From Gammaproteobacteria bacterium (GTDB taxonomy: Bacteria > Pseudomonadota > Gammaproteobacteria > JAUZRS01), in contig JAUZSP010000009.1 of assembly GCA_030949385.1 (NCBI GenBank), positions 62,001-126,000 of the forward strand: DNA of 64,000 bases, in the 5' to 3' direction. The position numbers and the translations under genes were made by a program. Below are positions 1 to 64,000 of this stretch, in pieces (within the stretch, counting starts at the first letter, position 1; the number at the start of each line of letters is the position of its first letter). Below the pieces are notes generated by a model. That model made no database searches. It worked only from the letters and a program-made list of their open reading frames with translations, and was not told where the DNA came from.

Positions 1-352
1 GCACTTGGCTAAAGTCAAACTCTTGGTCGTCTAATTTTGCCACTTTCACCAAACGCGCTCCTAACGCATCCAAACGGGTCATGTACGCTTGCAGTTGACC
101 TAAATGGCGTGTCAGAGCCGTGACTTCTGATTTTGCCTGCTGTAACTGCTCTTGACTCTCACGCTGCTGACGAATATCAGCGTAATTCAATTCAGGCATT
201 TCATTTGAGTTTTGATGCACACCCAACTGATACCCCCAATAAAGCGGCGTGATCAACAGGGATAAAAACAAAAAACCCAATAGCAAAAACTGCACAGGGG
301 AGTTGATTTGCCGTGAGCGAGCGCCCGACTTACTAAAAATAATAATGTTCAT
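1..352 (-). CDS. M23-family murein metallopeptidase, N-terminal part
   Basis: The gene starts at the ATG at 350-352 and runs out of the window, so only about 117 N-terminal codons are visible. They begin MNIIIFSKSGARSR, followed by one membrane segment (about residues 22-42, with LLLGFLFLSLLIT) and then a Gln/Glu-rich region likely to be coiled coil (about residues 60-100). This short cytoplasmic start, single anchor and coiled coil is the usual N-terminus of the LytM/M23 endopeptidases found next to lpxC in gammaproteobacteria. The catalytic domain lies outside the window, so peptidase activity is inferred from family and position only. It is divergent from dciA across about 100 bp that must hold both promoters. 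Confidence 0.75.
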   Translation of the reverse strand, partial: MNIIIFSKSGARSRQINSPVQFLLLGFLFLSLLITPLYWGYQLGVHQNSNEMPELNYADIRQQRESQEQLQQAKSEVTALTRHLGQLQAYMTRLDALGARLVKVAKLDDQEFDFSQV

Positions 353-452
353 AACAGAACCGCGCTGACAAACAGGGGTGGCCACCACCCTCTTCTGTGG
401 GATACTCTATTCATTATGAGACTCAAACAAAAATCAATTGATTAGATAGACC

Positions 453-902
453 ATGCAAAACCTCTACCTCCTTGTACCCAAAAATGTGGGGCGTAAAGCC
501 TCTCGACTCGCCATATTAACCCAGCGCCTACACCACTGCTTGCCCATCGAGTGCCATTCACACTGCCAAGTCATTGAGCTGGTCGGGAAAAAATTAGAAA
601 TTCTTGCAGATTCACCGGCTTGGGCAACACGCATTCGTTTTTATAACAAAGAAATTGTCCATAACCTCAACAAAATTGCCGCCATTCACTTACAGACAAT
701 TAAGGTCAAAGTCGGAGCAAAAAAAACAGTTCTACGAAAACCTGCCACGAGCAAAAAACGCTCAGCAATCAAGTCAACCCAAGCCGCCGTTTCACTCCAG
801 CACTTGGCCGAGAGCATCAACGACCCAAAACTAAGTCAATCACTGCAACGTCTGGCAACCCACGTCGGACAAACTGCGAAAAACCAAAAGAACCCTTTTT
901 AA
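453..902 (+). CDS. dciA: DciA-type (DUF721) replicative helicase loader
   Basis: A 149-residue basic protein. The N-terminal 90 residues match the DUF721/DciA pattern: a start rich in Leu and Arg, then [22 protein letters not shown], the segment typical of the family (KH-like fold), and a Lys-rich tail. DciA loads or stimulates the DnaB helicase in bacteria that lack DnaC. The position between an M23 peptidase gene and lpxC is the same as in Pseudomonas. Its stop codon overlaps the lpxC stop by four bases in convergent orientation (899-902), so no terminator fits between them. Function is assigned from family and synteny; no catalytic residues are expected. Confidence 0.8.
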
Positions 903-1819
903 GTCAGCTCTGTCTCAATAAGCGGTTCTATGTAAGAAATAGGCAGATCTGCCACGTCTTCAAATACCACCTCTTCCCAAGCAGACTTATCCTTAAGCAA
1001 CGACCTTAACAAGCGATTATTCAGGGCATGCCCTGATTTATGGCCAGAAAAAGCCCCAATCAAACTGTAACCCAGCAAGTAAAGATCACCAATCGCATCA
1101 AGAATTTTGTGTTTTACAAACTCATCTTCATAACGCAGGCCGTCTTCATTCAAAATACGGCAATCATCCACCACGATGGCATTGTCCAAACTGCCACCCA
1201 GAGCCAAATTATTTCGACGTAATTTTTCAATGTCCTTGGCAAAACCAAAGGTGCGGGCGCGACTCACCTCTTTAACAAATGAGGTAGTGGAAAAATCAAT
1301 CTCGGCTTTTTGATCGACATCCTTAAAGATAGGATGATTAAAGTTAATGGTGAAACTGACCTTAAAACCGTCAAATGGCTCTAACTTCGCCCATTTCTCA
1401 CCATCTTCAACGATGACCGTCTTTTTTATCCGAATAAATTTTTTCGCCGCATCCTGCTCAACAATGCCAGCAGACTGAATCAAGAAGACAAAAGGACCTG
1501 AACTGCCGTCCATAATAGGCACTTCCGGCGCGCTCAAATCAATATAAGCGTTATCAATTCCCAATCCCGCCAAAGCCGACAACAAGTGTTCAACAGTGGA
1601 AACCAACACCCCATTATTACTTAAGGTTGTCGATAGCTCCGTGCTACCCACATTTAGGGGATGCGACCTAATCTCAACGTGCGGTTCCAAATCAACACGA
1701 CGAAAGACAATACCGGTATCAATCGCTGCGGGTCTGAGAGTCAAGTAGACCTTGTCCCCCGTATGCAGCCCAACGCCCGTAGCATGAATTTTATTTTTTA
1801 ATGTGCGTTGCCTAATCAA
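899..1819 (-). CDS. lpxC: UDP-3-O-acyl-N-acetylglucosamine deacetylase LpxC
   Basis: A 306-residue protein of normal family length that catalyses the committed step of lipid A synthesis, a zinc-dependent deacetylation in the cytoplasm. Visible signatures are the start [21 protein letters not shown], the zinc-ligand motif [10 protein letters not shown] near residue 78, and the second set [11 protein letters not shown] with SGHALN further on. The start codon is TTG (1817-1819): an in-frame TGA lies just upstream, a GAGG ribosome site is seven bases before it, and the N-terminus then aligns exactly with E. coli LpxC. It is the last gene of the dcw cluster, 180 bp after ftsZ. Confidence 0.97.
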
Positions 1820-1889
1820 TGGATGACCTCATTCGCTCAATTTTTCACGTTATCGCAGCGCCTAGCTCCATTATCCTCCCTATCCCACA

Positions 1890-1905
1890 TGGTTCTCAGG
1901 AACCA
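1890..1905. promoter_or_regulatory. Inverted repeat in the ftsZ-lpxC gap
   Basis: A perfect six-base inverted repeat (tggttc, four-base loop, gaacca) sits in the 180-bp gap between ftsZ and lpxC. It lacks a U-tract, so it is not a classical terminator. It could be an RNA hairpin that tunes read-through into lpxC or an mRNA-processing site. Nothing else in this gap is recognised with confidence. Confidence 0.25.
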
Positions 1906-1999
1906 ATGACAACGCCGACGGCTGCCGATTCTATCTAATTCAAACCGACATCTCCATAAAAATAACAAGAGGAGAGGCAATGAAACCTCGTTCCTTGCA

Positions 2000-3142
2000 T
2001 TAATCGGCCTGTCTACGCAAAAATGCAGGAATATCGAGATACTCTAGATCGATTTCAGACGAACTTTTTTTACGCCCCATATCCGTTGCTTGATGACGAA
2101 TGACCGTTGGTTTATCGTATTTTCCGTAGTCCATCTCACCGTTGCTGGCGGGTTTCAATGAACGTGCGGGTGTCGTGGCTTCCGAAGCGTTGCCCAATCC
2201 GGTTGCCACCACCGTGACTCTCAGCTCTCCCTCCAACTCGGGTTCAATTGAAGTACCGACAACAACCTCAGCCTCTTCGGAAGCAAACTCTTTAACCGTA
2301 TTACCCACCGTAGCGAACTCTTTCATGGTGAGATCCATACCGGCAGTAACATTAACTAAAATCCCTTTCGCACCGGCCAGGTTGATGTCTTCTAATAGGG
2401 GACTCAAAACCGCTTTTTCAGCCGCTTCTTGTGCTCGATTATCGCCGGTGGCCGAGCCAGATCCCATCATTGCCATGCCCATCTCTGACATCACCGTTTT
2501 TACGTCAGCAAAATCCACGTTGATCAAACCGGGGTTGGTAATCAATTCCGAAATGCCTTGCACTGCCCCTTTCAAAACATCATTGGCCGCCTTGAACGCA
2601 TCCAAAAGACTCGTGTTTTCACCCAAAACCGTCAACAGCTTTTCATTCGGAATGGTAATCAGAGAGTCAACGTGCTGCGCCAGCTCTTCAATGCCCGTCA
2701 TAGCCGCCTTCATCCGCTTTTTACCTTCAAACGGAAACGGTTTGGTCACCACCGCCACGGTCAGAATACCCAGCTCTTTAGCCAACTGAGCAATCACCGG
2801 AGCCGCTCCCGTACCGGTACCGCCACCCATGCCCGCAGTAATAAACAACATGTCTGTGCCTTCAATAATCTCTTGAATGCGCTCCCGATCTTCATGCGCC
2901 GCCTGACGTCCCGTCTCTGCATTGGCACCCGCCCCCAGACCTTTGGTGATACTCGAACCAATCTGGAAGGTGGTTTTAGATGATAAATTCTTCAACGCCT
3001 GCGCATCTGTATTAACACAAATGAATTCCACGCCTTCAATATTGGAACGGACCATATGCTCGACAGCATTCCCGCCGCCACCGCCAACACCGATCACTTT
3101 AATCACTGCGTTCTGGACGTAGGAATCTTCTAATTCGAACAT
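2000..3142 (-). CDS. ftsZ: Cell division GTPase FtsZ
   Basis: A 380-residue tubulin homologue that polymerises into the Z-ring at mid-cell. The N-terminal nucleotide-binding glycine cluster (VIGVGGGGGNAV), the tubulin signature GGGTGTGAAPVIA near residue 105 and the synergy-loop region NVDFADV are all present. A variable linker (about residues 315-360) is followed by the conserved C-terminal peptide LDIPAFLRRQ, which binds FtsA and ZipA. The start ATG is preceded by GAGGAGAG, a strong ribosome site fitting its high expression. It follows ftsA by 62 bp, a gap that also holds a small GTGCT/AGCAC inverted repeat. Confidence 0.98.
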   Translation of the reverse strand: MFELEDSYVQNAVIKVIGVGGGGGNAVEHMVRSNIEGVEFICVNTDAQALKNLSSKTTFQIGSSITKGLGAGANAETGRQAAHEDRERIQEIIEGTDMLFITAGMGGGTGTGAAPVIAQLAKELGILTVAVVTKPFPFEGKKRMKAAMTGIEELAQHVDSLITIPNEKLLTVLGENTSLLDAFKAANDVLKGAVQGISELITNPGLINVDFADVKTVMSEMGMAMMGSGSATGDNRAQEAAEKAVLSPLLEDINLAGAKGILVNVTAGMDLTMKEFATVGNTVKEFASEEAEVVVGTSIEPELEGELRVTVVATGLGNASEATTPARSLKPASNGEMDYGKYDKPTVIRHQATDMGRKKSSSEIDLEYLDIPAFLRRQAD

Positions 3143-3204
3143 GACTCTCTCCTCGTGCTGCTTAGCACATCGCGTAATGCGAAGTTATACTCATAAAATT
3201 TAGC

Positions 3205-4437
3205 TCAAAAATTGCCTTTAAACCAGGATTGCATACGATGCCATATCGTGACCGACTCACCGTCTTCTCCAGATTCTAAACCAACATCCATTCGATTCTG
3301 ATAGCCAAATTGCAATAATCCCACCCCAGTGGCATGAATTGGATTACTGACCACATCGCTCAACCCCGATACATGTTGCGGCACTCCCAATCTTACCGGC
3401 ATGTGGAAGACCTCTTCCGCCAGTTCAATCACTCCTTCCATTTTCGAACTTCCACCCGTTAGAACAATGCCTGCCCCAACAATATCCTCGAAACCACTGC
3501 GCCGCAACTCCACTTGTACCAAGTTCATCAATTCTTCATAACGAGGCTCAACCACATCGGATAAAGTCTGACGAGCCAAACGCCGCGAAGGGCGATCGCC
3601 CACTCCCGAAACATCAATGTTCTCATCTGCCCCAACCAACTGTCTCAGAGCACAGGCGTATTTAATTTTAATGTCTTCCGCATTTTGCGTCGGGGTACGC
3701 AAAGCCACGGCAATGTCATTGGTAACCTGATCTCCAGCAATGGGAATCACTGCCGTATGTCGAATGGCACCTTCGTTAAACACCGCAATGTCCGTAGTAC
3801 CACCACCGATATCAACCAAGCAGACACCCAACTCTTTTTCATCGTCGGTCAAAACAGCATAACTTGAAGCCAACTGCTCCAAAATAATGTCATCAACCTC
3901 TAAACCACAGCGGCGCACACATTTAATAATATTTTGTGCCGCACTCACCGCCCCCGTGACCAAATGCACTTTGGCTTCTAAACGCACTCCAGACATGCCA
4001 ATGGGCTCACGAATGCCATCTTGATTATCGATTATAAACTCTTGTGGTAAAACATGAATAATTCGTTGATCTGCCGGAATCGCAACGGCTTTCGCAGCCT
4101 CGATCACGCGACCCACATCAGAAGTACCTACTTCACGATCCTTAATGGCCACAATACCGTGAGAATTCAAACCTTTAATATGGCTGCCAGCAATGCCGGT
4201 AAAAACGGACCGCACCTGACAGCCCGCCATCAACTCTGCTTCTTCAACTGCGCGTTTAATGGAGTGTACCGTCGCTTCGATATTGACCACCACACCCTTC
4301 TTTAACCCGCGAGAAGGGTGGGTACCAATACCAATAATTTCAATACCGTCGTAACCGGCCTCACCCACAATGGCACTCACCTTTGAAGTGCCAATATCCA
4401 AACCAACAATAACGCGCTTTTCACCTACTTTAGACAT
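3205..4437 (-). CDS. ftsA: Cell division actin-like protein FtsA
   Basis: A 410-residue actin-family ATPase that tethers FtsZ filaments to the membrane and recruits later division proteins. The phosphate-1 motif VGLDIGTSKVSA is at the N-terminus, the second phosphate motif VDIGGGTTDIAVF near residue 205 and the adenosine motif VLTGGSS near residue 335. The last residues (WHRMQSWFKGNF) form the amphipathic membrane-targeting helix. The gene lies 14 bp after ftsQ and ahead of ftsZ, the standard ftsQAZ arrangement. Confidence 0.98.
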   Translation of the reverse strand: MSKVGEKRVIVGLDIGTSKVSAIVGEAGYDGIEIIGIGTHPSRGLKKGVVVNIEATVHSIKRAVEEAELMAGCQVRSVFTGIAGSHIKGLNSHGIVAIKDREVGTSDVGRVIEAAKAVAIPADQRIIHVLPQEFIIDNQDGIREPIGMSGVRLEAKVHLVTGAVSAAQNIIKCVRRCGLEVDDIILEQLASSYAVLTDDEKELGVCLVDIGGGTTDIAVFNEGAIRHTAVIPIAGDQVTNDIAVALRTPTQNAEDIKIKYACALRQLVGADENIDVSGVGDRPSRRLARQTLSDVVEPRYEELMNLVQVELRRSGFEDIVGAGIVLTGGSSKMEGVIELAEEVFHMPVRLGVPQHVSGLSDVVSNPIHATGVGLLQFGYQNRMDVGLESGEDGESVTIWHRMQSWFKGNF

Positions 4438-4451
4438 CTATGCATACGCTC

Positions 4452-5213
4452 CTAAGATGGCTCCCGCTGCTTAGGCTTCCACTGCACAGAAAAACCGTTT
4501 GTATAACGTAAATCCACACTCACAACCCCTAAAAACCGTGGTTTTAATACTTGGTAAGCCCAGACTAAACGTCGCAAACGACTCATCATTTGGCTCCTAC
4601 CAAGATAAATTTTCATACCGTTATTCAATTCCAATAACCATGAACGACGCTCATTTTGTACAATTCGACGAATTTCGAGACCCATTAGCCTCACAATCGC
4701 ATTAAACTGGTGAAACCGACCCATCACATTTTGTTGCTGATCCAAAGGCCCAGAAAGCACCGGCAGAGCCGCCAACAGTACATCTTCTTCTGCTAATGAC
4801 CGAGGTGCAAACAAAACACCTTCGTCGCTCAGCAATTCATCTTCATTCCAATACGCCACCGGCCGATGTTCCGTAACATAAAGGTGCACCGTATCAGGCC
4901 AAATTCTACGCACAGAAACGGTTTTAATCCATGACATGCGTTGCAACGCATCATGCAACGCATTCAAATCCAAAACAAAAAAGCTGCGGTTCATAAAACG
5001 ACTCACCACTCGTTGTAGCTCATCTCGATCCACATGGCTCAATTCTCCTTCCACTTTGATCGAATTGACAGGGAAACGTCGCGCATCATCTGCCACACGG
5101 CCCGCCCAAACCATTAAAGAGACCACCAATAAAACCAACAATACTTTCAAAAAAGCACTAAAAAACGAATCTTTGTTCACAATATTCAAACGCAGTACAT
5201 CAATCAATAGCAT
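4452..5213 (-). CDS. ftsQ: Cell division protein FtsQ
   Basis: A 253-residue bitopic membrane protein of the FtsQLB divisome subcomplex. Residues about 20-40 form one membrane segment; a POTRA domain follows (from FPVNSIKVEGELSHV, about residue 48) with the hallmark WIKTVSVRRIWPDTVHLYVTEH, and then the FtsQ beta domain ending in DLRYTNGFSVQWK. Length and order agree with the family. It sits 23 bp after ddl and 14 bp before ftsA. Confidence 0.95.
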   Translation of the reverse strand: MLLIDVLRLNIVNKDSFFSAFLKVLLVLLVVSLMVWAGRVADDARRFPVNSIKVEGELSHVDRDELQRVVSRFMNRSFFVLDLNALHDALQRMSWIKTVSVRRIWPDTVHLYVTEHRPVAYWNEDELLSDEGVLFAPRSLAEEDVLLAALPVLSGPLDQQQNVMGRFHQFNAIVRLMGLEIRRIVQNERRSWLLELNNGMKIYLGRSQMMSRLRRLVWAYQVLKPRFLGVVSVDLRYTNGFSVQWKPKQREPS

Positions 5214-5236
5214 AACGTGCCCGAATCATATATTTC

Positions 5237-6157
5237 TCACTTACAGCACAAAATACTTAAAACCAGCGTATCAAAGTCCAACCCCGCCGCTTTTGCAGCC
5301 ATCGGCACCAAACTGTGATCTGTCATTCCAGGTACCGTATTCACTTCAATCAGCCATGACCCGCCATCTCCATCACACATAATATCAACCCGCCCCCAAC
5401 CACGAGCACCGACGCTCTCAAACGCAGACAACGCCAAAAGCTGCATATCCTGCTCTTCTTCTCGTGAAAGACCCGAAGGACAGTGATAAGACGTACTTTG
5501 AGAATGATACTTCGCCTCATAATCGTAAAACGAATGGGGTGTCTGCAAACGAATCACCGGCAGCGCTTCAGCGTTTAAAATGGCCACCGTGTACTCTTTA
5601 CCATCAACAAACTGTTCTGCCATCACCGCGCCAAATTGAGCCGCAGCCGCATAACCCTCACGCAATTCAGTCAATGAAGTCACTTTGCTAATGCCAATAC
5701 TGGAGCCTTCTAGAGCCGGTTTCACCATCAAAGGCAGGCCCAGAGCCAGTGCCAATTGACAGTCATCCTTGCTGTTTAACGCCATCCAACGAGGCGTTGG
5801 CAGACCCAAACCGTTCCACAGTTGCTTGCAACGCTGTTTATCCATCCCCAACGCCGAACCTAAAATACCGCTGCCAGTGTAAGGCAACTGCATAATTTCC
5901 AGAGCACCTTGCAGTTGACCGTCCTCACCACCACGACCGTGCATAACCACAAAAACACGATCAAATTCAAGCAACGCCTGCAAACCATCACGCTGAAAAT
6001 CAACCCCATGAGCATCCACACCCGAACGCAACAAGGCCGCCAACACGGCTTCACCGCTGTGCAGTGAAACCTCCCGCTCTGCCGACCAGCCGCCCATTAA
6101 AACAGCAACCCGACCTAAAGCCTTAATCTCTTCCGCCGTTGGCACAACAGAACTCAC
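5237..6157 (-). CDS. ddl: D-alanine--D-alanine ligase
   Basis: A 306-residue ATP-grasp ligase that joins two D-Ala residues for the pentapeptide stem. Seen are the N-terminal VLMGGWSAEREVSLHSG, the ATP-grasp region LPLMVKPALEGSSIGI and the C-terminal metal-binding IEVNTVPGMTDHSL. The length equals DdlB of E. coli, the form found inside dcw clusters. The start is GTG at 6155-6157; its GTGA overlaps the murB stop, suggesting translational coupling. Confidence 0.97.
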   Translation of the reverse strand: MSSVVPTAEEIKALGRVAVLMGGWSAEREVSLHSGEAVLAALLRSGVDAHGVDFQRDGLQALLEFDRVFVVMHGRGGEDGQLQGALEIMQLPYTGSGILGSALGMDKQRCKQLWNGLGLPTPRWMALNSKDDCQLALALGLPLMVKPALEGSSIGISKVTSLTELREGYAAAAQFGAVMAEQFVDGKEYTVAILNAEALPVIRLQTPHSFYDYEAKYHSQSTSYHCPSGLSREEEQDMQLLALSAFESVGARGWGRVDIMCDGDGGSWLIEVNTVPGMTDHSLVPMAAKAAGLDFDTLVLSILCCK

Positions 6158-7065
6158 AACGTCACCCCCACCATGCGTACCTCCGGCTGCAACACCACCC
6201 CCTGCTTCTGCCTCACTACCCGCTGCACATGGGCGATCAGTGATTCGATATCAGCCGCCGAAGCTTGATCCTGGTTAATAATAAAATTGGCGTGTTTCTC
6301 TGACACCACGGCACCACCGAGACAAAAACCTTTCAAACCCGACAGCTCAATCAAACGCGCAGCGTAATCACCCTCAGGATTGCAAAACACCGAACCGCAA
6401 CTGGCCAAGCCAATGGGTTGGCTGGCGGAACGTTTGGCCAACAAGGTTTTTATTTCGGTGCGAGAAGATGGGGAATCAACAACAGAAAATTCCATTTCAA
6501 CAGCCACAAACCACTCCTTTTCAGGCCCGACTAGCTGACGATAAGTAATCCCATACTCCTCCGGAAAACGACAACGCACCTCACCCACACGGTCAATCAC
6601 ATAAACCTTTTTCACCCACTGCCACGTTTCCGCGCCAAAGGCACCGGCGTTCATCGCCAAAGCTCCGCCGATCGTACCGGGAATACCGGCCAAAAATTCA
6701 CCACCTACCAGACCATGCTGAACGCAAAAGCGCGCGACTTTAGCACAACTTGCCCCCGCGCCCAGCAATAAATTCGTATCTGAAAGAGACTGCAATGAGT
6801 TCAACACCCCAGACATCGCAATCACCGTCCCAGCAATACCACCGTCACGCACCAACAGATTACTGCCCAAACCCAACCAGAACAGTGGCTCTTCCGCTGG
6901 TAAAGAGGCCAACAGCGCCTGTAAATCCTTTTGATCAGCGGGCTGATAATAACGCTCAGCCGCACCACCCACTCGCCAAGAAGTGTGTTTGGCCATCGAC
7001 TCATTCAGCGACAAACGACCCCGTAAAACATAATGACTGTTTGCCTGCGGCCAAACATCACTCAT
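6154..7065 (-). CDS. murB: UDP-N-acetylmuramate dehydrogenase MurB
   Basis: An FAD-dependent reductase that turns UDP-GlcNAc-enolpyruvate into UDP-MurNAc. Motifs are the early HTSWRVGGAAERYY, the FAD-binding GLGSNLLVRDGG, GIPGTIGGALAMNAGAFG and the catalytic-serine segment CGSVFCNP. I start at the ATG at 7063-7065 (MSDVWPQ, 303 residues); the reading frame stays open to a TTG at 7092, but that would intrude into murC and add nine residues without similarity. No strong ribosome site supports either, so the start is the least certain part. The stop overlaps ddl by four bases. Confidence 0.93.
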   Translation of the reverse strand: MSDVWPQANSHYVLRGRLSLNESMAKHTSWRVGGAAERYYQPADQKDLQALLASLPAEEPLFWLGLGSNLLVRDGGIAGTVIAMSGVLNSLQSLSDTNLLLGAGASCAKVARFCVQHGLVGGEFLAGIPGTIGGALAMNAGAFGAETWQWVKKVYVIDRVGEVRCRFPEEYGITYRQLVGPEKEWFVAVEMEFSVVDSPSSRTEIKTLLAKRSASQPIGLASCGSVFCNPEGDYAARLIELSGLKGFCLGGAVVSEKHANFIINQDQASAADIESLIAHVQRVVRQKQGVVLQPEVRMVGVTL

Positions 7066-7076
7066 GCAAATCGACA

Positions 7077-8504
7077 CTAGCGCACCTGCCAAGCGTCGTT
7101 TAAAGACGCTGCCACCGCACCGATATTACCGGCTCCCAAAGTCAATAAAAGATCCCCCTCTTGCAACACCCCCGACAACACCTCTGGCAAGGAAAATACA
7201 TCATCGACAAAAATCGGATTCACCACACCACGGGAACGCACCGCTTGGCAGAGCGCCCGCCCATCAGCACCGACAATCACACGTTCACCCGCCGCGTAGA
7301 CCTCACACAGCAACAACACATCCACCGAGACATCACTCAAAACCTGAGCAAAATCATCAAACAGATCATGGGTACGGCTAAAACGGTGCGGCTGAAAGGC
7401 CAACACCAAACGCCGCTGTGGCCAACCGGCACGCACCGCCTCAAGAGTGGCGGCAATTTCCGTTGGATGATGGCCGTAATCATCCAATAACAACACCGAA
7501 CCAGACCCCGATGACAACTCACCGTAAATTTGAAAACGGCGCGAGATACCCTCAAAACCCGCCAAAGCTTTTTGCATCGCCGCCACCGAAACCACCAACT
7601 CATTGGCCACCGCAATCGCCGCCAAGGCGTTCAAGACGTTGTGCTTGCCTGGCAAATTAAGCGAAACCGCCTGCATTTTTTTGCCCTCAGGCAACAGCAC
7701 ATCAAAATAACTGAAACCGCCTTCTTGAGTCAGGTTCACCGCCCGCACATCGGCCTCTTTGGAGAAGCCATAGGAAAGCATCGGACGCGAGACCTGCCGA
7801 GAAATCTCAGCCACCACCGGATCATCAATGCAGAGCACCGCCAAACCATAAAAAGGCAAATTGTGCAAAAACTCCACAAACGCCCGTTTCAGACGCGAGA
7901 AGTCACCCTCATAGGTTGCCAAGTGATCGGCATCAATGTTGGTCACAATGGAGATCATCGGTTGCAGGTGCAAAAAAGAAGCGTCACTCTCATCGGCTTC
8001 AGCAACCAAATAGTCGCCGCTGCCCAAACGAGCGTTGCTGGCCGAACTGTTCAGGCGACCACCAATTACATAGGTCGGATCCAAACCACCCTCGGCCAAC
8101 AGACTGGCAACCAAACTGGTGGTGGTGGTTTTGCCATGAGTACCCGCCACTGCAATGCCGTGGCGAAAACGCATCAACTCCGCCAACATCTCCGCTCGGC
8201 GCACCACCGGAATGCGTTGGCACACCGCCGCCACAATCTCAGGATTTTGACGTGGAATCGCGGTAGAAGCCACCACCACATCCACACCCTCAACCTGCTC
8301 CGTCGCATGGCCAACAAACACCGTTGCTCCCAAGCTGGTCAAACGCTGAGTCAGGGCATTTTCCCCTTGATCTGAACCACTCACCTCGTAACCCAAATTC
8401 AGCAACACCTCAGCAATGCCGCCCATTCCAACACCGCCAATGCCGACAAAATGGATGCGTTTAACACGACGCAAACTGTGGGGTAACGCCATCTGTACAT
8501 TCAT
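7077..8504 (-). CDS. murC: UDP-N-acetylmuramate--L-alanine ligase MurC
   Basis: A 475-residue Mur ligase adding L-Ala, the first stem-peptide residue. Visible are the N-terminal Rossmann motif [17 protein letters not shown], the ATP-binding P-loop [13 protein letters not shown] near residue 120, the Mur-ligase motif [10 protein letters not shown] and the C-terminal-domain [10 protein letters not shown]. Length is normal for gammaproteobacterial MurC. The ATG lies three bases after the murG stop. Confidence 0.97.
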
Positions 8505-8507
8505 ACC

Positions 8508-9623
8508 TTAAGACTCTCTCCGCTGCGCCAAACACAGCTCTGCCACTTTATCGGTAGCGTCTAATTTTGCCAAACGACGAGCCTGCACCGCCATCTGCAA
8601 CAACGGTTTTGGTTGCTCCAGCAACCCCTGCAAGTGCTCTGCAAAAACCCCAGCCAATAAATCCTGCTGAGCCACCCGCAACGCCGCACCGGCATCCGAC
8701 AAATAATGGGCATTCAACGTTTGGTGATCGTCCACCGCCGAGGGCAACGGCACCAGCACCGAAGCCACCCCCACCGCCGCCAGCTCTGCCACGGTCATGG
8801 CGCCAGCCCGACAGATCACCAAATCAGCCCATGCGTACTGCTCGGCCATATTGTCCATAAAAGGCACGACTGTAACCGCTAAATCGGTTGTGCTATAAGC
8901 CTGCTTGGCAACCTCAACCCCTCGCACACCCGATTGATGGCGAACATCCAACCGACAGCCTGCCGCCAGCGTCACCTTTGCCAACAGCTCTGGCAGATCG
9001 CGATTAAAAACCAAGGCTCCCTGACTGCCACCGACAATTAATAAACGCCGAACCGAAGGATCCCGCCCAAAAAAACGCACCTCAGGCAGAGGCACACCCA
9101 TCACTTCGGCACGCAACGGATTACCCAAACAGAGCGCCTGATGAGAGCGGGGAAAAGCGCCAGGAAAGGCCTCAATGGTTTGGGTGGCCAAACGCGCCAA
9201 CAGACCATTGGTCAAACCCACTACTGCATTCTGCTCATGAATCAACAGAGGCGTACGCAGCATCCAACTCATCAAACCACCTGGGCCGGAGACAAAACCG
9301 CCCATGCCCAACACCACACTGGGACGACGGCGACGCAAAATGCGCCACGCCTGCCAACACGCTTTGAGCAGACGAAAAGGGGCGAACAGCAAAGCCAATT
9401 TACCCTGACCACGCAGACCGGTAACGCTGATCCACTCCATCTCAATGCCCGCAGCAGGCACCACGTCTGCCTCTATGCCTTGATGCGTTCCCATCCAGAC
9501 AATGTTTTGCCCCTGCTCCCGCAGCCGTAAAGCCACCGCCAAAGCCGGAAAAACATGGCCACCGGTACCGCCGGCCATAATTAAAATCGGTTGATCCTTT
9601 TTTACCGCAGCCCCCGTTATCAC
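8508..9623 (-). CDS. murG: Lipid II synthase MurG (GT28 glycosyltransferase)
   Basis: A 371-residue peripheral membrane glycosyltransferase that transfers GlcNAc to lipid I. The N-terminal glycine loop MAGGTGGHVFPALAVA, the second loop VVGGSQGALVFN-like segment (LLIVGGSQGALVFN) and the acceptor region VICRAGAMTVAELAAVG are intact. The start is GTG at 9621-9623 and overlaps the ftsW stop as GTGA. The first eight residues are less conserved and an internal start is possible. Confidence 0.96.
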   Translation of the reverse strand: MITGAAVKKDQPILIMAGGTGGHVFPALAVALRLREQGQNIVWMGTHQGIEADVVPAAGIEMEWISVTGLRGQGKLALLFAPFRLLKACWQAWRILRRRRPSVVLGMGGFVSGPGGLMSWMLRTPLLIHEQNAVVGLTNGLLARLATQTIEAFPGAFPRSHQALCLGNPLRAEVMGVPLPEVRFFGRDPSVRRLLIVGGSQGALVFNRDLPELLAKVTLAAGCRLDVRHQSGVRGVEVAKQAYSTTDLAVTVVPFMDNMAEQYAWADLVICRAGAMTVAELAAVGVASVLVPLPSAVDDHQTLNAHYLSDAGAALRVAQQDLLAGVFAEHLQGLLEQPKPLLQMAVQARRLAKLDATDKVAELCLAQRRES

Positions 9624-10777
9624 GATGCTTTTTCCTTAGGAGTCGTGATCTCTGACGGCAACTCATGATAAACCCTCAACAACAGACCGATCACCAAACA
9701 CATTACCAAAGTACTGCTGCCGCCATAACTCATCAACGGCAAGGTCAACCCTTTGGTGGGCAGCACCCCCATATTGACGCCGATATTAACAAACGCCTGC
9801 AAGCCAATCCAAATTCCCAAACCGTAAGAAAGATACGCCGCAAAAGGTTGTTCAGCCTGTAGAGACCAGTGAGCCAACTGAAACGCCCGCCAAACCAAAA
9901 AAGAGAACAAGACAATCACCATCGACACCCCAATCAGACCCAGCTCTTCAGCTAAAATCGCAAACAGGAAATCCGTATGCGCCTCCGGCAAATAAAACAA
10001 TTTCTGCACGCTGCCACCCAAGCCTGTTCCCGTCCAAGAGCCACTGCCAATGGCAATCAACGATTGGGTTAACTGAAAACCCTTATCATAAGGATCTGCC
10101 CACGGATCCAAAAAAGAGGTGATGCGCGCCAAACGATACTCAGCCGACACCGATAACCATAAAACCACAGCTGCTCCAAGCGCTGAGAGAATACCAAACA
10201 ACCAAAGACGAGCACCGGCCAAAAACACCACCCCCATCATGGTGGCCAATAACACCACCGCTGCACCAAAATCAGGCTCAATCAACATCAAAATAGCGAC
10301 TAAAACAAACACCAACAACGGCTTTAGTACCCCCCAAGGTTTCTGACGCACTTCCTCTTGATGGGCCACCATATAACCGGAGAGATAGACCAACATCAAC
10401 AGCTTAACCAACTCCGAAACCTGAAAACGAAACAGACCAAAATCCAACCAACGGGTGCTGCCATTGACGGTTTTACCCAGACCAGGCACAAACACCAGCA
10501 GCAATAAAACCAACGAAATAACCAACATCCACATGCGCATGTTTTGCCAGTTGAGCAGGGAAACACGCCCTACCACCAGAATCAAAAACAGACCCATAAA
10601 AGCAAACAAAGATTGTCTGATCAAATAGTGATAAGGGCTGCCAAAAATCCTTTCAGACATGGAAAAAGAGGCTGAACCCACCATCACCACACCCAGCAAC
10701 ATCAAGATCAACGCACAACTGGCCAACAGCCAGTCAACGCGCAAATCAAAACGAAACAGCGCTAAATCTGAGGTCAC
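9620..10777 (-). CDS. ftsW: Septal peptidoglycan polymerase FtsW (SEDS family)
   Basis: A 385-residue protein of about ten membrane segments. SEDS signatures are seen: NGSTRWLDFG in the first large loop, KLLMLVYLSGYM, IEPDFGAAVVL, YQ-like GKGFQLTQSLIAIGSG variant (DKGFQLTQSLIAIGSG) and the C-terminal TKGLTLPLMSYGGSS. FtsW polymerises lipid II during septation together with FtsI. GTG start at 10775-10777 overlapping the murD stop by GTGA; downstream end overlaps murG the same way. Confidence 0.96.
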   Translation of the reverse strand: MTSDLALFRFDLRVDWLLASCALILMLLGVVMVGSASFSMSERIFGSPYHYLIRQSLFAFMGLFLILVVGRVSLLNWQNMRMWMLVISLVLLLLVFVPGLGKTVNGSTRWLDFGLFRFQVSELVKLLMLVYLSGYMVAHQEEVRQKPWGVLKPLLVFVLVAILMLIEPDFGAAVVLLATMMGVVFLAGARLWLFGILSALGAAVVLWLSVSAEYRLARITSFLDPWADPYDKGFQLTQSLIAIGSGSWTGTGLGGSVQKLFYLPEAHTDFLFAILAEELGLIGVSMVIVLFSFLVWRAFQLAHWSLQAEQPFAAYLSYGLGIWIGLQAFVNIGVNMGVLPTKGLTLPLMSYGGSSTLVMCLVIGLLLRVYHELPSEITTPKEKAS

Positions 10778-12108
10778 TGCATCAAACTCCGCACTTCAGC
10801 GATAAAACAGTTGCCTCGCTGTTCGTAATCGGCAAACTGATCAAAACTGGCACACGCCGGAGAGAGCAAAACCGCATCGCCTGCGTGTGCCAATTGAGCC
10901 GCTCGCTGCACCGCCAGCGACAAACTTTCGGCGTAATACACCGGCACAACTGGCTCTAAAACCGCAGCCATTTTATCCGCATCTCGACCAATCAAAATGA
11001 CCGCTCGCGCTGATGCTTTTAGTGCCTGACGCAACGGAGTAAAATCAGCCCCCTTACCTTCTCCACCAGCAATCAAAACCAACGTCTGTGGCATTCCTTC
11101 AACGGCCGCCAAAGTCGCCCCCACATTGGTGCCTTTAGAATCATTAAACCAACTGACACCGTTAATTTCGGCCACCCACTGAGTACGATGCTCCAAACCG
11201 GTAAAGGCTCTCAAAGCAACCAACATCGCCTCCAGAGGCAAATCAACCGCCTCACCCAACGCCAAAGCCGCCAACGCATTGGCCTGATTATGTTGCTCTG
11301 GAATTTTCAGTGCTGACACCGGCAACAACGGCTGCTGCCTGTGAGCCAAACAGAGTTCATCCACTTCATTTTCCATAAGGTGATAATCAGCCGCCACACC
11401 CTCAGTCAGGCTAAACCCACAACGCATCCCCTCCGTCGGTAAAGCAACAACCACGTCATCATCCAAATTGACCACACAGACGCTTGCCCCTTGATACACC
11501 GCCCCTTTGGCCAGAGCGTAATCATCCAAACCACGATAACGATCCATATGATCAGCGGAAATGTTCAACACCACCGATGCAGCAGCACGCAAAGAATAGG
11601 TGGTTTCTAATTGAAAACTGGAGAGTTCCAGCACATAAAAATCAGGAATAGGCTGTTGCAGCAATTCCAAAGCAGGAACACCTAAATTACCCCCCAACAG
11701 CACCTGCCGTCCCGCCGCCAACCCCATCTCACCTAGCAACGTCGTCACCGTGCTTTTGCCATTGGAGCCGGTGATCGCCACAATCGGCGCTTGAGCGACA
11801 CGAGCAAACAGTTCGATGTCACCGATCACCTCAACCCCTGCGACCACTGCCGCTTGAATCGCTGGCTCTTGCAGACTCACCCCAGGGCTGACAATCAGCC
11901 GTTTAGCACAACTCAACAGCGCAGCGGAAAAGGCTCCGCAATGACAAACAACCTGCGGAAACCGCTGCTGCAATTCACCCAGACCAGGCGGCTGCTCACG
12001 GCTGTCCACCACCGTACATTGCCCACCCAAACCGAGCAGATACTCAACACAAGAGAGGCCGGTTTTACCCAGCCCAATAACCACATCTTCCGCGCTATTT
12101 TGCATCAT
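10774..12108 (-). CDS. murD: UDP-N-acetylmuramoylalanine--D-glutamate ligase MurD
   Basis: A Mur ligase adding D-Glu to UDP-MurNAc-L-Ala. It has the N-terminal VIGLGKTGLSCVEYL, the P-loop ITGSNGKSTVTTLL, the motif ELSSFQLETT and the C-terminal NDSKGTNVGAT. I place the start at ATG 12106-12108 (MMQNSAEDV, 444 residues), nine bases after the mraY stop; the reading frame continues upstream to 12174, but that would overlap mraY by 58 bases and the extra residues look unlike MurD. No strong ribosome site is visible, so coupling to mraY termination is likely. Confidence 0.96.
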   Translation of the reverse strand: MMQNSAEDVVIGLGKTGLSCVEYLLGLGGQCTVVDSREQPPGLGELQQRFPQVVCHCGAFSAALLSCAKRLIVSPGVSLQEPAIQAAVVAGVEVIGDIELFARVAQAPIVAITGSNGKSTVTTLLGEMGLAAGRQVLLGGNLGVPALELLQQPIPDFYVLELSSFQLETTYSLRAAASVVLNISADHMDRYRGLDDYALAKGAVYQGASVCVVNLDDDVVVALPTEGMRCGFSLTEGVAADYHLMENEVDELCLAHRQQPLLPVSALKIPEQHNQANALAALALGEAVDLPLEAMLVALRAFTGLEHRTQWVAEINGVSWFNDSKGTNVGATLAAVEGMPQTLVLIAGGEGKGADFTPLRQALKASARAVILIGRDADKMAAVLEPVVPVYYAESLSLAVQRAAQLAHAGDAVLLSPACASFDQFADYEQRGNCFIAEVRSLMQ

Positions 12109-12116
12109 CAGGACAC

Positions 12117-13200
12117 TTAACGAAGTTTTAAGGTCGCCAACCCCACCAAAACCAAAATCACAGTGATAATCCAAAAGCGCACAATCACCCGAGGTTCAGG
12201 CCAGCCCTTTAGCTCAAAATGATGATGCAACGGAGCCATGCGGAACACACGGCGACCGGTCAATTTATAAGAAGCGACTTGGATGATCACCGATGCGGTC
12301 TCCATCACAAACACGCCACCCATAATCAAAAACACCAACTCTTGGCGCACCAGCACCGCCACCACACCCAGCGCCGCACCCAGAGCCAGCGCGCCCACAT
12401 CGCCCATAAACACCTGTGCAGGATAAGTGTTAAACCACAAGAAACCCAAACCGGCACCGGCCAAGGCCATACAAAAGACCATCAACTCACCCACACCTGG
12501 CACATACGGAATCACCAAGTAGCTGGCAAAATAGAGATGGCCGGTTAAATAAGCGATCAAACCCAAAGCACCGGCCACCATCACCGTTGGCATAATCGCC
12601 AAACCGTCCAACCCGTCGGTCAAATTCACCGCGTTACTGGCACCGACAATCATCAAATAAACAAACGGCACAAACCACCAACCCATATCCCAGTTAAAGG
12701 CTTTAAAAAAAGGGCACGATCAAACTGGTTTCCGCACTGCTCTGCGCCGTGAAAAAGATCACCAACGCCGCCGCCAGCGCAATCACCGACTGCCAAAAAT
12801 ATTTAGATCGAGCCGACAACCCTTTAGAGTTGCCTAAGGCCAATTTTTTATAATCGTCCACCCAACCCACAGCACCAAAAGCAAGCGTCACCAACAGCAC
12901 AATCCAGAGCTGCTTGCTGGCCAAATCACCCCACAACAGCGTGGTGATGGTCACCGCCATCAAAATCAACGCCCCACCCATCGTAGGCGTACCCGCTTTT
13001 GAGTAGTGACTCTCTGGGCCATCGTCCCGCACCACTTGACCAATGTTATTCCGGCTCAAACGCCGAATTACCTTAGGGCCGATCAACAACGCAATACTCA
13101 AAGCCGTCAACGCACTTAAAATGGCACGCAGAGTCAAATAACGAAAAACATTAAAGCCATCATGAAACTGAGTCAAATAATCCGCGAGATAGAGCAACAT
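12117..13200 (-). pseudogene. mraY: mraY, phospho-MurNAc-pentapeptide translocase, frameshifted in this sequence
   Basis: MraY makes lipid I on the inner membrane and is normally essential. Here it is split: an upstream part (12703-13200, 165 residues, ending TSLIVPFF-stop) and a downstream part (to 12117) that resumes with [18 protein letters not shown]. The break falls at seven consecutive T on the coding strand (12705-12711). With six T the frame reads [15 protein letters not shown] and gives one continuous protein of about 360 residues, as in E. coli. The catalytic DDG ([12 protein letters not shown]), [19 protein letters not shown] and [12 protein letters not shown] motifs are all intact. 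I label it by its broken frame, but an indel error or slippage is more likely than true loss. Confidence 0.93.
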
Positions 13201-14568
13201 CTAAAAAACATCCTCAATAGAACCTGAGTAACTCCCTGCTTTTAACACCAGTTGATCCACCAACTTATCCAACCGCATACCCCGAGATCCCTTTATCAGT
13301 AATACGTTATTTTTACCCAATTGACTCTGCAACGCGGCGCTTAGAACAGAAAGGTCAGCAAAATGCTCCGCACCTTGACCAAAACCAGCACAACTGTGAC
13401 GGCTCAATTCACCCAAGGCAAACAGACGTTTTACCCCAGCGCGCTTAGCCTGCTGTCCCGCTTGGAAATGAATCGCACTACTCTCCTCACCCAGCTCCAG
13501 CATGTCCCCCAACACCAACCAAGGTTCACCATGCTGTTCACAGATCACATTCAGAGCCACGCTCAACGAGGCAAGATTGGCATTATAACTGTCATCAAAT
13601 AGGAGCGAGCCATTAATTCCCTGCCTCTGCTGCATCCGACCTTTGACCGCCCGCATGGAAAGCAACCCTCGCTTGATCTGCGTCATTCCGACCCCCAAAG
13701 CCAAAGCAGCCGAACTGGCCGCCACAGCATTGCGGGCGTTATGCTCCCCCAATAACGGCAAATCCAATTCAATCAATTTGGCTTGATAACGAATCTGCAA
13801 TCGACTGGGAGCCATCCAACGACCACTAACATCAGCGGCCTCTTGCAAACCAAAGGTCAGTTTTTGATGTTCGTTAGCCAAAGACAACCACAGCGGCGCA
13901 AAATCATCGTCCACGTTAATCAGCGCAACACCGTCCTCTGGCAGATCAGCGTAAATCTCCCCCTTGGCGCGTGCCACGCCCTCAAGCGAACCAAACCCCT
14001 CCAGATGCGCCGCAGCAGCATTATTAATCATGACCACCTTCGGTTTAGCCAAAGAACAGAGGTAAGCAATCTCCCCTGCATGATTCGCCCCCATCTCCAC
14101 CACGGCAAATTGATGCTCTGGTTGCAGAGCCAACAACGTCAGTGGCACACCAATTTCATTGTTAAAGTTGCCCTGAGTCGCATGAGTCAAACCCACTTGA
14201 CTCAAAATCGCCGCCAACATCTCTTTCACCGTGGTTTTACCGTTGCTGCCGGTAATTGCCAGCAACGAAAGAGTCTGCAACGAACGCCAATAAGCCGCCA
14301 AGCGACCTAGAGCCAAACGGCTGTCGTCCACCAGCAACTGAGGCGCTGCAACATCTAAAGGCCGCTCCACCATCAAAGCGACCGCGCCCGCATTCAGCAC
14401 CGATTCAGCAAAGTCATGGGCATCAAAACGATCTCCACGCAAAGCAACGAACAGATCACCGTTCTCCACCTGCCGACTGTCGATGCTGACACGATGAAAC
14501 AGAACATCTTCGCCCAACACCTTCGCCCCAAGAGCCTTAGCCACTTGCTGCAAACTCAGCTCAAACAA
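13201..14568 (-). CDS. murF: UDP-N-acetylmuramoyl-tripeptide--D-Ala-D-Ala ligase MurF
   Basis: A Mur ligase attaching the D-Ala-D-Ala dipeptide. Motifs are the N-terminal VSIDSRQVENGDLFVALRG, the P-loop ITGSNGKTTVKEML, EMGANHAGEI and DDSYNANLASL. The open frame extends to 14736, but the best start is TTG at 14566-14568: it follows an AAGGAGAGG ribosome site at 14572-14580 with good spacing and gives 455 residues starting FELSLQQVAKALGA, the normal MurF start. It overlaps murE by eight bases. The stop is directly followed by the mraY start. Confidence 0.95.
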   Translation of the reverse strand: MFELSLQQVAKALGAKVLGEDVLFHRVSIDSRQVENGDLFVALRGDRFDAHDFAESVLNAGAVALMVERPLDVAAPQLLVDDSRLALGRLAAYWRSLQTLSLLAITGSNGKTTVKEMLAAILSQVGLTHATQGNFNNEIGVPLTLLALQPEHQFAVVEMGANHAGEIAYLCSLAKPKVVMINNAAAAHLEGFGSLEGVARAKGEIYADLPEDGVALINVDDDFAPLWLSLANEHQKLTFGLQEAADVSGRWMAPSRLQIRYQAKLIELDLPLLGEHNARNAVAASSAALALGVGMTQIKRGLLSMRAVKGRMQQRQGINGSLLFDDSYNANLASLSVALNVICEQHGEPWLVLGDMLELGEESSAIHFQAGQQAKRAGVKRLFALGELSRHSCAGFGQGAEHFADLSVLSAALQSQLGKNNVLLIKGSRGMRLDKLVDQLVLKAGSYSGSIEDVF

Positions 14569-16084
14569 GAGCCTCTCCTTGTAACCCCAGTTGCACCGCA
14601 TCACGATCACTAAAAGAAAAACGTTGGCTGCCCACCCATTGATAATCTTCATGGCCTTTACCCGCCACCAACACCACATCATCGGCTTGGCTCTGCTGTA
14701 AAACCCACTGAATCGCCGCCCCACGATCATGCTCACAATGGGCTTTTTCAGGTGCTTTCATCCCCGCTAAAATGTGCTGCATAATCAACTCCGGCGCTTC
14801 AGAACGTGGATTATCATCACTGATTACCACCTGATCGGCCAACTGCTCGGCCACCGTCGCCATTAAAGGCCGTTTGCCCACATCACGGTCACCACCGCAA
14901 CCAAACAAGCAAAATAGCCGACCTCGGGTATGCAGTCGCAAGGATTTTAAAGCGGCTTTCAGCGCCTGTGGCGTGTGGGCGTAATCCACCACCACCAGCG
15001 CTCGATTTTCAGCCTTAAACGACTCCATGCGCCCAACCACCGGTTTCATGCCTTGCAAACGCCGCACGATCTCATCTAAACCAAACCCCAAAGCCAACAA
15101 ACTCGCTGCCGCCGCCAGCAGATTGCTGACATTAAAACGCCCCAGCAAAGCCGTGCTCAACGGCATGGCCTGACCCTGCCAATGCAAAACAAAACGGACA
15201 CCCGAGCCATCAAACTGCACTTGATCTGCCCAAAGATAATCCTTGATCTGAACCTTCGAACTCAGGCCGTAAGCGATGACCGAAACGTCTGATCTGCGCT
15301 GCCGCATCAATTCACGACCAAATTCGTCATCCAAATTCAACACCCACCCTTTCAGCTCCGGTCGATAAAAAAGCCGCCGCTTAGCCTCACGATACGCTTT
15401 CAGAGTGTGATGATAATCAAGATGGTCTCGACCTAGATTGCTCAGCACCGCCAGATCAAATTCAGCACCGGCAATGCGCTGCTGCTGCAAGCCATGCGAC
15501 GACACCTCCATCACCACTTGCTTCACACCCTGGTGCAACCACGCGGCCAAGGTCTGCTGTAGCTGCAACACATCAACGGTGGTGCGACTGCCCTGCTGCA
15601 CCGAATCATGGTGTAGCTGATCCACCGTGGTGGCTCCCAAGGTGCCTAAAATACCGCAGGGTGTTTGAGCTGTGTTGAGAGCTTGAGCAATAAAATGACT
15701 GACAGACGTTTTACCGTCGGTGCCGGTCACGCCAATCAAAGTCTGCTGGCGGCTGGGGTAATGATAAAAACGTGAAATTAACTGCCCCGACATGTATCGG
15801 ATCTGTTTTACCGGCAAGTCAACAACATCGGTATTTAGCAGCACAGACTGCTGCTCAGACGTTAACGGCACCTCTTCGGGACGTACAATAGCCACTGCAC
15901 CCGCAGCAACCACCTCAGCTAAAAAATCAATGCCTTGCCGCACTCCTTCACCAGGTAAAGCCAAAAAAAGAGCGCCCACTTGAACCGCACGACTGTCAAT
16001 GACAATCGACTCAATCAGACAATCCGCTCTATCGTACTCAACAATCCCTTGCAATAAAGTTGACAAAGGCTGAGCACGACTCAT
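14561..16084 (-). CDS. murE: UDP-MurNAc-L-Ala-D-Glu--meso-diaminopimelate ligase MurE
   Basis: A 507-residue Mur ligase adding the third stem residue. The N-terminal IDSRAVQVGALFLALPG, the P-loop VTGTDGKTSVSHFIA and the C-terminal SDDNPRSEAPE are present; DNPR is the recognised signature for meso-diaminopimelate rather than lysine as substrate, so the peptidoglycan is of the Gram-negative type. The ATG overlaps the ftsI stop as ATGA. Confidence 0.97.
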   Translation of the reverse strand: MSRAQPLSTLLQGIVEYDRADCLIESIVIDSRAVQVGALFLALPGEGVRQGIDFLAEVVAAGAVAIVRPEEVPLTSEQQSVLLNTDVVDLPVKQIRYMSGQLISRFYHYPSRQQTLIGVTGTDGKTSVSHFIAQALNTAQTPCGILGTLGATTVDQLHHDSVQQGSRTTVDVLQLQQTLAAWLHQGVKQVVMEVSSHGLQQQRIAGAEFDLAVLSNLGRDHLDYHHTLKAYREAKRRLFYRPELKGWVLNLDDEFGRELMRQRRSDVSVIAYGLSSKVQIKDYLWADQVQFDGSGVRFVLHWQGQAMPLSTALLGRFNVSNLLAAAASLLALGFGLDEIVRRLQGMKPVVGRMESFKAENRALVVVDYAHTPQALKAALKSLRLHTRGRLFCLFGCGGDRDVGKRPLMATVAEQLADQVVISDDNPRSEAPELIMQHILAGMKAPEKAHCEHDRGAAIQWVLQQSQADDVVLVAGKGHEDYQWVGSQRFSFSDRDAVQLGLQGEALV

Positions 16085-17796
16085 AGGCCGCCTCCAATAG
16101 AGGCGTATTCCATTGGCGGTTCTGGCAGGTCATCGGGCAACACATTTAGCAAGCGCAAGGCTCCCGACATCACCTTTGAAAACAGCGGTGCCGCCACCTG
16201 CCCACCGTAATATTTTTTCCCTTGAGGCTCATTTACCACCACCACCGCCGCCAAACGTGGGTTACTCACTGGCGCAAACCCCGTGAACAACGCCACATGA
16301 CGATCTTTAGCGTAACTTCCCGAAGCACTTTTACGCACAGTACCGGTTTTACCTGCCACTCGATAACCCACAACCCGAGCACGCGCACCAGTACCGCCTT
16401 TTGCAACCACCGAGGTCAACATTTCACTGATCATATCTGCCGCACGACTGGAAAGCACCCGCTCACCTTCGGGAGCACCTGTCAGTTTTTGAAAGGAGAC
16501 CGCAGGTAAAATCCCATCGGCGGCCATGGCACTGTAAGCACGCACCAGTTGCAACGGAGTCACAGAAAGCCCGTAACCGTAAGACATCGTGACACGCTTC
16601 ACCTTGCCCTTTTTACCACTGCGGCTCAGCAAACCAGCTGATTCACCGGGAAAGCCACTGCCACTGCTTCGCCCCAAGCCCAAACGACTGAAGACATCCC
16701 AAAGCTGTTCAGGAGCCAAGGAAAGCGCAATTTTACTCACTCCCACATTGCTTGACTTACGAATGATGCCGGTCAGATCCAACAACCCATAATCGTGGCT
16801 GTCCTGTACGGTGAGACGTTTCACCATAAACCAACCAGGGGAGGTTTGAATCAACGTATCAGGGCGATACTGCCCCGACTCCAGAGCCGCCACCACCGTC
16901 AACGGCTTAATCGTCGAACCCGGCTCCAACACATCGGTTACAGCACGATTGCGTAACGCAGCACTGCGTCGTTCTGAACGTTTATTGGGGTTATATGAGG
17001 GTTGATTGACCATCGCCAAGATCTCCCCTGTATGCACATCCATAATCACCACTGAACCGGAATGTGCATGGTATTTCTGCACCGTGGCTTTTAATTCACG
17101 ATAGGCCAAATATTGCAGCCGTTTATCAATACTCAAGGTCAAATTTTTACCTGGTTGCGCTACCGTCAACTGCTTCAGGTCCCCCACCGGTCGCCCCAAA
17201 CGATCTTGCACAATCAACTTTCGCCCCGGCACACCGGTCAACCAGCGATCAAAGGCCAACTCCAAACCCTCTTGCCCCTGATCATCAATATTGGTAAAAC
17301 CCACCACATGGGAGGTCACCTCACCGGCAGGATAATAGCGGTAATATTCACGCTGCAATCCCACCCCCGCAACCTTCAGAGCCATCACCTGCTGCCCCAG
17401 AACGGGCGTTACCAAACGCTTTAGGTAGATAAAACCTTTCTGCTGATTATTAAAGACCTTTTTTTGAATGGCAGAGAGAGGCAGATCCAACAAAGCCGCC
17501 AATTGTGGCCATAGATCTTGATCTGAAAGGAGTTTTTTCGGGTTAGCCCAAACCGCATCAACGGGCGTACTGACCGCCAGCGCCTCACCATTGCGATCCA
17601 ACACCATGCCTCGATGAGCCGCAGTGGTGACCACCCGCTGTTGACGCACATCACCTTGATTTTGCAAAAAAGCCTGCCGCAGCACCTGCAAGTCAACCGC
17701 CCTTACCAACAACCCCATGGCGATTGCAGCAAACAACAGTAATAAAAATCGGTGTCTTGCGTACTGCATTGAATCATCCCTGCCTTTGCCTTTCAT
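16081..17796 (-). CDS. ftsI: Septal transpeptidase FtsI (PBP3)
   Basis: A 571-residue class B penicillin-binding protein that cross-links septal peptidoglycan. One N-terminal membrane anchor (about residues 16-35, FLLLLFAAIAMGLLV), the dimerisation domain, then the transpeptidase domain with the three active-site motifs: the STIK box in EPGSTIKPLTV near residue 297, SSN in IIRKSSNVGVS, and KTGT in VAGKTGTVRK. The start used is ATG 17794-17796, overlapping ftsL by ATGA; an internal ATG at codon 10 (MQYARHR) is an alternative. Confidence 0.97.
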   Translation of the reverse strand: MKGKGRDDSMQYARHRFLLLLFAAIAMGLLVRAVDLQVLRQAFLQNQGDVRQQRVVTTAAHRGMVLDRNGEALAVSTPVDAVWANPKKLLSDQDLWPQLAALLDLPLSAIQKKVFNNQQKGFIYLKRLVTPVLGQQVMALKVAGVGLQREYYRYYPAGEVTSHVVGFTNIDDQGQEGLELAFDRWLTGVPGRKLIVQDRLGRPVGDLKQLTVAQPGKNLTLSIDKRLQYLAYRELKATVQKYHAHSGSVVIMDVHTGEILAMVNQPSYNPNKRSERRSAALRNRAVTDVLEPGSTIKPLTVVAALESGQYRPDTLIQTSPGWFMVKRLTVQDSHDYGLLDLTGIIRKSSNVGVSKIALSLAPEQLWDVFSRLGLGRSSGSGFPGESAGLLSRSGKKGKVKRVTMSYGYGLSVTPLQLVRAYSAMAADGILPAVSFQKLTGAPEGERVLSSRAADMISEMLTSVVAKGGTGARARVVGYRVAGKTGTVRKSASGSYAKDRHVALFTGFAPVSNPRLAAVVVVNEPQGKKYYGGQVAAPLFSKVMSGALRLLNVLPDDLPEPPMEYASIGGGL

Positions 17797-18065
17797 GGCT
17801 TAATCATCTCTACCTGAGAAAGAGTCGGCACGCGCATCTGCAAACGCTCGCGTGCCAAACGTTCAATACGCCCATGATCACCCCACGTGCCTTGCTCAAG
17901 TTGTAACCGACCCCATTCGAAATCCAACTCATCCAACAGCCGTTGCTGCTGCTGGATCTCCACAAATAGCGTCCGGCTGCGATGTTTACTGTAGATCACC
18001 CCAAGAGCCGACCCGACGATCAACACCCCCAGCAGCAACAGGCCAAACCACTTTTCCACCGTCAA
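17793..18065 (-). CDS. ftsL: Cell division protein FtsL
   Basis: A 90-residue bitopic protein: short cytoplasmic start, one membrane helix (about residues 5-27, WFGLLLLGVLIVGSALGVIY) and a periplasmic leucine-zipper-like stretch with the usual ending ERLARERLQMRVPTLSQVEMI. FtsL joins FtsQ and FtsB in the divisome. The first codon is TTG (18063-18065, overlapping the rsmH stop as TTGA); a GTG two codons later is an alternative. Assignment rests on the profile and the rsmH-ftsL-ftsI order. Confidence 0.93.
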   Translation of the reverse strand: MTVEKWFGLLLLGVLIVGSALGVIYSKHRSRTLFVEIQQQQRLLDELDFEWGRLQLEQGTWGDHGRIERLARERLQMRVPTLSQVEMIKP

Positions 18066-19006
18066 ATTCGCTCAGCAATTCGCAATACCGCACTGCGCGA
18101 GCGCACGTTGGCCGATTTTTCTGCCTCACTGGCAAAAATGGCTTTGCCTCTGTTTTTTAAAGTCGCTTGAAACTCAACCTCTGCCATCGGCAAACCCCGT
18201 GGCAAACGTCGATGCAACGGTGAGGACGTTGGAGGCCGCACGCAGGAGCGAATAAAACGCTTCACAATGCGATCTTCCAACGAGTGAAAGCTGATGACCG
18301 CCAAACGCCCTTGCGGTTTTAACAGCGTGGGCACCTGTTCCAACGCCTCACTTAAAGAAGCCAGCTCACGGTTGATATGAATTCGAATCGCTTGAAAGGT
18401 ACGAGTAGCGGGGTGTTTGTGTTTGTCTCGTGGCAAAATTTTCGTAAGCAAGGTTGCCAATTGAGCAGTAGTGGTAAAGGGCTGCTTTTGTCGGTCCATC
18501 ACAATCGCTTTGGCAATGCGGCGGCTGAGGCGCTCTTCACCGTATTGCCACAATACATCGGCAATTTCATCGGCCTCCGCACGCGCCAACCACTGCGCAG
18601 CGGACTCACCAACAGAAGGGTTCATACGCATATCCAGCGGCCCACTGCGCATAAAACTGAACCCTCGCTGCGCATCGTCCAACTGCGGTGAAGAGACGCC
18701 CAAATCCATAAAAATGCCATCAAAGCGCACATCACCAACGCGCTCAAACAAAAGGGAGCTGAGTTCAGAAAAATTACCGTGAATGATGCTAAAACGGGGG
18801 TCTAAAAAATCACGCTGCGCAACACGAATCGCCTCAGGGTCTTGATCGAACGCGATCAAACGCCCATCCTGACCCAAAGCGTCCAACAACAGACGTGCAT
18901 GACCACCACGACCAAAGGTCGCATCAAGATAAACTCCATTTTCCTTAATCGCCAAACCGTGCAGCACCTCTTCCCGAAGTACCGATTCATGTGTTAACTC
19001 GTACAC
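18062..19006 (-). CDS. rsmH: 16S rRNA (cytosine-1402-N4)-methyltransferase RsmH
   Basis: A methyltransferase acting on C1402 of 16S rRNA. The start segment THESVLREEVL, the SAM-binding YLDATFGRGGHARLLL, FMDLGVSSPQLDDAQRGFSF and the C-terminal ISFHSLEDRIVKRF are typical. I place the start at GTG 19004-19006 (VYELTHESVL, 314 residues) just after GGGG; a TTG at 19016-19018 adds four residues and cannot be excluded. It is the first gene of the dcw operon here because mraZ is absent. RsmI, encoded nearby, modifies the same nucleotide at the 2'-O position. Confidence 0.96.
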   Translation of the reverse strand: MYELTHESVLREEVLHGLAIKENGVYLDATFGRGGHARLLLDALGQDGRLIAFDQDPEAIRVAQRDFLDPRFSIIHGNFSELSSLLFERVGDVRFDGIFMDLGVSSPQLDDAQRGFSFMRSGPLDMRMNPSVGESAAQWLARAEADEIADVLWQYGEERLSRRIAKAIVMDRQKQPFTTTAQLATLLTKILPRDKHKHPATRTFQAIRIHINRELASLSEALEQVPTLLKPQGRLAVISFHSLEDRIVKRFIRSCVRPPTSSPLHRRLPRGLPMAEVEFQATLKNRGKAIFASEAEKSANVRSRSAVLRIAERI

Positions 19007-19049
19007 TGTGCCCCACAAACAGTTGATTTATCATTGATGGTAACTACTA

Positions 19050-19079
19050 ACTATAGGGATCTTCCAACAATCGTGTCAA
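19050..19079 (-). promoter_or_regulatory. sigma70-type promoter of the dcw operon
   Basis: On the minus strand a perfect -35 box TTGACA (19074-19079) is separated by 18 bases from a -10 box TATAGT (19050-19055). Transcription would begin near 19043, about 37 bases ahead of the rsmH start. This is the only strong promoter seen upstream of the sixteen-gene cluster and corresponds in position to Pmra of E. coli, except that mraZ is not interposed. MraZ-type direct repeats (GTGG-type boxes) are not evident. Confidence 0.75.
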
Positions 19080-19297
19080 GAAAAACCCCTAAAAAAACAA
19101 CAATTATTACTTATAACACAATAAGTTATGCATCATTTTGAAGGTAAAGTAAGAACACTTTTCCAGACTCAAAAAGAAACACTATAGAATCAAAGAGATA
19201 GTTGAAAAAAGCAGCAGTGAGAAAATAAGCCGAGCAACAACAACGCTTCATACAATGGCTGTATGACTTTGTTGACAAATAGGACAAAAAAGAAAAA

Positions 19298-19646
<349 letters not shown>

Positions 19647-19674
19647 GCGCGCAGCGTAACACAAAGCGCTTTTT

Positions 19675-20559
19675 TCACGAACGGTTTTTTAATACCAACG
19701 CCACTTGATAGGCTTGGTTTTTCCCCACGCCGACCAGTTTTGCCGCCACGCCAGCGGCTTTTTTGAGCGGCAATTCCGGCAACAGCAACAACAAACAGCG
19801 TTGCAACTGCTGCTCACTCTCATCAATAACTTCAGCTTCAACACCCGCCACAATCAAGACAAACTCGCCCTTTTGCTGCATCGGATCGGCCTCCACCCAA
19901 GCCAACAATTCTGCCAGCGGCGCACGGCGCACGGTTTCAAAGGTTTTGGTCAACTCTCGTCCCATGGCCACCCAACGCTCAGCACCAAAGACCTCAAGCA
20001 TGTCCCGCAATGAATCCACAATTCGATGACAGGACTCAAACAGAATCAGCGTATTCTGCTCGCTGGCCAGCTCTTGCAACCGTTTTTTGCGCGAAGCCGA
20101 GCGCGCCGGTAAAAACCCCTCAAAAACAAATCGATCCGTTGGCAAACCACTGACCGACAGAGCCGCCATCAACGCCGAGGCTCCTGGAATGGGCGAAACC
20201 GTTACCCCCTCCTCGTGCGCCAATTTAATCAGATGATAACCAGGATCACTGATCAGCGGCGTACCGGCATCAGAAATCAGCGCCACGGATTGACCTTCTT
20301 TCAACCTCTCCACCACCACCACCGCCTGCTGACGCTCGTTGTGGTCGTGCAACGCCAACATCTTCTTTTTCAACCCTAAGGCGCTCAACAAACGACCGCT
20401 GTGACGGGTGTCTTCTGCGGCCACCAAATCCACCTGAGCCAACACCTTCTTGGCGCGCTCCGTAATATCTGCAAGATTACCAATCGGTGTTGCCACCACA
20501 TACAAGATCCCAAACTGAATTGACACACTTCCCCCCAGCACAGATACTGCGCCACTCAA
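19675..20559 (-). CDS. rsmI: 16S rRNA (cytidine-1402-2'-O)-methyltransferase RsmI
   Basis: A 294-residue tetrapyrrole-methylase-fold enzyme. Signatures are LYVVATPIGNLADITERA near the N-terminus, AAEDTRHSGRLL, the glycine-rich ALISDAGTPLISDPGY and the RELTKTFET segment. It methylates the 2'-OH of C1402 in the ribosomal decoding centre. The ATG at 20557-20559 adds about a dozen poorly conserved residues; a GTG at 20524-20526 preceded by GGGGGA is an alternative start. Divergent from lpoA. Confidence 0.95.
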   Translation of the reverse strand: MSGAVSVLGGSVSIQFGILYVVATPIGNLADITERAKKVLAQVDLVAAEDTRHSGRLLSALGLKKKMLALHDHNERQQAVVVVERLKEGQSVALISDAGTPLISDPGYHLIKLAHEEGVTVSPIPGASALMAALSVSGLPTDRFVFEGFLPARSASRKKRLQELASEQNTLILFESCHRIVDSLRDMLEVFGAERWVAMGRELTKTFETVRRAPLAELLAWVEADPMQQKGEFVLIVAGVEAEVIDESEQQLQRCLLLLLPELPLKKAAGVAAKLVGVGKNQAYQVALVLKNRS

Positions 20560-20604
20560 TAACTAACGTTTAAAACCGACTCAGCCAACAGACCCTAAAA
20601 ACCT

Positions 20605-22527
20605 ATGGCCACCATGCAACCCACCTTTTCTCTCCGCGCTTTGCTGATCTACAGCCTGCTTCTGCTCAGCCTCTCTGCCTGTCAAACCACGCCCAAAGGC
20701 CCACCTTTAGAAACCCAGTTTGACCCACAAGCAGTGACAAAAGCAGCACAAATGGTCGCCGAAGACAAAACCCTCGGTGCCGTTCGTCTCTATGAACAGT
20801 TGGCTATGAAAGCCGCAACACCGCTGCGTCAGCGTTATCAACTGCTCGCAGCCGAGCTGCTGTTCAACCACGGCTATCCCGAATTGGGCGTCGAGCATCT
20901 TAACAAGATCAATGAAAAAGCGTTGACCAAAAACCCCAGCTTACTGCGCAAAAAATTACGTTTGGACGTGCAAGCCGCTTTGGCAGAACAGAACGGCGCA
21001 CGCGCCTTGGGGTTGCTGTCACGTATGCAAGCCAGCAATGACCAAGAACAAGCCGAGCAATTGTCTCTGCAAGCGAGCGCTTACCAATATTCAGGCGATT
21101 GGCGGGAAGCCCTCACTGCTCTGCAACAACGTGAAACCCTACTCAGCGACAATGAAGCCGTCTTGGCAAACCAGCAACAAATTTGGCAACTGCTTTCCGC
21201 CCAACCACGCAGCGCCATCAACGAGCTGCGTGCCCACGCACCCAACCCCAACGCCCAAGGCTGGGCCGAGCTAAATTACACCGCCCTCACCCCACGCCTC
21301 TCCTTCAGCACCACTTGGCAAGCCATTCAAAACTGGCGCGCACTCTATCCTGAGCACCCCATCAGCAGCGCCTTTTTTCAAGCCCTGCATCAACAACTAA
21401 CAAACTCCGCAGCTCACCCCAAACAGATCGCCCTACTGCTGCCTCTTACTGGACGCTACCGAGCAGCAGCCACCGCCGTGCGTGATGGTTTTTTAGCCGC
21501 TGCCTACCAGCAGTCCGCCAACACCCCCCAACCTGAAATCCGCATCTACGATGTCAGCAACGGCACCACCACTCGCGCCAGCTACCAACACGCCATAAAA
21601 GAGGGAGCCAAGTTCATTATCGGCCCGCTCTCCAAAACGGACATCAATCAGTTTCGTCAGCAGGAGAAACTGGCCGTACCCACTCTGAGCCTTAACTACG
21701 CCGACATCAACGTAGAAACAGAAACAGAAAACCTGTTCCAATTTGGTCTTCTGCCCGAAGATGAAGCACGCCAAGTGGCGCGCGCGGCCTTTAATTTCGG
21801 TTATCGCAATGCCGTCGCCTTGGTACCCAACACCTCTTGGGGCACACGTTTGGTGAACGCCTTTCAAGCAGAGTTTAGCCAGCTGGGAGGTCAACTGTTA
21901 GAACACGCCAACTACGGCAACAAGGAGAGCGATTTCACCGCCCCCATCGAACAGCTGATGAAACTCGGTGCCAGCAAACAGCGCAAGCGCAATTTGCAAC
22001 GCACCATTGGCCTGCAGAGCATCAAATTTGAACCCCGCCGCCGCCAAGATGTGGACATGGTCTTTATCGCTGCCAACCCCGCGCAAGCGCGACTGATCAA
22101 ACCACAACTCAAGTTTCACCACTCTGGCGATCTGCCCACCTTTGCGACCTCGAAACTCTATCGTGGTGCCTTCAATCGTGATGCGGATAAAGACATGGAG
22201 GGCATTATTTTTTGTGGCACGCCTTGGTTGCTGCCCAACAACGATGAAGAATTGAAAACCTATCAACAGTTTCACCAACTGTGGCCAAAGAGCATGCGCC
22301 GCTACGCCCAACTCTATGCACTGGGTTACGATGCTTTCCAGATCGCGCCGTACCTAAAACAGATGCACAACCCAGCTGCCCCCCTGTTTCCGGGTAAAAC
22401 CGGCCTACTCTCGCTCGGTGATGACAACCGGCTGCACCGAGAACTGCGTTGGGCACAGTTCCACAAAGGCACCGCCAAACCCATCAGCATCCCCACCCCG
22501 CGTGCTGAAAATCAGTTGGTAAATTAA
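20605..22527 (+). CDS. lpoA: Outer-membrane lipoprotein LpoA, activator of PBP1A (LppC family)
   Basis: A 640-residue lipoprotein. The signal peptide ends in the lipobox LLSLSAC near residue 27. The N-terminal half (to about residue 260) is helical and TPR-like; the C-terminal half is the LppC periplasmic-binding fold (from KQIALLLPLTGRYRAAATAV). LpoA spans the periplasm and stimulates the transpeptidase PBP1A. It heads an operon with yraN and gmhA; the yraN ATG lies three bases after its stop. Confidence 0.94.
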   Translation: MATMQPTFSLRALLIYSLLLLSLSACQTTPKGPPLETQFDPQAVTKAAQMVAEDKTLGAVRLYEQLAMKAATPLRQRYQLLAAELLFNHGYPELGVEHLNKINEKALTKNPSLLRKKLRLDVQAALAEQNGARALGLLSRMQASNDQEQAEQLSLQASAYQYSGDWREALTALQQRETLLSDNEAVLANQQQIWQLLSAQPRSAINELRAHAPNPNAQGWAELNYTALTPRLSFSTTWQAIQNWRALYPEHPISSAFFQALHQQLTNSAAHPKQIALLLPLTGRYRAAATAVRDGFLAAAYQQSANTPQPEIRIYDVSNGTTTRASYQHAIKEGAKFIIGPLSKTDINQFRQQEKLAVPTLSLNYADINVETETENLFQFGLLPEDEARQVARAAFNFGYRNAVALVPNTSWGTRLVNAFQAEFSQLGGQLLEHANYGNKESDFTAPIEQLMKLGASKQRKRNLQRTIGLQSIKFEPRRRQDVDMVFIAANPAQARLIKPQLKFHHSGDLPTFATSKLYRGAFNRDADKDMEGIIFCGTPWLLPNNDEELKTYQQFHQLWPKSMRRYAQLYALGYDAFQIAPYLKQMHNPAAPLFPGKTGLLSLGDDNRLHRELRWAQFHKGTAKPISIPTPRAENQLVN

Positions 22528-22530
22528 CCG

Positions 22531-23498
<968 letters not shown>

Positions 23499-23520
23499 AG
23501 AAGACCCTCACGGCATTGTA

Positions 23521-26500
23521 TTAAGCCGCCTTTCTACGCCTGACTGCCCAAAGTAAAAATAGACCAAACAGCACTTCAGTTCCGCTTAACAAACCACCAC
23601 TGCTTGTTCCCGTTCCCGTTCCCGTTCCCGTTCCCGTTCCCGTTCCCGTTCCCGTTCCCGTTCCCACTGAAAAGCCTGTGCCGGTTAATGAAAGTGACAA
23701 ACTCGTTGGTGTACCGTTACTTTCAAAAGTCAACGTACCCACTTGAGTTCCAGCCAACTGCGGGCTAAAACTCACTGCCACAATCAAACTCGCCCCACGA
23801 GCCAAACGGGTATTGGTGGCGTTGTGACTAAAACCCTGCCCCGAAAGGACAACATTACTGATATCCACATCCCGATTTCCCTGATTGCTCACCGTGATGT
23901 TCAAAACACGTTGCTCACCCAACACCAGCGAACCGAAACTCAACAGCGATTGGTCTAAAGACAATGCGCCAGAAAGCTGGCGCACACCCGCCCGATGCAT
24001 CAGTGGCGCGGCAACACCAAGCTGATTTAAAACCTCAGCCTGAGTCGCATCCCCCTGCCAGGGCGTGGGTGAATTTGCACCTTGAATTGGAATTCGGATT
24101 GCTGAACTGCTCACGCCGGTCGTGGCAGGCAAATTGATTGACATAAAATCATCATTACCCCAAAAGGTGGGCTGTCCCCAAGCAATGCCTGTCGTCTGTT
24201 GGGTGTAAATCAAATTGCTACTTTGAGTCTCAAAATCAAGAATTAAAACTTGAGACTGTCGGCTCTGATTTGCCAAGGTTTCAATAAAATCCAACGCGAT
24301 CACACGATTGCTATTGGAAGCAAACATGGGATAACCCAAATCAACTTCTGGATTTTGAGTTGGAAAAGGAAACGAAAAATCCGGCACCGTTATTGTCGAA
24401 GAAGAGAGATCCAAAAAACCAACCGACCAATAATTCAAACCATTTGACAACCCACTCGCTGAATCGGTAGGTAAACCTTGCACACACGAATTATTGGGCA
24501 GTGAGGTACACGCCAACATATCAAACACCAGCACACGGCTGCTGTAATCAAAATTCAATGAATCGGCGTAATGCACCAAACCAAGCGACGCTTGGGAGCC
24601 ATTTTGATAGCTGGGCAATGGCACGCTGTAATCCAAGCGCGAAGGCGGCGTGGTGGAAAAATCCATAATATGAATTTGATCATCACTGGATAAGCTGGTT
24701 ACATAGGCCAAATAACGACCATCAGGAGAGATGGCAAAACCCCACATATCCGCCGTATTGGTGATTTGCACTTCTTGACGAAGAGAATCCACTTGATACA
24801 AGTTTTTATCATCAGCAACAAAAAAAGCATACGTGCCACTGCTGTCGGTGTAAGCCGCAGGACGGGTGTCAAACGCGGCCCGTGAACTCAACTGAAGATC
24901 ACTGTTTTGATCGTAACCGGTAAACGGATTGGACATTGTCTGAGCAAACAGCTCATGTTGAATCACTGTGCCCACAGTGTCCCTTCTAGGGTAAAGATAG
25001 AACATGACATCAGCACCATTGACCACATCGGTGGTCGTAGGAGTCGTGGGCGAAGGTGCCGTTGCACCTGTCGCCCCATCAAACACTTCCACCGCATCCC
25101 AAGCGGCTTTAACCGAAGCCACCTCAGCCGCCCCCACGCCATGCAAATCCTCAGCGGCTTGCACTAACGCACGCCTGGCATCAATAAATTGCGCCGAGGC
25201 GGTCAAATAAACCGTTAACGCTCGATAATACATCTGCTCCGCTTTTGCCCGCCCAACACTGACCCCCAAACCCTCCACACTCAAACCTTCTGCCAATAGA
25301 TACGCCGCTCGATTGGGAATGCCACTGTTGACGTGTACCCCACCGTTATCGGTTTGTGGGGTATTCGGCATGTTTTTATATTCACTCATTTTCGTCGGCT
25401 GAGGATCCAGTCCCTGAGAGGGGTCTTGCACACTGCGCAAAAAAAACGGTGCTGGGCGAGTACAATCTTCTCCCGCCAACCAATCATCACGATCCACCAT
25501 CATCGAAAACACATCGGCAAAAGACTCATTCAGTGCCCCACTCTGATTTTCATAGATCAGGTTGGCAGAGCTTTCAATCACACCGTGCGTCATTTCATGG
25601 GCGGCCACATCCAAACATTGCGCTAAAGGCTTAAAAATTTGCCCCCCGTCACCGTAAACCATAAACGTACCGTTCCAAAACGCATTATCTAAACCCTGAC
25701 CAAAATGCACCACCACCATTAAATTTTTATTTTTATCATCTATGCTTTGGCGATTAAAGGTATTTTTATAATAGTCATAAACCACTTTGGTATTGGACAT
25801 GGCACTGATCGCCGTAGCATCCCAACCGCCATTGGCGCTGCTGTTACTGACAAACGAAAGGTTTGTACCATCGCCGTTATTGGCGGTCAAAATAAACGTA
25901 TCACCGGTGGCATTAGGGCCATTGGCCACCGGATCGTAACCCGCCGTGACATCAGAGAGCGGCAAGGTCGGATCGACCATTAAATAATCCGTAGAATTTT
26001 GCAACCAACTGTTAAAAAACTGCTGTTTACCCAGCAAATCAACCCCCGTAGAGGACTGCACAGAGTGATGAATATTATGAATTTTATGCACCACAAATCC
26101 TGTGTGAGCATCAATAAAATAGAGCCAACGATCTGACATGCTCGGTTGAACATCCACTTTATAAACCAGCTTAGGAGCAACCTGATCCATGTAGATCATC
26201 AATTCGCTGTTGATCTGCTGCACGTGTGTTAATTTCAGCGCCGTTTTCACCGCCGCCTCTGCATCAGCCGTGCTCAAGGTCGCCTGCGTCGCCAAGGTCA
26301 AACTCGGCTGATAACGCCCGTTGGCCAGATAAAGATTGGCCTGTTTATCCAGATGCAGCGTGAGCTGCTGACCCCACAGCGGCAAACCTTGATGCATTTG
26401 CTGGTAAAAGAGATGCTGCCGCCCCGCCGAATCGGTCACGGATTTTTGCAGCTGCATTTCATCGGCTGGATTTTTCAGCCGCAACAAAGCACGATTGTTT

Positions 26501-26979
26501 AACAAAAACCGCTTAGCAGCGGTTTTGTAATCCAATTCACCGTTCAACAAACGCAGCGAAGGCAAAGCGGACAGGTGCGCTTTGATAAAGGTCGGCGTGC
26601 CACTGCTCCGATCAAAAGCAACCTGCAAAGCTGTGCTACTGCGATGTTGCAAGGCTCGCAAGCCTTGTTGTTGCTGCTCACTGATCAAAGACTGACCAGA
26701 AACAGAACGGGTTTTTTGCCCCAAAGGCAAACTCGATAACTGCTGGAAACGCCGCTCTGCTGCTCCCGCCGAGCGGAAACGTTTATTGATGGGTTTCAGA
26801 CGTGATGCAAGCCGAGGCTCAACAATGCCCTGCGAAACAGAAAACCCTTGCGGCACAGCACCTTGAAAGGGCTGTTTTAAATGGCCTGTGACCTCAGCAT
26901 ACGCAAACCCACTGAGCAACACCGTGGCCGTGGTTGATAACAACAACAGCCCTTTAGAGATCCCTTTTTTTTCCACCAT
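23521..26979 (-). CDS. Secreted thermolysin-type (M4) metalloprotease with propeller-like region, ASH-like domain and C-terminal sorting tail
   Basis: A 1152-residue multidomain protein. Order: signal peptide ending AYA (about residue 28); FTP/PepSY-type propeptide (about residues 125-300, with FYQQMHQGLPLWGQQLTLHL); M4 catalytic domain (about 310-640) with the zinc motif HEMTH near residue 460, the glutamate ligand in NESFADVF and the DNGGVHVNSGIPNRA histidine segment, all intact; a TolB/WD40-like region (about 650-950, with ISPDGRYLAYV); an ASH or choice-of-anchor-D-like domain (about 1015-1105); ten Gly-Thr pairs; and a tail SSGGLLSGTEVLFGLFLLWAVRRRK. That Gly-Gly, hydrophobic helix, Arg cluster tail resembles GlyGly-CTERM signals cut by rhombosortase after type II secretion. 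Likely substrate: extracellular protein. Confidence 0.88.
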   Translation of the reverse strand: MVEKKGISKGLLLLSTTATVLLSGFAYAEVTGHLKQPFQGAVPQGFSVSQGIVEPRLASRLKPINKRFRSAGAAERRFQQLSSLPLGQKTRSVSGQSLISEQQQQGLRALQHRSSTALQVAFDRSSGTPTFIKAHLSALPSLRLLNGELDYKTAAKRFLLNNRALLRLKNPADEMQLQKSVTDSAGRQHLFYQQMHQGLPLWGQQLTLHLDKQANLYLANGRYQPSLTLATQATLSTADAEAAVKTALKLTHVQQINSELMIYMDQVAPKLVYKVDVQPSMSDRWLYFIDAHTGFVVHKIHNIHHSVQSSTGVDLLGKQQFFNSWLQNSTDYLMVDPTLPLSDVTAGYDPVANGPNATGDTFILTANNGDGTNLSFVSNSSANGGWDATAISAMSNTKVVYDYYKNTFNRQSIDDKNKNLMVVVHFGQGLDNAFWNGTFMVYGDGGQIFKPLAQCLDVAAHEMTHGVIESSANLIYENQSGALNESFADVFSMMVDRDDWLAGEDCTRPAPFFLRSVQDPSQGLDPQPTKMSEYKNMPNTPQTDNGGVHVNSGIPNRAAYLLAEGLSVEGLGVSVGRAKAEQMYYRALTVYLTASAQFIDARRALVQAAEDLHGVGAAEVASVKAAWDAVEVFDGATGATAPSPTTPTTTDVVNGADVMFYLYPRRDTVGTVIQHELFAQTMSNPFTGYDQNSDLQLSSRAAFDTRPAAYTDSSGTYAFFVADDKNLYQVDSLRQEVQITNTADMWGFAISPDGRYLAYVTSLSSDDQIHIMDFSTTPPSRLDYSVPLPSYQNGSQASLGLVHYADSLNFDYSSRVLVFDMLACTSLPNNSCVQGLPTDSASGLSNGLNYWSVGFLDLSSSTITVPDFSFPFPTQNPEVDLGYPMFASNSNRVIALDFIETLANQSRQSQVLILDFETQSSNLIYTQQTTGIAWGQPTFWGNDDFMSINLPATTGVSSSAIRIPIQGANSPTPWQGDATQAEVLNQLGVAAPLMHRAGVRQLSGALSLDQSLLSFGSLVLGEQRVLNITVSNQGNRDVDISNVVLSGQGFSHNATNTRLARGASLIVAVSFSPQLAGTQVGTLTFESNGTPTSLSLSLTGTGFSVGTGTGTGTGTGTGTGTGTGTSSGGLLSGTEVLFGLFLLWAVRRRKAA
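23606..23665. repeat. Hexanucleotide microsatellite (gttccc x10)
   Basis: Ten perfect tandem copies of gttccc on the plus strand. On the coding (minus) strand they encode ten Gly-Thr pairs linking the ASH-like domain of the M4 protease to its sorting tail. Because the unit is six bases, copy-number changes lengthen or shorten the linker without altering the frame. Confidence 0.97.
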
Positions 26980-26997
26980 GTACCACTCCCAACCGCG

Positions 26998-27579
26998 CTA
27001 ATAAATTGATGGCGTACCTGCAATGCGTTTGATCAAGCGACCATCGTCAGCATCCAACAACAAAAATTGGCGGATCAAACCACGATGCAACTCCACTTGA
27101 TACACCAGTTTTTTCCCATTCTGCCACGGTGCGTAAACATAAAGCTTGGCCGATGTCACTTTCCACACATTTAGTCCAGCTGGCATCAACGCAACCGCGT
27201 ACTGCGCAACCTCATCCACACCCAGTTGCGGCTCTGTCGCCACCGCTGTCAAACCCGCCACACCCTTACCCGTGACCCGATAAACCTCACCAGCACGGTT
27301 GATGTGTACCCGCAACACCGCCCGCCAAACCGGCACACCGTTCTGCATTTGCTGAAAAGACAGATGTTGAAACCCCAATAGATCTCTTTTTTGGCGCAGC
27401 AAGGTCAATTGCTGCTGAGGGTCGTCGAGCTGAAAACGCATTTTATGCCGCTGTAAATAAGCCAGCGCCGTCTGCTGCTCCAGCGATACCGTTGCTGCAC
27501 CCACAGAAGAATCGCGCACACCGGAGGAACAGGCCACCGCACCCAGCAACACCCACAACCCCAAAGCAATGCGCTTCAT
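26998..27579 (-). CDS. Lipoprotein resembling a free FTP/PepSY protease propeptide
   Basis: A 193-residue protein with a signal peptide ending in a lipobox (GAVAC, cysteine near residue 17). The rest looks like a thermolysin propeptide without a protease: an FTP-like stretch (ALAYLQRHKMRFQLDDP, HLSFQQMQNGVPVWRAVLRVHI) and a PepSY-like end (KKLVYQVELHRG, FLLLDADDGRLIKRI). It is immediately upstream of the M4 protease gene, 18 bp apart on the same strand, and the two share the pattern Q-x-M-x-x-G-x-P-x-W in their propeptides. I infer a chaperone or inhibitor role toward that protease; this is not shown directly. Confidence 0.75.
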   Translation of the reverse strand: MKRIALGLWVLLGAVACSSGVRDSSVGAATVSLEQQTALAYLQRHKMRFQLDDPQQQLTLLRQKRDLLGFQHLSFQQMQNGVPVWRAVLRVHINRAGEVYRVTGKGVAGLTAVATEPQLGVDEVAQYAVALMPAGLNVWKVTSAKLYVYAPWQNGKKLVYQVELHRGLIRQFLLLDADDGRLIKRIAGTPSIY

Positions 27580-27646
27580 CTTAATTTCTCCTCAAAAACA
27601 ACACGGTTGACTTATACTCCAACCACCTCAATTAGGACAGACCCTC

Positions 27647-28429
27647 ATGCTCATCGACAGCCATTGCCACTTAGACCGAGTCAAACTTGCTCCCTTTGCA
27701 GACAATTTTGAGACCATGTTACAGGCCGCCAAAGAGAATCAGGTTGATGCCTTTCTCAATGTCTGCATTGATCTCGAACATTTCGAAGACGTTTTTCAGC
27801 CCACCCAAACACACAACAACATCTGGTGCTCTGTCGGCGTTCACCCCACCGAAAAAGAAGGGCAAGAGCCTGATGTCGAGACTTTAGTTCAACTGGCAAA
27901 ACGGGACAAGGTAATCGCCATTGGCGAAACCGGCATCGACTACCACTGGGAAAATGAAAACATGGAGTGGCAGCGCGAGCGTTTTCGCGTTCACATTCGT
28001 GCTGCCAGACACTGTGGAAAACCCTTAATTATTCACTCTCGCTCCGCCCGTGAAGACACCTTGAAGATCTTCGCTGAAGAAGGTGGCCCTGAAGTCGGTG
28101 GTGTGATGCACTGTTTTGCCGAAGATCTACCCACGGCCAACAAGGCAATGGAGTTGGGTTTGTACATCTCTTTTTCCGGTATCGTCACCTTTAAAAGCGC
28201 CACCGAAATTCAAGAGGCGGCGCAAAACATCCCCCTAGACCGACTTCTGATTGAGACCGATTCACCTTATCTGGCACCCGTGCCTCATCGCGGCAAAGCC
28301 AACCATCCGGCACTGGTGAAACACGTAGCAGAAAAGGTCGCCGAGCTGCGTGGCATCAGCTTTGAAGAGGTCGCTAAAGCCTCCAGTGACAATTTCAGAC
28401 GGCTGTTTAAGGTTGAGAGCTTGATCTGA
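27647..28429 (+). CDS. TatD-family metal-dependent DNase
   Basis: A 260-residue TIM-barrel hydrolase. Metal ligands are visible as the N-terminal DSHCHLD, the glutamate in AIGETGIDYHW, the histidine of LIIHSRSA, HCF in GGVMHCFAE, and the aspartate of IETDSPYLAPVPHRG. The length and start (MLIDSHCHLDR) match the YcfH/TatD group of nucleases. Encoded alone between a minus-strand lipoprotein gene and the convergent mla operon. Confidence 0.93.
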   Translation: MLIDSHCHLDRVKLAPFADNFETMLQAAKENQVDAFLNVCIDLEHFEDVFQPTQTHNNIWCSVGVHPTEKEGQEPDVETLVQLAKRDKVIAIGETGIDYHWENENMEWQRERFRVHIRAARHCGKPLIIHSRSAREDTLKIFAEEGGPEVGGVMHCFAEDLPTANKAMELGLYISFSGIVTFKSATEIQEAAQNIPLDRLLIETDSPYLAPVPHRGKANHPALVKHVAEKVAELRGISFEEVAKASSDNFRRLFKVESLI

Positions 28430-28483
28430 AACGAGCAAGATGAAAAAGAGGCCTAAAGTGTCAGAGCCAATCTCGTAATTAAA

Positions 28484-28786
28484 TCACGACTCCAGCGGCA
28501 GCAGCTCTTGCAACCCATTGATCTGGGCTATCTGGATCAGCTGCAATGGCAGATTACGAAAGCACACCTTCTGTTGCTGCTCAGCCGCCAAGCGCATCCA
28601 CTCCAATAGCAGCGCTAAACCGGCGCTGTTGGAGTCACTCACCGCCTGCAGATCAATCACAACGGATGCAGACCAATCAAACTGACGCTCTGAACTTGCC
28701 AATAGAGTCACCACACTGTCAAAATCAAGTTGACCGTGTAACGTAAAAAGACCTGCAGAGAGCGGTTCTAAGCGACAATCTAACAT
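28484..28786 (-). CDS. mlaB: STAS-domain protein MlaB
   Basis: A 100-residue single STAS domain with the phosphorylation-site-like pattern VVIDLQAVSDSNSAGLALLLEW. In the Mla system MlaB binds the ATPase MlaF and stabilises the MlaFEDB inner-membrane complex. Its ATG overlaps the mlaC stop by one base, and it is the last gene of the mla operon. Confidence 0.9.
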   Translation of the reverse strand: MLDCRLEPLSAGLFTLHGQLDFDSVVTLLASSERQFDWSASVVIDLQAVSDSNSAGLALLLEWMRLAAEQQQKVCFRNLPLQLIQIAQINGLQELLPLES

Positions 28787-29418
28787 TAAGACGGCTCAGC
28801 CACAGCGGTCTGTTTATCGGCCAAACGTTGGTTTTTATCTTGCAGCACCTTGATCAGCCCTTGAATGCCATTTTTACTCACTTCACCGGTAAAACTGCTG
28901 CGATAATTGGTCACCAAACTGATGCCATCAATGGTGATGTCGTAAATTTTCCACTGCTCTTTTTTCTTGCGTAGACGATAAACCATTGAGATGGAAGCCG
29001 CACCCGCTTGCAACACCTGAGAGCGAACTTGGGCGCGATTTTTCCGCGAACTGGTGCGAAAGGGTAAAAATTTGATCTCATGTTTGGCAAATTCAGACAA
29101 GGAGTTGGCGTAGGTACTGACCAACAGTTCACGGAATTGAGCTTCCAACTCCCGACGCTGTTTGGCGGTCGCCTTACGCCAGTTTTTACCCACCGCCAGC
29201 TTCGTCATGGCATTGAAATCCATATGAGGCAAAATCAGCTCATCCACCTGTTGACGCAAAAAAACCGGATCAGACTGAAGGCGATCCTGCTCTTTTTTCA
29301 GCAGTTCAAACAGAGAGTCTGTGGTTTTGATTACCATCTCTTGCGGAGAGTCTGCCAAGGCAAGCGTTGAAAATGCAGATAACAGAGAAAAAGCCAAAAA
29401 TTTCAATACGGTTTTCAT
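28786..29418 (-). CDS. mlaC: Periplasmic phospholipid-binding protein MlaC
   Basis: A 210-residue protein with a Sec signal peptide ending ALA (about residue 22). The mature part fits the MlaC/Ttg2D family: LPHMDFNAMTKLAVGKNWRKAT, then the YANSLSEF segment and VVYRL-like SMVYRLRKKKEQWKIYDITIDGISLVTNYRSSF-type strand order. MlaC ferries phospholipids between the outer-membrane MlaA complex and inner-membrane MlaFEDB. 118 bp separate it from mlaD, and nothing is recognised in that gap. Confidence 0.94.
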   Translation of the reverse strand: MKTVLKFLAFSLLSAFSTLALADSPQEMVIKTTDSLFELLKKEQDRLQSDPVFLRQQVDELILPHMDFNAMTKLAVGKNWRKATAKQRRELEAQFRELLVSTYANSLSEFAKHEIKFLPFRTSSRKNRAQVRSQVLQAGAASISMVYRLRKKKEQWKIYDITIDGISLVTNYRSSFTGEVSKNGIQGLIKVLQDKNQRLADKQTAVAEPS

Positions 29419-29536
29419 TATTTTTTATCCAATCCAAACGTTGTTTAGAGCCATTTAGTGTTTTTGACACGGACTAAGTTCGCCCATCAGGTTGTACCCA
29501 AGAGCGCTTACCAAAAACACCCTCTCAGTCACAAAA

Positions 29537-29998
29537 CTACTCACCACTGGCTTTATCAAACAAAAATTTGCCAATCAGCTCTTCCAACACCATCGCCGAC
29601 TGGGTCACTTGCAGCTCATCACCTTCGCGTAAAACCACCTCTTCGGCGCCCGGCTCCAAACCAATGTACTGCTCACCCAACAGACCAGCGGTAAAAATAC
29701 TGGCCGAACTGTCCTCAGGAAACTGAGCGTACTGCGGCTCAATTAACAACGTCACCTCTGCCTGAAATTGCTGCGTATCGTAACGAATCGCACTTACCCT
29801 GCCGACCAAAACGCCGCTTGCGGTCACGGGCGCACGCACCTTCAAGCCACCGATGTTGTCAAAATGGGCGGTCAAATGATAGCCCTGACCGCCCTGCAAA
29901 CCACTGATATTGCTTACTTTCATTGCCAACATAAACAGCGCGGCCAAAGCCAACGCCACAAACAGACCCACCATAATTTCGATATTGCGCTTAGCCAT
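29537..29998 (-). CDS. mlaD: MCE-domain protein MlaD
   Basis: A 153-residue protein with one N-terminal membrane helix (about residues 8-27) and a single MCE domain (from YHLTAHFDNIGGLKVRAPV to about residue 115). It forms the hexameric lipid-binding ring of the MlaFEDB transporter. The C-terminal helix region ends SAMVLEELIGKFLF, as in E. coli MlaD. Placed five bases after mlaE. Confidence 0.95.
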   Translation of the reverse strand: MAKRNIEIMVGLFVALALAALFMLAMKVSNISGLQGGQGYHLTAHFDNIGGLKVRAPVTASGVLVGRVSAIRYDTQQFQAEVTLLIEPQYAQFPEDSSASIFTAGLLGEQYIGLEPGAEEVVLREGDELQVTQSAMVLEELIGKFLFDKASGE

Positions 29999-30003
29999 TG
30001 CGT

Positions 30004-30783
30004 TTAACTCCCAAACATCAGTGCGGTTAGCACAAAATCCAACCCTAAAATAGCCAACGAAGCATGCACCACAGTGCGTGTCGTAGCTCGGCTGACCCCT
30101 TCCGAGGTCGGTAGCGCATCGTAGCCTTCAAACAGCGCAACCCAAGTGATCACCAGCCCAAAAACCACACTCTTAATTACCCCGTTGAGCACATCTTCAA
30201 CAAAATCCACTTTAGCGTGCATCTGCGACCAAAAGGCACCTTCATCAATGCCCAACAACGGCACCCCGACCAAATACCCCCCCATCACGCCAATGGCGCT
30301 GAACATCAAGGCCAACAACGGTAACGCGATAAAACCGGCCAAAAAACGCGGTGCTAAGATGCGTTTAAACGGATCAACCGCCATCATTTCTAACCCAGAG
30401 AGTTGCTCGGTGGCTTTCATCAAGCCAATCTCGGCGGTCAAAGCCGAACCGGCACGACCGGCAAACAACAGACCGGCCACCACCGGCCCCAGTTCCCGCA
30501 CCAAAGTCAAGGCCACCATCACCCCAAGGGACTCCTCAGCACCAAAATCCACCAGCGTATTGTAGCCTTGCAACCCCAGCACCATGCCGACAAAGAGACC
30601 GGCCACCAAGGTAATCAGCAGAGTTAATACCCCAACGGAGTGCAGTTGCTGGATCACCAGAGAAAAACGCCGCAGCAGCATAGGCAAGCTGAGCAACAAC
30701 TGCCACAAAAACAGATGCCCGCGCCCCAAACGCTCAAAAAAATCCAGCACCGAACGCCCCAAATTTTGCAAATACGTGCTCAT
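30004..30783 (-). CDS. mlaE: Phospholipid transport permease MlaE
   Basis: A 259-residue membrane permease of the MlaE/YrbE family with five or six helices. The family motif [25 protein letters not shown] (about residues 90-115) and the [13 protein letters not shown] segment are clear. I prefer ATG 30781-30783 (MSTYLQNLG), preceded by GAGG; a GTG at 30790-30792 adds three residues. It overlaps or nearly abuts mlaF. Confidence 0.95.
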
Positions 30784-30788
30784 CGTCC

Positions 30789-31601
30789 TCACACCTTTGC
30801 CGTTGCCAGCAGATCCTGCTGATAATCAGCCGCCGGATAGTGAAACGGCACCGGCCCATCGGCTCTGCCATCCAAAAACTGTTTCACCCACTCTGACTCT
30901 GATTGCCAAAGCTGCTGCGGAGAGCCATGCGCCACCACCTTGCCATTGGAAATCACATAAGCGTAATCGGCAATGGAGAGCGTCTCCGGCACATCATGAG
31001 AAACAATGATGCTGGTCAAATTCAACGCATCATTAACGGTACGAATCAACTCCACCAGAACCCCCATTGAGATCGGATCTTGGCCAGTAAACGGCTCATC
31101 GTACATAATCATCATCGGATCCATAATCAAAGCGCGCGCCAACGCCACCCGCCGTGCCATGCCACCCGACAACTCAGAGGTCATCAGATCCCGTGCGCCA
31201 CGCAAGCCCACAGAGTGCAAGCGAGTCAATACCAGAGGCCGAATCAAACGTTCAGGCAGTTGTGTGTGCTCACGCAGCGGAAAAGCGACGTTTTCATAAA
31301 CGTTCAAATCCGTCAGCAGCGCACCGCTCTGAAACAACATGCCCATTTTTTGTCGCAGTTGATAGAGGCTTTTCTTAGAGATGCAATGCACATCTTGACC
31401 ATCCACTACGAGTGAACCTTGATCAGGTTGCAGTTGCGCACCAATCAACTTCAACAAGGTAGTTTTACCGGTACCACTGGGTCCCATAATGGCGGTCACT
31501 TTACCGCGTGGGATATCCATATTGACACCGTCGAAAATTTTTCGCTCACCACGAGAGAAGTGCAAACCACGAATTTTAATTAAGTTAGCGTTATTTTCCA
31601 T
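30789..31601 (-). CDS. mlaF: Phospholipid transport ATPase MlaF
   Basis: An ABC ATPase that powers MlaFEDB. Walker A is [12 protein letters not shown] near residue 40, the signature is [17 protein letters not shown], Walker [10 protein letters not shown], and the switch histidine sits in [13 protein letters not shown]. The C-terminus [14 protein letters not shown] is MlaF-specific. I use ATG 31599-31601, which reproduces the E. coli N-terminal length; a GTG at 31616 with an upstream GAGGTG is a real alternative that would add five residues. Confidence 0.95.
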
Positions 31602-31643
31602 TGAACCCTGTTCCACTCATTCACCTCGCGTATATGACATTAA

Positions 31644-32291
31644 TCAAGCCAATAAATCCACCAAAATCTGGCACTGACGCAGATACTCTATGGAAGGCGG
31701 CTGCCCTTCAAGTACCAACAACAGTTCATCAGACTCAATGGCATCACTGGCTAAAAATAACTGCAACTGAGCCCGCAATTCACGCAGCGGCAGGCTATCA
31801 TCGAAAAACAGCACCGGTGCACTGGCAACCCTGTCCGGCTGAGCCATCTGCCAACAGAGGTGCCAATCCCGCTGCCTTAACTGTTCCAACTGCTCCTCAC
31901 TGGGAACACCGTCCAAACAGCGCAGGTAGAGCGACACATTGGCTGGCAGCGGAACATCTTCACTTAACAAATGTACCAGCTGCGACACAGGTAAATCACA
32001 AACCACCGCTTGCAAACGCTGTTGCAGCGCCAAGGGCAAAACATTCAGCTCCGAAAAAGCGTCAAATTCAACGCCATACAATAAGACAAAATCAGCATCA
32101 AGCTCCTCCAACCACTCAGCAAGAGCTTCATCAGAGAGCAACTTTATATCGTCATGCAACAAAAGCAAGGTGCAAAATTCATTGCTGTAATAACGTAAAC
32201 GCCACTCTTCGGGCAAACCTTCAGGATAAAAACTCTCATTCCAAGCGGGGTGATTCACACCGCGACTGCCAACACACATCGTTTTATTCAT
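31644..32291 (-). CDS. Uncharacterised protein with DUF72-like N-terminus, heads the mla operon
   Basis: A 215-residue acidic, Leu-rich protein. Only the N-terminus is suggestive: VGSRGVNHPAWNESFYPEGL then EEWRLRYYSNEFCTLLLL parallels the start of DUF72 TIM-barrel proteins (G-x-x-G-x-x-x-x-x-W-x-x-x-FYP, followed by YY...F). The rest is shorter than DUF72 (usually about 240-300 residues) and I do not recognise it. It lies 27-42 bp ahead of mlaF on the same strand and divergent from mlaA, so it is probably co-transcribed with the Mla genes. No function is proposed. Confidence 0.7.
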   Translation of the reverse strand: MNKTMCVGSRGVNHPAWNESFYPEGLPEEWRLRYYSNEFCTLLLLHDDIKLLSDEALAEWLEELDADFVLLYGVEFDAFSELNVLPLALQQRLQAVVCDLPVSQLVHLLSEDVPLPANVSLYLRCLDGVPSEEQLEQLRQRDWHLCWQMAQPDRVASAPVLFFDDSLPLRELRAQLQLFLASDAIESDELLLVLEGQPPSIEYLRQCQILVDLLA

Positions 32292-32362
32292 TTTTATCGC
32301 TATTTTCAGAAATTTTTTGCTGCACTGACTTAAAATCGCGCCAAGATTGAACGATAACAGAC

Positions 32363-32391
32363 TTCACCCAGTCGCAACACTGGCCTACAAT
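32363..32391 (+). promoter_or_regulatory. Candidate sigma70 promoter for mlaA
   Basis: TTCACC (32363-32368), a 17-base spacer and TACAAT (32386-32391), about 48 bases ahead of the mlaA ATG. The -10 box has five of six consensus bases and the -35 box four. It lies in the 147-bp divergent gap shared with the mla operon. Confidence 0.45.
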
Positions 32392-32438
32392 GTGTCCACA
32401 AAAACAGCATGACATGCACGTTGAACCAATGAAACCTT

Positions 32439-33251
32439 ATGACCAAGACCAACAAAACAACAATAATATTTTCCCATCATGGGCGCCGCCTGCTCTGCGC
32501 ACTGCTGCTCAGCAGTACCGTTGGCTGTGCCACCCTGTCAGGGCCTGCCCAAGAGAACGACCCATGGGAATCGTACAATCGATCCATGTACCGCTTTAAC
32601 GACGGTCTGGATCGCTCACTGATCAAGCCCATTGCCAAAGGTTACCAATTTATTTTACCCAGCTTCGTACAAACAGGAGTCAGTAATTTTTTTGGTAATT
32701 TGGATGACTTTATTGTCATCATCAATGATGTTTTGCAACTGAAAGGCCGACAAGGACTGCAAGACAGCGCCCGCGTCCTCACCAACTCCACTCTGGGGCT
32801 GCTGGGGCTGATTGACCTTGCCAGCTCTTTTGGGCTGGAAAAGCACAACGAAGATTTTGGTCAAACCCTCGGTTTCTGGGGTGTTCCCAGCGGCCCCTAC
32901 TTTGTGCTGCCGCTGTTTGGCCCAAGCAGTGTGCGTGACAGTATCGGTATTTATGCCGACGGCCTAATCAACCCACTTTATACCAATATTTCCACGGAGT
33001 ACGGCAACGCCACCATGTGGAATGCCGTCTCACTCAATCTGGTTAATATTCGTGCACGGCTGCTAAAAACCAGCAGCATCCTCGACACCGCTTCATTAGA
33101 TCCCTACGCCTACAGCCGCGAAGCCTACCTGCATCGTCGGCAAAATTTGGTTCATGATGGCACAACTCCCAGCAATGAAAATCTCGCCGATGAACTCGAT
33201 GAACTCGATGAACTCGATGAACTCGATGAACTCGATAACTCGATGAGTTAG
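32439..33251 (+). CDS. mlaA: Outer-membrane lipoprotein MlaA (VacJ), C-terminal tail frameshifted
   Basis: MlaA removes mislocalised phospholipids from the outer leaflet of the outer membrane. A signal peptide ends in the lipobox STVGC (Cys near residue 29); the family motifs NDPWESYNRSMYRFNDGLDR, GQTLGFWGVPSGPYFVLPL and FGPSSVRDS are intact, so the functional core is complete at about residue 240. The tail consists of repeated Asp-Glu-Leu triplets encoded by a 9-bp repeat. In the sixth unit one base is missing (gataactc for gatgaactc, 33234-33241), giving an early stop at 33249-33251. Restoring it extends the acidic tail to the TAA at 33311-33313. Confidence 0.94.
   Translation: MTKTNKTTIIFSHHGRRLLCALLLSSTVGCATLSGPAQENDPWESYNRSMYRFNDGLDRSLIKPIAKGYQFILPSFVQTGVSNFFGNLDDFIVIINDVLQLKGRQGLQDSARVLTNSTLGLLGLIDLASSFGLEKHNEDFGQTLGFWGVPSGPYFVLPLFGPSSVRDSIGIYADGLINPLYTNISTEYGNATMWNAVSLNLVNIRARLLKTSSILDTASLDPYAYSREAYLHRRQNLVHDGTTPSNENLADELDELDELDELDELDNSMS
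33189..33241. repeat. 9-bp tandem repeat (gatgaactc x5 plus an 8-base unit)
   Basis: Five perfect copies of gatgaactc (33189-33233) are followed by an eight-base copy lacking one g (33234-33241). The repeat encodes Asp-Glu-Leu in the MlaA tail. Whole-unit changes keep the frame; the short unit breaks it. Confidence 0.95.
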
Positions 33252-33429
33252 ATGCACTGGACGAACTGGATGAGCCACCAATCGAGACCGCTGCTGACCC
33301 ACACCCTACTTAACGCACAAGCAAGGCTTGCAAAATGGGTCTAAGCCGATTTAAATACACCTCCTCATCAAAAGGCTCAAACAGCAATGCTGCCACACAC
33401 ATTCGTCATCCGCAGGCCGTTTGAATAGC

Positions 33430-34401
33430 ATGAATCAAAAAAAGCTCCAACAATTGGGTTTGGCAGTAATCAAAACCGAACGCGCCGCACTGCAAGAACT
33501 TGAGTCACGCATTGACCAGCAGTTTGTCCACGCCTGTGAATTGATCCTAGAGTGCCAAGGTCGAGTGGTGGTCACCGGCATGGGTAAGTCAGGCCACATT
33601 GGCGGCAAAATCGCCGCCACCTTGGCCAGCACCGGCAGCCCCGCTTTTTTTGTTCACCCAGGCGAAGCCAGCCACGGCGATTTAGGGATGATTACCGCTC
33701 AAGACGTGGTGCTGGCGCTCTCCAATTCCGGTGAGACCCAAGAACTTCTGACCATTATCCCGATCATCAAACGCCTTGGCATTCCTCTGATCACTCTGAC
33801 CGGCAACCCCAGCTCCACTATGGCCAAAGCCGCCAACGCCAACCTGAATGTCAGCGTCAGTCATGAAGCCTGTCCATTGGGTTTAGCGCCAACCGCCAGC
33901 ACCACCGCTACCTTAGTAATGGGTGATGCCTTAGCGGTAGCGCTGTTGGAGAGCCGTAATTTTACTGCCGAAGATTTTGCTCGCTCTCACCCGGGTGGCA
34001 CTCTCGGTCGTCGTCTGCTGCTGCATGTGGGGGACATCATGCACACGGGCGATGGCATTCCCCGTGTGTTGCACAACGCCAGCCTCAGCGAGGCATTAAT
34101 GGAAATGACCCAAAAAGGTCTTGGCATGACGGCCATCGTTGATGCACAAGGCACCATGCTCGGCATTTACACTGATGGCGATCTGCGCCGCACTCTGGAT
34201 GCAGAGATCAATCTGCATCAGACCACCATCGCCGAGGTCATGAACAGCAAATGCAAAACCATTGCTGCCGATATGCTGGCCGCTGAAGCACTGCAACGCA
34301 TGGATCAGTACAAAATTAATGCCCTACTGGTGACCGATGAGCAACAACGGCTCGTGGGCGCACTCAATATGCACGACCTGCTTCGAGCAGGCGTGGTCTA
34401 A
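33430..34401 (+). CDS. kdsD: Arabinose-5-phosphate isomerase KdsD
   Basis: A 323-residue enzyme converting ribulose-5-phosphate to arabinose-5-phosphate, the first step of Kdo synthesis. SIS domain (about residues 35-170) with VVVTGMGKSGHIGGKIAATLASTG and LSNSGETQELL, followed by two CBS domains (about 205-323). ARSHPGGTLGRRLL joins them, as in E. coli KdsD. The ATG at 33430 is preferred to a TTG nine bases upstream. First gene of a kdsD-kdsC-lptCAB operon. Confidence 0.95.
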   Translation: MNQKKLQQLGLAVIKTERAALQELESRIDQQFVHACELILECQGRVVVTGMGKSGHIGGKIAATLASTGSPAFFVHPGEASHGDLGMITAQDVVLALSNSGETQELLTIIPIIKRLGIPLITLTGNPSSTMAKAANANLNVSVSHEACPLGLAPTASTTATLVMGDALAVALLESRNFTAEDFARSHPGGTLGRRLLLHVGDIMHTGDGIPRVLHNASLSEALMEMTQKGLGMTAIVDAQGTMLGIYTDGDLRRTLDAEINLHQTTIAEVMNSKCKTIAADMLAAEALQRMDQYKINALLVTDEQQRLVGALNMHDLLRAGVV

Positions 34402-34418
34402 CCCAAACAGAGAAATTT

Positions 34419-34946
34419 ATGCACTCCATCCAGCAAAAAGCCGCTCAAATCCGCTTGGTCATTTTTGATATTGACGGTGTCCTCACCAGCGGCGCGCTGT
34501 TTATCGGTGACGATGGTCAAGAGTACAAAGCCTTTCACTCCCGTGACGGTCACGGCCTGCGCATGTTGCAAGACTCCGGCGTGCAGGTGGCTATTATTAC
34601 CGGTCGCAGCTCCAAAGTGGTACAGCACCGTGCCAAGGATCTGGGCATCCAGCACGTCTACCAAGGCCGCCGAGAAAAACTGCCTGCCTTTGAAGAGCTG
34701 TTGCAAGCCACCGGTTTCTCAGTAGAGCAGGTCGCCTACGTGGGTGACGACGTCATGGATCTGCCCATTATGATCCGCACTGGTTTGGCGATTGCGGTGC
34801 AAGACGCGCACAGTTTGGTGAAAAAACACGCGCATTGGCTCACCCCCAGTAACGGTGGCATGGGCGCTGGGCGGGATGTCTGTGAGCTGATTATGGAAGC
34901 TCAAGGTACGCTGGAACCGGCTTTAGCGACCTACTTGGTCAAATAA
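34419..34946 (+). CDS. kdsC: 3-deoxy-D-manno-octulosonate 8-phosphate phosphatase KdsC
   Basis: A 175-residue HAD-family phosphatase without a cap domain. The nucleophile motif is VIFDIDGVLTSG near residue 15, motif II the IITGRSS segment, and motif IV YVGDDVMDLPIM near residue 108. It dephosphorylates Kdo-8-phosphate. Spacing of 17 bp after kdsD and 10 bp before lptC supports one operon. Confidence 0.96.
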   Translation: MHSIQQKAAQIRLVIFDIDGVLTSGALFIGDDGQEYKAFHSRDGHGLRMLQDSGVQVAIITGRSSKVVQHRAKDLGIQHVYQGRREKLPAFEELLQATGFSVEQVAYVGDDVMDLPIMIRTGLAIAVQDAHSLVKKHAHWLTPSNGGMGAGRDVCELIMEAQGTLEPALATYLVK

Positions 34947-34956
34947 ACTCAGCTCA

Positions 34957-35526
34957 ATGAACAGCATCCGTATTTTTATCGTGTTACTGATGGTGCTGGC
35001 CGCCACCGCGTCTTGGTGGCTCAATAAACACCCAGATCGGCTCTCCAGCAGACCTCAGCCCAGCACGGAACATTACGCCGATTTTTTTCTGCGCAACTTT
35101 AGCATTCATCAATTTAACTCAGACGGCTCAAAACAGCGCCTCTTGCAAGGCAGCCACCTAGAACACTATCCCAACGATGATTCAACTCAAGTTCGGATTG
35201 CACACATCAAACTCCAAACGCCCGCACAAGCCACTTGGATTATTGATGCACAGCGCGCTCACCTCAGTCGCAACGGTGAACAAATTGTGTTGAACGATAA
35301 CGTGGTTATGCAACGGCTTGCCTTTAAACAACTCGAAGCACTGAAACTCGAAACTCAAACCCTCCATCTCGACAGCATTGAAAATCGAGCAAAAAGCGAT
35401 CAAGCGGTACAACTCAGCTCAGAAAATGGGCTCTGGAATGCCATCGGCATGACCGCTGAGTTAAATGAGAATAAACTGACCCTACTCTCCCAAGTCAAAG
35501 GCCATCATGCAGTACCAACCCCTTAA
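34957..35526 (+). CDS. lptC: LPS export protein LptC
   Basis: A 189-residue bitopic protein: one N-terminal membrane anchor (about residues 4-24) then a periplasmic LptC beta-jellyroll (YADFFLRNFSIHQFNSDGSKQRLLQGSHLEHYPNDD in pieces, residues about 42-75). It passes LPS from LptB2FG to LptA. Sequence conservation in this family is low; the call rests on the profile and on its place between kdsC and lptA, whose start overlaps its end by 20 bases. Confidence 0.92.
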   Translation: MNSIRIFIVLLMVLAATASWWLNKHPDRLSSRPQPSTEHYADFFLRNFSIHQFNSDGSKQRLLQGSHLEHYPNDDSTQVRIAHIKLQTPAQATWIIDAQRAHLSRNGEQIVLNDNVVMQRLAFKQLEALKLETQTLHLDSIENRAKSDQAVQLSSENGLWNAIGMTAELNENKLTLLSQVKGHHAVPTP

Positions 35527-36028
35527 ATTTCTCCTACCCTTACTGCTGCTCGTTTCACCACTGGGCTGGAGCATGCAGAGTGACCGTCAACAACCGGCTA
35601 CCATTGAAGCCGATCGAGTCGAATTTGATGACCAACAAAAACTCAGTGTTTACAAAGGCAATGTCATCTTCATTCAAGGCAGCACCAAGATCCATGCCGA
35701 ACAGATGACGCTCTACAACAGAGACGGTCAATTGAATCGGCTGCGCATCGAAGGTAAACCGGCCAAATTCAGCCAGTTGGACGACGATGGCAACCCCGTC
35801 GATGCCAGCAGCGCTTTGATGCACTACCACACCGACAGCGGCTTACTGAAACTGCGCGGCAATGCACAACTGACCCGTCCAGGCGAGAGCATTCAAAGCG
35901 AACAGATTGACTACAACAGCAAAGACAAAACCGTGCTGGCCAATTCAGGCAATAAAGAAGGCCAGAAAAACCGTCGCGTTAAAATCATTTTATTACCCAA
36001 TAAAACCAACACCCCAAGCACACCATGA
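35507..36028 (+). CDS. lptA: Periplasmic LPS bridge protein LptA
   Basis: A 173-residue protein with a signal peptide ([15 protein letters not shown], cleavage near residue 23) and an OstA-like jellyroll: [21 protein letters not shown], then [14 protein letters not shown] and [15 protein letters not shown]. LptA oligomers bridge the periplasm for LPS. The stop overlaps the lptB start as ATGA. Confidence 0.94.
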
Positions 36029-36750
36029 AACAGCTGCAAGCCCGTAATATTTACAAAAAATTTGGCAAACGCCAAATTCTCAATGGCGTTTCACTACAGG
36101 TCAACAGCGGTGAAGTAGTCGGCCTACTCGGCCCCAATGGCGCAGGGAAAACCACCTGTTTTTACAGCGTAGTGGGTTTGATTAAACCAGACAAAGGTCA
36201 AATTTGGCTGGATAATCAAGACATTTCACAACTTCCGATGCACGCCCGCGCTCGACTGGGCATCGGTTACCTGCCCCAAGAAGCCTCAATCTTTCGCAAA
36301 CTGAGCGTTGCCAATAACATCATGGCCATCTTGGAAGTACGTGAAGAACTGACCTCCGTACAACGTCAACAGCGGCTGGAAGAGCTGCTGGAAGAGCTGC
36401 AAATCACCCACATACGCGACAACGAAGGCATCAGTCTCTCCGGTGGAGAGCGACGGCGGGTGGAAATTGCCCGCGCCCTCGCTGCCGAACCGCATTTTAT
36501 TTTATTGGATGAACCTTTTGCCGGTGTTGACCCTCTATCCGTCATTGAGATCCAACGCATCGTAACGCATTTAGTACAACGCGGCATTGGTGTGCTGATT
36601 ACCGACCATAATGTGCGTGAGACCCTTGGAATTTGCCAACGTGCCTATATCTTAAGTGACGGTAAGGTCATCGCCGAAGGCAGCTCCGAGACCATTTTGG
36701 CTAATCAAGAAGTCAGACAGGTTTATTTAGGCAGTGACTTTCGTTTATAA
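36025..36750 (+). CDS. lptB: LPS export ABC ATPase LptB
   Basis: A 241-residue ABC ATPase. Walker [14 protein letters not shown] near residue 37, Q-loop [14 protein letters not shown], signature [16 protein letters not shown], Walker [16 protein letters not shown] and the switch histidine [10 protein letters not shown] are all present; the QEASIFRKL segment is characteristic of LptB. It drives LPS extraction with LptF and LptG, which are not in this window. Next gene is rpoN after 209 bp, the usual order. Confidence 0.97.
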
Positions 36751-36871
36751 AGGGACGGATGTTGCTTTACTTTAGCCGTGACAAAGCCTATGTTTAACAC
36801 GAAGCCGTTTCATCTCTGGCTCTGAAATCACTCTAGAATACAATTCTGATCGAAGGAGAACATACACTAAG

Positions 36872-36949
36872 ATGCTCATCACAACTCTCTCGAAGACAGT
36901 AGCCAGAAAAGCCCCACTCCAACCTGACTCGCTTATGGGATCTATTTAG
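36872..36949 (+). CDS. Possible short leader ORF ahead of rpoN
   Basis: A 25-codon open frame beginning [13 protein letters not shown] and ending ten bases before the rpoN start. An AAGGAG lies at 36853-36858, thirteen bases before its ATG, which is farther than ideal. The 209-bp lptB-rpoN gap otherwise shows only a TAGAAT that could be a -10 box at 36834-36839. There is no similarity I recognise; it may be chance. Confidence 0.15.
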
Positions 36950-36959
36950 ACACTCTCCT

Positions 36960-38444
36960 ATGAAACACTCTCTGCAGCTACGCATCGGTCAACAACTCAC
37001 CATGACACCGCAGTTGCAACAGGCCATCCGCTTGTTGCAACTCTCCACTTTAGAATTACAAACCGAAATTCAAGAAGCACTCGAATCCAACCCCATGTTA
37101 GAAATGGAGGAGGAGCAGGCGGAAAAAAACAACAACGCCGACGAAAACAGCGAAACAGCCAATCAAACGGCTGACGGAGAAAACAGCGAAACCCCCATCG
37201 AAGAAAGCCCCATAGAAGATCTCAACAGCGAGAACATTCCCGAAGAGTTACCGGTGGACAGTGTCTGGGATGACATCTACGAGCCCTCTTACAGCAGCGG
37301 CAGTGCCTCCAGTGAAGAGAATCCCGATTTTTTGGAATTTCAAAGTAACGACATCGACAATCTACGCGACCACTTGTTTGAGCAGATGCACCTCAGCGCT
37401 CTGAGTGGTAACGATAAAACCATCACCGCCGCCATTATTGACTCCATTGACGAAAACGGCTACCTGACCGACAGCCTAGAGAACATTTTGGAAGGCATTC
37501 TCAAAGAAGAATCCGACATTGAGCTGCAAGAGCTGCAAACCAGCCTAAATTGGGTTCAACATCTCGACCCCCCAGGCGTCGGGGCGCGCAACCCCAAAGA
37601 ATGTTTACAGCTGCAACTGCAACAGTTTGCCAGCGACACCCCCGGATTGGCAGACGCACAGCGCCTACTGGAGCACCACCTCGAACTGCTGGCAGCCCAT
37701 GATTTTATTCGCCTGCGCCGAGTGATGAAAGTCAGCGAAAAAGAGCTGCTCACCGCAGTCGAGCTGATTCAATCTCTCTCGCCCCGCCCTGGTTCACAGA
37801 TCGCCAGCAACAACACCGCCTACATCGTACCCGATGTGTTTGTCAGCAAACAGAAAGGCAAGTGGCGGGTGGAACTTAACCCCGACATTGCACCTCGTTT
37901 GCGCATCAACAACCTCTACTCTGGGCTGGTACGCCGTGCCGACAAAAGCGAGCAGAACAATTTCTTGCGTAATCATCTGCAAGAGGCTCGGTGGTTTATC
38001 AAAAGTTTGCAGAGCCGCAACGAAACCCTACTCAAAGTGGCCACCGCTATCGTCACTCGTCAGCGCGGATTTTTGGAGTACGGCGATGAAGCGATGAAAC
38101 CTATGGTTTTACGCGACATTGCCGAACAATTGGAGATGCACGAATCCACCATCTCACGGGTCACCACGCATAAATACATGCACACACCCCGTGGCATTTT
38201 TGAATTCAAACACTTTTTTTCCAGCCACGTCTCCACCGCCAGCGGCGGAGAGTGTTCTGCCACGGCAATTCGTGCCATGATCCGTAAATTGATCGCAGCT
38301 GAGCCACACAACAAACCCTTGAGTGACAACAAAATTGCGAATATCCTCGTAGAGGAAGGCATCCAAGTTGCTCGTCGAACCATTGCAAAATATCGGGAGG
38401 CCATGACCATTCCGCCCTCAAATGAGCGCAAACGTCTGGCCTAA
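36960..38444 (+). CDS. rpoN: RNA polymerase sigma-54 factor RpoN
   Basis: A 494-residue sigma-54. Region I is the Gln/Leu-rich activator-binding start ([20 protein letters not shown]), region II a highly acidic stretch (about residues 47-130, rich in Glu, Asp, Asn), then core-binding and DNA-binding domains with the HTH around [20 protein letters not shown] and the RpoN box [10 protein letters not shown] near residue 470. It directs transcription from -24/-12 promoters such as nitrogen, motility and stress genes. Followed by hpf and ptsN, as in most proteobacteria. Confidence 0.97.
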
Positions 38445-38468
38445 TACTTCACCAGCAAGGAGAAATCC

Positions 38469-38783
38469 ATGAATCTAACGGTTACCGGTCATCACGTCGA
38501 AGTTACTGACGCATTAAGAAGCTCAGTAACGGATAAGCTAGGGCGTGTTGAACGCCATTTTGATAATGTAACGGACATTCGCGTTATTCTTAGCGTGGAG
38601 AAACTGCGTCAAAAAGCAGAGGCCACCGTCAACGTCAGTGGCGGTACTCTGTTTGCCGAGGCCATTGAAAGCGACATGTACGCCGCCATTGACCAATTGG
38701 CCGACAAACTGGATCGTCAAGTGATCAAACACAAAGAGAAAAAGAAAAATCACAAACACGAGAAAATTCAAATTGAAACCTAA
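38469..38783 (+). CDS. hpf: Ribosome hibernation promoting factor (short HPF)
   Basis: A 104-residue protein of the HPF/YfiA family: start MNLTVTGHHVEVTDALRSSV, RVERHFDNVTDIRVIL, and ESDMYAAIDQLADKLDRQV. It has a Lys/His-rich tail. Short HPF binds the ribosomal decoding site and, with RMF, forms inactive 100S ribosomes in stationary phase. A GGAG ribosome site lies nine bases before the start. Confidence 0.95.
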   Translation: MNLTVTGHHVEVTDALRSSVTDKLGRVERHFDNVTDIRVILSVEKLRQKAEATVNVSGGTLFAEAIESDMYAAIDQLADKLDRQVIKHKEKKKNHKHEKIQIET

Positions 38784-39005
38784 CGCATAACGTAATTTAA
38801 CCTCACCAAGGCTGTTACGATTACTCCAACTTGGATCTAGCGTAGCAGCCAACTCATCTGCGCAATCTTACTCAATACAAGAATCTAACTTCAAATACCC
38901 CAGCATACAAACAGCACACATTTAACCCTATCGAATCGCTCATGGGCATGGCACACTACGCGCGATTGCTTTTGACTCTGGCTAATTCGCCATGGAACAA
39001 GACTC

Positions 39006-39473
39006 ATGACCACACTGAAACAACTGCTCTCCCCCAGCCGCATTGTGCATCAAGCACCTGCCAGCAGCAGCAAAAAAGCACTGGAAACCCTCAGCCACTT
39101 GCTCTCCTCTGCGACCCCTAATTTAAGCCAAGCGGAAATTTTCAACGCCCTACTGAGTCGAGAACGCCTCGGCAGTACCGGTTTGGGACACGGCATGGCT
39201 CTGCCTCATGGGCGCATGACTTCACTGGAACATCCCGTTGGCGCGATGATACTGTTAAAGTCAGGCATAGACTTTGATGCTCCCGATCGCCAACCGGTTG
39301 ATATTCTCTTTTCCCTACTGGTTCCCGACAGCTGTACCGAAGACCATCTGCACATTTTGGCCAAACTGGCTGAAATGTTCAGCGACCCAAACTTTCGACA
39401 GACACTTCGCCACAGCAAGGACGCACCACAACTTTTTCAGCTATTGGAACAGTACTCCGATAAAAACACCTAA
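39006..39473 (+). CDS. ptsN: PTS nitrogen-regulatory protein EIIA-Ntr
   Basis: A 155-residue EIIA domain of the fructose/mannitol type. The phosphorylated histidine is in GMALPHGR (about residue 68), preceded by ERLGSTGLG; LVPDSCTEDHLHILAKLAEMF is also typical. In proteobacteria EIIA-Ntr adjusts potassium transport and stress regulators according to its phosphorylation state. Here it starts the PTS block and its phosphodonors HPr and EI are encoded 2-3 kb downstream. Confidence 0.95.
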   Translation: MTTLKQLLSPSRIVHQAPASSSKKALETLSHLLSSATPNLSQAEIFNALLSRERLGSTGLGHGMALPHGRMTSLEHPVGAMILLKSGIDFDAPDRQPVDILFSLLVPDSCTEDHLHILAKLAEMFSDPNFRQTLRHSKDAPQLFQLLEQYSDKNT

Positions 39474-39508
39474 ACTTACCTAGTGGGTCATTTTTTAAGG
39501 AAAGAGCC

Positions 39509-40400
39509 GTGAGCAATAACAAACTCTCCATCCAACAGCTGTTTGAGTCGATGCAAGACCATCTTTATTTGGTTTGGCATGCGGGTCTCAATGGCGCGGA
39601 ACGGCTGCTGTTCCACGAACCTGACTCTGCTAGCCACCCCTCTCTAGTAGGACATCTCAACCTCATTCAACCCAATCGCATTCAAGTTTTGGGTAAAAAC
39701 GAACTGCTTTATCTGCAAAACAAGCAACAAGAACACGTTGAAAACCCCACTCTTAAGCAGCTCTATCAAAACGATTGCCACGCCATCATTATCGCTGACG
39801 ATCAAGAAATCCCTGAAAATTTATTGATTTTAGCCGATCAACAAAAAATCGCTCTGTTCGGCTCCGCCCTCTCCAGCCACGAACTAATTGATAAGCTGCG
39901 CGATTACCTCGCCAAAACCTTAGCCAAACGGGTCACCATTCACGGTGTTTTTATGGAAGTCATCGGCATTGGTCTGCTCATTACTGGGGAGAGCAGCATT
40001 GGCAAAAGCGAACTGGCACTGGAACTGATCAGCCGTGGACAGCGTTTGATTGCCGATGATGCCCCCGAATTTATTCGCATCAGCCATGACATTATCGAAG
40101 GCGTCTGTCCCGAACTGCTGCGTGATTTTTTTAGAAGTACGTGGGCTGGGCATTCTGAATATTCGCGCCATGTACGGCGCTGCCACCATTAAACAACGCA
40201 AGTATCTCAAGTTGATCATTCACCTCAAACACCAATCCCAACACGACAGCCTCCCCCATGGCATGGAACGCATTATTGGCAACAGCCGCAGCCGTCGCGT
40301 GCTGGGAATCGACATTACCGAAATCACCCTGCCCGTCGCACCTGGGCGCAACCTCGCCGTCTTAGTCGAGACGGCAGTACGCAACTTTTTTACTGTCTGA
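39509..40400 (+). pseudogene. hprK: hprK, HPr kinase/phosphorylase, frameshifted in this sequence
   Basis: HprK phosphorylates and dephosphorylates Ser46 of HPr. The N-terminal part is in one frame (39509 to a stop at 40192) with Walker A GESSIGKSELALELI near residue 160 and the loop LIADDAPEFIRI. The conserved HprK signature continues in the next frame: LEVRGLGILNIRAMYGA and the end LPVAPGRNLAVLVETAVRNFF, to a stop at 40398-40400. The shift is at seven T (40126-40132); six T would read RDFLEVRGLG and give about 296 residues. All catalytic motifs survive, so an indel error or slippage is as likely as true inactivation. Confidence 0.92.
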
Positions 40401-40453
40401 AAACGGTTACAACGCAGCCAGTGATATGGTTGCTCGGCAGAGTAAGATGCTAA

Positions 40454-41332
40454 ATGACAACAGCTAACAACAAAATGAGACTGGTCATTCTCAGTGGCCT
40501 CTCCGGCTCCGGCAAGAGCATTGCCCTCAATACGCTTGAGGATCAAGGTTTTTACTGCATCGACAATTTACCCACTGGGCTGTTATTACCCTTAATTGAA
40601 AACCTAAAACAGGCTCGCCTCAAACTCTATAATCATGTGGCGGTTGGCATTGATGCGCGCAGCGACGCCAATGAGTTGCAAAATTTTCCCAGTACGGTAG
40701 AGACACTCAAAACCCTTGGGGTGCAAGTAGAGGTTGTCTTCCTACACTCTGAAGTCAAAACCCTACTCCTGCGCTTCAGTGAAACACGACGCAAACACCC
40801 TCTCTCACAGCGTGGTATTCCATTATTGGAGGCCGTCGAAGTCGAGAACGTCGTACTAGGAAAAATACGTCTAATGGCCGATCTCATCATCGATTCCAGC
40901 AGCCTCTCCCTTTATCAACTGCGTAATTTAATTGTGCAGCGTCTGTTGCCCAAAACCGATAACAATCTCTCTTTACTGGTGCAGTCTTTTGGCTTTAAAA
41001 AAGGCGTGCCTGCCGACAGCGATTTCGTCTACGATGTACGCTGTTTGCCCAACCCTTACTGGGAACCGCTGCTGCGTGAAAGTACCGGCAGAGACCAGAA
41101 TGTCGCAGACTATTTATCGCAATTTGATGAGGTCAATCAGATGTTTGAGCAGATTCGTTGCTTCTTAGAAAGTTGGATCCCCTGCTTTCAAAGAGACAAA
41201 CGCTCCTATCTAACCGTCTCCATCGGCTGCACCGGCGGCCAACACCGTTCCGTCTTTCTCAGCGAAAAACTCTACTTACATTTTCGTAAAGAGATCAAAC
41301 ACGTTGCTTTACGCCATCGAGAGTTAGAGTAA
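40454..41332 (+). CDS. rapZ: RNase adapter protein RapZ
   Basis: A 292-residue protein with an N-terminal P-loop LSGLSGSGKSIALNTLEDQGFYCIDNLP-type segment (Walker A near residue 15-22) and the C-terminal SIGCTGGQHRSVFLSEKL. RapZ senses glucosamine-6-phosphate and guides RNase E to the GlmZ small RNA in enterics; in other bacteria the target may differ. Neighbours hprK and the PTS genes are the usual ones. Confidence 0.95.
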   Translation: MTTANNKMRLVILSGLSGSGKSIALNTLEDQGFYCIDNLPTGLLLPLIENLKQARLKLYNHVAVGIDARSDANELQNFPSTVETLKTLGVQVEVVFLHSEVKTLLLRFSETRRKHPLSQRGIPLLEAVEVENVVLGKIRLMADLIIDSSSLSLYQLRNLIVQRLLPKTDNNLSLLVQSFGFKKGVPADSDFVYDVRCLPNPYWEPLLRESTGRDQNVADYLSQFDEVNQMFEQIRCFLESWIPCFQRDKRSYLTVSIGCTGGQHRSVFLSEKLYLHFRKEIKHVALRHRELE

Positions 41333-41357
41333 GAAAATCCCCCTATGGAGGCTGCCC

Positions 41358-41741
41358 ATGAGCATTGGATTATTAACCATCACACATAACAACATCGGCC
41401 ATGAAGTACTGGCTGCGGCTCAGCTTATCGTTGCCAAGAAGCCACTGAAAAGCGAATCAATCGGAGTCAAAAGCAGCGACGATCCCACTCGCCTGCTGGA
41501 AAAAACAGAACGGCTGCTCGAACAGTTGGATTCAGGCGATGGGGTATTAATTTTAACCGACATTTTCGGCTCCACTCCCTGCAATATCGCCAAACAGCTG
41601 AGCCATAAACACCAGCTACAGGTGCTTGGCGGCCTAAACCTCGCCATGATGGTGCGTATTTTTAACTACGCCCATCTGCCTCTTGATCAACTGACAGAAA
41701 AAGCCATTGAAGGGGCTCACAACGGCATTATGCAATGTTAA
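41358..41741 (+). CDS. PTS EIIA component, mannose-family type
   Basis: A 127-residue EIIA-Man domain. His10 in MSIGLLTITHNN is the predicted phosphorylation site, and LILTDIFGSTPCNIA is the family's second signature. No EIIB, EIIC or EIID genes are adjacent, so it probably serves regulation rather than sugar uptake. A GGAGG ribosome site (about 41346) precedes the ATG. Confidence 0.92.
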   Translation: MSIGLLTITHNNIGHEVLAAAQLIVAKKPLKSESIGVKSSDDPTRLLEKTERLLEQLDSGDGVLILTDIFGSTPCNIAKQLSHKHQLQVLGGLNLAMMVRIFNYAHLPLDQLTEKAIEGAHNGIMQC

Positions 41742-41777
41742 AGCCTTTCATCCACTTCAAACCACACGGAGATAATC

Positions 41778-42047
41778 ATGCTCAGCAGTGACGTCGAAAT
41801 CATTAACCGGCTCGGCTTACACGCCCGAGCCGCAGCCAAATTTGTCAATATCGCCTCGGGGTTTCACAGCCACGTCGAACTGGAAAACAACGGCCGCAGC
41901 GTCAATGGCAAAAGTATTATGGGGGTGATGATGTTGGCGGCCAGTCGCGGTACCACACTGCGCCTGCTGGTGGACGGTGACGACGAGAGCGAAGCCAGCC
42001 AACAGTTGATCGAGCTGATCAACGACCGTTTTGGTGAAGGTGAATAG
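41778..42047 (+). CDS. ptsH: Phosphocarrier protein HPr
   Basis: An 89-residue HPr. His15 in LGLHARAAAKF is the EI-dependent site and Ser46 in NGKSIMGVMMLAA is the HprK-dependent regulatory site; both are intact. It passes phosphate from EI to the two EIIA proteins encoded upstream. The stop is two bases from the ptsI start. Confidence 0.95.
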   Translation: MLSSDVEIINRLGLHARAAAKFVNIASGFHSHVELENNGRSVNGKSIMGVMMLAASRGTTLRLLVDGDDESEASQQLIELINDRFGEGE

Positions 42048-42049
42048 GC

Positions 42050-43822
42050 GTGAGCCTGCTCTTCAACGGCATCGGTGTTTCACGCGGTTTTGCCATTGGC
42101 AAAGTACACCTGTTGCAGCGCGACCAGTTGGACATTTCTCAGCAACAACTCGAACAACAGCAGATCAATGCAGAGATTGAACGCTTCTTATCGGCGGTTG
42201 ACCTTGCCCTGCAACAGCTGCGTTCGGTACGTGACAACATACCGCACAACACCCCTGTAGAGATTAGCGAATTTATCGACACTCATCTGCTGATGTTGGA
42301 CGATCCCATGCTCAAAGAGGCTCCCACCCGCATTATTGTCGAGCAGCAGTGCAATGCCGAATGGGCGTTAAAACTGCAAAGAGATGCCGTTGTCGAGGTC
42401 TTTGAACGTATGGATGACCCCTACCTTCGCACCCGCAAAGACGACATTGATCACGTCGTGCAACGAATCCAACGAATCTTACTAAAAAAAGAGCCGCTTG
42501 AAGAGCCGGAGAATATCAGCTTCTTACACGGCTCCATCGTGATCGCCGATGACCTGACCCCTGCCGACATGATCGTTATGCAACATCAAGGCATTGTCGG
42601 TTTTATCACCGAGTCAGGCGGTCCCCTATCACACACCGCCATTTTAGCGCGCAGTTTAGGCATTCCTGCCATCGTCGGTGTCCATCAAGCTAGACATTAC
42701 ATAAAAGACGGCGAAGAGGTGATTTTAAACGGCTACAGCGGCCTCATATTGGCCACACCCGACGACAAAGCCATCACTCATTTTCGCAGCCAACAACAAG
42801 CACAAGAGCAGCAGCGCCTGCAACTCAACGACCTCAAAGACGCCGACACCATTACCTTAGACGGCACTCCGGTTATTTTGCACGCCAATATCGAGAGCGC
42901 CCACGACATCGACGCTCTGCATGCCGTCAAGGCTCACGGCGTCGGTCTCTATCGCACCGAGTTTCTCTATCTGAATCGCAACGACATCCCCAGCGAAGAG
43001 GAGCACTACCAAAACTATCTGAACATTGTCACCGCTTTACAGGGCGCACCCTTGACCATTCGCACCGTGGATCTTGGCGCGGATAAAGAGATTCAAAGCG
43101 ATAACGAACGCCCACTGGCACACAACCCTGCACTGGGGTTGCGAGGCATTCGGCGTTGTTTAAATGAACCCGCGCTGTTTATGCCCCAACTGCGCGCTAT
43201 TTTACGTGCCTCCGCCAAGGGACCGGTCAAAATTTTGCTGCCAATGATCAGCAACCTGAGTGAAATTCACCAAAGTTTGGAGCTGCTGGAAGTCAGCAAA
43301 CAGTCACTGCAATACAGTGGTCTGCCCTTCGACCCACAGATTGAAGTGGGAGCCATGATCGAAGTCCCCGCTGCCGCCATCTCAGCGCACGATTTTGCCC
43401 AAGCGGTGGATTTTCTCTCCATCGGCACCAACGACCTGATTCAATACACTTTAGCGATGGATCGCATCGACGACGAAGTTAACTACCTCTACGACCCATT
43501 GCACCCAGCGGTGCTAACCTTAATCAACCACGTTATTGAAGCGGGTAAAAGCGCCAAAATCCCCGTCTCTATGTGCGGTGAGATGGCGGGTGATCCTCGT
43601 TATGTGCGCCTGTTATTGAGCCTCGGCTTAAGAACATTCAGTATGCCACCCAACTCGGTGCTGGAGGTAAAACAAGTCATCAATAACAGTCACCTGGACA
43701 ACCTAAAAGAGTCCGCGCAAGCAATACTGCATTGCAGTGAACCATTGCAACAAGCAACGCTGCTGCAACAACTGAATCTGGGCATTGAACCGCAAAGCTT
43801 TTACAGCCAAGCCGCACGCTAA
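42050..43822 (+). CDS. ptsI: PTS enzyme I (phosphoenolpyruvate-protein phosphotransferase)
   Basis: A 590-residue enzyme I starting at GTG 42050. The phosphohistidine motif GGPLSHTAILARSLGIPAIVG places the active His near residue 195; the PEP-binding barrel contains GVGLYRTEFLYL, LRGIRRCL, and the C-terminal signature DFLSIGTNDLIQYTLAMDR with MCGEMAGD. There is no N-terminal GAF domain, so it is the classical rather than the PtsP form. It closes the PTS block; mgtE follows after 116 bp. Confidence 0.96.
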   Translation: MSLLFNGIGVSRGFAIGKVHLLQRDQLDISQQQLEQQQINAEIERFLSAVDLALQQLRSVRDNIPHNTPVEISEFIDTHLLMLDDPMLKEAPTRIIVEQQCNAEWALKLQRDAVVEVFERMDDPYLRTRKDDIDHVVQRIQRILLKKEPLEEPENISFLHGSIVIADDLTPADMIVMQHQGIVGFITESGGPLSHTAILARSLGIPAIVGVHQARHYIKDGEEVILNGYSGLILATPDDKAITHFRSQQQAQEQQRLQLNDLKDADTITLDGTPVILHANIESAHDIDALHAVKAHGVGLYRTEFLYLNRNDIPSEEEHYQNYLNIVTALQGAPLTIRTVDLGADKEIQSDNERPLAHNPALGLRGIRRCLNEPALFMPQLRAILRASAKGPVKILLPMISNLSEIHQSLELLEVSKQSLQYSGLPFDPQIEVGAMIEVPAAAISAHDFAQAVDFLSIGTNDLIQYTLAMDRIDDEVNYLYDPLHPAVLTLINHVIEAGKSAKIPVSMCGEMAGDPRYVRLLLSLGLRTFSMPPNSVLEVKQVINNSHLDNLKESAQAILHCSEPLQQATLLQQLNLGIEPQSFYSQAAR

Positions 43823-43938
43823 ACACACGCTTTTTTTCCTTATTTCTCGAACAGAACTCATTTTTTTAATAACAGTACTGCTAGACTATTTAAAAGTGCA
43901 ATCACACCCCTCCAACGTCCATAACTCAAATCGAACTC

Positions 43939-45297
43939 ATGCCTGACACACAGAGCCAACAGAGCAACCAGCGTCTTACGGATCTAAGCGAAATTTTGCA
44001 CAGTTGCAGTCTGCAACAGGCACAACGCACCATGAACGCCCTACATCCGGCGGAAATTGCCAGTTTGCTGGAGTCGTTGCCACTGCAACAACGTGAACTG
44101 TTATGGAAAATGGTTGACCCTAATCTCGGTGGCCAAGTCTTAATGAAGGTCGGTGACGAGGTTCGCTCAACTCTGCTGCAAGACATGGAAACCACCGAAA
44201 TTCTGGCCGCCACGGAAAAACTGGAGCTGGACGATCTGGCGGATTTCCTCCAGTCGCTGCCCAACACCCTGATTCAAGAAACCCTGCAAGGAATGGATAA
44301 ACAGAACCGTCACCGACTGGAGACGGTGCTCTCCTTTGAAGAGGACAGCGCGGGCGGTCTAATGGATCTGGACGCCATCACCGTGCGCGCCGATGTGACG
44401 CTGGATGTGGTGCTGCGTTACCTGCGTCTAAAAGGCAATCTACCCCGCCACACCGACCGCCTGTTTGTGGTCAATCGTTACGACACCTACCTCGGTGTGT
44501 TATCCATTCGTAAACTGCTCACCAACGACCCCGACTTAATGGTCGCCGACATCATGAAAACCGATGTGGAAGCCATTCATGCCAACCGGCCCGCCACGGA
44601 AGTGGCACGACTGTTTGAAGACCACGACCTGATCTCCGCACCGGTGGTGGATCTGGACAATAAGCTGATCGGTCGAATTACCGTCGATGATGTGATGGAT
44701 GTGATTCGTGAGGAGGCGGAACACACCCTCATGAGTCGCGCAGGTCTCAACAATGAAAGCGATCTGTTTGCCCCCGTAATCAAAAGCAGTCAACAACGTG
44801 CCATCTGGCTCGGCCTCAATCTCATGACCGCGTTTCTCGCCTCTTGGGTTATTAGCCTATTTGAAGCGACTCTCGATCAGATCGTCGCCTTGGCCATCTT
44901 AATGCCCATTGTTGCCAGCATGGGCGGCATTGCCGGTTCTCAAACCCTGACACTGGTAATTCGCGGTCAAGCTTTAGGCCATCTAGGCAAAAACAACACC
45001 CGCTCACTGTTGGCCAAAGAGGTGGCGGTCAGTCTGCTCAATGGCTGCATTTGGGCGGTGGTGGTGGCCGCCATCACCTTTTTTTGGTTTCAAGACCTAA
45101 GCATTGGCTTAACCATTGCCGCCGCCTTGATCTTCAATATGTTCACCTCAGCATTGGCGGGGGTCAGCATCCCCATCTTGCTCAGCCGTTTTGGTATTGA
45201 CCCCGCTCTGGCGGGCAGCGTCATTCTTACCACCATCACTGATGTGATTGGTTTTATGGCATTTCTCGGCTTGGCAACGCTGTTTTTACTGCCCTAA
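43939..45297 (+). CDS. mgtE: Magnesium transporter MgtE
   Basis: A 452-residue transporter: N-terminal MgtE superhelical domain (HPAEIASLLESLP), two CBS domains (about residues 135-255, with VADIMKTDVEAI and RITVDDVMDVIREE), a connecting helix, and five membrane helices with the pore-lining segment PIVASMGGIAGSQTLTLVIRG. The CBS domains gate the Mg2+ channel. Co-orientation after ptsI is common in proteobacteria with this PTS cluster. Convergent with pyk, 17 bp apart. Confidence 0.95.
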   Translation: MPDTQSQQSNQRLTDLSEILHSCSLQQAQRTMNALHPAEIASLLESLPLQQRELLWKMVDPNLGGQVLMKVGDEVRSTLLQDMETTEILAATEKLELDDLADFLQSLPNTLIQETLQGMDKQNRHRLETVLSFEEDSAGGLMDLDAITVRADVTLDVVLRYLRLKGNLPRHTDRLFVVNRYDTYLGVLSIRKLLTNDPDLMVADIMKTDVEAIHANRPATEVARLFEDHDLISAPVVDLDNKLIGRITVDDVMDVIREEAEHTLMSRAGLNNESDLFAPVIKSSQQRAIWLGLNLMTAFLASWVISLFEATLDQIVALAILMPIVASMGGIAGSQTLTLVIRGQALGHLGKNNTRSLLAKEVAVSLLNGCIWAVVVAAITFFWFQDLSIGLTIAAALIFNMFTSALAGVSIPILLSRFGIDPALAGSVILTTITDVIGFMAFLGLATLFLLP

Positions 45298-45314
45298 ACA
45301 CGACCAGACAACGC

Positions 45315-46760
45315 CTACAGATGAACCACCTTCATCACCGGCTGATTTAACTGTGGGTCATCACTGAAACCGGCCACAAACAGCACGGTATTGCCATCAC
45401 CCTCTAGCAGATAGGTGTTCGCGATCAACTCACGCAACTGCGACCAATCTTCACACTGCGCATCGCTGGCCAACATCGGCACCACCCCCCACAACAAACT
45501 CAAGCGCCGCTGCTGAATTGCACTGCTACAAACCCCCATCAAGGGTGCCGTAGGACGTTCAGCGGCCAAAACACGGGCTGTGGTGCCACTTTGAGTTGGA
45601 ATCACCAAACCCTGTAACTTCAAATCTTCAGCCAAAGAGACCACCGCATGCGCCACTGCGGTACGCAAAGGAAAATGTTGCTCATCACTGACGTTATTCA
45701 AACCAGGGCCAAATTGACGACTCTGCCATTGATGACGCTCGGTCTCACGCAACACCCGATCCATGGTCTGCACCGCTTGCAACGGGTATTTTCCCATCGC
45801 CGTCTCCCCTGAAAGCATCACCGCATCCGCCGACGACATCGCCGCGCTGGCCACATCGCTCACTTCTGCTCGGGTGGCACGCGCTGAGGTAATCATCGAC
45901 TCCAACATCTGTGTGGCAACGATCACCGGCTTGTAGTGGCTGCGTGCCTGATAAATCAGCTCTTGTTGAATCAGAGGGATGCGTTCAGCAGGCAGCTCAA
46001 TACCCAAGTCACCACGGGCGATCATAATGCCGTCACTGTGCTGCAAAATGGCCAATATGTTCTCCACCGCTTCCGGCTTCTCAATCTTGGCAATCACTGG
46101 AATATCCGCTTTAAGGCGCTTGAGATGGTTTTTAAGATGAACCACATCGCTGCACTCGCGCACAAAACTAAGCGCCACATAATCCGCCCCCAACTCCGCT
46201 GCCAAAGCGGCATCAAGACGGTCTTTACGCGTAAACGCCGGTACGCTCAATTCTGAATCGGGCAAGTTCATGCCTTTACGATCCTTTAAAACACCGCCAT
46301 AAATAACCCGACAAAAAATATCCTGCGCTTCAATTCGCTCAACGTGCAACTCCAACTTGCCATCGTCAAGTAAAATGCGCTCGCCAACGGCCACCTCCTG
46401 ATGCAATTTTGCGTACGAAGCGGGAATCAAACCCGACTCACCACACACCTTGCGCGTGGTGATCCTCACACTCTCTCCCTCATGCAGCTCAATGCTGCCT
46501 TCGGAAAATGTCCCAACCCGAATTTTAGGCCCACACAAATCCATTAAAATGGCCACCGGCTGCATCAGTCGCGCTGCCACCTGCCGCACTCGTTTGAACA
46601 GAACACGGTGCTGATCATGATCACCGTGGGACATATTCAAACGCACCACATTCACTCCCAAAGCCAAGAGTTCGGTCACACTCTGCTCTGAATTGCTTGC
46701 AGGGCCTAAGGTGGCAATAATTTTGGTTCGCCGCCAATGCAGTAAGGCATTTTTTTTCAC
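45315..46760 (-). CDS. pyk: Pyruvate kinase
   Basis: A glycolytic enzyme of about 481 residues converting PEP and ADP to pyruvate and ATP. Seen are TKIIATLGPAS at the start, VVRLNMSHGDH, the active-site IAKIEKPEAVENI, IMIARGDLGIELP, and the cation/substrate segment SSADAVMLSGETAMGKYP. Two successive GTG codons (46761-46763 and 46758-46760) could start it; an AGGAG lies just upstream and spacing favours the second. No ATG fits. PEP is also the phosphodonor for the EI encoded nearby. Confidence 0.95.
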   Translation of the reverse strand: MKKNALLHWRRTKIIATLGPASNSEQSVTELLALGVNVVRLNMSHGDHDQHRVLFKRVRQVAARLMQPVAILMDLCGPKIRVGTFSEGSIELHEGESVRITTRKVCGESGLIPASYAKLHQEVAVGERILLDDGKLELHVERIEAQDIFCRVIYGGVLKDRKGMNLPDSELSVPAFTRKDRLDAALAAELGADYVALSFVRECSDVVHLKNHLKRLKADIPVIAKIEKPEAVENILAILQHSDGIMIARGDLGIELPAERIPLIQQELIYQARSHYKPVIVATQMLESMITSARATRAEVSDVASAAMSSADAVMLSGETAMGKYPLQAVQTMDRVLRETERHQWQSRQFGPGLNNVSDEQHFPLRTAVAHAVVSLAEDLKLQGLVIPTQSGTTARVLAAERPTAPLMGVCSSAIQQRRLSLLWGVVPMLASDAQCEDWSQLRELIANTYLLEGDGNTVLFVAGFSDDPQLNQPVMKVVHL

Positions 46761-47048
46761 CACAACACTCCTGTTCCATTCTCTGTACTGTTAACCATAG
46801 CAGGAACCAACTTCTATGCCACAGCTCTAAACAGCAACTTAAAGCAGGGGAAAACCCCTATCAGTCGCAAAAAAACAACACTAAAAAGCACTTTAACCAC
46901 AAAAAAACGACTCGCATCACGCTAAAAGATTACAACTCCGCACGTATCTGCGCTAAACTTCGCAGAAATCGACGAGATAGAGAGAAAATGCTTCTTTCTC
47001 ACTTAAGCGTCACTCAAGGTTTGTTCCAAATAGACAACACCCAAACTT

Positions 47049-47498
47049 ATGGCAAAAATTCTGCTTCTGCACGGCCCGAACCTAAACCTCCTCGGTCAGC
47101 GTGAACCCGGCCACTACGGATCCACCGGATTGGAAACCATCAATAAACGCCTCACTGACCTCGCTCAGCAGGCAAATGTTGTGTTGTCTGCCTTTCAAAG
47201 CAACAGCGAAGAGAAGCTGATCAACCGAATTCACGCCGCAGGAAAGGAAAAAGTGGACTTTATCCTCTTTAATCCTGCCGCCTACACCCACACCAGTGTG
47301 GCACTGCGCGACGCACTGCTGGCTATCGATGTTCCCTTTATCGAAATCCACCTCTCCAACGTCTACAAACGAGAGGCCTTTCGACACCACTCCTATTTCT
47401 CCGACATCGCGGTCGGGGTTATTTCAGGTCTGGGCGTCATCGGCTACGAATGCGCGCTAAACGCTGCCCTAGAGCAGCTCTCTAAACCAAAGAATTAA
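47049..47498 (+). CDS. aroQ: Type II 3-dehydroquinate dehydratase
   Basis: A 149-residue enzyme of the shikimate pathway. The signature [20 protein letters not shown] opens the protein (the catalytic tyrosine is in HYGS), [15 protein letters not shown] and [20 protein letters not shown] follow, with the catalytic histidine in the [14 protein letters not shown] pocket. Followed by accB after 17 bp, the usual aroQ-accB-accC order. The 285 bp before it, shared with pyk, shows no clear terminator. Confidence 0.97.
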
Positions 47499-47515
47499 AC
47501 ACCAAGGTCATATCA

Positions 47516-47986
47516 ATGGACATACGCAAAGTAAAAAAACTCATTGAACTGCTGGAAGAATCCGGCATTGCGGAGATCGAAATCAAAGAGGGCGAAGAGT
47601 CCGTTCGCATCAGCCGTCAGGTAAACAACATGATGGCCGCTCCCATGCAAATGGCCGCACCCGTTGCCGCCGCACCCGTTGCCGCCGCACCCGTTGCCGC
47701 CGCACCTGCTGCCGTAGCAACCGAAGCAGAAAGCAGCCCCGCGCTGCCTTCCGGCCACGCCGTTGAATCCCCCATGGTCGGCACCTTTTACCGCTCCTCT
47801 TCTCCCACCTCCAAAGCATTCGTGGAAGTGGGCCAACAGGTCAGCGTTGGTGAAACCGTCTGCATTATTGAGGCAATGAAAATCCTCAATCAGATTGAAG
47901 CGGACAAAGCCGGTACCGTTAAAGCCATTTTGATTGAAAATGGCGAGCCGGTTGAATTTGGCGAACCCCTCATCATCATCGAATAA
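47516..47986 (+). CDS. accB: Biotin carboxyl carrier protein of acetyl-CoA carboxylase
   Basis: A 156-residue BCCP. The N-terminal [22 protein letters not shown] helix, an Ala/Pro linker (about residues 45-70) and the C-terminal biotinyl domain ([15 protein letters not shown]) with the biotin lysine in [12 protein letters not shown] (about residue 122). It carries carboxybiotin between AccC and AccAD in fatty-acid synthesis. The linker is encoded by a 15-bp tandem repeat. Confidence 0.97.
47660..47704. repeat. 15-bp tandem repeat x3 in the accB linker
   Basis: Three exact copies of cccgttgccgccgca encode Pro-Val-Ala-Ala-Ala in the flexible BCCP linker. The unit keeps the frame, so linker length can change without damage. 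Confidence 0.95.
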
Positions 47987-48005
47987 TTCGAATAAGCAGA
48001 CTCCT

Positions 48006-49346
48006 ATGATTGAAAAAGTCCTAATCGCCAACCGTGGCGAAATCGCGCTGCGAATTTTGCGTGCCTGCCGCGAACTCGGCATCCGCACCGTTGCGGTCTA
48101 TTCCACTGCCGACCGCGACCTCAAGCACGTGCGCCTCGCCGACGAAGCGGTCTGCATCGGCCCACCCAAATCTATGGACAGCTATTTGAATGTCCCTGCG
48201 ATCATCAGCGCAGCGGAAGTAACGGACAGCGTCGCCATTCACCCAGGTTACGGTTTTCTCTCAGAAAACGCCGATTTTGCCGAGCGCGTCACCTCCAGCG
48301 GCTTTAAATTCATCGGCCCCTCACCTGAAGTGATCCGCATTATGGGTGACAAAGTGGCGGCGATTCGGCAGATGAAAGAAGCGGGCGTTCCCTGTGTGCC
48401 AGGTTCCGATGGCCCCCTGGGTGAAGACGGCGATGAAAACCTGCGCATGGCACGTCAAATCGGCTATCCCGTCATCATCAAAGCCTCTGGCGGTGGCGGC
48501 GGTCGTGGTATGAGGGTCGTTCACAGCGAAGGCTCGCTGCTCAACTCCATCGCCCTGACCAAAAGCGAAGCGGCTGCGGCGTTCAATAACGACATCGTCT
48601 ATATGGAGAAATTCCTCGAACACCCCCGCCATGTGGAATTCCAAGTGCTCTCCGATCAACACGGCAACGCCATTCACCTCTGCGAACGGGACTGCTCCAT
48701 GCAGCGTCGCCACCAGAAAGTGATCGAAGAAGCCCCCGCACCGGGCATCACCCCCGAGATGCGCGCCAAAATTGGCGAACGCTGCGCCGAAGCCTGCCGC
48801 ACCATCGGTTATGAAGGCGCAGGCACCTTTGAGTTTCTCTACGAAAACGGCGAATTTTTCTTTATCGAGATGAACACCCGCATACAAGTAGAACATCCGG
48901 TCACCGAGATGATCACCGGCATCGACATCATAAAAGAGCAGCTCTACATCGCCAGCGGTGAACCCCTGCGGATCAAACAAGACGAGGTCAAAATCAACGG
49001 CCACGCTTTTGAATGCCGCATCAACGCCGAAGATCCGAAAACCTTTATGCCCTCACCAGGCACCATAAAACAGTACCATGCCCCCGGCGGGCCTGGGGTG
49101 CGTGTCGATTCCCACCTCTACAACGGCTACACCGTCCCACCGCACTACGACTCCATGATCGGCAAACTGATCGTTCACGGTGAAACCCGTGAAACGGCAC
49201 TGGCTCGCATGTGTGGCGCACTCAGCGAAGTGGTGATCGATGGCATCAAAACCAACATCCCTCTGCACCGCGACATCGTGCAAGATTCGGCTTTCCGTGC
49301 CGGTGGCACCGACATTCATTATCTGGAAGAGAAACTGCGCCGCTAA
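48006..49346 (+). CDS. accC: Biotin carboxylase subunit of acetyl-CoA carboxylase
   Basis: A 446-residue ATP-grasp enzyme that carboxylates BCCP-biotin. It starts [20 protein letters not shown] at ATG 48006, giving E. coli length; an upstream in-frame ATG would overlap accB. Seen are SENADFAE, the glycine-rich ATP loop [30 protein letters not shown] and [16 protein letters not shown]. Stop overlaps the prmA ATG by one base. Confidence 0.97.
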
Positions 49347-50230
49347 TGGCTTGGTTACAGATCGCCCTCGAGCTGGAGAAACAACAGCTGGAACAGCACG
49401 AAGATGCTCTGCTCAATGCAGGCGCACTCTCCATCACCTACACCGATGCAGCGGATCAACCGCTGCTGGAACCGGCTCCTGGTGAAACCCCCATCTGGCA
49501 ACAGGTGCGCCTGTTTGGTCTGTTCAACGACGACACCTTACCCGAACGGATTTTATTGCAGCTGTGTGTTGAGCTGAATCTGGCGCGTCCACCGGCACAT
49601 CAATTTGAACTGCTGGAAGATCGCAACTGGGTGCGTGCGTGGATGGACGATTACCAACCGATGCAGTTTGGCGCTCAACTGTGGGTCTGCCCCACCACAT
49701 TGCAACCGCCCAACCCGAATGCGGTCAATCTACGCCTCGATCCAGGTCTGGCCTTTGGTACCGGCACTCATCCCACTACCGCCCTCTGTTTAAGCTGGTT
49801 AGCCAACGCGGATTTAGAAGGCAAAAGTGTAATTGATTACGGCTGCGGTTCTGGCATTTTAGCCATTGCCGCGCTGCTATTGGGAGCCAAACAGGCTCAG
49901 GCCACCGACATCGACCCCCAAGCGCTGCTGGCCACGCAGAGCAACGCCGAGTTAAACAACGTTGACTCACGCCTCACCTGTTGTTTGGTGGAAGACTTTG
50001 AAGCGCCAAAAAGTGATCTGGTGATGGCCAATATTTTAGCCGGGCCACTGACCGAATTGGCTCCCCGTTTAGCTGCTCTGTGTACCTCAGGTGGCCAAAT
50101 CATTCTCTCGGGGCTTTTGGCTGAACAAGCAGAAGAGGTACGAAGCGTCTACCAACCGTGGTTTGAACTCTCTCCCACCCAACAACAAGGGGAGTGGATC
50201 TTGCTGCACGGTCTGCGTCACCACGCTTAG
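49346..50230 (+). CDS. prmA: Ribosomal protein L11 methyltransferase PrmA
   Basis: A 294-residue SAM-dependent methyltransferase for L11. The ATG at 49346 shares its A with the accC TAA; the first residues are [16 protein letters not shown]. PrmA features are VRAWMDDYQPMQFG, LDPGLAFGTGTHPTTALCL and the SAM motif VIDYGCGSGILAIAALLLGA, then ANILAGPL. Co-transcribed with accBC. Confidence 0.96.
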   Translation: MAWLQIALELEKQQLEQHEDALLNAGALSITYTDAADQPLLEPAPGETPIWQQVRLFGLFNDDTLPERILLQLCVELNLARPPAHQFELLEDRNWVRAWMDDYQPMQFGAQLWVCPTTLQPPNPNAVNLRLDPGLAFGTGTHPTTALCLSWLANADLEGKSVIDYGCGSGILAIAALLLGAKQAQATDIDPQALLATQSNAELNNVDSRLTCCLVEDFEAPKSDLVMANILAGPLTELAPRLAALCTSGGQIILSGLLAEQAEEVRSVYQPWFELSPTQQQGEWILLHGLRHHA

Positions 50231-50239
50231 GTCTTAATT

Positions 50240-51001
50240 ATGTTTGTTCGCTGCTCCAGCTGCCACACACTGTTTCGCATCACCCTCGACCAATTGGAAG
50301 CGGCGGAGGGTCGGGTGCGCTGTGGCTCCTGTTTAACCGTGTTTGATGCCCACGAAACCTTGCAGGTGTTTGACGATGAGCCAACACAAAAAAGCGCAGA
50401 AGTGGACTCCAAGATAAAAAAACACGCGCGTAAAACAAAACATCAACCCGAAATCTTGCAAGATCGTGCCGATATTCCCAGCATTTTACGCGACGATCTC
50501 CAAAAACAAGAACAACAGCGCAGCCTTGGCCGTCGTCTGTTGCGTTTCAGTCTCACTCTGCTTTTGCTGCTCGTCTTGCTGCTGGCACTGGCCACACAAC
50601 TGTTCTACTTTGAACGTGAGCAACTGGCACAACGTCCCGAACTGCGCCCCCTGTTAGAGCAACTTTGCCACATTCTAGAGTGCCAACTGCCACCGCAACG
50701 CGACCTCAGCAAAATCGAACTGCTGGAGCGCAACGTTTACTCTCACCCCAATATCAAAGGGGCATTAATCATCAATGCCACTTTAATTAACAACGCCAAC
50801 TACCCCCAACCCTACCCTAAGCTGGCCATCAGCATGGCCAATTTACGTGGCCAAACTCTGGTTGGGCGAGTGTTCAAACCCACTGAATACCTCCCCGACC
50901 AACAGCCCGATAAGATGCCCGCTGGAGTCGAAATCAACATTGTCTTAGAGGTCGAAGATCCTGGCCAAAATGCGCTCACCTTCGAGTTGGATTTTCTGTA
51001 A
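50240..51001 (+). CDS. Zinc-ribbon membrane protein with DUF3426
   Basis: A 253-residue protein. The first 35 residues form an MJ0042-type zinc ribbon with cysteine pairs CSSC and CGSC spaced about twenty residues apart; a charged linker follows, then one membrane helix (about residues 104-126, Leu-rich) and a periplasmic DUF3426 beta domain (KIELLERNVYSHPNI, ALIINATLINNANYPQPYPKLAISM). This architecture is regularly found between prmA and dusB-fis in gammaproteobacteria. The function is unknown. Confidence 0.88.
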   Translation: MFVRCSSCHTLFRITLDQLEAAEGRVRCGSCLTVFDAHETLQVFDDEPTQKSAEVDSKIKKHARKTKHQPEILQDRADIPSILRDDLQKQEQQRSLGRRLLRFSLTLLLLLVLLLALATQLFYFEREQLAQRPELRPLLEQLCHILECQLPPQRDLSKIELLERNVYSHPNIKGALIINATLINNANYPQPYPKLAISMANLRGQTLVGRVFKPTEYLPDQQPDKMPAGVEINIVLEVEDPGQNALTFELDFL

Positions 51002-51149
51002 ACGCTACTTTCAGCGCCATTTTGTTGTTTTTTTAAAACAAAAAAAGCCTAACTAGACTGAAAAATCCTAAAATTTCCAACACAAATACGACAAACAAGT
51101 GGCGTAAAGACGACAAAATCAGTACACTTAAGCCAGCTTTAATCAGTGA

Positions 51150-51218
51150 CCATCAACGATAAGAGTGATGGCAATGGATCGCAAAACATTACAAAGGGAC
51201 CCTTGTTGGTCTTTTTTT
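51150..51218 (+). terminator. Two hairpins and a T7 tract in the dusB-fis leader
   Basis: In the 242-bp gap before dusB an inverted repeat CCATCA/TGATGG (51150-51171) is followed by AAAGGGACC-CTTGTT-GGTC and seven T (51193-51218), which can form a short terminator stem with two G-U pairs. It lies 26 bp before the dusB ATG, so it may act as an attenuator or end upstream transcription before a dusB promoter. Stem stability is modest. Confidence 0.4.
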
Positions 51219-51243
51219 CATTTCTGATGCAAAAATCTTAGTT

Positions 51244-52230
51244 ATGCAGATTGGCAATTACACACTGAAAAACAATCTGATCTTGGCTCCCATGGCCGGT
51301 GTCACAGATCGCCCCTTTCGACAGCTCTGCCGCCGTTTTGGAGCAGGTCTGGCGGTGTCAGAAATGACCTCCGCCAACGCTTTGTTGTGGAACAGTAAAA
51401 AAACCCTACAACGCATCGATTTTCAGGGCGAAGAAGCACCATGCAGCGTGCAAATTGCTGGGGGTGAACCTGAAATGATGGCCGCTGCGGCGCGTTTTAA
51501 TGCCGAACATGGCGCACAGATCATCGACATCAATATGGGCTGCCCAGCGAAAAAAGTTTGCAATAAACAAGCAGGATCCGCTCTGCTGCAAAACGAACCA
51601 CTGGTAGAAGAAATTATTAAAGCCGTCGTCAAAGCAGTGGATATTCCTGTCACGCTCAAAATTCGCACCGGCTGGGATCAAGAACACCGCAACGCCCTCA
51701 CCATCGCCCGCATCGCTGAGCAAAATGGCATTCAAGCTCTGGCCATTCATGGCCGCACCCGCGCCGATGCCTATCGAGGCGAAGCCGAATACGACACCAT
51801 TGCCGCCGTTAAACAAGCAATATCAATCCCCGTGATTGCCAACGGCGACATTCGCAGCCCCGAACAAGCCAAAATGGTGCTGGAAAAAACCCAAGCGGAC
51901 GCCATTATGATCGGTCGCGCTGCACAAGGCCGACCTTGGATTTTTGCGGAAATCGAGCATTTTTTAAAAACAGGTCAAACCTTGGCACCTCGCAGCGATG
52001 CGGAAATCAGTGCCATTTTTATTGAGCACCTGCAACAGTTGTACGCGTTTTATGGCGAACATCAGGGGGTTCGCGTGGCGCGAAAACACATCAGCTGGTA
52101 CTGCAAACACAAACCCGACAGTGCTGCGTTTCGAAAAAACATATATAAAATAGAAGAGAGTCAATGTCAGATCGAGCAGGTAAAACGTTTTTTTTCAGAG
52201 CCAACTCGCAACCCTCAGGTAACCGCATGA
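51244..52230 (+). CDS. dusB: tRNA-dihydrouridine synthase DusB
   Basis: A 328-residue FMN-dependent reductase. The start APMAGVTDRPFRQLCRRFGA, the catalytic-cysteine motif INMGCPAKKVCNKQAGSALL near residue 100, LAIHGRTRADAYRGEA and VIANGDIRSPEQA are characteristic. It makes dihydrouridine in tRNA D-loops. Its TGA overlaps the fis ATG as ATGA, the conserved dusB-fis operon. Confidence 0.97.
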   Translation: MQIGNYTLKNNLILAPMAGVTDRPFRQLCRRFGAGLAVSEMTSANALLWNSKKTLQRIDFQGEEAPCSVQIAGGEPEMMAAAARFNAEHGAQIIDINMGCPAKKVCNKQAGSALLQNEPLVEEIIKAVVKAVDIPVTLKIRTGWDQEHRNALTIARIAEQNGIQALAIHGRTRADAYRGEAEYDTIAAVKQAISIPVIANGDIRSPEQAKMVLEKTQADAIMIGRAAQGRPWIFAEIEHFLKTGQTLAPRSDAEISAIFIEHLQQLYAFYGEHQGVRVARKHISWYCKHKPDSAAFRKNIYKIEESQCQIEQVKRFFSEPTRNPQVTA

Positions 52231-52499
52231 ATGATGCAGACAATCCCAATCAAGCTCCCATAGAATCCATCACCCCATTAAAAGTCTGCCTGCAAGCAGA
52301 ACTGGAACACTACTTCAATGCTCTGGGTGATCAACACCCCAGTGATCTCTATAAAATGGTCATTGGTGAAGCAGAACAAGCGCTGTTGGGCATCGTCATG
52401 CAACGTACTCGCAATAACCAAAGCAAAGCCGCTGAGATCCTCAACATCAACCGTGGCACCTTGCGCAAAAAACTAAAAATGTACGGCTTAGAACGTTAA
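52227..52499 (+). CDS. fis: DNA-binding protein Fis
   Basis: A 90-residue nucleoid protein. I start at ATG 52227 (MNDADNPNQAPIES), overlapping the dusB stop by ATGA. The C-terminal helix-turn-helix QSKAAEILNINRGTLRKKLKMYGL is nearly the E. coli Fis DNA-binding segment. Fis bends DNA and activates rRNA and other growth genes; expression is normally growth-rate dependent. Confidence 0.96.
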   Translation: MNDADNPNQAPIESITPLKVCLQAELEHYFNALGDQHPSDLYKMVIGEAEQALLGIVMQRTRNNQSKAAEILNINRGTLRKKLKMYGLER

Positions 52500-52829
52500 T
52501 TTAACGCCCCACCTCTTCAGAGTCTCCTGTCCATCTAGCTTAATCATCACGTCAAACAGCGATGATCTTGCAAAAAAACAGATACGTTTTAGCCAAGAAC
52601 ATCACTGGAAAACAACCTCCCAGCCCATTTTTAGAAAAAAATACCGTACAACCGCTATTCTAGCCAAAATTCATGTTGTTTTACCTGACAGTACAGACTC
52701 TTTCTTAATCAAGAGTTTACAAATAAAACAGGTCAAAATACAGAATATAACTCAACATAACAAGGCAGACACTGGCTTATCACGGATCTGCTTTTTAGCT
52801 GCAAACAGATCGTTTACAAGGACGTTTTT
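52500..52829. other. 330-bp intergenic region between fis and the OmpA-like gene
   Basis: AT-rich, no open frame of note. Directly at the fis stop is a small inverted repeat (CGTTAA/TTAACG). An ATCATC/GATGAT inverted repeat lies at 52543-52566. TTTACA at 52715-52720 with TATAAC downstream could be promoter elements for the OmpA-like gene, but spacing is poor. This gap marks the change from conserved genes to accessory surface genes. Confidence 0.4.
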
Positions 52830-54201
52830 ATGACCCACCCTCAGCATCATGTGCGGACTCTTTCTCTCTCTATTTTCACCCTATTAGCACTCTCACCACT
52901 CACGTCCGCAAACACAGAAAAAGATCAAGGCTCTAACTGGTCGATCAGCGCTTTGGGTGGCATCAGCCTTCTTTCACCCTACAAAAACAGCACCCAGCTA
53001 AATGTTGATAATAATCAAAACGTAGGTTTCTCTCTGTCACTGGATTACCTCTGGAACAAACATTTACTCTTAAGTGGATTTTATCTTGATGCGGGTGGCG
53101 TCGATGTCTCTGATAACAGTGGCTTATTGGGACAACTGAATTATAAATATTACGGCGGCAGCCTCTCTTGGATGCCTTTTTCAGCCCGTAACACCGTCTC
53201 ACCTTATTTAAAAGGCGGCTTACACAGTGTTAAAAACAGCGCCTCCGACACACGTATTCTCTTTAGTCAAAGTTCCAGTGTTGGCACTCACCTCGGAGCG
53301 GGAGCCATCTGGAAGTTCTCTCCCGATTGGCGATTAATTGTTGATCTGAGCAGCTACGGAAAAGACTCGTTTGTCGCCTCAGCGGGATTACGTTATCAAC
53401 TTTTTAACAACTCCAGTAACAAACCCGCCTTCTCTCTCTTTGGCAACGAAGAGAGCAGTAGAAGCGATAACGTTTTATCACGCTCACTCTCTGCTGATGC
53501 TCCTAAAGAGATTATTAAAGTTGATTTAGGCCGCAGTGAAGCGCCCTTTGACCCAGGCTTGCATCGCCTTAATAAAGTAGGCGAAAAAATCTGGTCAAAC
53601 ATGGCTAAGGAATTAAATGAGGCTCAATACAAAGTAGTCGAACTGAGCAGCAAAAACAGTCGGGACAACGATTACTGGGTACGCCAATTAGCCGTTCAAC
53701 GAGCCGAAAGCGTCCAGAGTTTTTTAATCGGCTTCGGCGTCGCTGAGGAGCAAATAGTACTGAGCGGTTTTAATCGCAATGAAACAATACCTGAGCAACA
53801 CACCATGAGCAGCGCCGATTTAGCAGCTGAGAGCCAATGAGCTACTGCAAACAGAAGAACCTTCACCTGAGCTCAGCATTGATGTTGAGCCCTTCGATGC
53901 TTACGCCTATCAACTCAGCAACTCAGCAAAGGCAGCTTGGGCTGCCATAGCCGACCAATTGATTGAACACCCCAATTTACACATTGAATTAGCCGGTTAC
54001 ACCGACACCAGTGGTTCTGACGAGCTTAACGGACAACTGGCACAACAACGAGCCGAATCGGTAAAAGAGCATCTGATGTCACTGGGTGTCAACGGTGATC
54101 AAATTTCTGCTCAGGGTTACGGCGACAGCAGCCCCATCGCAAACAACGCCACCTTTGAGGGGCGCAAACTGAATCGACGTGTTGAGATTCGCAACCGGTA
54201 A
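52830..54201 (+). pseudogene. OmpA-like outer-membrane protein with two C-terminal OmpA domains, frameshifted
   Basis: The first frame (52830-53840, 336 residues) has a signal peptide ending TSA, an eight-stranded-type barrel region (about residues 30-195) and a degenerate OmpA-like periplasmic domain (about 225-325, RAESVQSFLIGFGV). The frame stops at 53840, but the next frame is open from 53824 to 54201 and carries a proper OmpA peptidoglycan-binding domain: IELAGYTDTSGSDELNGQLAQQRAESV, then GYGDSSPIANN and RKLNRRVEI. The break must fall between 53824 and 53837 (gagag stretch), by one extra or two missing bases. Probably it anchors the envelope and may serve the adhesins that follow. Confidence 0.82.
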
Positions 54202-54234
54202 AACTAAACCAGAAGATCAGATTAAAATCTGACC

Positions 54235-54250
54235 GCCTAGTTTAGGCTTT
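54235..54250 (+). terminator. Short hairpin after the OmpA-like gene
   Basis: GCCTA-GTT-TAGGC followed by only three T, just after a perfect CAGATT-AA-AATCTG hairpin (54218-54231). The pair of hairpins lies between the OmpA-like gene and the first adhesin and could end or reduce transcription. The weak T-tract keeps confidence low. Confidence 0.3.
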
Positions 54251-54263
54251 ACAATATCGAGAT

Positions 54264-54345
54264 ATTCAAACGGATTTGACTTTTAAGACGGAGCTTGCCA
54301 CCCATGACCTATCTGATTCTTCAGACCCTTGCTGATGGCCGTACC
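54264..54345 (+). repeat. Adhesin leader repeat, copy 1
   Basis: First of three related segments (others near 58803-58875 and 59008-59090). Shared elements are attcaaacggatttga, aagacggagctt (with the GGAG ribosome site), and the start of the adhesin coding sequence including ctgattcttcag.. and ggccgtaccca. The similarity covers both untranslated leader and N-terminal codons, so it arose by duplication of the 5' end of the gene. Confidence 0.85.
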
Positions 54346-57300
54346 CAGCAGATTCCTGTAACAGAAGGACTCTCGCTCAATGTTCAGCAAGGCAGCAACT
54401 ACAGCCTAATTAAAACAGACACGCAACAGCCACCCAACTGTTTGAAAGTGTTTAAACAGGGCAACACCCTGATCATTGAAAATGATGATAAAAAAGTGGC
54501 TGAAATCAACGACTTTTTCGCCAAGGGTAGTGATGCAACCTTTACCCCTGACAGCACATCGTTGCCCAGCGAAACATCAAACAGTCATCTGCTCAGCAGC
54601 CAAAGCGAAACCCTTGCTGGTGAAGAGGGACTGCTCTGGGCAGCAGAGAGCGACTCATCCTTTCTGGCCTTATCACCCTTAACCCTGCTCGGCGGTACGC
54701 TCTCCGCTGGGGTATTGGCCGCCGGAATCTCCGGCCAAACCACAACTCTGGAAGCGCCCAACAATCAAAATAACCCCAGCGTGACCAATCCCAACGTGAC
54801 CAACCCCGTCTTAGGTACCGTTCGAGTCGCTCTACGCAGCGATCTTGGCATCGCCGGTGATGACATCAGCAGCATCGGCACTCTGAACATCAGCGGCGTG
54901 GATGCCAATGCCGTAATTGAATACAGTCTTGATGGCGGCAGCACGTGGAGCAACACCTTTAACGCCATTGAAGGCCTTAATCAACTTCAGGTACGACAAA
55001 ACGACAACAACGGCAATGTCAGCCCCACCACGGCCTTCAGTTTCACCCTCGATACGGCAGCGCCCAACAGCGCACCACAAACAACCATATCGACAACAGG
55101 AGGACTTATTCTCAACGGCACGGAAGCCGGAGCCACGATAGAATACAGCATCGATGGCGGCAACACATGGACAACCGGCTTCACTCCCGTGGAAGGCGTC
55201 AACACCGTTATGGTTCGCCAAGTAGACATCGCGGGCAACGCCGGCCCCGCTTCCGCTGCCGCCACCTTTACCCAAGACACCATCGCCCCCAATGCCCCCA
55301 GCGCTGCCTTCTCCCTCAGCACGGGACTCACCGTCAGCGGTACCGAAACCGGCGCTCTCATTGAATACAGCATTGATGGCGGCAACACGTGGACAACCAC
55401 CTTCACCCTGTGGCACACGCTCGCGTCAAAGCGGCAAGCAAACAGCGATCAGCTGGTCCTTCGATCAGACCTGATCGCCCACGGGTAATCATCAGCGGCC
55501 CGCGCTCTCCGCAGATTGATGGCCACCTTCCCCTGAAGGCACACGCAGAGACACCGGTATACGCCGCTCCGCAACGCGCTCCCAACGCTCCCAGCGTAGC
55601 TCTGACAACAGACTCAGGTGTGATTGGCGATGGCATAAGCAACGTTGGCACGTTGGCCGTTTCAGCTGAAGCGGGAGCTTTGGTGGAATACAGTGTCGAT
55701 GCCGGTGTAACATGGACAAGCAGCTTTAACGCGGTTGCGGGGCTCAACAACGTTCAAATACGCCAAAGCGACACCGCAGGCAACATCAGCCCAATCACTT
55801 CATTCAGTTTTACCTTTGAAACCCTCGTCGCCGCTCCAACGGTCACCTTGACCAATGACTCAGGCACACTTGGAGACGCCATCAGCAACATCGGCAGCCT
55901 CAATGTCGGCTCTGTTGTCGGTGCTCTGGTGGAGTACAGCGTTGATGCCGGAGCCAACTGGACAACCACCTTCACGGCCACCGAAGGCCTGAATAACGTC
56001 CTCGTTCGCCAAAGCGGATCTTTCCGGTAATATCAGCGCCGCAACGCCGATCAATTTCACCCTTGATACCCTCGTGATAACACCCACTCTGACTCTAAAT
56101 GCAGATTCAGGTCTGCTCGGTGATGGCATTACCAACAGTGGCCTAATCAACACCACCGGCGTAGAGGCCGGAGCCAGCGTGGAATACAGCGTCGATGCCG
56201 GAACAACGTGGACAGCCACCTTTGTCGCCATCGAAGGTGCTAACAGCGTCATAGTGCGTCAGACCGACGTCGCCGGTAACATCAGTCTACCTTCAGCTCC
56301 ACTCAATTTTATTCTTGACTCGCTACTGCCCATCACCCCCACGGTGGCGCTCAGCATCGACTCCGGCCTCATTGGGGATGGCATCAGCAACAACGGTGCT
56401 GTCACCGTCACCGGCTTGGAAGTAGGCGCACTGCTGGAATACAGCATCGACACCGGTCTGAGTTGGACACCCACTTTCGCCGCCATTGAGGGTAATAACA
56501 GCCTCATGGTGCGTCAAACTGATGTGGCAGGCAATGTCAGCCTGCCCTCCGCAGCACTGGTTTTCAACCTAGACAGCCTCGCCCCCCTCACTGCCCCTGT
56601 CGTCACACTGACCACCGACTCCGGCATTGTCGGAGACAACATCAGCAACGTCGGCACCCTCAATATCAGCGGCACTGAAATAGGCGCAACCGTGGAATAC
56701 AGCGTCGATGCCGGTGTGACATGGGCAACCACCTTTACCGCTGTCGCTGGCCTCAATAACGTACAGGTACGCCAAAGCGATGCCGCCAGCAATGCCAGCC
56801 CCGTCACCCCTTTCAGCTTTACTTTTGAAACCTTAGTCGCCGCTCCAACAGTGGCTCTAAACACAGACTCGGGCATCGCTGGAGATGCCATCAGCAACAT
56901 CGGCACGCTTAATGTCACCGGCCTTGCTGGCGCGTTGATTGAATACAGTGTCGATGCCGGTCTCACATGGACAGCCACCTTCACCGCTGCCGAAGGCAAC
57001 AACAGCGTCATGGTGCGTCAAACCGACATCGCCGGTAATATCAGTCCCGCCTCTGCTGCTCTGGTCTTTATCCTAGATACCGCAGCGCCTCTTGCTGCCC
57101 CCAGCATCGCTCTGACCACCGACTCCGGTGCCTCTGCCGTTGATGGCATCAGTAATGTCGGCACCCTCACCACCACTGGTGTGGAAGCAGGAGCCACAGT
57201 GGAATACAGCGTCAATGGTGGAATCAGCTGGACAGCCAATTTCACTGCTACCGAAGGCAACAACAGCGTTCAGGTGCGCCAAACCGACATCGCCGGTAAT

Positions 57301-58716
57301 ATCAGCCCCGCTTCCTCAGCGCTTAACTTTACTCTGGACACCGCCGCGCCTCTTGCTGCCCCCAGCATCGCTCTGACCACCGACTCCGGTGCCTCTGCTA
57401 CAGATGGCATCAGCAACACCGGCACCCTGACTACCACTGGTGTGGAAGCGGGAGCCAGCGTGGAATACAGCGTTGATGCCGGTCTCACATGGACAGCCAA
57501 TTTCACTGCTACCGAAGGCAACAACAGCGTTCAGGTGCGCCAAACCGACATCGCCGGTAATATCAGCCCCGCTTCCGCAGCGCTTAACTTTACTCTGGAC
57601 ACCGCAGCGCCTCTTGCTGCTCCCAGCATCGCCCTAACCACCGACTCCGGTGCCTCTGCTACAGATGGCATCAGCAACATCGGCACCCTGACTACCACTG
57701 GTGTGGAAGCGGGAGCCAGCGTGGAATACAGCGTTGATGCCGGTCTCACATGGACAGCCACCTTCACCGCTGCCGAAGGCAACAACAGCGTCATGGTGCG
57801 TCAAACCGACGTCGCCGGTAATATCAGTCCCGCCTCTGCTGCTCTGGTCTTTACCCTAGATACCGCAGCGCCCTTAATCACCTCCGTCACCCCCGTGGAC
57901 AACGCCACCGCAGTGGCATTAGCCGATAACATCGTGCTCAACTTTGACAGCAACGTACAGGCAGGCAGCGGTAACTTTGTCATCAGTGACGGCGCGGGAG
58001 ACACACGAACCATTGCCGTGACCGATGCGACTCAAGTCACCATCAGCGGCAACAGCGTCACCCTAAATCCCAGCGCCGACTTGGCAGCTGGAGTCAATTA
58101 CAATGTCACCTACGCTGCCGGTGTCCTCAGCGATGCCTCAGGCAACGGAATTACCGCCCAAGCCGATCCACTGGCACATAATTTTGATACCCTTGCCTTC
58201 GCAGGAAACTCATCTGTGGTGATCTTCGACTTGGTAAACGGGGTCAGCTCCAACCATTCAGGACGCACCTTTGATCCTAACGTTGCTTACACCATTCAGA
58301 TTATTATTGATCCAACCGCCGTGGCCTTGAACACCACCCCCGCAGCAGGACTCACTGCTTCATACGGTACATGGTCGGGTGGCGGCTCACTGGGAGCCGA
58401 CGACACCTTAAACTTTATCAGCGGGGTAAACGGAGCAACGGGTGCCGACGTTATTGGCTTTGTTAGCAACGTCGGCACCGTGGCACAGCCGGTAAGTCAA
58501 GTCTCCTCATACCCCTCATTGCTGGCAGCCTGGACCTCCTCTCAACTCGCCCTGTATGCCGATAACAACGGTACCGTCGGGCGTTTTATGAGCGGTCAAA
58601 TTCAATTCGCCAATGTCTGGACGGGATCCTGGAGCACCCTCGGTGCAGGCAGAGATCCAGGCAATACCATGATCCCTCTGCCTGCGGGACTTTTAACCAG
58701 TCAAGGATTAGTTTAA
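54304..58716 (+). pseudogene. BapA-type giant Ig-repeat adhesin 1, with two frame breaks
   Basis: Begins MTYLILQTLADGRTQQIP; residues 1-90 resemble the BapA/Bap prefix domain (LKVFKQGNTLIIEN, AEINDFF), then a hydrophobic Gly/Ala/Leu stretch, then about twelve Ig-like repeats of 75-87 residues (pattern DSG...DGISN.GTL..TG.EAGA.VEYS.D.G..WT..F.A.EG.N.V.VRQTD.AGN.S) and a Big_5-like domain (ITSVTPVDNATAVALADNIVLNF) before a unique end. Frame breaks: one C missing at 55406-55408 and one extra G at 56016-56017; correcting both gives a single frame of roughly 1470 codons. No signal peptide is seen, fitting type I secretion, but no RTX calcium repeats are visible. Start ATG 54304 follows GGAG. Confidence 0.8.
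57060..57880 (+). repeat. Near-identical 261-bp tandem repeats in adhesin 1
   Basis: Three successive Ig-like units spaced exactly 261 bp (87 codons): gactccggtgcctctg recurs at 57121, 57382 and 57643. DNA identity between them is much higher than between the other repeats of the same gene, which shows recent duplication or gene conversion. Confidence 0.9.
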
Positions 58717-58802
58717 TAAAAAATAAGATTAAAAAACCCTTTATCTGATTTTAGTAAGGTTTATGTATGATGGTATAACTTAAGATCCTGCCCAGCGACA
58801 GA

Positions 58803-58875
58803 ATTCAAACGGATTTGATATTCAAGACGGAGCTTGACCCCATGGATCATCTGATTCTTCAAAACCTATCTAACA
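58803..58875 (+). repeat. Adhesin leader repeat, copy 2
   Basis: Repeats attcaaacggatttga, aagacggagcttga and catctgattcttcaaaacc of copy 1 almost base for base. It leads into a 48-codon remnant instead of a full adhesin. Confidence 0.85.
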
Positions 58876-58988
58876 CCTACAGAAAACAGACCAACAAAAC
58901 CAAGAGATTCTCTCTTGGCATTCATCAGGGCATCCAATACGCCCGCAGCAACAAACGAACTCAGCAGCCCACGAAAAATCTACTTTAA
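58842..58988 (+). pseudogene. Truncated remnant of an adhesin N-terminus
   Basis: A 48-codon frame that reads MDHLILQNLSNTY... and ends TQQPTKNLL-stop. Aligned with the two flanking adhesins it keeps LILQ-x-L at residues 4-9, QG near residue 29 and TQQP near residue 40, exactly spaced, but the intervening residues have diverged and no repeat region follows. It has its own copy of the leader and GGAG ribosome site. I read it as a decayed third paralogue or a duplication scar between adhesins 1 and 2; a translated 48-residue peptide is possible but less likely. Confidence 0.7.
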
Positions 58989-59007
58989 ATTTCATAAAGT
59001 AGCCCCC

Positions 59008-59090
59008 CAATGGATTTAATACTTAAGATGGAGCTTTAACCTCATGACCTACCTTATTCTGAAAACCCTTGCTAATGGCCGTACCCAACA
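59008..59090 (+). repeat. Adhesin leader repeat, copy 3
   Basis: A more diverged copy (tggatttaatacttaagatggagcttt, then atgacctaccttattctg and ggccgtacccaacaaatt) directly before adhesin 2. The coding part is closer to copy 1 than the leader part is. Confidence 0.8.
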
Positions 59091-62000
59091 AATTGAAGTC
59101 ACTGAAAATACAAACCTTACTGCCCAACAAGGTGCCAACTACACCCTTATCGACGCAGCAACGCAGCAACCGCCGAAAAATTTAAAAATCGTTAAAAAAG
59201 GCAATGCCTTAATTATTGAAGAAAATGGCAAAGAACTCGCCAATATTAATGACTTTTTCGCAGAAAACAGCACCGCCACCTTCACCACCGACGGCAGCGT
59301 CATGGTCAGCGACGCGGCTCCGGCCAGCATCATCTCCAATCAAAGTCTGCTCGCCGCAGCCATCGGCGACGAAGCCGTTATCTGGTCAGCGGATGCCAGC
59401 GGCTCAGAAGGGCTGTTCGGTTTTGATCCCAGTACGTTGGCCATGGCAGGTGGTGCGCTGCTCACCGGCGGCCTCTCATCGGTTAATTTATTCAATCAAG
59501 CAGCAGACAACACACCGTTGCTCACACCCAGAGCTCTAACACCCACCCTGACTTTAACCGTGGGTGCCGACATCGCCACCGCCACCGAAGCCACTGCGGG
59601 AGCCGTGAGTGTGGTCACCGCAGTGGGTGAAACCATCAGTGTGGTTTTTAGTAACGGCGCGAACAACGTCACAGTCAATCTGGTTGGAGACGGCACAACA
59701 CAAACCGTTGCCCTAACAGCCATTGATCTAACCACTCTCGGTGATGGCACCATCAGCGTAGATGCCACCAGTACCGATGCGGCCAACCTCATCGCCACAG
59801 CCAGCGCCAGTTTTGTTTTGGATACCGTCGCCTCCGTTGCGCCTGACATCAGCGTAACCGCTGCCGATGCCACCGCTGCCGAAGCGCAAGCCGGGGCAGT
59901 AACGGTTAACCCCGCTGCTGGTGACACTACCAACGTGATCTTCAGCAATGGCGGCAACAGCGTGACCGTTGCTGTCGCGGGCGATGGCACAGCACAATCC
60001 GTTGCCCTGAGTTCAGTGGATCTCACCACTCTGGGTGACGGCACCATCAGCGTTGATGCCACCACCACCGATGCCGCAGGCAATGTTTCTGCTCCCGCAA
60101 CTCAAACCAGTTTTATATTAGACACCGTAGCTCCTGCCACGCCTGCCTTAATCATTTCCGCTGCCAATGCAGACGCCACCGAAGCCGAAGCCCTTGCCGG
60201 AGTAGTCAGCGTTGATCCAGCCTTGGGTGAAACCACCCAAGTGACCTTTACCAACGGCACAGCTCAAATCAACAAAACCGTTATTGGCACAGGTCTGTCT
60301 CAAGCCGTCAGTCTAAGTTCTGCAGAACAGGCTACCTTGGGCAATGGCACCATCGACGTCAACAGCGTGACCCTTGATACTGCGGGTAACATCACGATCT
60401 CCTCCACATCATCCACCTTTATATTGGATACCGTTGTCCCCACCGCGCCCAGCATCACCTTAAACAGTGACAGCGGCACAGCCGGTGACAGCATCAGTAA
60501 CGACGGCAGCCTGATTGTCTCTGGTAACGAAGCAAGTGCACTGATCGAATACAGCAGCGATGCAGGTATTACTTGGGCAACCACGTTTACCGCCGTCGAA
60601 GGTGTCAACAGCGTCATGGTGCGTCAAACGGATGTGGCCGGTAATATCAGCCCCGCTTCCGCAGCGCTGACCTTTACCTTAGACACTCAAGTCGCCACCC
60701 CCAATATCGCCTTGAACAATGACAGCGGCATTGCCGCTGATCTAATCAGTAACGACGGCACTCTGAACGTCACCGGCACCGAAGCCGGTGCTCTGATCGA
60801 ATACAGCAGCGACGCAGGCAACACCTGGGCAACGATCTTCAGCGCAGTTGAAGGCAGCAACAGTGTCATGGTGCGCCAAACCGACAGCGCCGGTAATGTC
60901 AGTACTCCTTCTGCAGAACTGACGTTCACTCTGGATACTCAGGTAACGGCACCCAGCGTTGCTTTGAGCATTGATTCTGGGCTGGCTGGAGACAACCTCA
61001 GTAATGACGGCGCTCTGGCACTCACAGGCGTGGAAGCCGGTGCGACAGTGGAATACAGCACCAACGGCATCATCTGGACACCGACGTTCACTGCCGTGGA
61101 AGGTCTGAATAACCTTGTCGTACGTCAAACCGATGCTGCCGGTAACGTCAGCGCCCCGTCTGCTGTATTGACCTTTACTCTTGATTCTCAAATTCCTTCC
61201 GCACCCAGCGTTTCACTGAATAACGACAGCGGAACGGTCGGTGATGGGATCAGCAACGACGGTTCTATCACTGTTTCTGGTGCAGAAATCGGAGCCGTTG
61301 TAGAGTACAGCAGCGATGCTGGAATCACTTGGACAACGGCCTTCACTGCCATTGATGGCATCAACAGTGTGGTGGTGCGTCAAACCGATGCAGCGGGCAA
61401 TGTGAGCCCCGTCTCTGCACCGCTGGATTTCACTCTGGACAACCTCGCACCTCTGGCACCCAGCCTCGCTTTGAATGTGGATTCTGGGCTGGCCGGTGAC
61501 GCTCTCACCAATGACGGCACCCTGAACGTCACCGGCACCGAAGCCGGTTCCACAGTGGAGTACAGCACCAACGGCATTACTTGGTCAGCCACTTTCACCG
61601 CCATTGAAGGTTTGAATAACGTCGTCGCTCGCCAAGTTGATGCCGCAGGCAATGTCAGCCCCAACTCAGCCGTATTGACCTTCACTCTTGACTCCCAAAT
61701 TCCCTCAGCACCCAGCGTTTCATTGACTAGCGACAGCGGAGCGGTCGGTGATGGCATCAGCAACGACGGTTCTGTGACGGTTGCTGGTGCTGAACTGGAT
61801 GCCGTCGTGGAATACAGCATTGATGGCGGCATCACTTGGATCCCCACCTTCAGTGCCATTGAAGGCAATAACTCTGTTCAGGTACGTCAAACCGACGCCG
61901 CTGGTAACGTCGGTCTCGCTTCTGCACCGCTCGCCTTCACTCTGAATACCGTTCCATTGGCCGCCCCCAACCTTATTTTGGATGTCGATTCTGGTGCGCT

Positions 62001-64000
62001 TGCAGATGGCATCACCAACGTCGGTACGATCACAGCCACAGGCACAGATCCAGCAGCCAGCGTCGAATACAGCACCAATGGCATTACTTGGTCACCCATA
62101 TTCATCGCTGCTGAAGGTTTGAATAACGTCGTCGCTCGCCAAGTTGATCCGGCAGGCAATGTCAGCTCCAATTCAGCCGTATTGACCTTCACCCTCGACA
62201 CCGCTGCGCCCATCGCTCCCAGCGTCACCTTAAGTGTTGATTCTGGAGCAATTGGTGACGGCATCACCAACGACGGCACCCTCAACGTCACCGGCACCGA
62301 AGCCGGTGCTTTGATTGAATACAGCATCGACGGCGTTAACTGGTCACCCACTTTCGCGGCCATTGAAGGCAATAACTCCGTGCAAGTGCGTCAAACCGAC
62401 GCCGCCGGTAACGTTGGTCTCGCTTCGGCACCGCTGGTCTTCACCCTGAACACCGCTGCACTGGCTGCACCCACGCTGGATTTGGCGGTCGATTCCGGTG
62501 CGATTGGTGATCTGATCACCAACGACGGTGCTCTCAATGTGGTCACCGATCCCACCGCCACGCTGGAATACAGCATCGACGGCGGCAACACTTGGACCGC
62601 TTCTTTCCTTGCCATTGAAGGTCCAAACAGCGTTCAAGTGCGTCAGACCGATACCTCGGGCAACGTCAGCCTCGCTTCTGCTCCATTGACCTTCACCCTC
62701 GACACCGCTGCGCCCATCGCTCCCAACGTCGCCTTAAGTGTTGATTCTGGAGCAATTGGTGACGGCATCACCAACGACGGCACCCTCAACGTCACCGGCA
62801 CCGAAGCCGGTGCTTTGATTGAATACAGCATCGACGGTGGTGGCCTCTGGACAACCACTTTCGCTGCTCTCGAAGGCAATAACTCCGTGCAAGTGCGTCA
62901 AACCGACGCCGCCGGTAACGTTGGTCTCGCTTCTGCACCGCTGGTCTTTACCCTGAACACCGCTGCACTGGCTGCACCCACGCTGGATTTGGCGGTCGAT
63001 TCCGGTGCAATTGGTGATCTGATCACCAACGACGGTGCTCTCAATGTGGTCGCTGATCCCACCGCCACGCTGGAATACAGCATCGACGGCGGCAACACTT
63101 GGACAGCGGCTTTCGCTGCCATTGAAGGCCCAAACAGCGTTCAAGTGCGTCAAACCGACACCTCGGGCAACGTCAGTCTCGCTTCTGCTCCGTTGACCTT
63201 CACCCTTGATACCGCTGCACCCATCGCTCCCAACGTCACTTTAAGTGTCGATTCTGGAGCAATCGGCGACGGCATCACCAACGACGGCACTCTCAACGTC
63301 ACCGGCACCGAAGCCGGTGCTTTGATTGAATACAGCATCGACGGCGTTAACTGGACACCCACGTTTACCGCCATCGAAGGCAATAACTCCGTGCAAGTAC
63401 GTCAGACCGACGCTGCCGGTAACGTCAGTGTTGCTTCGGCACCGCTGGTCTTCACCCTGAACACCGCTGCACTGGCTGCACCCACGCTGGATTTGGCGGT
63501 CGATTCCGGTGCGATTGGTGATCTGATCACCAACGACGGTGCTCTCAATGTGGTCGCTGATCCCACCGCCACAGTGGAATACAGCATCGACGGCGGCAAC
63601 ACTTGGACGGCTTCTTTCCTTGCCGTTGAAGGTCCAAACAGCGTTCAAGTGCGTCAAACCGACACCTCGGGCAACGTCAGTCTCGCTTCTGCTCCGTTGA
63701 CCTTCACCCTTGATACCGCTGCACCCATCGCTCCCAACGTCACTTTAAGTGTCGATTCTGGAGCAATCGGCGACGGCATCACCAACGACGGCACTCTCAA
63801 CGTCACCGGCACCGAAGCCGGTGCTTTGATTGAATACAGCATCGACGGCGTTAACTGGACACCCACGTTTACCGCCATCGAAGGCAATAACTCCGTGCAA
63901 GTACGTCAGACCGACGCTGCCGGTAACGTCAGTGTTGCTTCGGCACCGCTGGTCTTCACCCTGAACACCGCTGCACTGGCTGCACCCACGCTGGATTTGG
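59044..64000 (+). CDS. BapA-type giant Ig-repeat adhesin 2, 3'-truncated by the window
   Basis: Open without interruption for 1652 codons to the window end. Residues 1-90 match adhesin 1 (MTYLILKTLANGRTQQIEV, TQQPPKNLKIVKKGNALIIE, NINDFFAENS), followed by a Gly/Ala-rich hydrophobic stretch (residues about 110-145). Three longer repeats of about 100 residues come first (about residues 162-462, pattern A.EA.AG.V.V....GET..V.F.NG, TTLGDGTISVDA), then at least fourteen 84-87-residue Ig-like repeats of the adhesin 1 type. No signal peptide, so probably exported by a type I system through recognition of a C-terminus outside the window. The role is inferred to be attachment or biofilm formation. Confidence 0.88.
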   Translation, partial: MTYLILKTLANGRTQQIEVTENTNLTAQQGANYTLIDAATQQPPKNLKIVKKGNALIIEENGKELANINDFFAENSTATFTTDGSVMVSDAAPASIISNQSLLAAAIGDEAVIWSADASGSEGLFGFDPSTLAMAGGALLTGGLSSVNLFNQAADNTPLLTPRALTPTLTLTVGADIATATEATAGAVSVVTAVGETISVVFSNGANNVTVNLVGDGTTQTVALTAIDLTTLGDGTISVDATSTDAANLIATASASFVLDTVASVAPDISVTAADATAAEAQAGAVTVNPAAGDTTNVIFSNGGNSVTVAVAGDGTAQSVALSSVDLTTLGDGTISVDATTTDAAGNVSAPATQTSFILDTVAPATPALIISAANADATEAEALAGVVSVDPALGETTQVTFTNGTAQINKTVIGTGLSQAVSLSSAEQATLGNGTIDVNSVTLDTAGNITISSTSSTFILDTVVPTAPSITLNSDSGTAGDSISNDGSLIVSGNEASALIEYSSDAGITWATTFTAVEGVNSVMVRQTDVAGNISPASAALTFTLDTQVATPNIALNNDSGIAADLISNDGTLNVTGTEAGALIEYSSDAGNTWATIFSAVEGSNSVMVRQTDSAGNVSTPSAELTFTLDTQVTAPSVALSIDSGLAGDNLSNDGALALTGVEAGATVEYSTNGIIWTPTFTAVEGLNNLVVRQTDAAGNVSAPSAVLTFTLDSQIPSAPSVSLNNDSGTVGDGISNDGSITVSGAEIGAVVEYSSDAGITWTTAFTAIDGINSVVVRQTDAAGNVSPVSAPLDFTLDNLAPLAPSLALNVDSGLAGDALTNDGTLNVTGTEAGSTVEYSTNGITWSATFTAIEGLNNVVARQVDAAGNVSPNSAVLTFTLDSQIPSAPSVSLTSDSGAVGDGISNDGSVTVAGAELDAVVEYSIDGGITWIPTFSAIEGNNSVQVRQTDAAGNVGLASAPLAFTLNTVPLAAPNLILDVDSGALADGITNVGTITATGTDPAASVEYSTNGITWSPIFIAAEGLNNVVARQVDPAGNVSSNSAVLTFTLDTAAPIAPSVTLSVDSGAIGDGITNDGTLNVTGTEAGALIEYSIDGVNWSPTFAAIEGNNSVQVRQTDAAGNVGLASAPLVFTLNTAALAAPTLDLAVDSGAIGDLITNDGALNVVTDPTATLEYSIDGGNTWTASFLAIEGPNSVQVRQTDTSGNVSLASAPLTFTLDTAAPIAPNVALSVDSGAIGDGITNDGTLNVTGTEAGALIEYSIDGGGLWTTTFAALEGNNSVQVRQTDAAGNVGLASAPLVFTLNTAALAAPTLDLAVDSGAIGDLITNDGALNVVADPTATLEYSIDGGNTWTAAFAAIEGPNSVQVRQTDTSGNVSLASAPLTFTLDTAAPIAPNVTLSVDSGAIGDGITNDGTLNVTGTEAGALIEYSIDGVNWTPTFTAIEGNNSVQVRQTDAAGNVSVASAPLVFTLNTAALAAPTLDLAVDSGAIGDLITNDGALNVVADPTATVEYSIDGGNTWTASFLAVEGPNSVQVRQTDTSGNVSLASAPLTFTLDTAAPIAPNVTLSVDSGAIGDGITNDGTLNVTGTEAGALIEYSIDGVNWTPTFTAIEGNNSVQVRQTDAAGNVSVASAPLVFTLNTAALAAPTLDL
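62461..64000 (+). repeat. 504-bp super-repeat (two Ig units) in adhesin 2
   Basis: The string ctggctgcacccacgctgga starts at 62461, 62968, 63472 and 63976, so the spacing is 507, 504 and 504 bp. Each period holds two alternating Ig-like domains (one beginning AAPIAPNV, the other AALAAPTLDL). The last two periods are almost identical at the DNA level, and the array continues past the window end. Confidence 0.93.

Follow-up and report, generated by a model that had tools for sequence, protein, structure and literature searches.

A stand-alone, probably lipid-anchored propeptide homologue encoded beside an M4 protease that retains its own propeptide

Why would a thermolysin-type (M4) protease that carries its own propeptide be encoded directly beside a second, separate propeptide-like protein? 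The question is raised by two genes on the reverse strand of the window, by which we mean the whole 64,000-nucleotide stretch of gammaproteobacterial DNA analysed here, which lies on contig C9 of a 10-contig genome of 2.87 Mb. A sequence-only reading had noticed a lipoprotein gene 18 bp upstream of an M4 protease gene on the same strand, and the open reading frames confirm this arrangement, occupying 26998-27579 (-) and 23521-26979 (-), respectively. The features of the lipoprotein gene are as follows:

27588..27593 (-): GAGGAG, ribosome-binding-like site of the lipoprotein gene, from the sequence
26998..27579 (-): stand-alone propeptide lipoprotein, 193 aa, with its own stop codon and separate from the protease gene
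27529..27531 (-): putative lipobox cysteine codon, residue 17 (AVAC/S), from a PROSITE-type pattern match
27268..27411 (-): FTP domain, residues 57-104 (Pfam PF07504)
27001..27039 (-): tail, residues 181-193, comprising the last strand and the C-terminus, which stops 13 residues past the DAxxG glycine, near the equivalent of a processed-propeptide C-terminus

The lipoprotein matches the Pfam FTP profile with an E value of 1.4e-12 (47.7 bits against a cut-off of 21), and BLASTP aligns it with the neighbouring protease's own propeptide at 30% identity over 135 aa (7e-13, 54 bits). It is no closer to this propeptide than to that of an unpaired M4 protease in the same genome (30%, 67 bits). Both FTP and PepSY had been considered as candidate profiles for the protein; besides its FTP match, the window lipoprotein has no match to Pfam PepSY. 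Among the six stand-alone proteins of the family described below, two match PepSY (best 0.0026) and all six match FTP (E up to 1, best 1.4e-13). A Pfam scan of the lipoprotein at E up to 1 gave matches to FTP and DUF4901 only, with none to emfourin, a model that we take Pfam to include. Searching the whole genome with the lipoprotein returned only the protein itself and the propeptides of two M4 proteases, and no second short FTP frame was found there. The membrane anchor suggested earlier gains support as a probable lipid anchor from the lipobox cysteine at position 17, located with a PROSITE-type pattern. Promoter-like sites number 2 against 4.0 expected, and terminator-like sites 11 against 5.5 expected; we rely on neither.

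To describe the fold, we used an AlphaFold2 (AF2) model of the lipoprotein based on an alignment of the 6 stand-alone proteins and 37 cis propeptides (pLDDT 89.8), in which the PepSY half is covered too. Foldseek at E ≤ 0.001 returned four matches, namely YpeB (5boi), the MCP-02 propeptide twice, and the fungalysin propeptide. VIA-align superposes the model on the vibriolysin MCP-02 propeptide 3nqz_A with a Z score of 13.6 and an rmsd of 2.9 over 148 residues, the last aligned model residue, 191, lying opposite chain residue 204; a further MCP-02 propeptide, 3nqy_A, gives Z 13.2, and the fungalysin propeptide 4k90_B gives Z 12.8, with model residue 191 opposite chain residue 245. YpeB is a weaker match than the propeptides (Z 9.1, rmsd 6.3 over 142 residues), and YycI gives Z 8.1 with an rmsd of 5.7. 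The best solved matches to the predicted model are thus propeptides of M4/M36 enzymes that were solved with their enzymes, which, together with the FTP match and the 30% identity to the cis propeptide, upholds the propeptide-like fold claimed for the protein. The order of strands and of the long helix is the same in the lipoprotein model as in the cis propeptide of the protease model, where a further short helix is present; the protease model is the poorer of the two (pLDDT 71). Taken together, sequence and predicted structure identify the lipoprotein as a natural stand-alone homologue of M4 propeptides.

The lipoprotein also ends where a processed propeptide does. In the 180-residue chain of the MCP-02 propeptide, the profile match extends to residue 179, ten past the glycine of DANTG, which places the chain end at glycine +11. 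Relative to the DAxxG glycine, the six stand-alone proteins end at +13, +12, +11, +11, +12, and +13, that is, 0-2 residues beyond the processed-propeptide end. A single-domain protein would be forced to end about there anyway, so the shared end point is supportive rather than proof.

The neighbouring protease retains a propeptide of its own, as had been noted from the letters, with a Pfam FTP match of 4.1e-12. Its features are as follows:

23521..26979 (-): M4 (thermolysin-type) protease, 1152 aa, with its own cis propeptide, 18 bp downstream of the lipoprotein gene (Pfam and model)
26311..26463 (-): cis FTP motif, residues 173-223 (Pfam)
26098..26262 (-): cis PepSY-like part, residues 240-294 (Pfam 0.0011, under the cut-off)
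26065..26067 (-): predicted autocleavage after residue 305 (NIHH/SVQ), 11 residues past DAHTG, by comparison with where the MCP-02 chain ends
25084..26049 (-): M4 catalytic and helical domains, residues 311-632 (Pfam PF01447, PF02868)
25585..25599 (-): HEMTH zinc site, residues 461-465, with H461, E462, and H465 conserved without exception in two alignments, of 5 and of 14 proteases
24010..25011 (-): beta-rich, perhaps propeller-like region, residues 657-990 (weak PD40 match, 0.026; strands in the predicted model)
23680..23988 (-): choice-of-anchor D / ASH Ig-like domain, residues ~998-1100 (NF012200 at its cut-off; PF15780)
23606..23665 (-): Gly-Thr linker from ten perfect 6-bp repeats, from the sequence
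23524..23604 (-): C-terminal GG / hydrophobic / RRR tail, sorting-signal-like, from the sequence

The zinc site is thus kept in the paired protease. For the C-terminal tail, the GlyGly-CTERM profile has no match in the window protease or in that of the sister genome G001; the related protease of G145 reaches 15.1 bits, the cut-off being 15.5. Where the window protease has the Gly-Thr repeat linker before this tail, the G001 protease has a GGST-type linker. The genome encodes a second M4 protease of like architecture (L016, 5186-8530 (+), on contig C6), which has no partner gene upstream.

Whether the two genes are conserved as a pair had been raised as a check on the idea, and the pair does occur in other lineages. 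With the strong FTP match, neither of the two outcomes named beforehand as refuting the idea came about, and the earlier interpretation is partly supported. We found it in six genomes from four lineages, the M4 partner retaining its own propeptide in each. The stand-alone gene lies directly upstream of the M4 gene in all six, with gaps of 18, 18, 26, -10, 11, and 32 nt, the value of -10 depending on the GTG start picked for G319. Five of the six stand-alone proteins have a lipobox, the exception being L024. G001 belongs to the same genus as the window genome; its lipoprotein is 52% identical to that of the window, the gap is again 18 bp, and the two pairs have in common a tatD-like neighbour gene. 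G145 and G319, which belong to one genus in another lineage, have the pair among other flanking genes, and two further metagenome-assembled genomes, L024 (Dive96_bin10.188) and L030 (Hainich-H32-bin001), have it as well. Matching lengths and scores indicate that G001 corresponds to L023, G145 to L031 (Granulosicoccaceae sp. 1_MG-2023, strain I2M11), and G319 to L034 (UBA7957). We also considered a fusion by stop-codon read-through; the 18-nt gap of the window and G001 is divisible by three, but the gaps elsewhere are 11, 26, 32, and -10, and we rejected it.

How often M4 genes have such a partner was estimated from the best 80 of 98 relatives, found by protease alignment plus two short peptide patterns, a procedure that biases the sample toward the window protease type. 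Of the 71 loci among these with 800 nt available upstream, five have a short FTP gene there, the window pair being the sixth. When the count is confined to the 11 such loci with proteobacterial titles, the gene is present at five and absent from six.

A close-relative scan of named genomes with the lipoprotein as query returned no match. A single-protein search of 274 genomes of the class gave a match in 7 at 1e-5, with stand-alone frames in G000, G001, and G145; within the order of G145, 2 of 48 genomes match, and both have the pair. A profile search of 369 genomes of the class found at least 23 with a match, and an FTP family search across 398 genomes from the phylum found at least 24 matches in 19 genomes, both counts being lower bounds since scoring was confined to 8 or 16 first-look candidates per genome at the most. 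Among the 24 FTP matches, the only short frame is that of the window genome (197 aa), the other 23 lying in frames of at least 507 aa; the matching genomes listed for this 398-genome search do not include G001, G145, or G319, and some genomes were scored on only 16 first-look candidates. Frames shorter than 300 aa in the 369-genome profile search were those of G000, G001, and G145, a further one on contig C266 of G001, and those of G232 and G213. The C266 frame was rejected as a stand-alone protein because it is a cis propeptide cut off by the contig end, and the G213 frame (L136, E 1.2e-5) was rejected as a pair because no M4 gene was recognised in its ORF list.

The remaining frame, L135 in G232 at 174-845 (+), encodes a 223-aa stand-alone FTP protein (E 3.1e-6) in which no lipobox was discerned, and it too was left out of the count of pairs. 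Downstream of it is an unrelated non-protease gene on the opposite strand, and upstream only 173 nt precede the contig end. On the propeptide tree its end branch measures 5.2 and the rows nearest to it are cis propeptides, but grouping with the six is not rejected (p-AU 0.70). It may belong to another type of stand-alone FTP proteins or be a relative that lacks a partner; having no downstream protease, it counts against strict pairing.

To understand how the stand-alone proteins are related to one another, we built a tree of 33 FTP-PepSY domains (6 stand-alone and 27 cis). The six fall on one side of a branch with support of 90/90 that recurs in 92% of 200 bootstrap trees; the branch is not starred, so a single branch is not proven, and L024 has a long end branch. 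After L135 is added, the branch has support of 89/87 and the bootstrap is not settled. All six share a one-residue deletion before the DA motif. The 36 cis rows that extend over this position do not have it, and the one other row of the 37, which is gapped there, is cut off at that point. A tryptophan before the DA motif, present in 26 of the 37 cis propeptides, is lost in all six, and the tyrosine, present in 30 of the 37, is lost in five, which suggests that their surface may differ from that of the cis propeptides. The paired proteases were also considered as a single clade, which is not supported: on a 26-row catalytic-domain tree they are scattered, with four changes, two of them forced by starred branches (11 of 23). 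This scatter may reflect gains, losses, or poor resolution.

Comparison with G001 shows that lipoprotein and protease form one diverged block with sharp edges between two otherwise close genomes. Third-position identity is 0.73-0.92 in eight flanking genes, against 0.47 in the lipoprotein gene and 0.51 in the protease gene; it drops at about 23450-23500 and returns at about 27640-27690, which are the gene borders of the pair. NG86 dS is 0.13-0.34 in seven flanking genes and 0.59 in orf215, against 1.9 for the lipoprotein and 1.5 for the protease, and the dN/dS values of 0.24 and 0.17, respectively, are rough, with dS near saturation. The unpaired M4 protease barely differs between the two genomes (cis-propeptide end branches of 0.012 and 0.038). 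Replacement of the whole pair by a diverged allele is the likeliest origin of the block, and sorting of old paralogues is a possible one. Fast adaptive evolution of the pair is unsupported, as third-position identity falls across the whole block and dN/dS is roughly 0.2. Elsewhere in the window, beside mla-like genes, the ORF at 31644-32291 (215 aa) is more diverged than its neighbours, with 76% amino acid identity to G001.

Our main reading, to which we give a probability of roughly 0.5, is that the tethered propeptide acts in trans and protects the cell against the protease until type II secretion begins or while it is under way. The lipoprotein would be made first in the two-gene unit, exported by Sec and lipidated, and would be held in the envelope, probably at the outer membrane on the periplasm side. 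There, we infer, it would bind the neighbouring M4 catalytic domain in the manner of a cleaved propeptide, its short C-terminal tail lying at the active-site cleft, so that a prematurely activated protease would stay silent until moved out by the type II system. Encoded in the genome are a type II secretin (597 bits, over the cut-off, as in 2 of 14 control genomes) and a rhombosortase (135 bits, over the cut-off; all 14 controls have weak matches, none over it), and the protease tail looks like a rhombosortase-type signal, although it gave no GlyGly-CTERM profile match. According to PMC6219818, surface arrival of Vibrio VesB requires type II secretion as well as rhombosortase. On these grounds, it is in the periplasm that lipoprotein and protease would meet. 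Because M4 propeptides inhibit their enzymes, according to PMC4282423, we rank a tethered inhibitor or guard above a steric chaperone, and the recurrence of the pair in distant lineages makes a dedicated guard or folding helper of the protease probable. Several observations count against the guard reading: the protease has its own cis propeptide; six of the 11 proteobacterial M4 loci and the second M4 protease of the same genome manage without a partner; the similarity of the lipoprotein to its neighbour's propeptide does not exceed that to the propeptide of the unpaired protease; the lipobox is missing in L024; the lost Trp and Tyr may mean an altered surface; and L135 has no protease gene downstream. 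A bolder version, speculative and rather unlikely in our judgement, would make the envelope-tethered trans propeptide a self-protection factor for a surface protease, swapped between strains with it as one allele, with every lipoprotein specific for the protease encoded beside it; a propeptide would then have been co-opted as an immunity protein.

The alternative to which we give most weight, although we still consider it doubtful, is that the lipoprotein is a membrane-anchored steric chaperone, akin to the lipase foldase Lif, that helps a large multi-domain protease to fold or to engage the type II system, inhibition being incidental. Its gene precedes that of the protease and encodes a lipobox, both of which suit such a role, but the cis propeptide of the protease is complete, and relatives built in the same way manage without the lipoprotein. 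In favour, PMC4282423 describes the M4 propeptide as an inhibitor and cites a title that adds folding assistance, and PMC6490944 describes RhpC as both inhibiting its M4 protease in Pseudomonas and being required for its passage to the periplasm. It is improbable that the regulation or localisation exerted by the lipoprotein concerns a target different from the neighbouring catalytic domain, for example by retaining the enzyme at the surface or by acting on the second M4 protease. Non-proteases, too, are regulated by PepSY proteins (PMC4282423), the match to the other protease's propeptide is slightly better, and L135 stands without a downstream protease; set against these, all six related proteins lie directly upstream of an M4 gene, and no further short FTP frame was found in the genome of the window.

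Two further explanations seem to us very improbable. A plain propeptide homologue beside a protease could be the functionless, decayed remnant of a duplicated protease gene, but the proteins form one branch across lineages, five of the six have a signal peptide with a lipobox, their end point is constant, and dN/dS is 0.24, albeit with dS near saturation. Equally remote is a module resembling toxin and immunity protein, in which the protease, at the surface, would attack neighbours while the lipoprotein shielded the producer and its kin. The pair does diverge from the sister genome as one sharp-edged block, and a Serratia operon of M4 protease and inhibitor has been proposed to work in this manner (PMC9505478); yet the block's divergence comes with low dN/dS, no delivery system beyond general secretion is implied, and neither protein matches any of the 5027 models of PADLOC, an anti-phage library, at E 0.01.

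A stand-alone propeptide beside its likely target, with a matching end point, makes the idea of regulation in trans directly testable with two proteins, and the pair could show how a cell shields its envelope from a secreted, perhaps surface-held, metalloprotease. The proposal that proteases are regulated in trans by stand-alone PepSY proteins dates from 2004 (Yeats et al., cited in PMC4282423), and by 2013, according to the latter, no clear role had been established for PepSY-family proteins without enzymatic domains.

What seems new here is that a propeptide homologue, probably anchored by a lipid, is paired with a protease that has kept a propeptide of its own; the matches listed in the open-licence literature included no paper on this lipoprotein-protease pair. 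The lipoprotein resembles the FTP-PepSY propeptides of M4 enzymes (vibriolysin MCP-02, LasB, thermolysin) in sequence motif, predicted fold, and an end near the processing site, and differs from them in being a separate gene product with a probable lipid anchor. Lif is likewise a membrane-anchored helper whose gene adjoins that of a type II-secreted enzyme, but its fold is unrelated and its lipase has no cis propeptide. The YpeB C-terminal domain and the PepSY lipoprotein SspA are also stand-alone and of PepSY type, with a YpeB fold match to our model (Z 9.1, rmsd 6.3), but they have two PepSY domains and their partner is not an M4 protease; YpeB is reported to inhibit the hydrolase SleB (PMC4282423), whereas the neighbour of the window lipoprotein is an M4 protease and not a spore cortex hydrolase as in YpeB-like regulators. 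Emfourin (M4in), as described in PMC9505478, is a separate inhibitor gene in one operon with the M4 protease protealysin; the window lipoprotein differs in its predicted export and gave no emfourin match in the Pfam scan. Another likeness is to RhpC with RhpP, where, according to PMC6490944, an M4 protease is inhibited by the product of a small partner gene and depends on it for transit; RhpC is cytoplasmic, has a mass of 11 kDa, and has its gene downstream of that of the protease, for which no propeptide is known, and its authors call it a functional mimic of prepropeptides, whereas the lipoprotein described here is a propeptide homologue encoded upstream.
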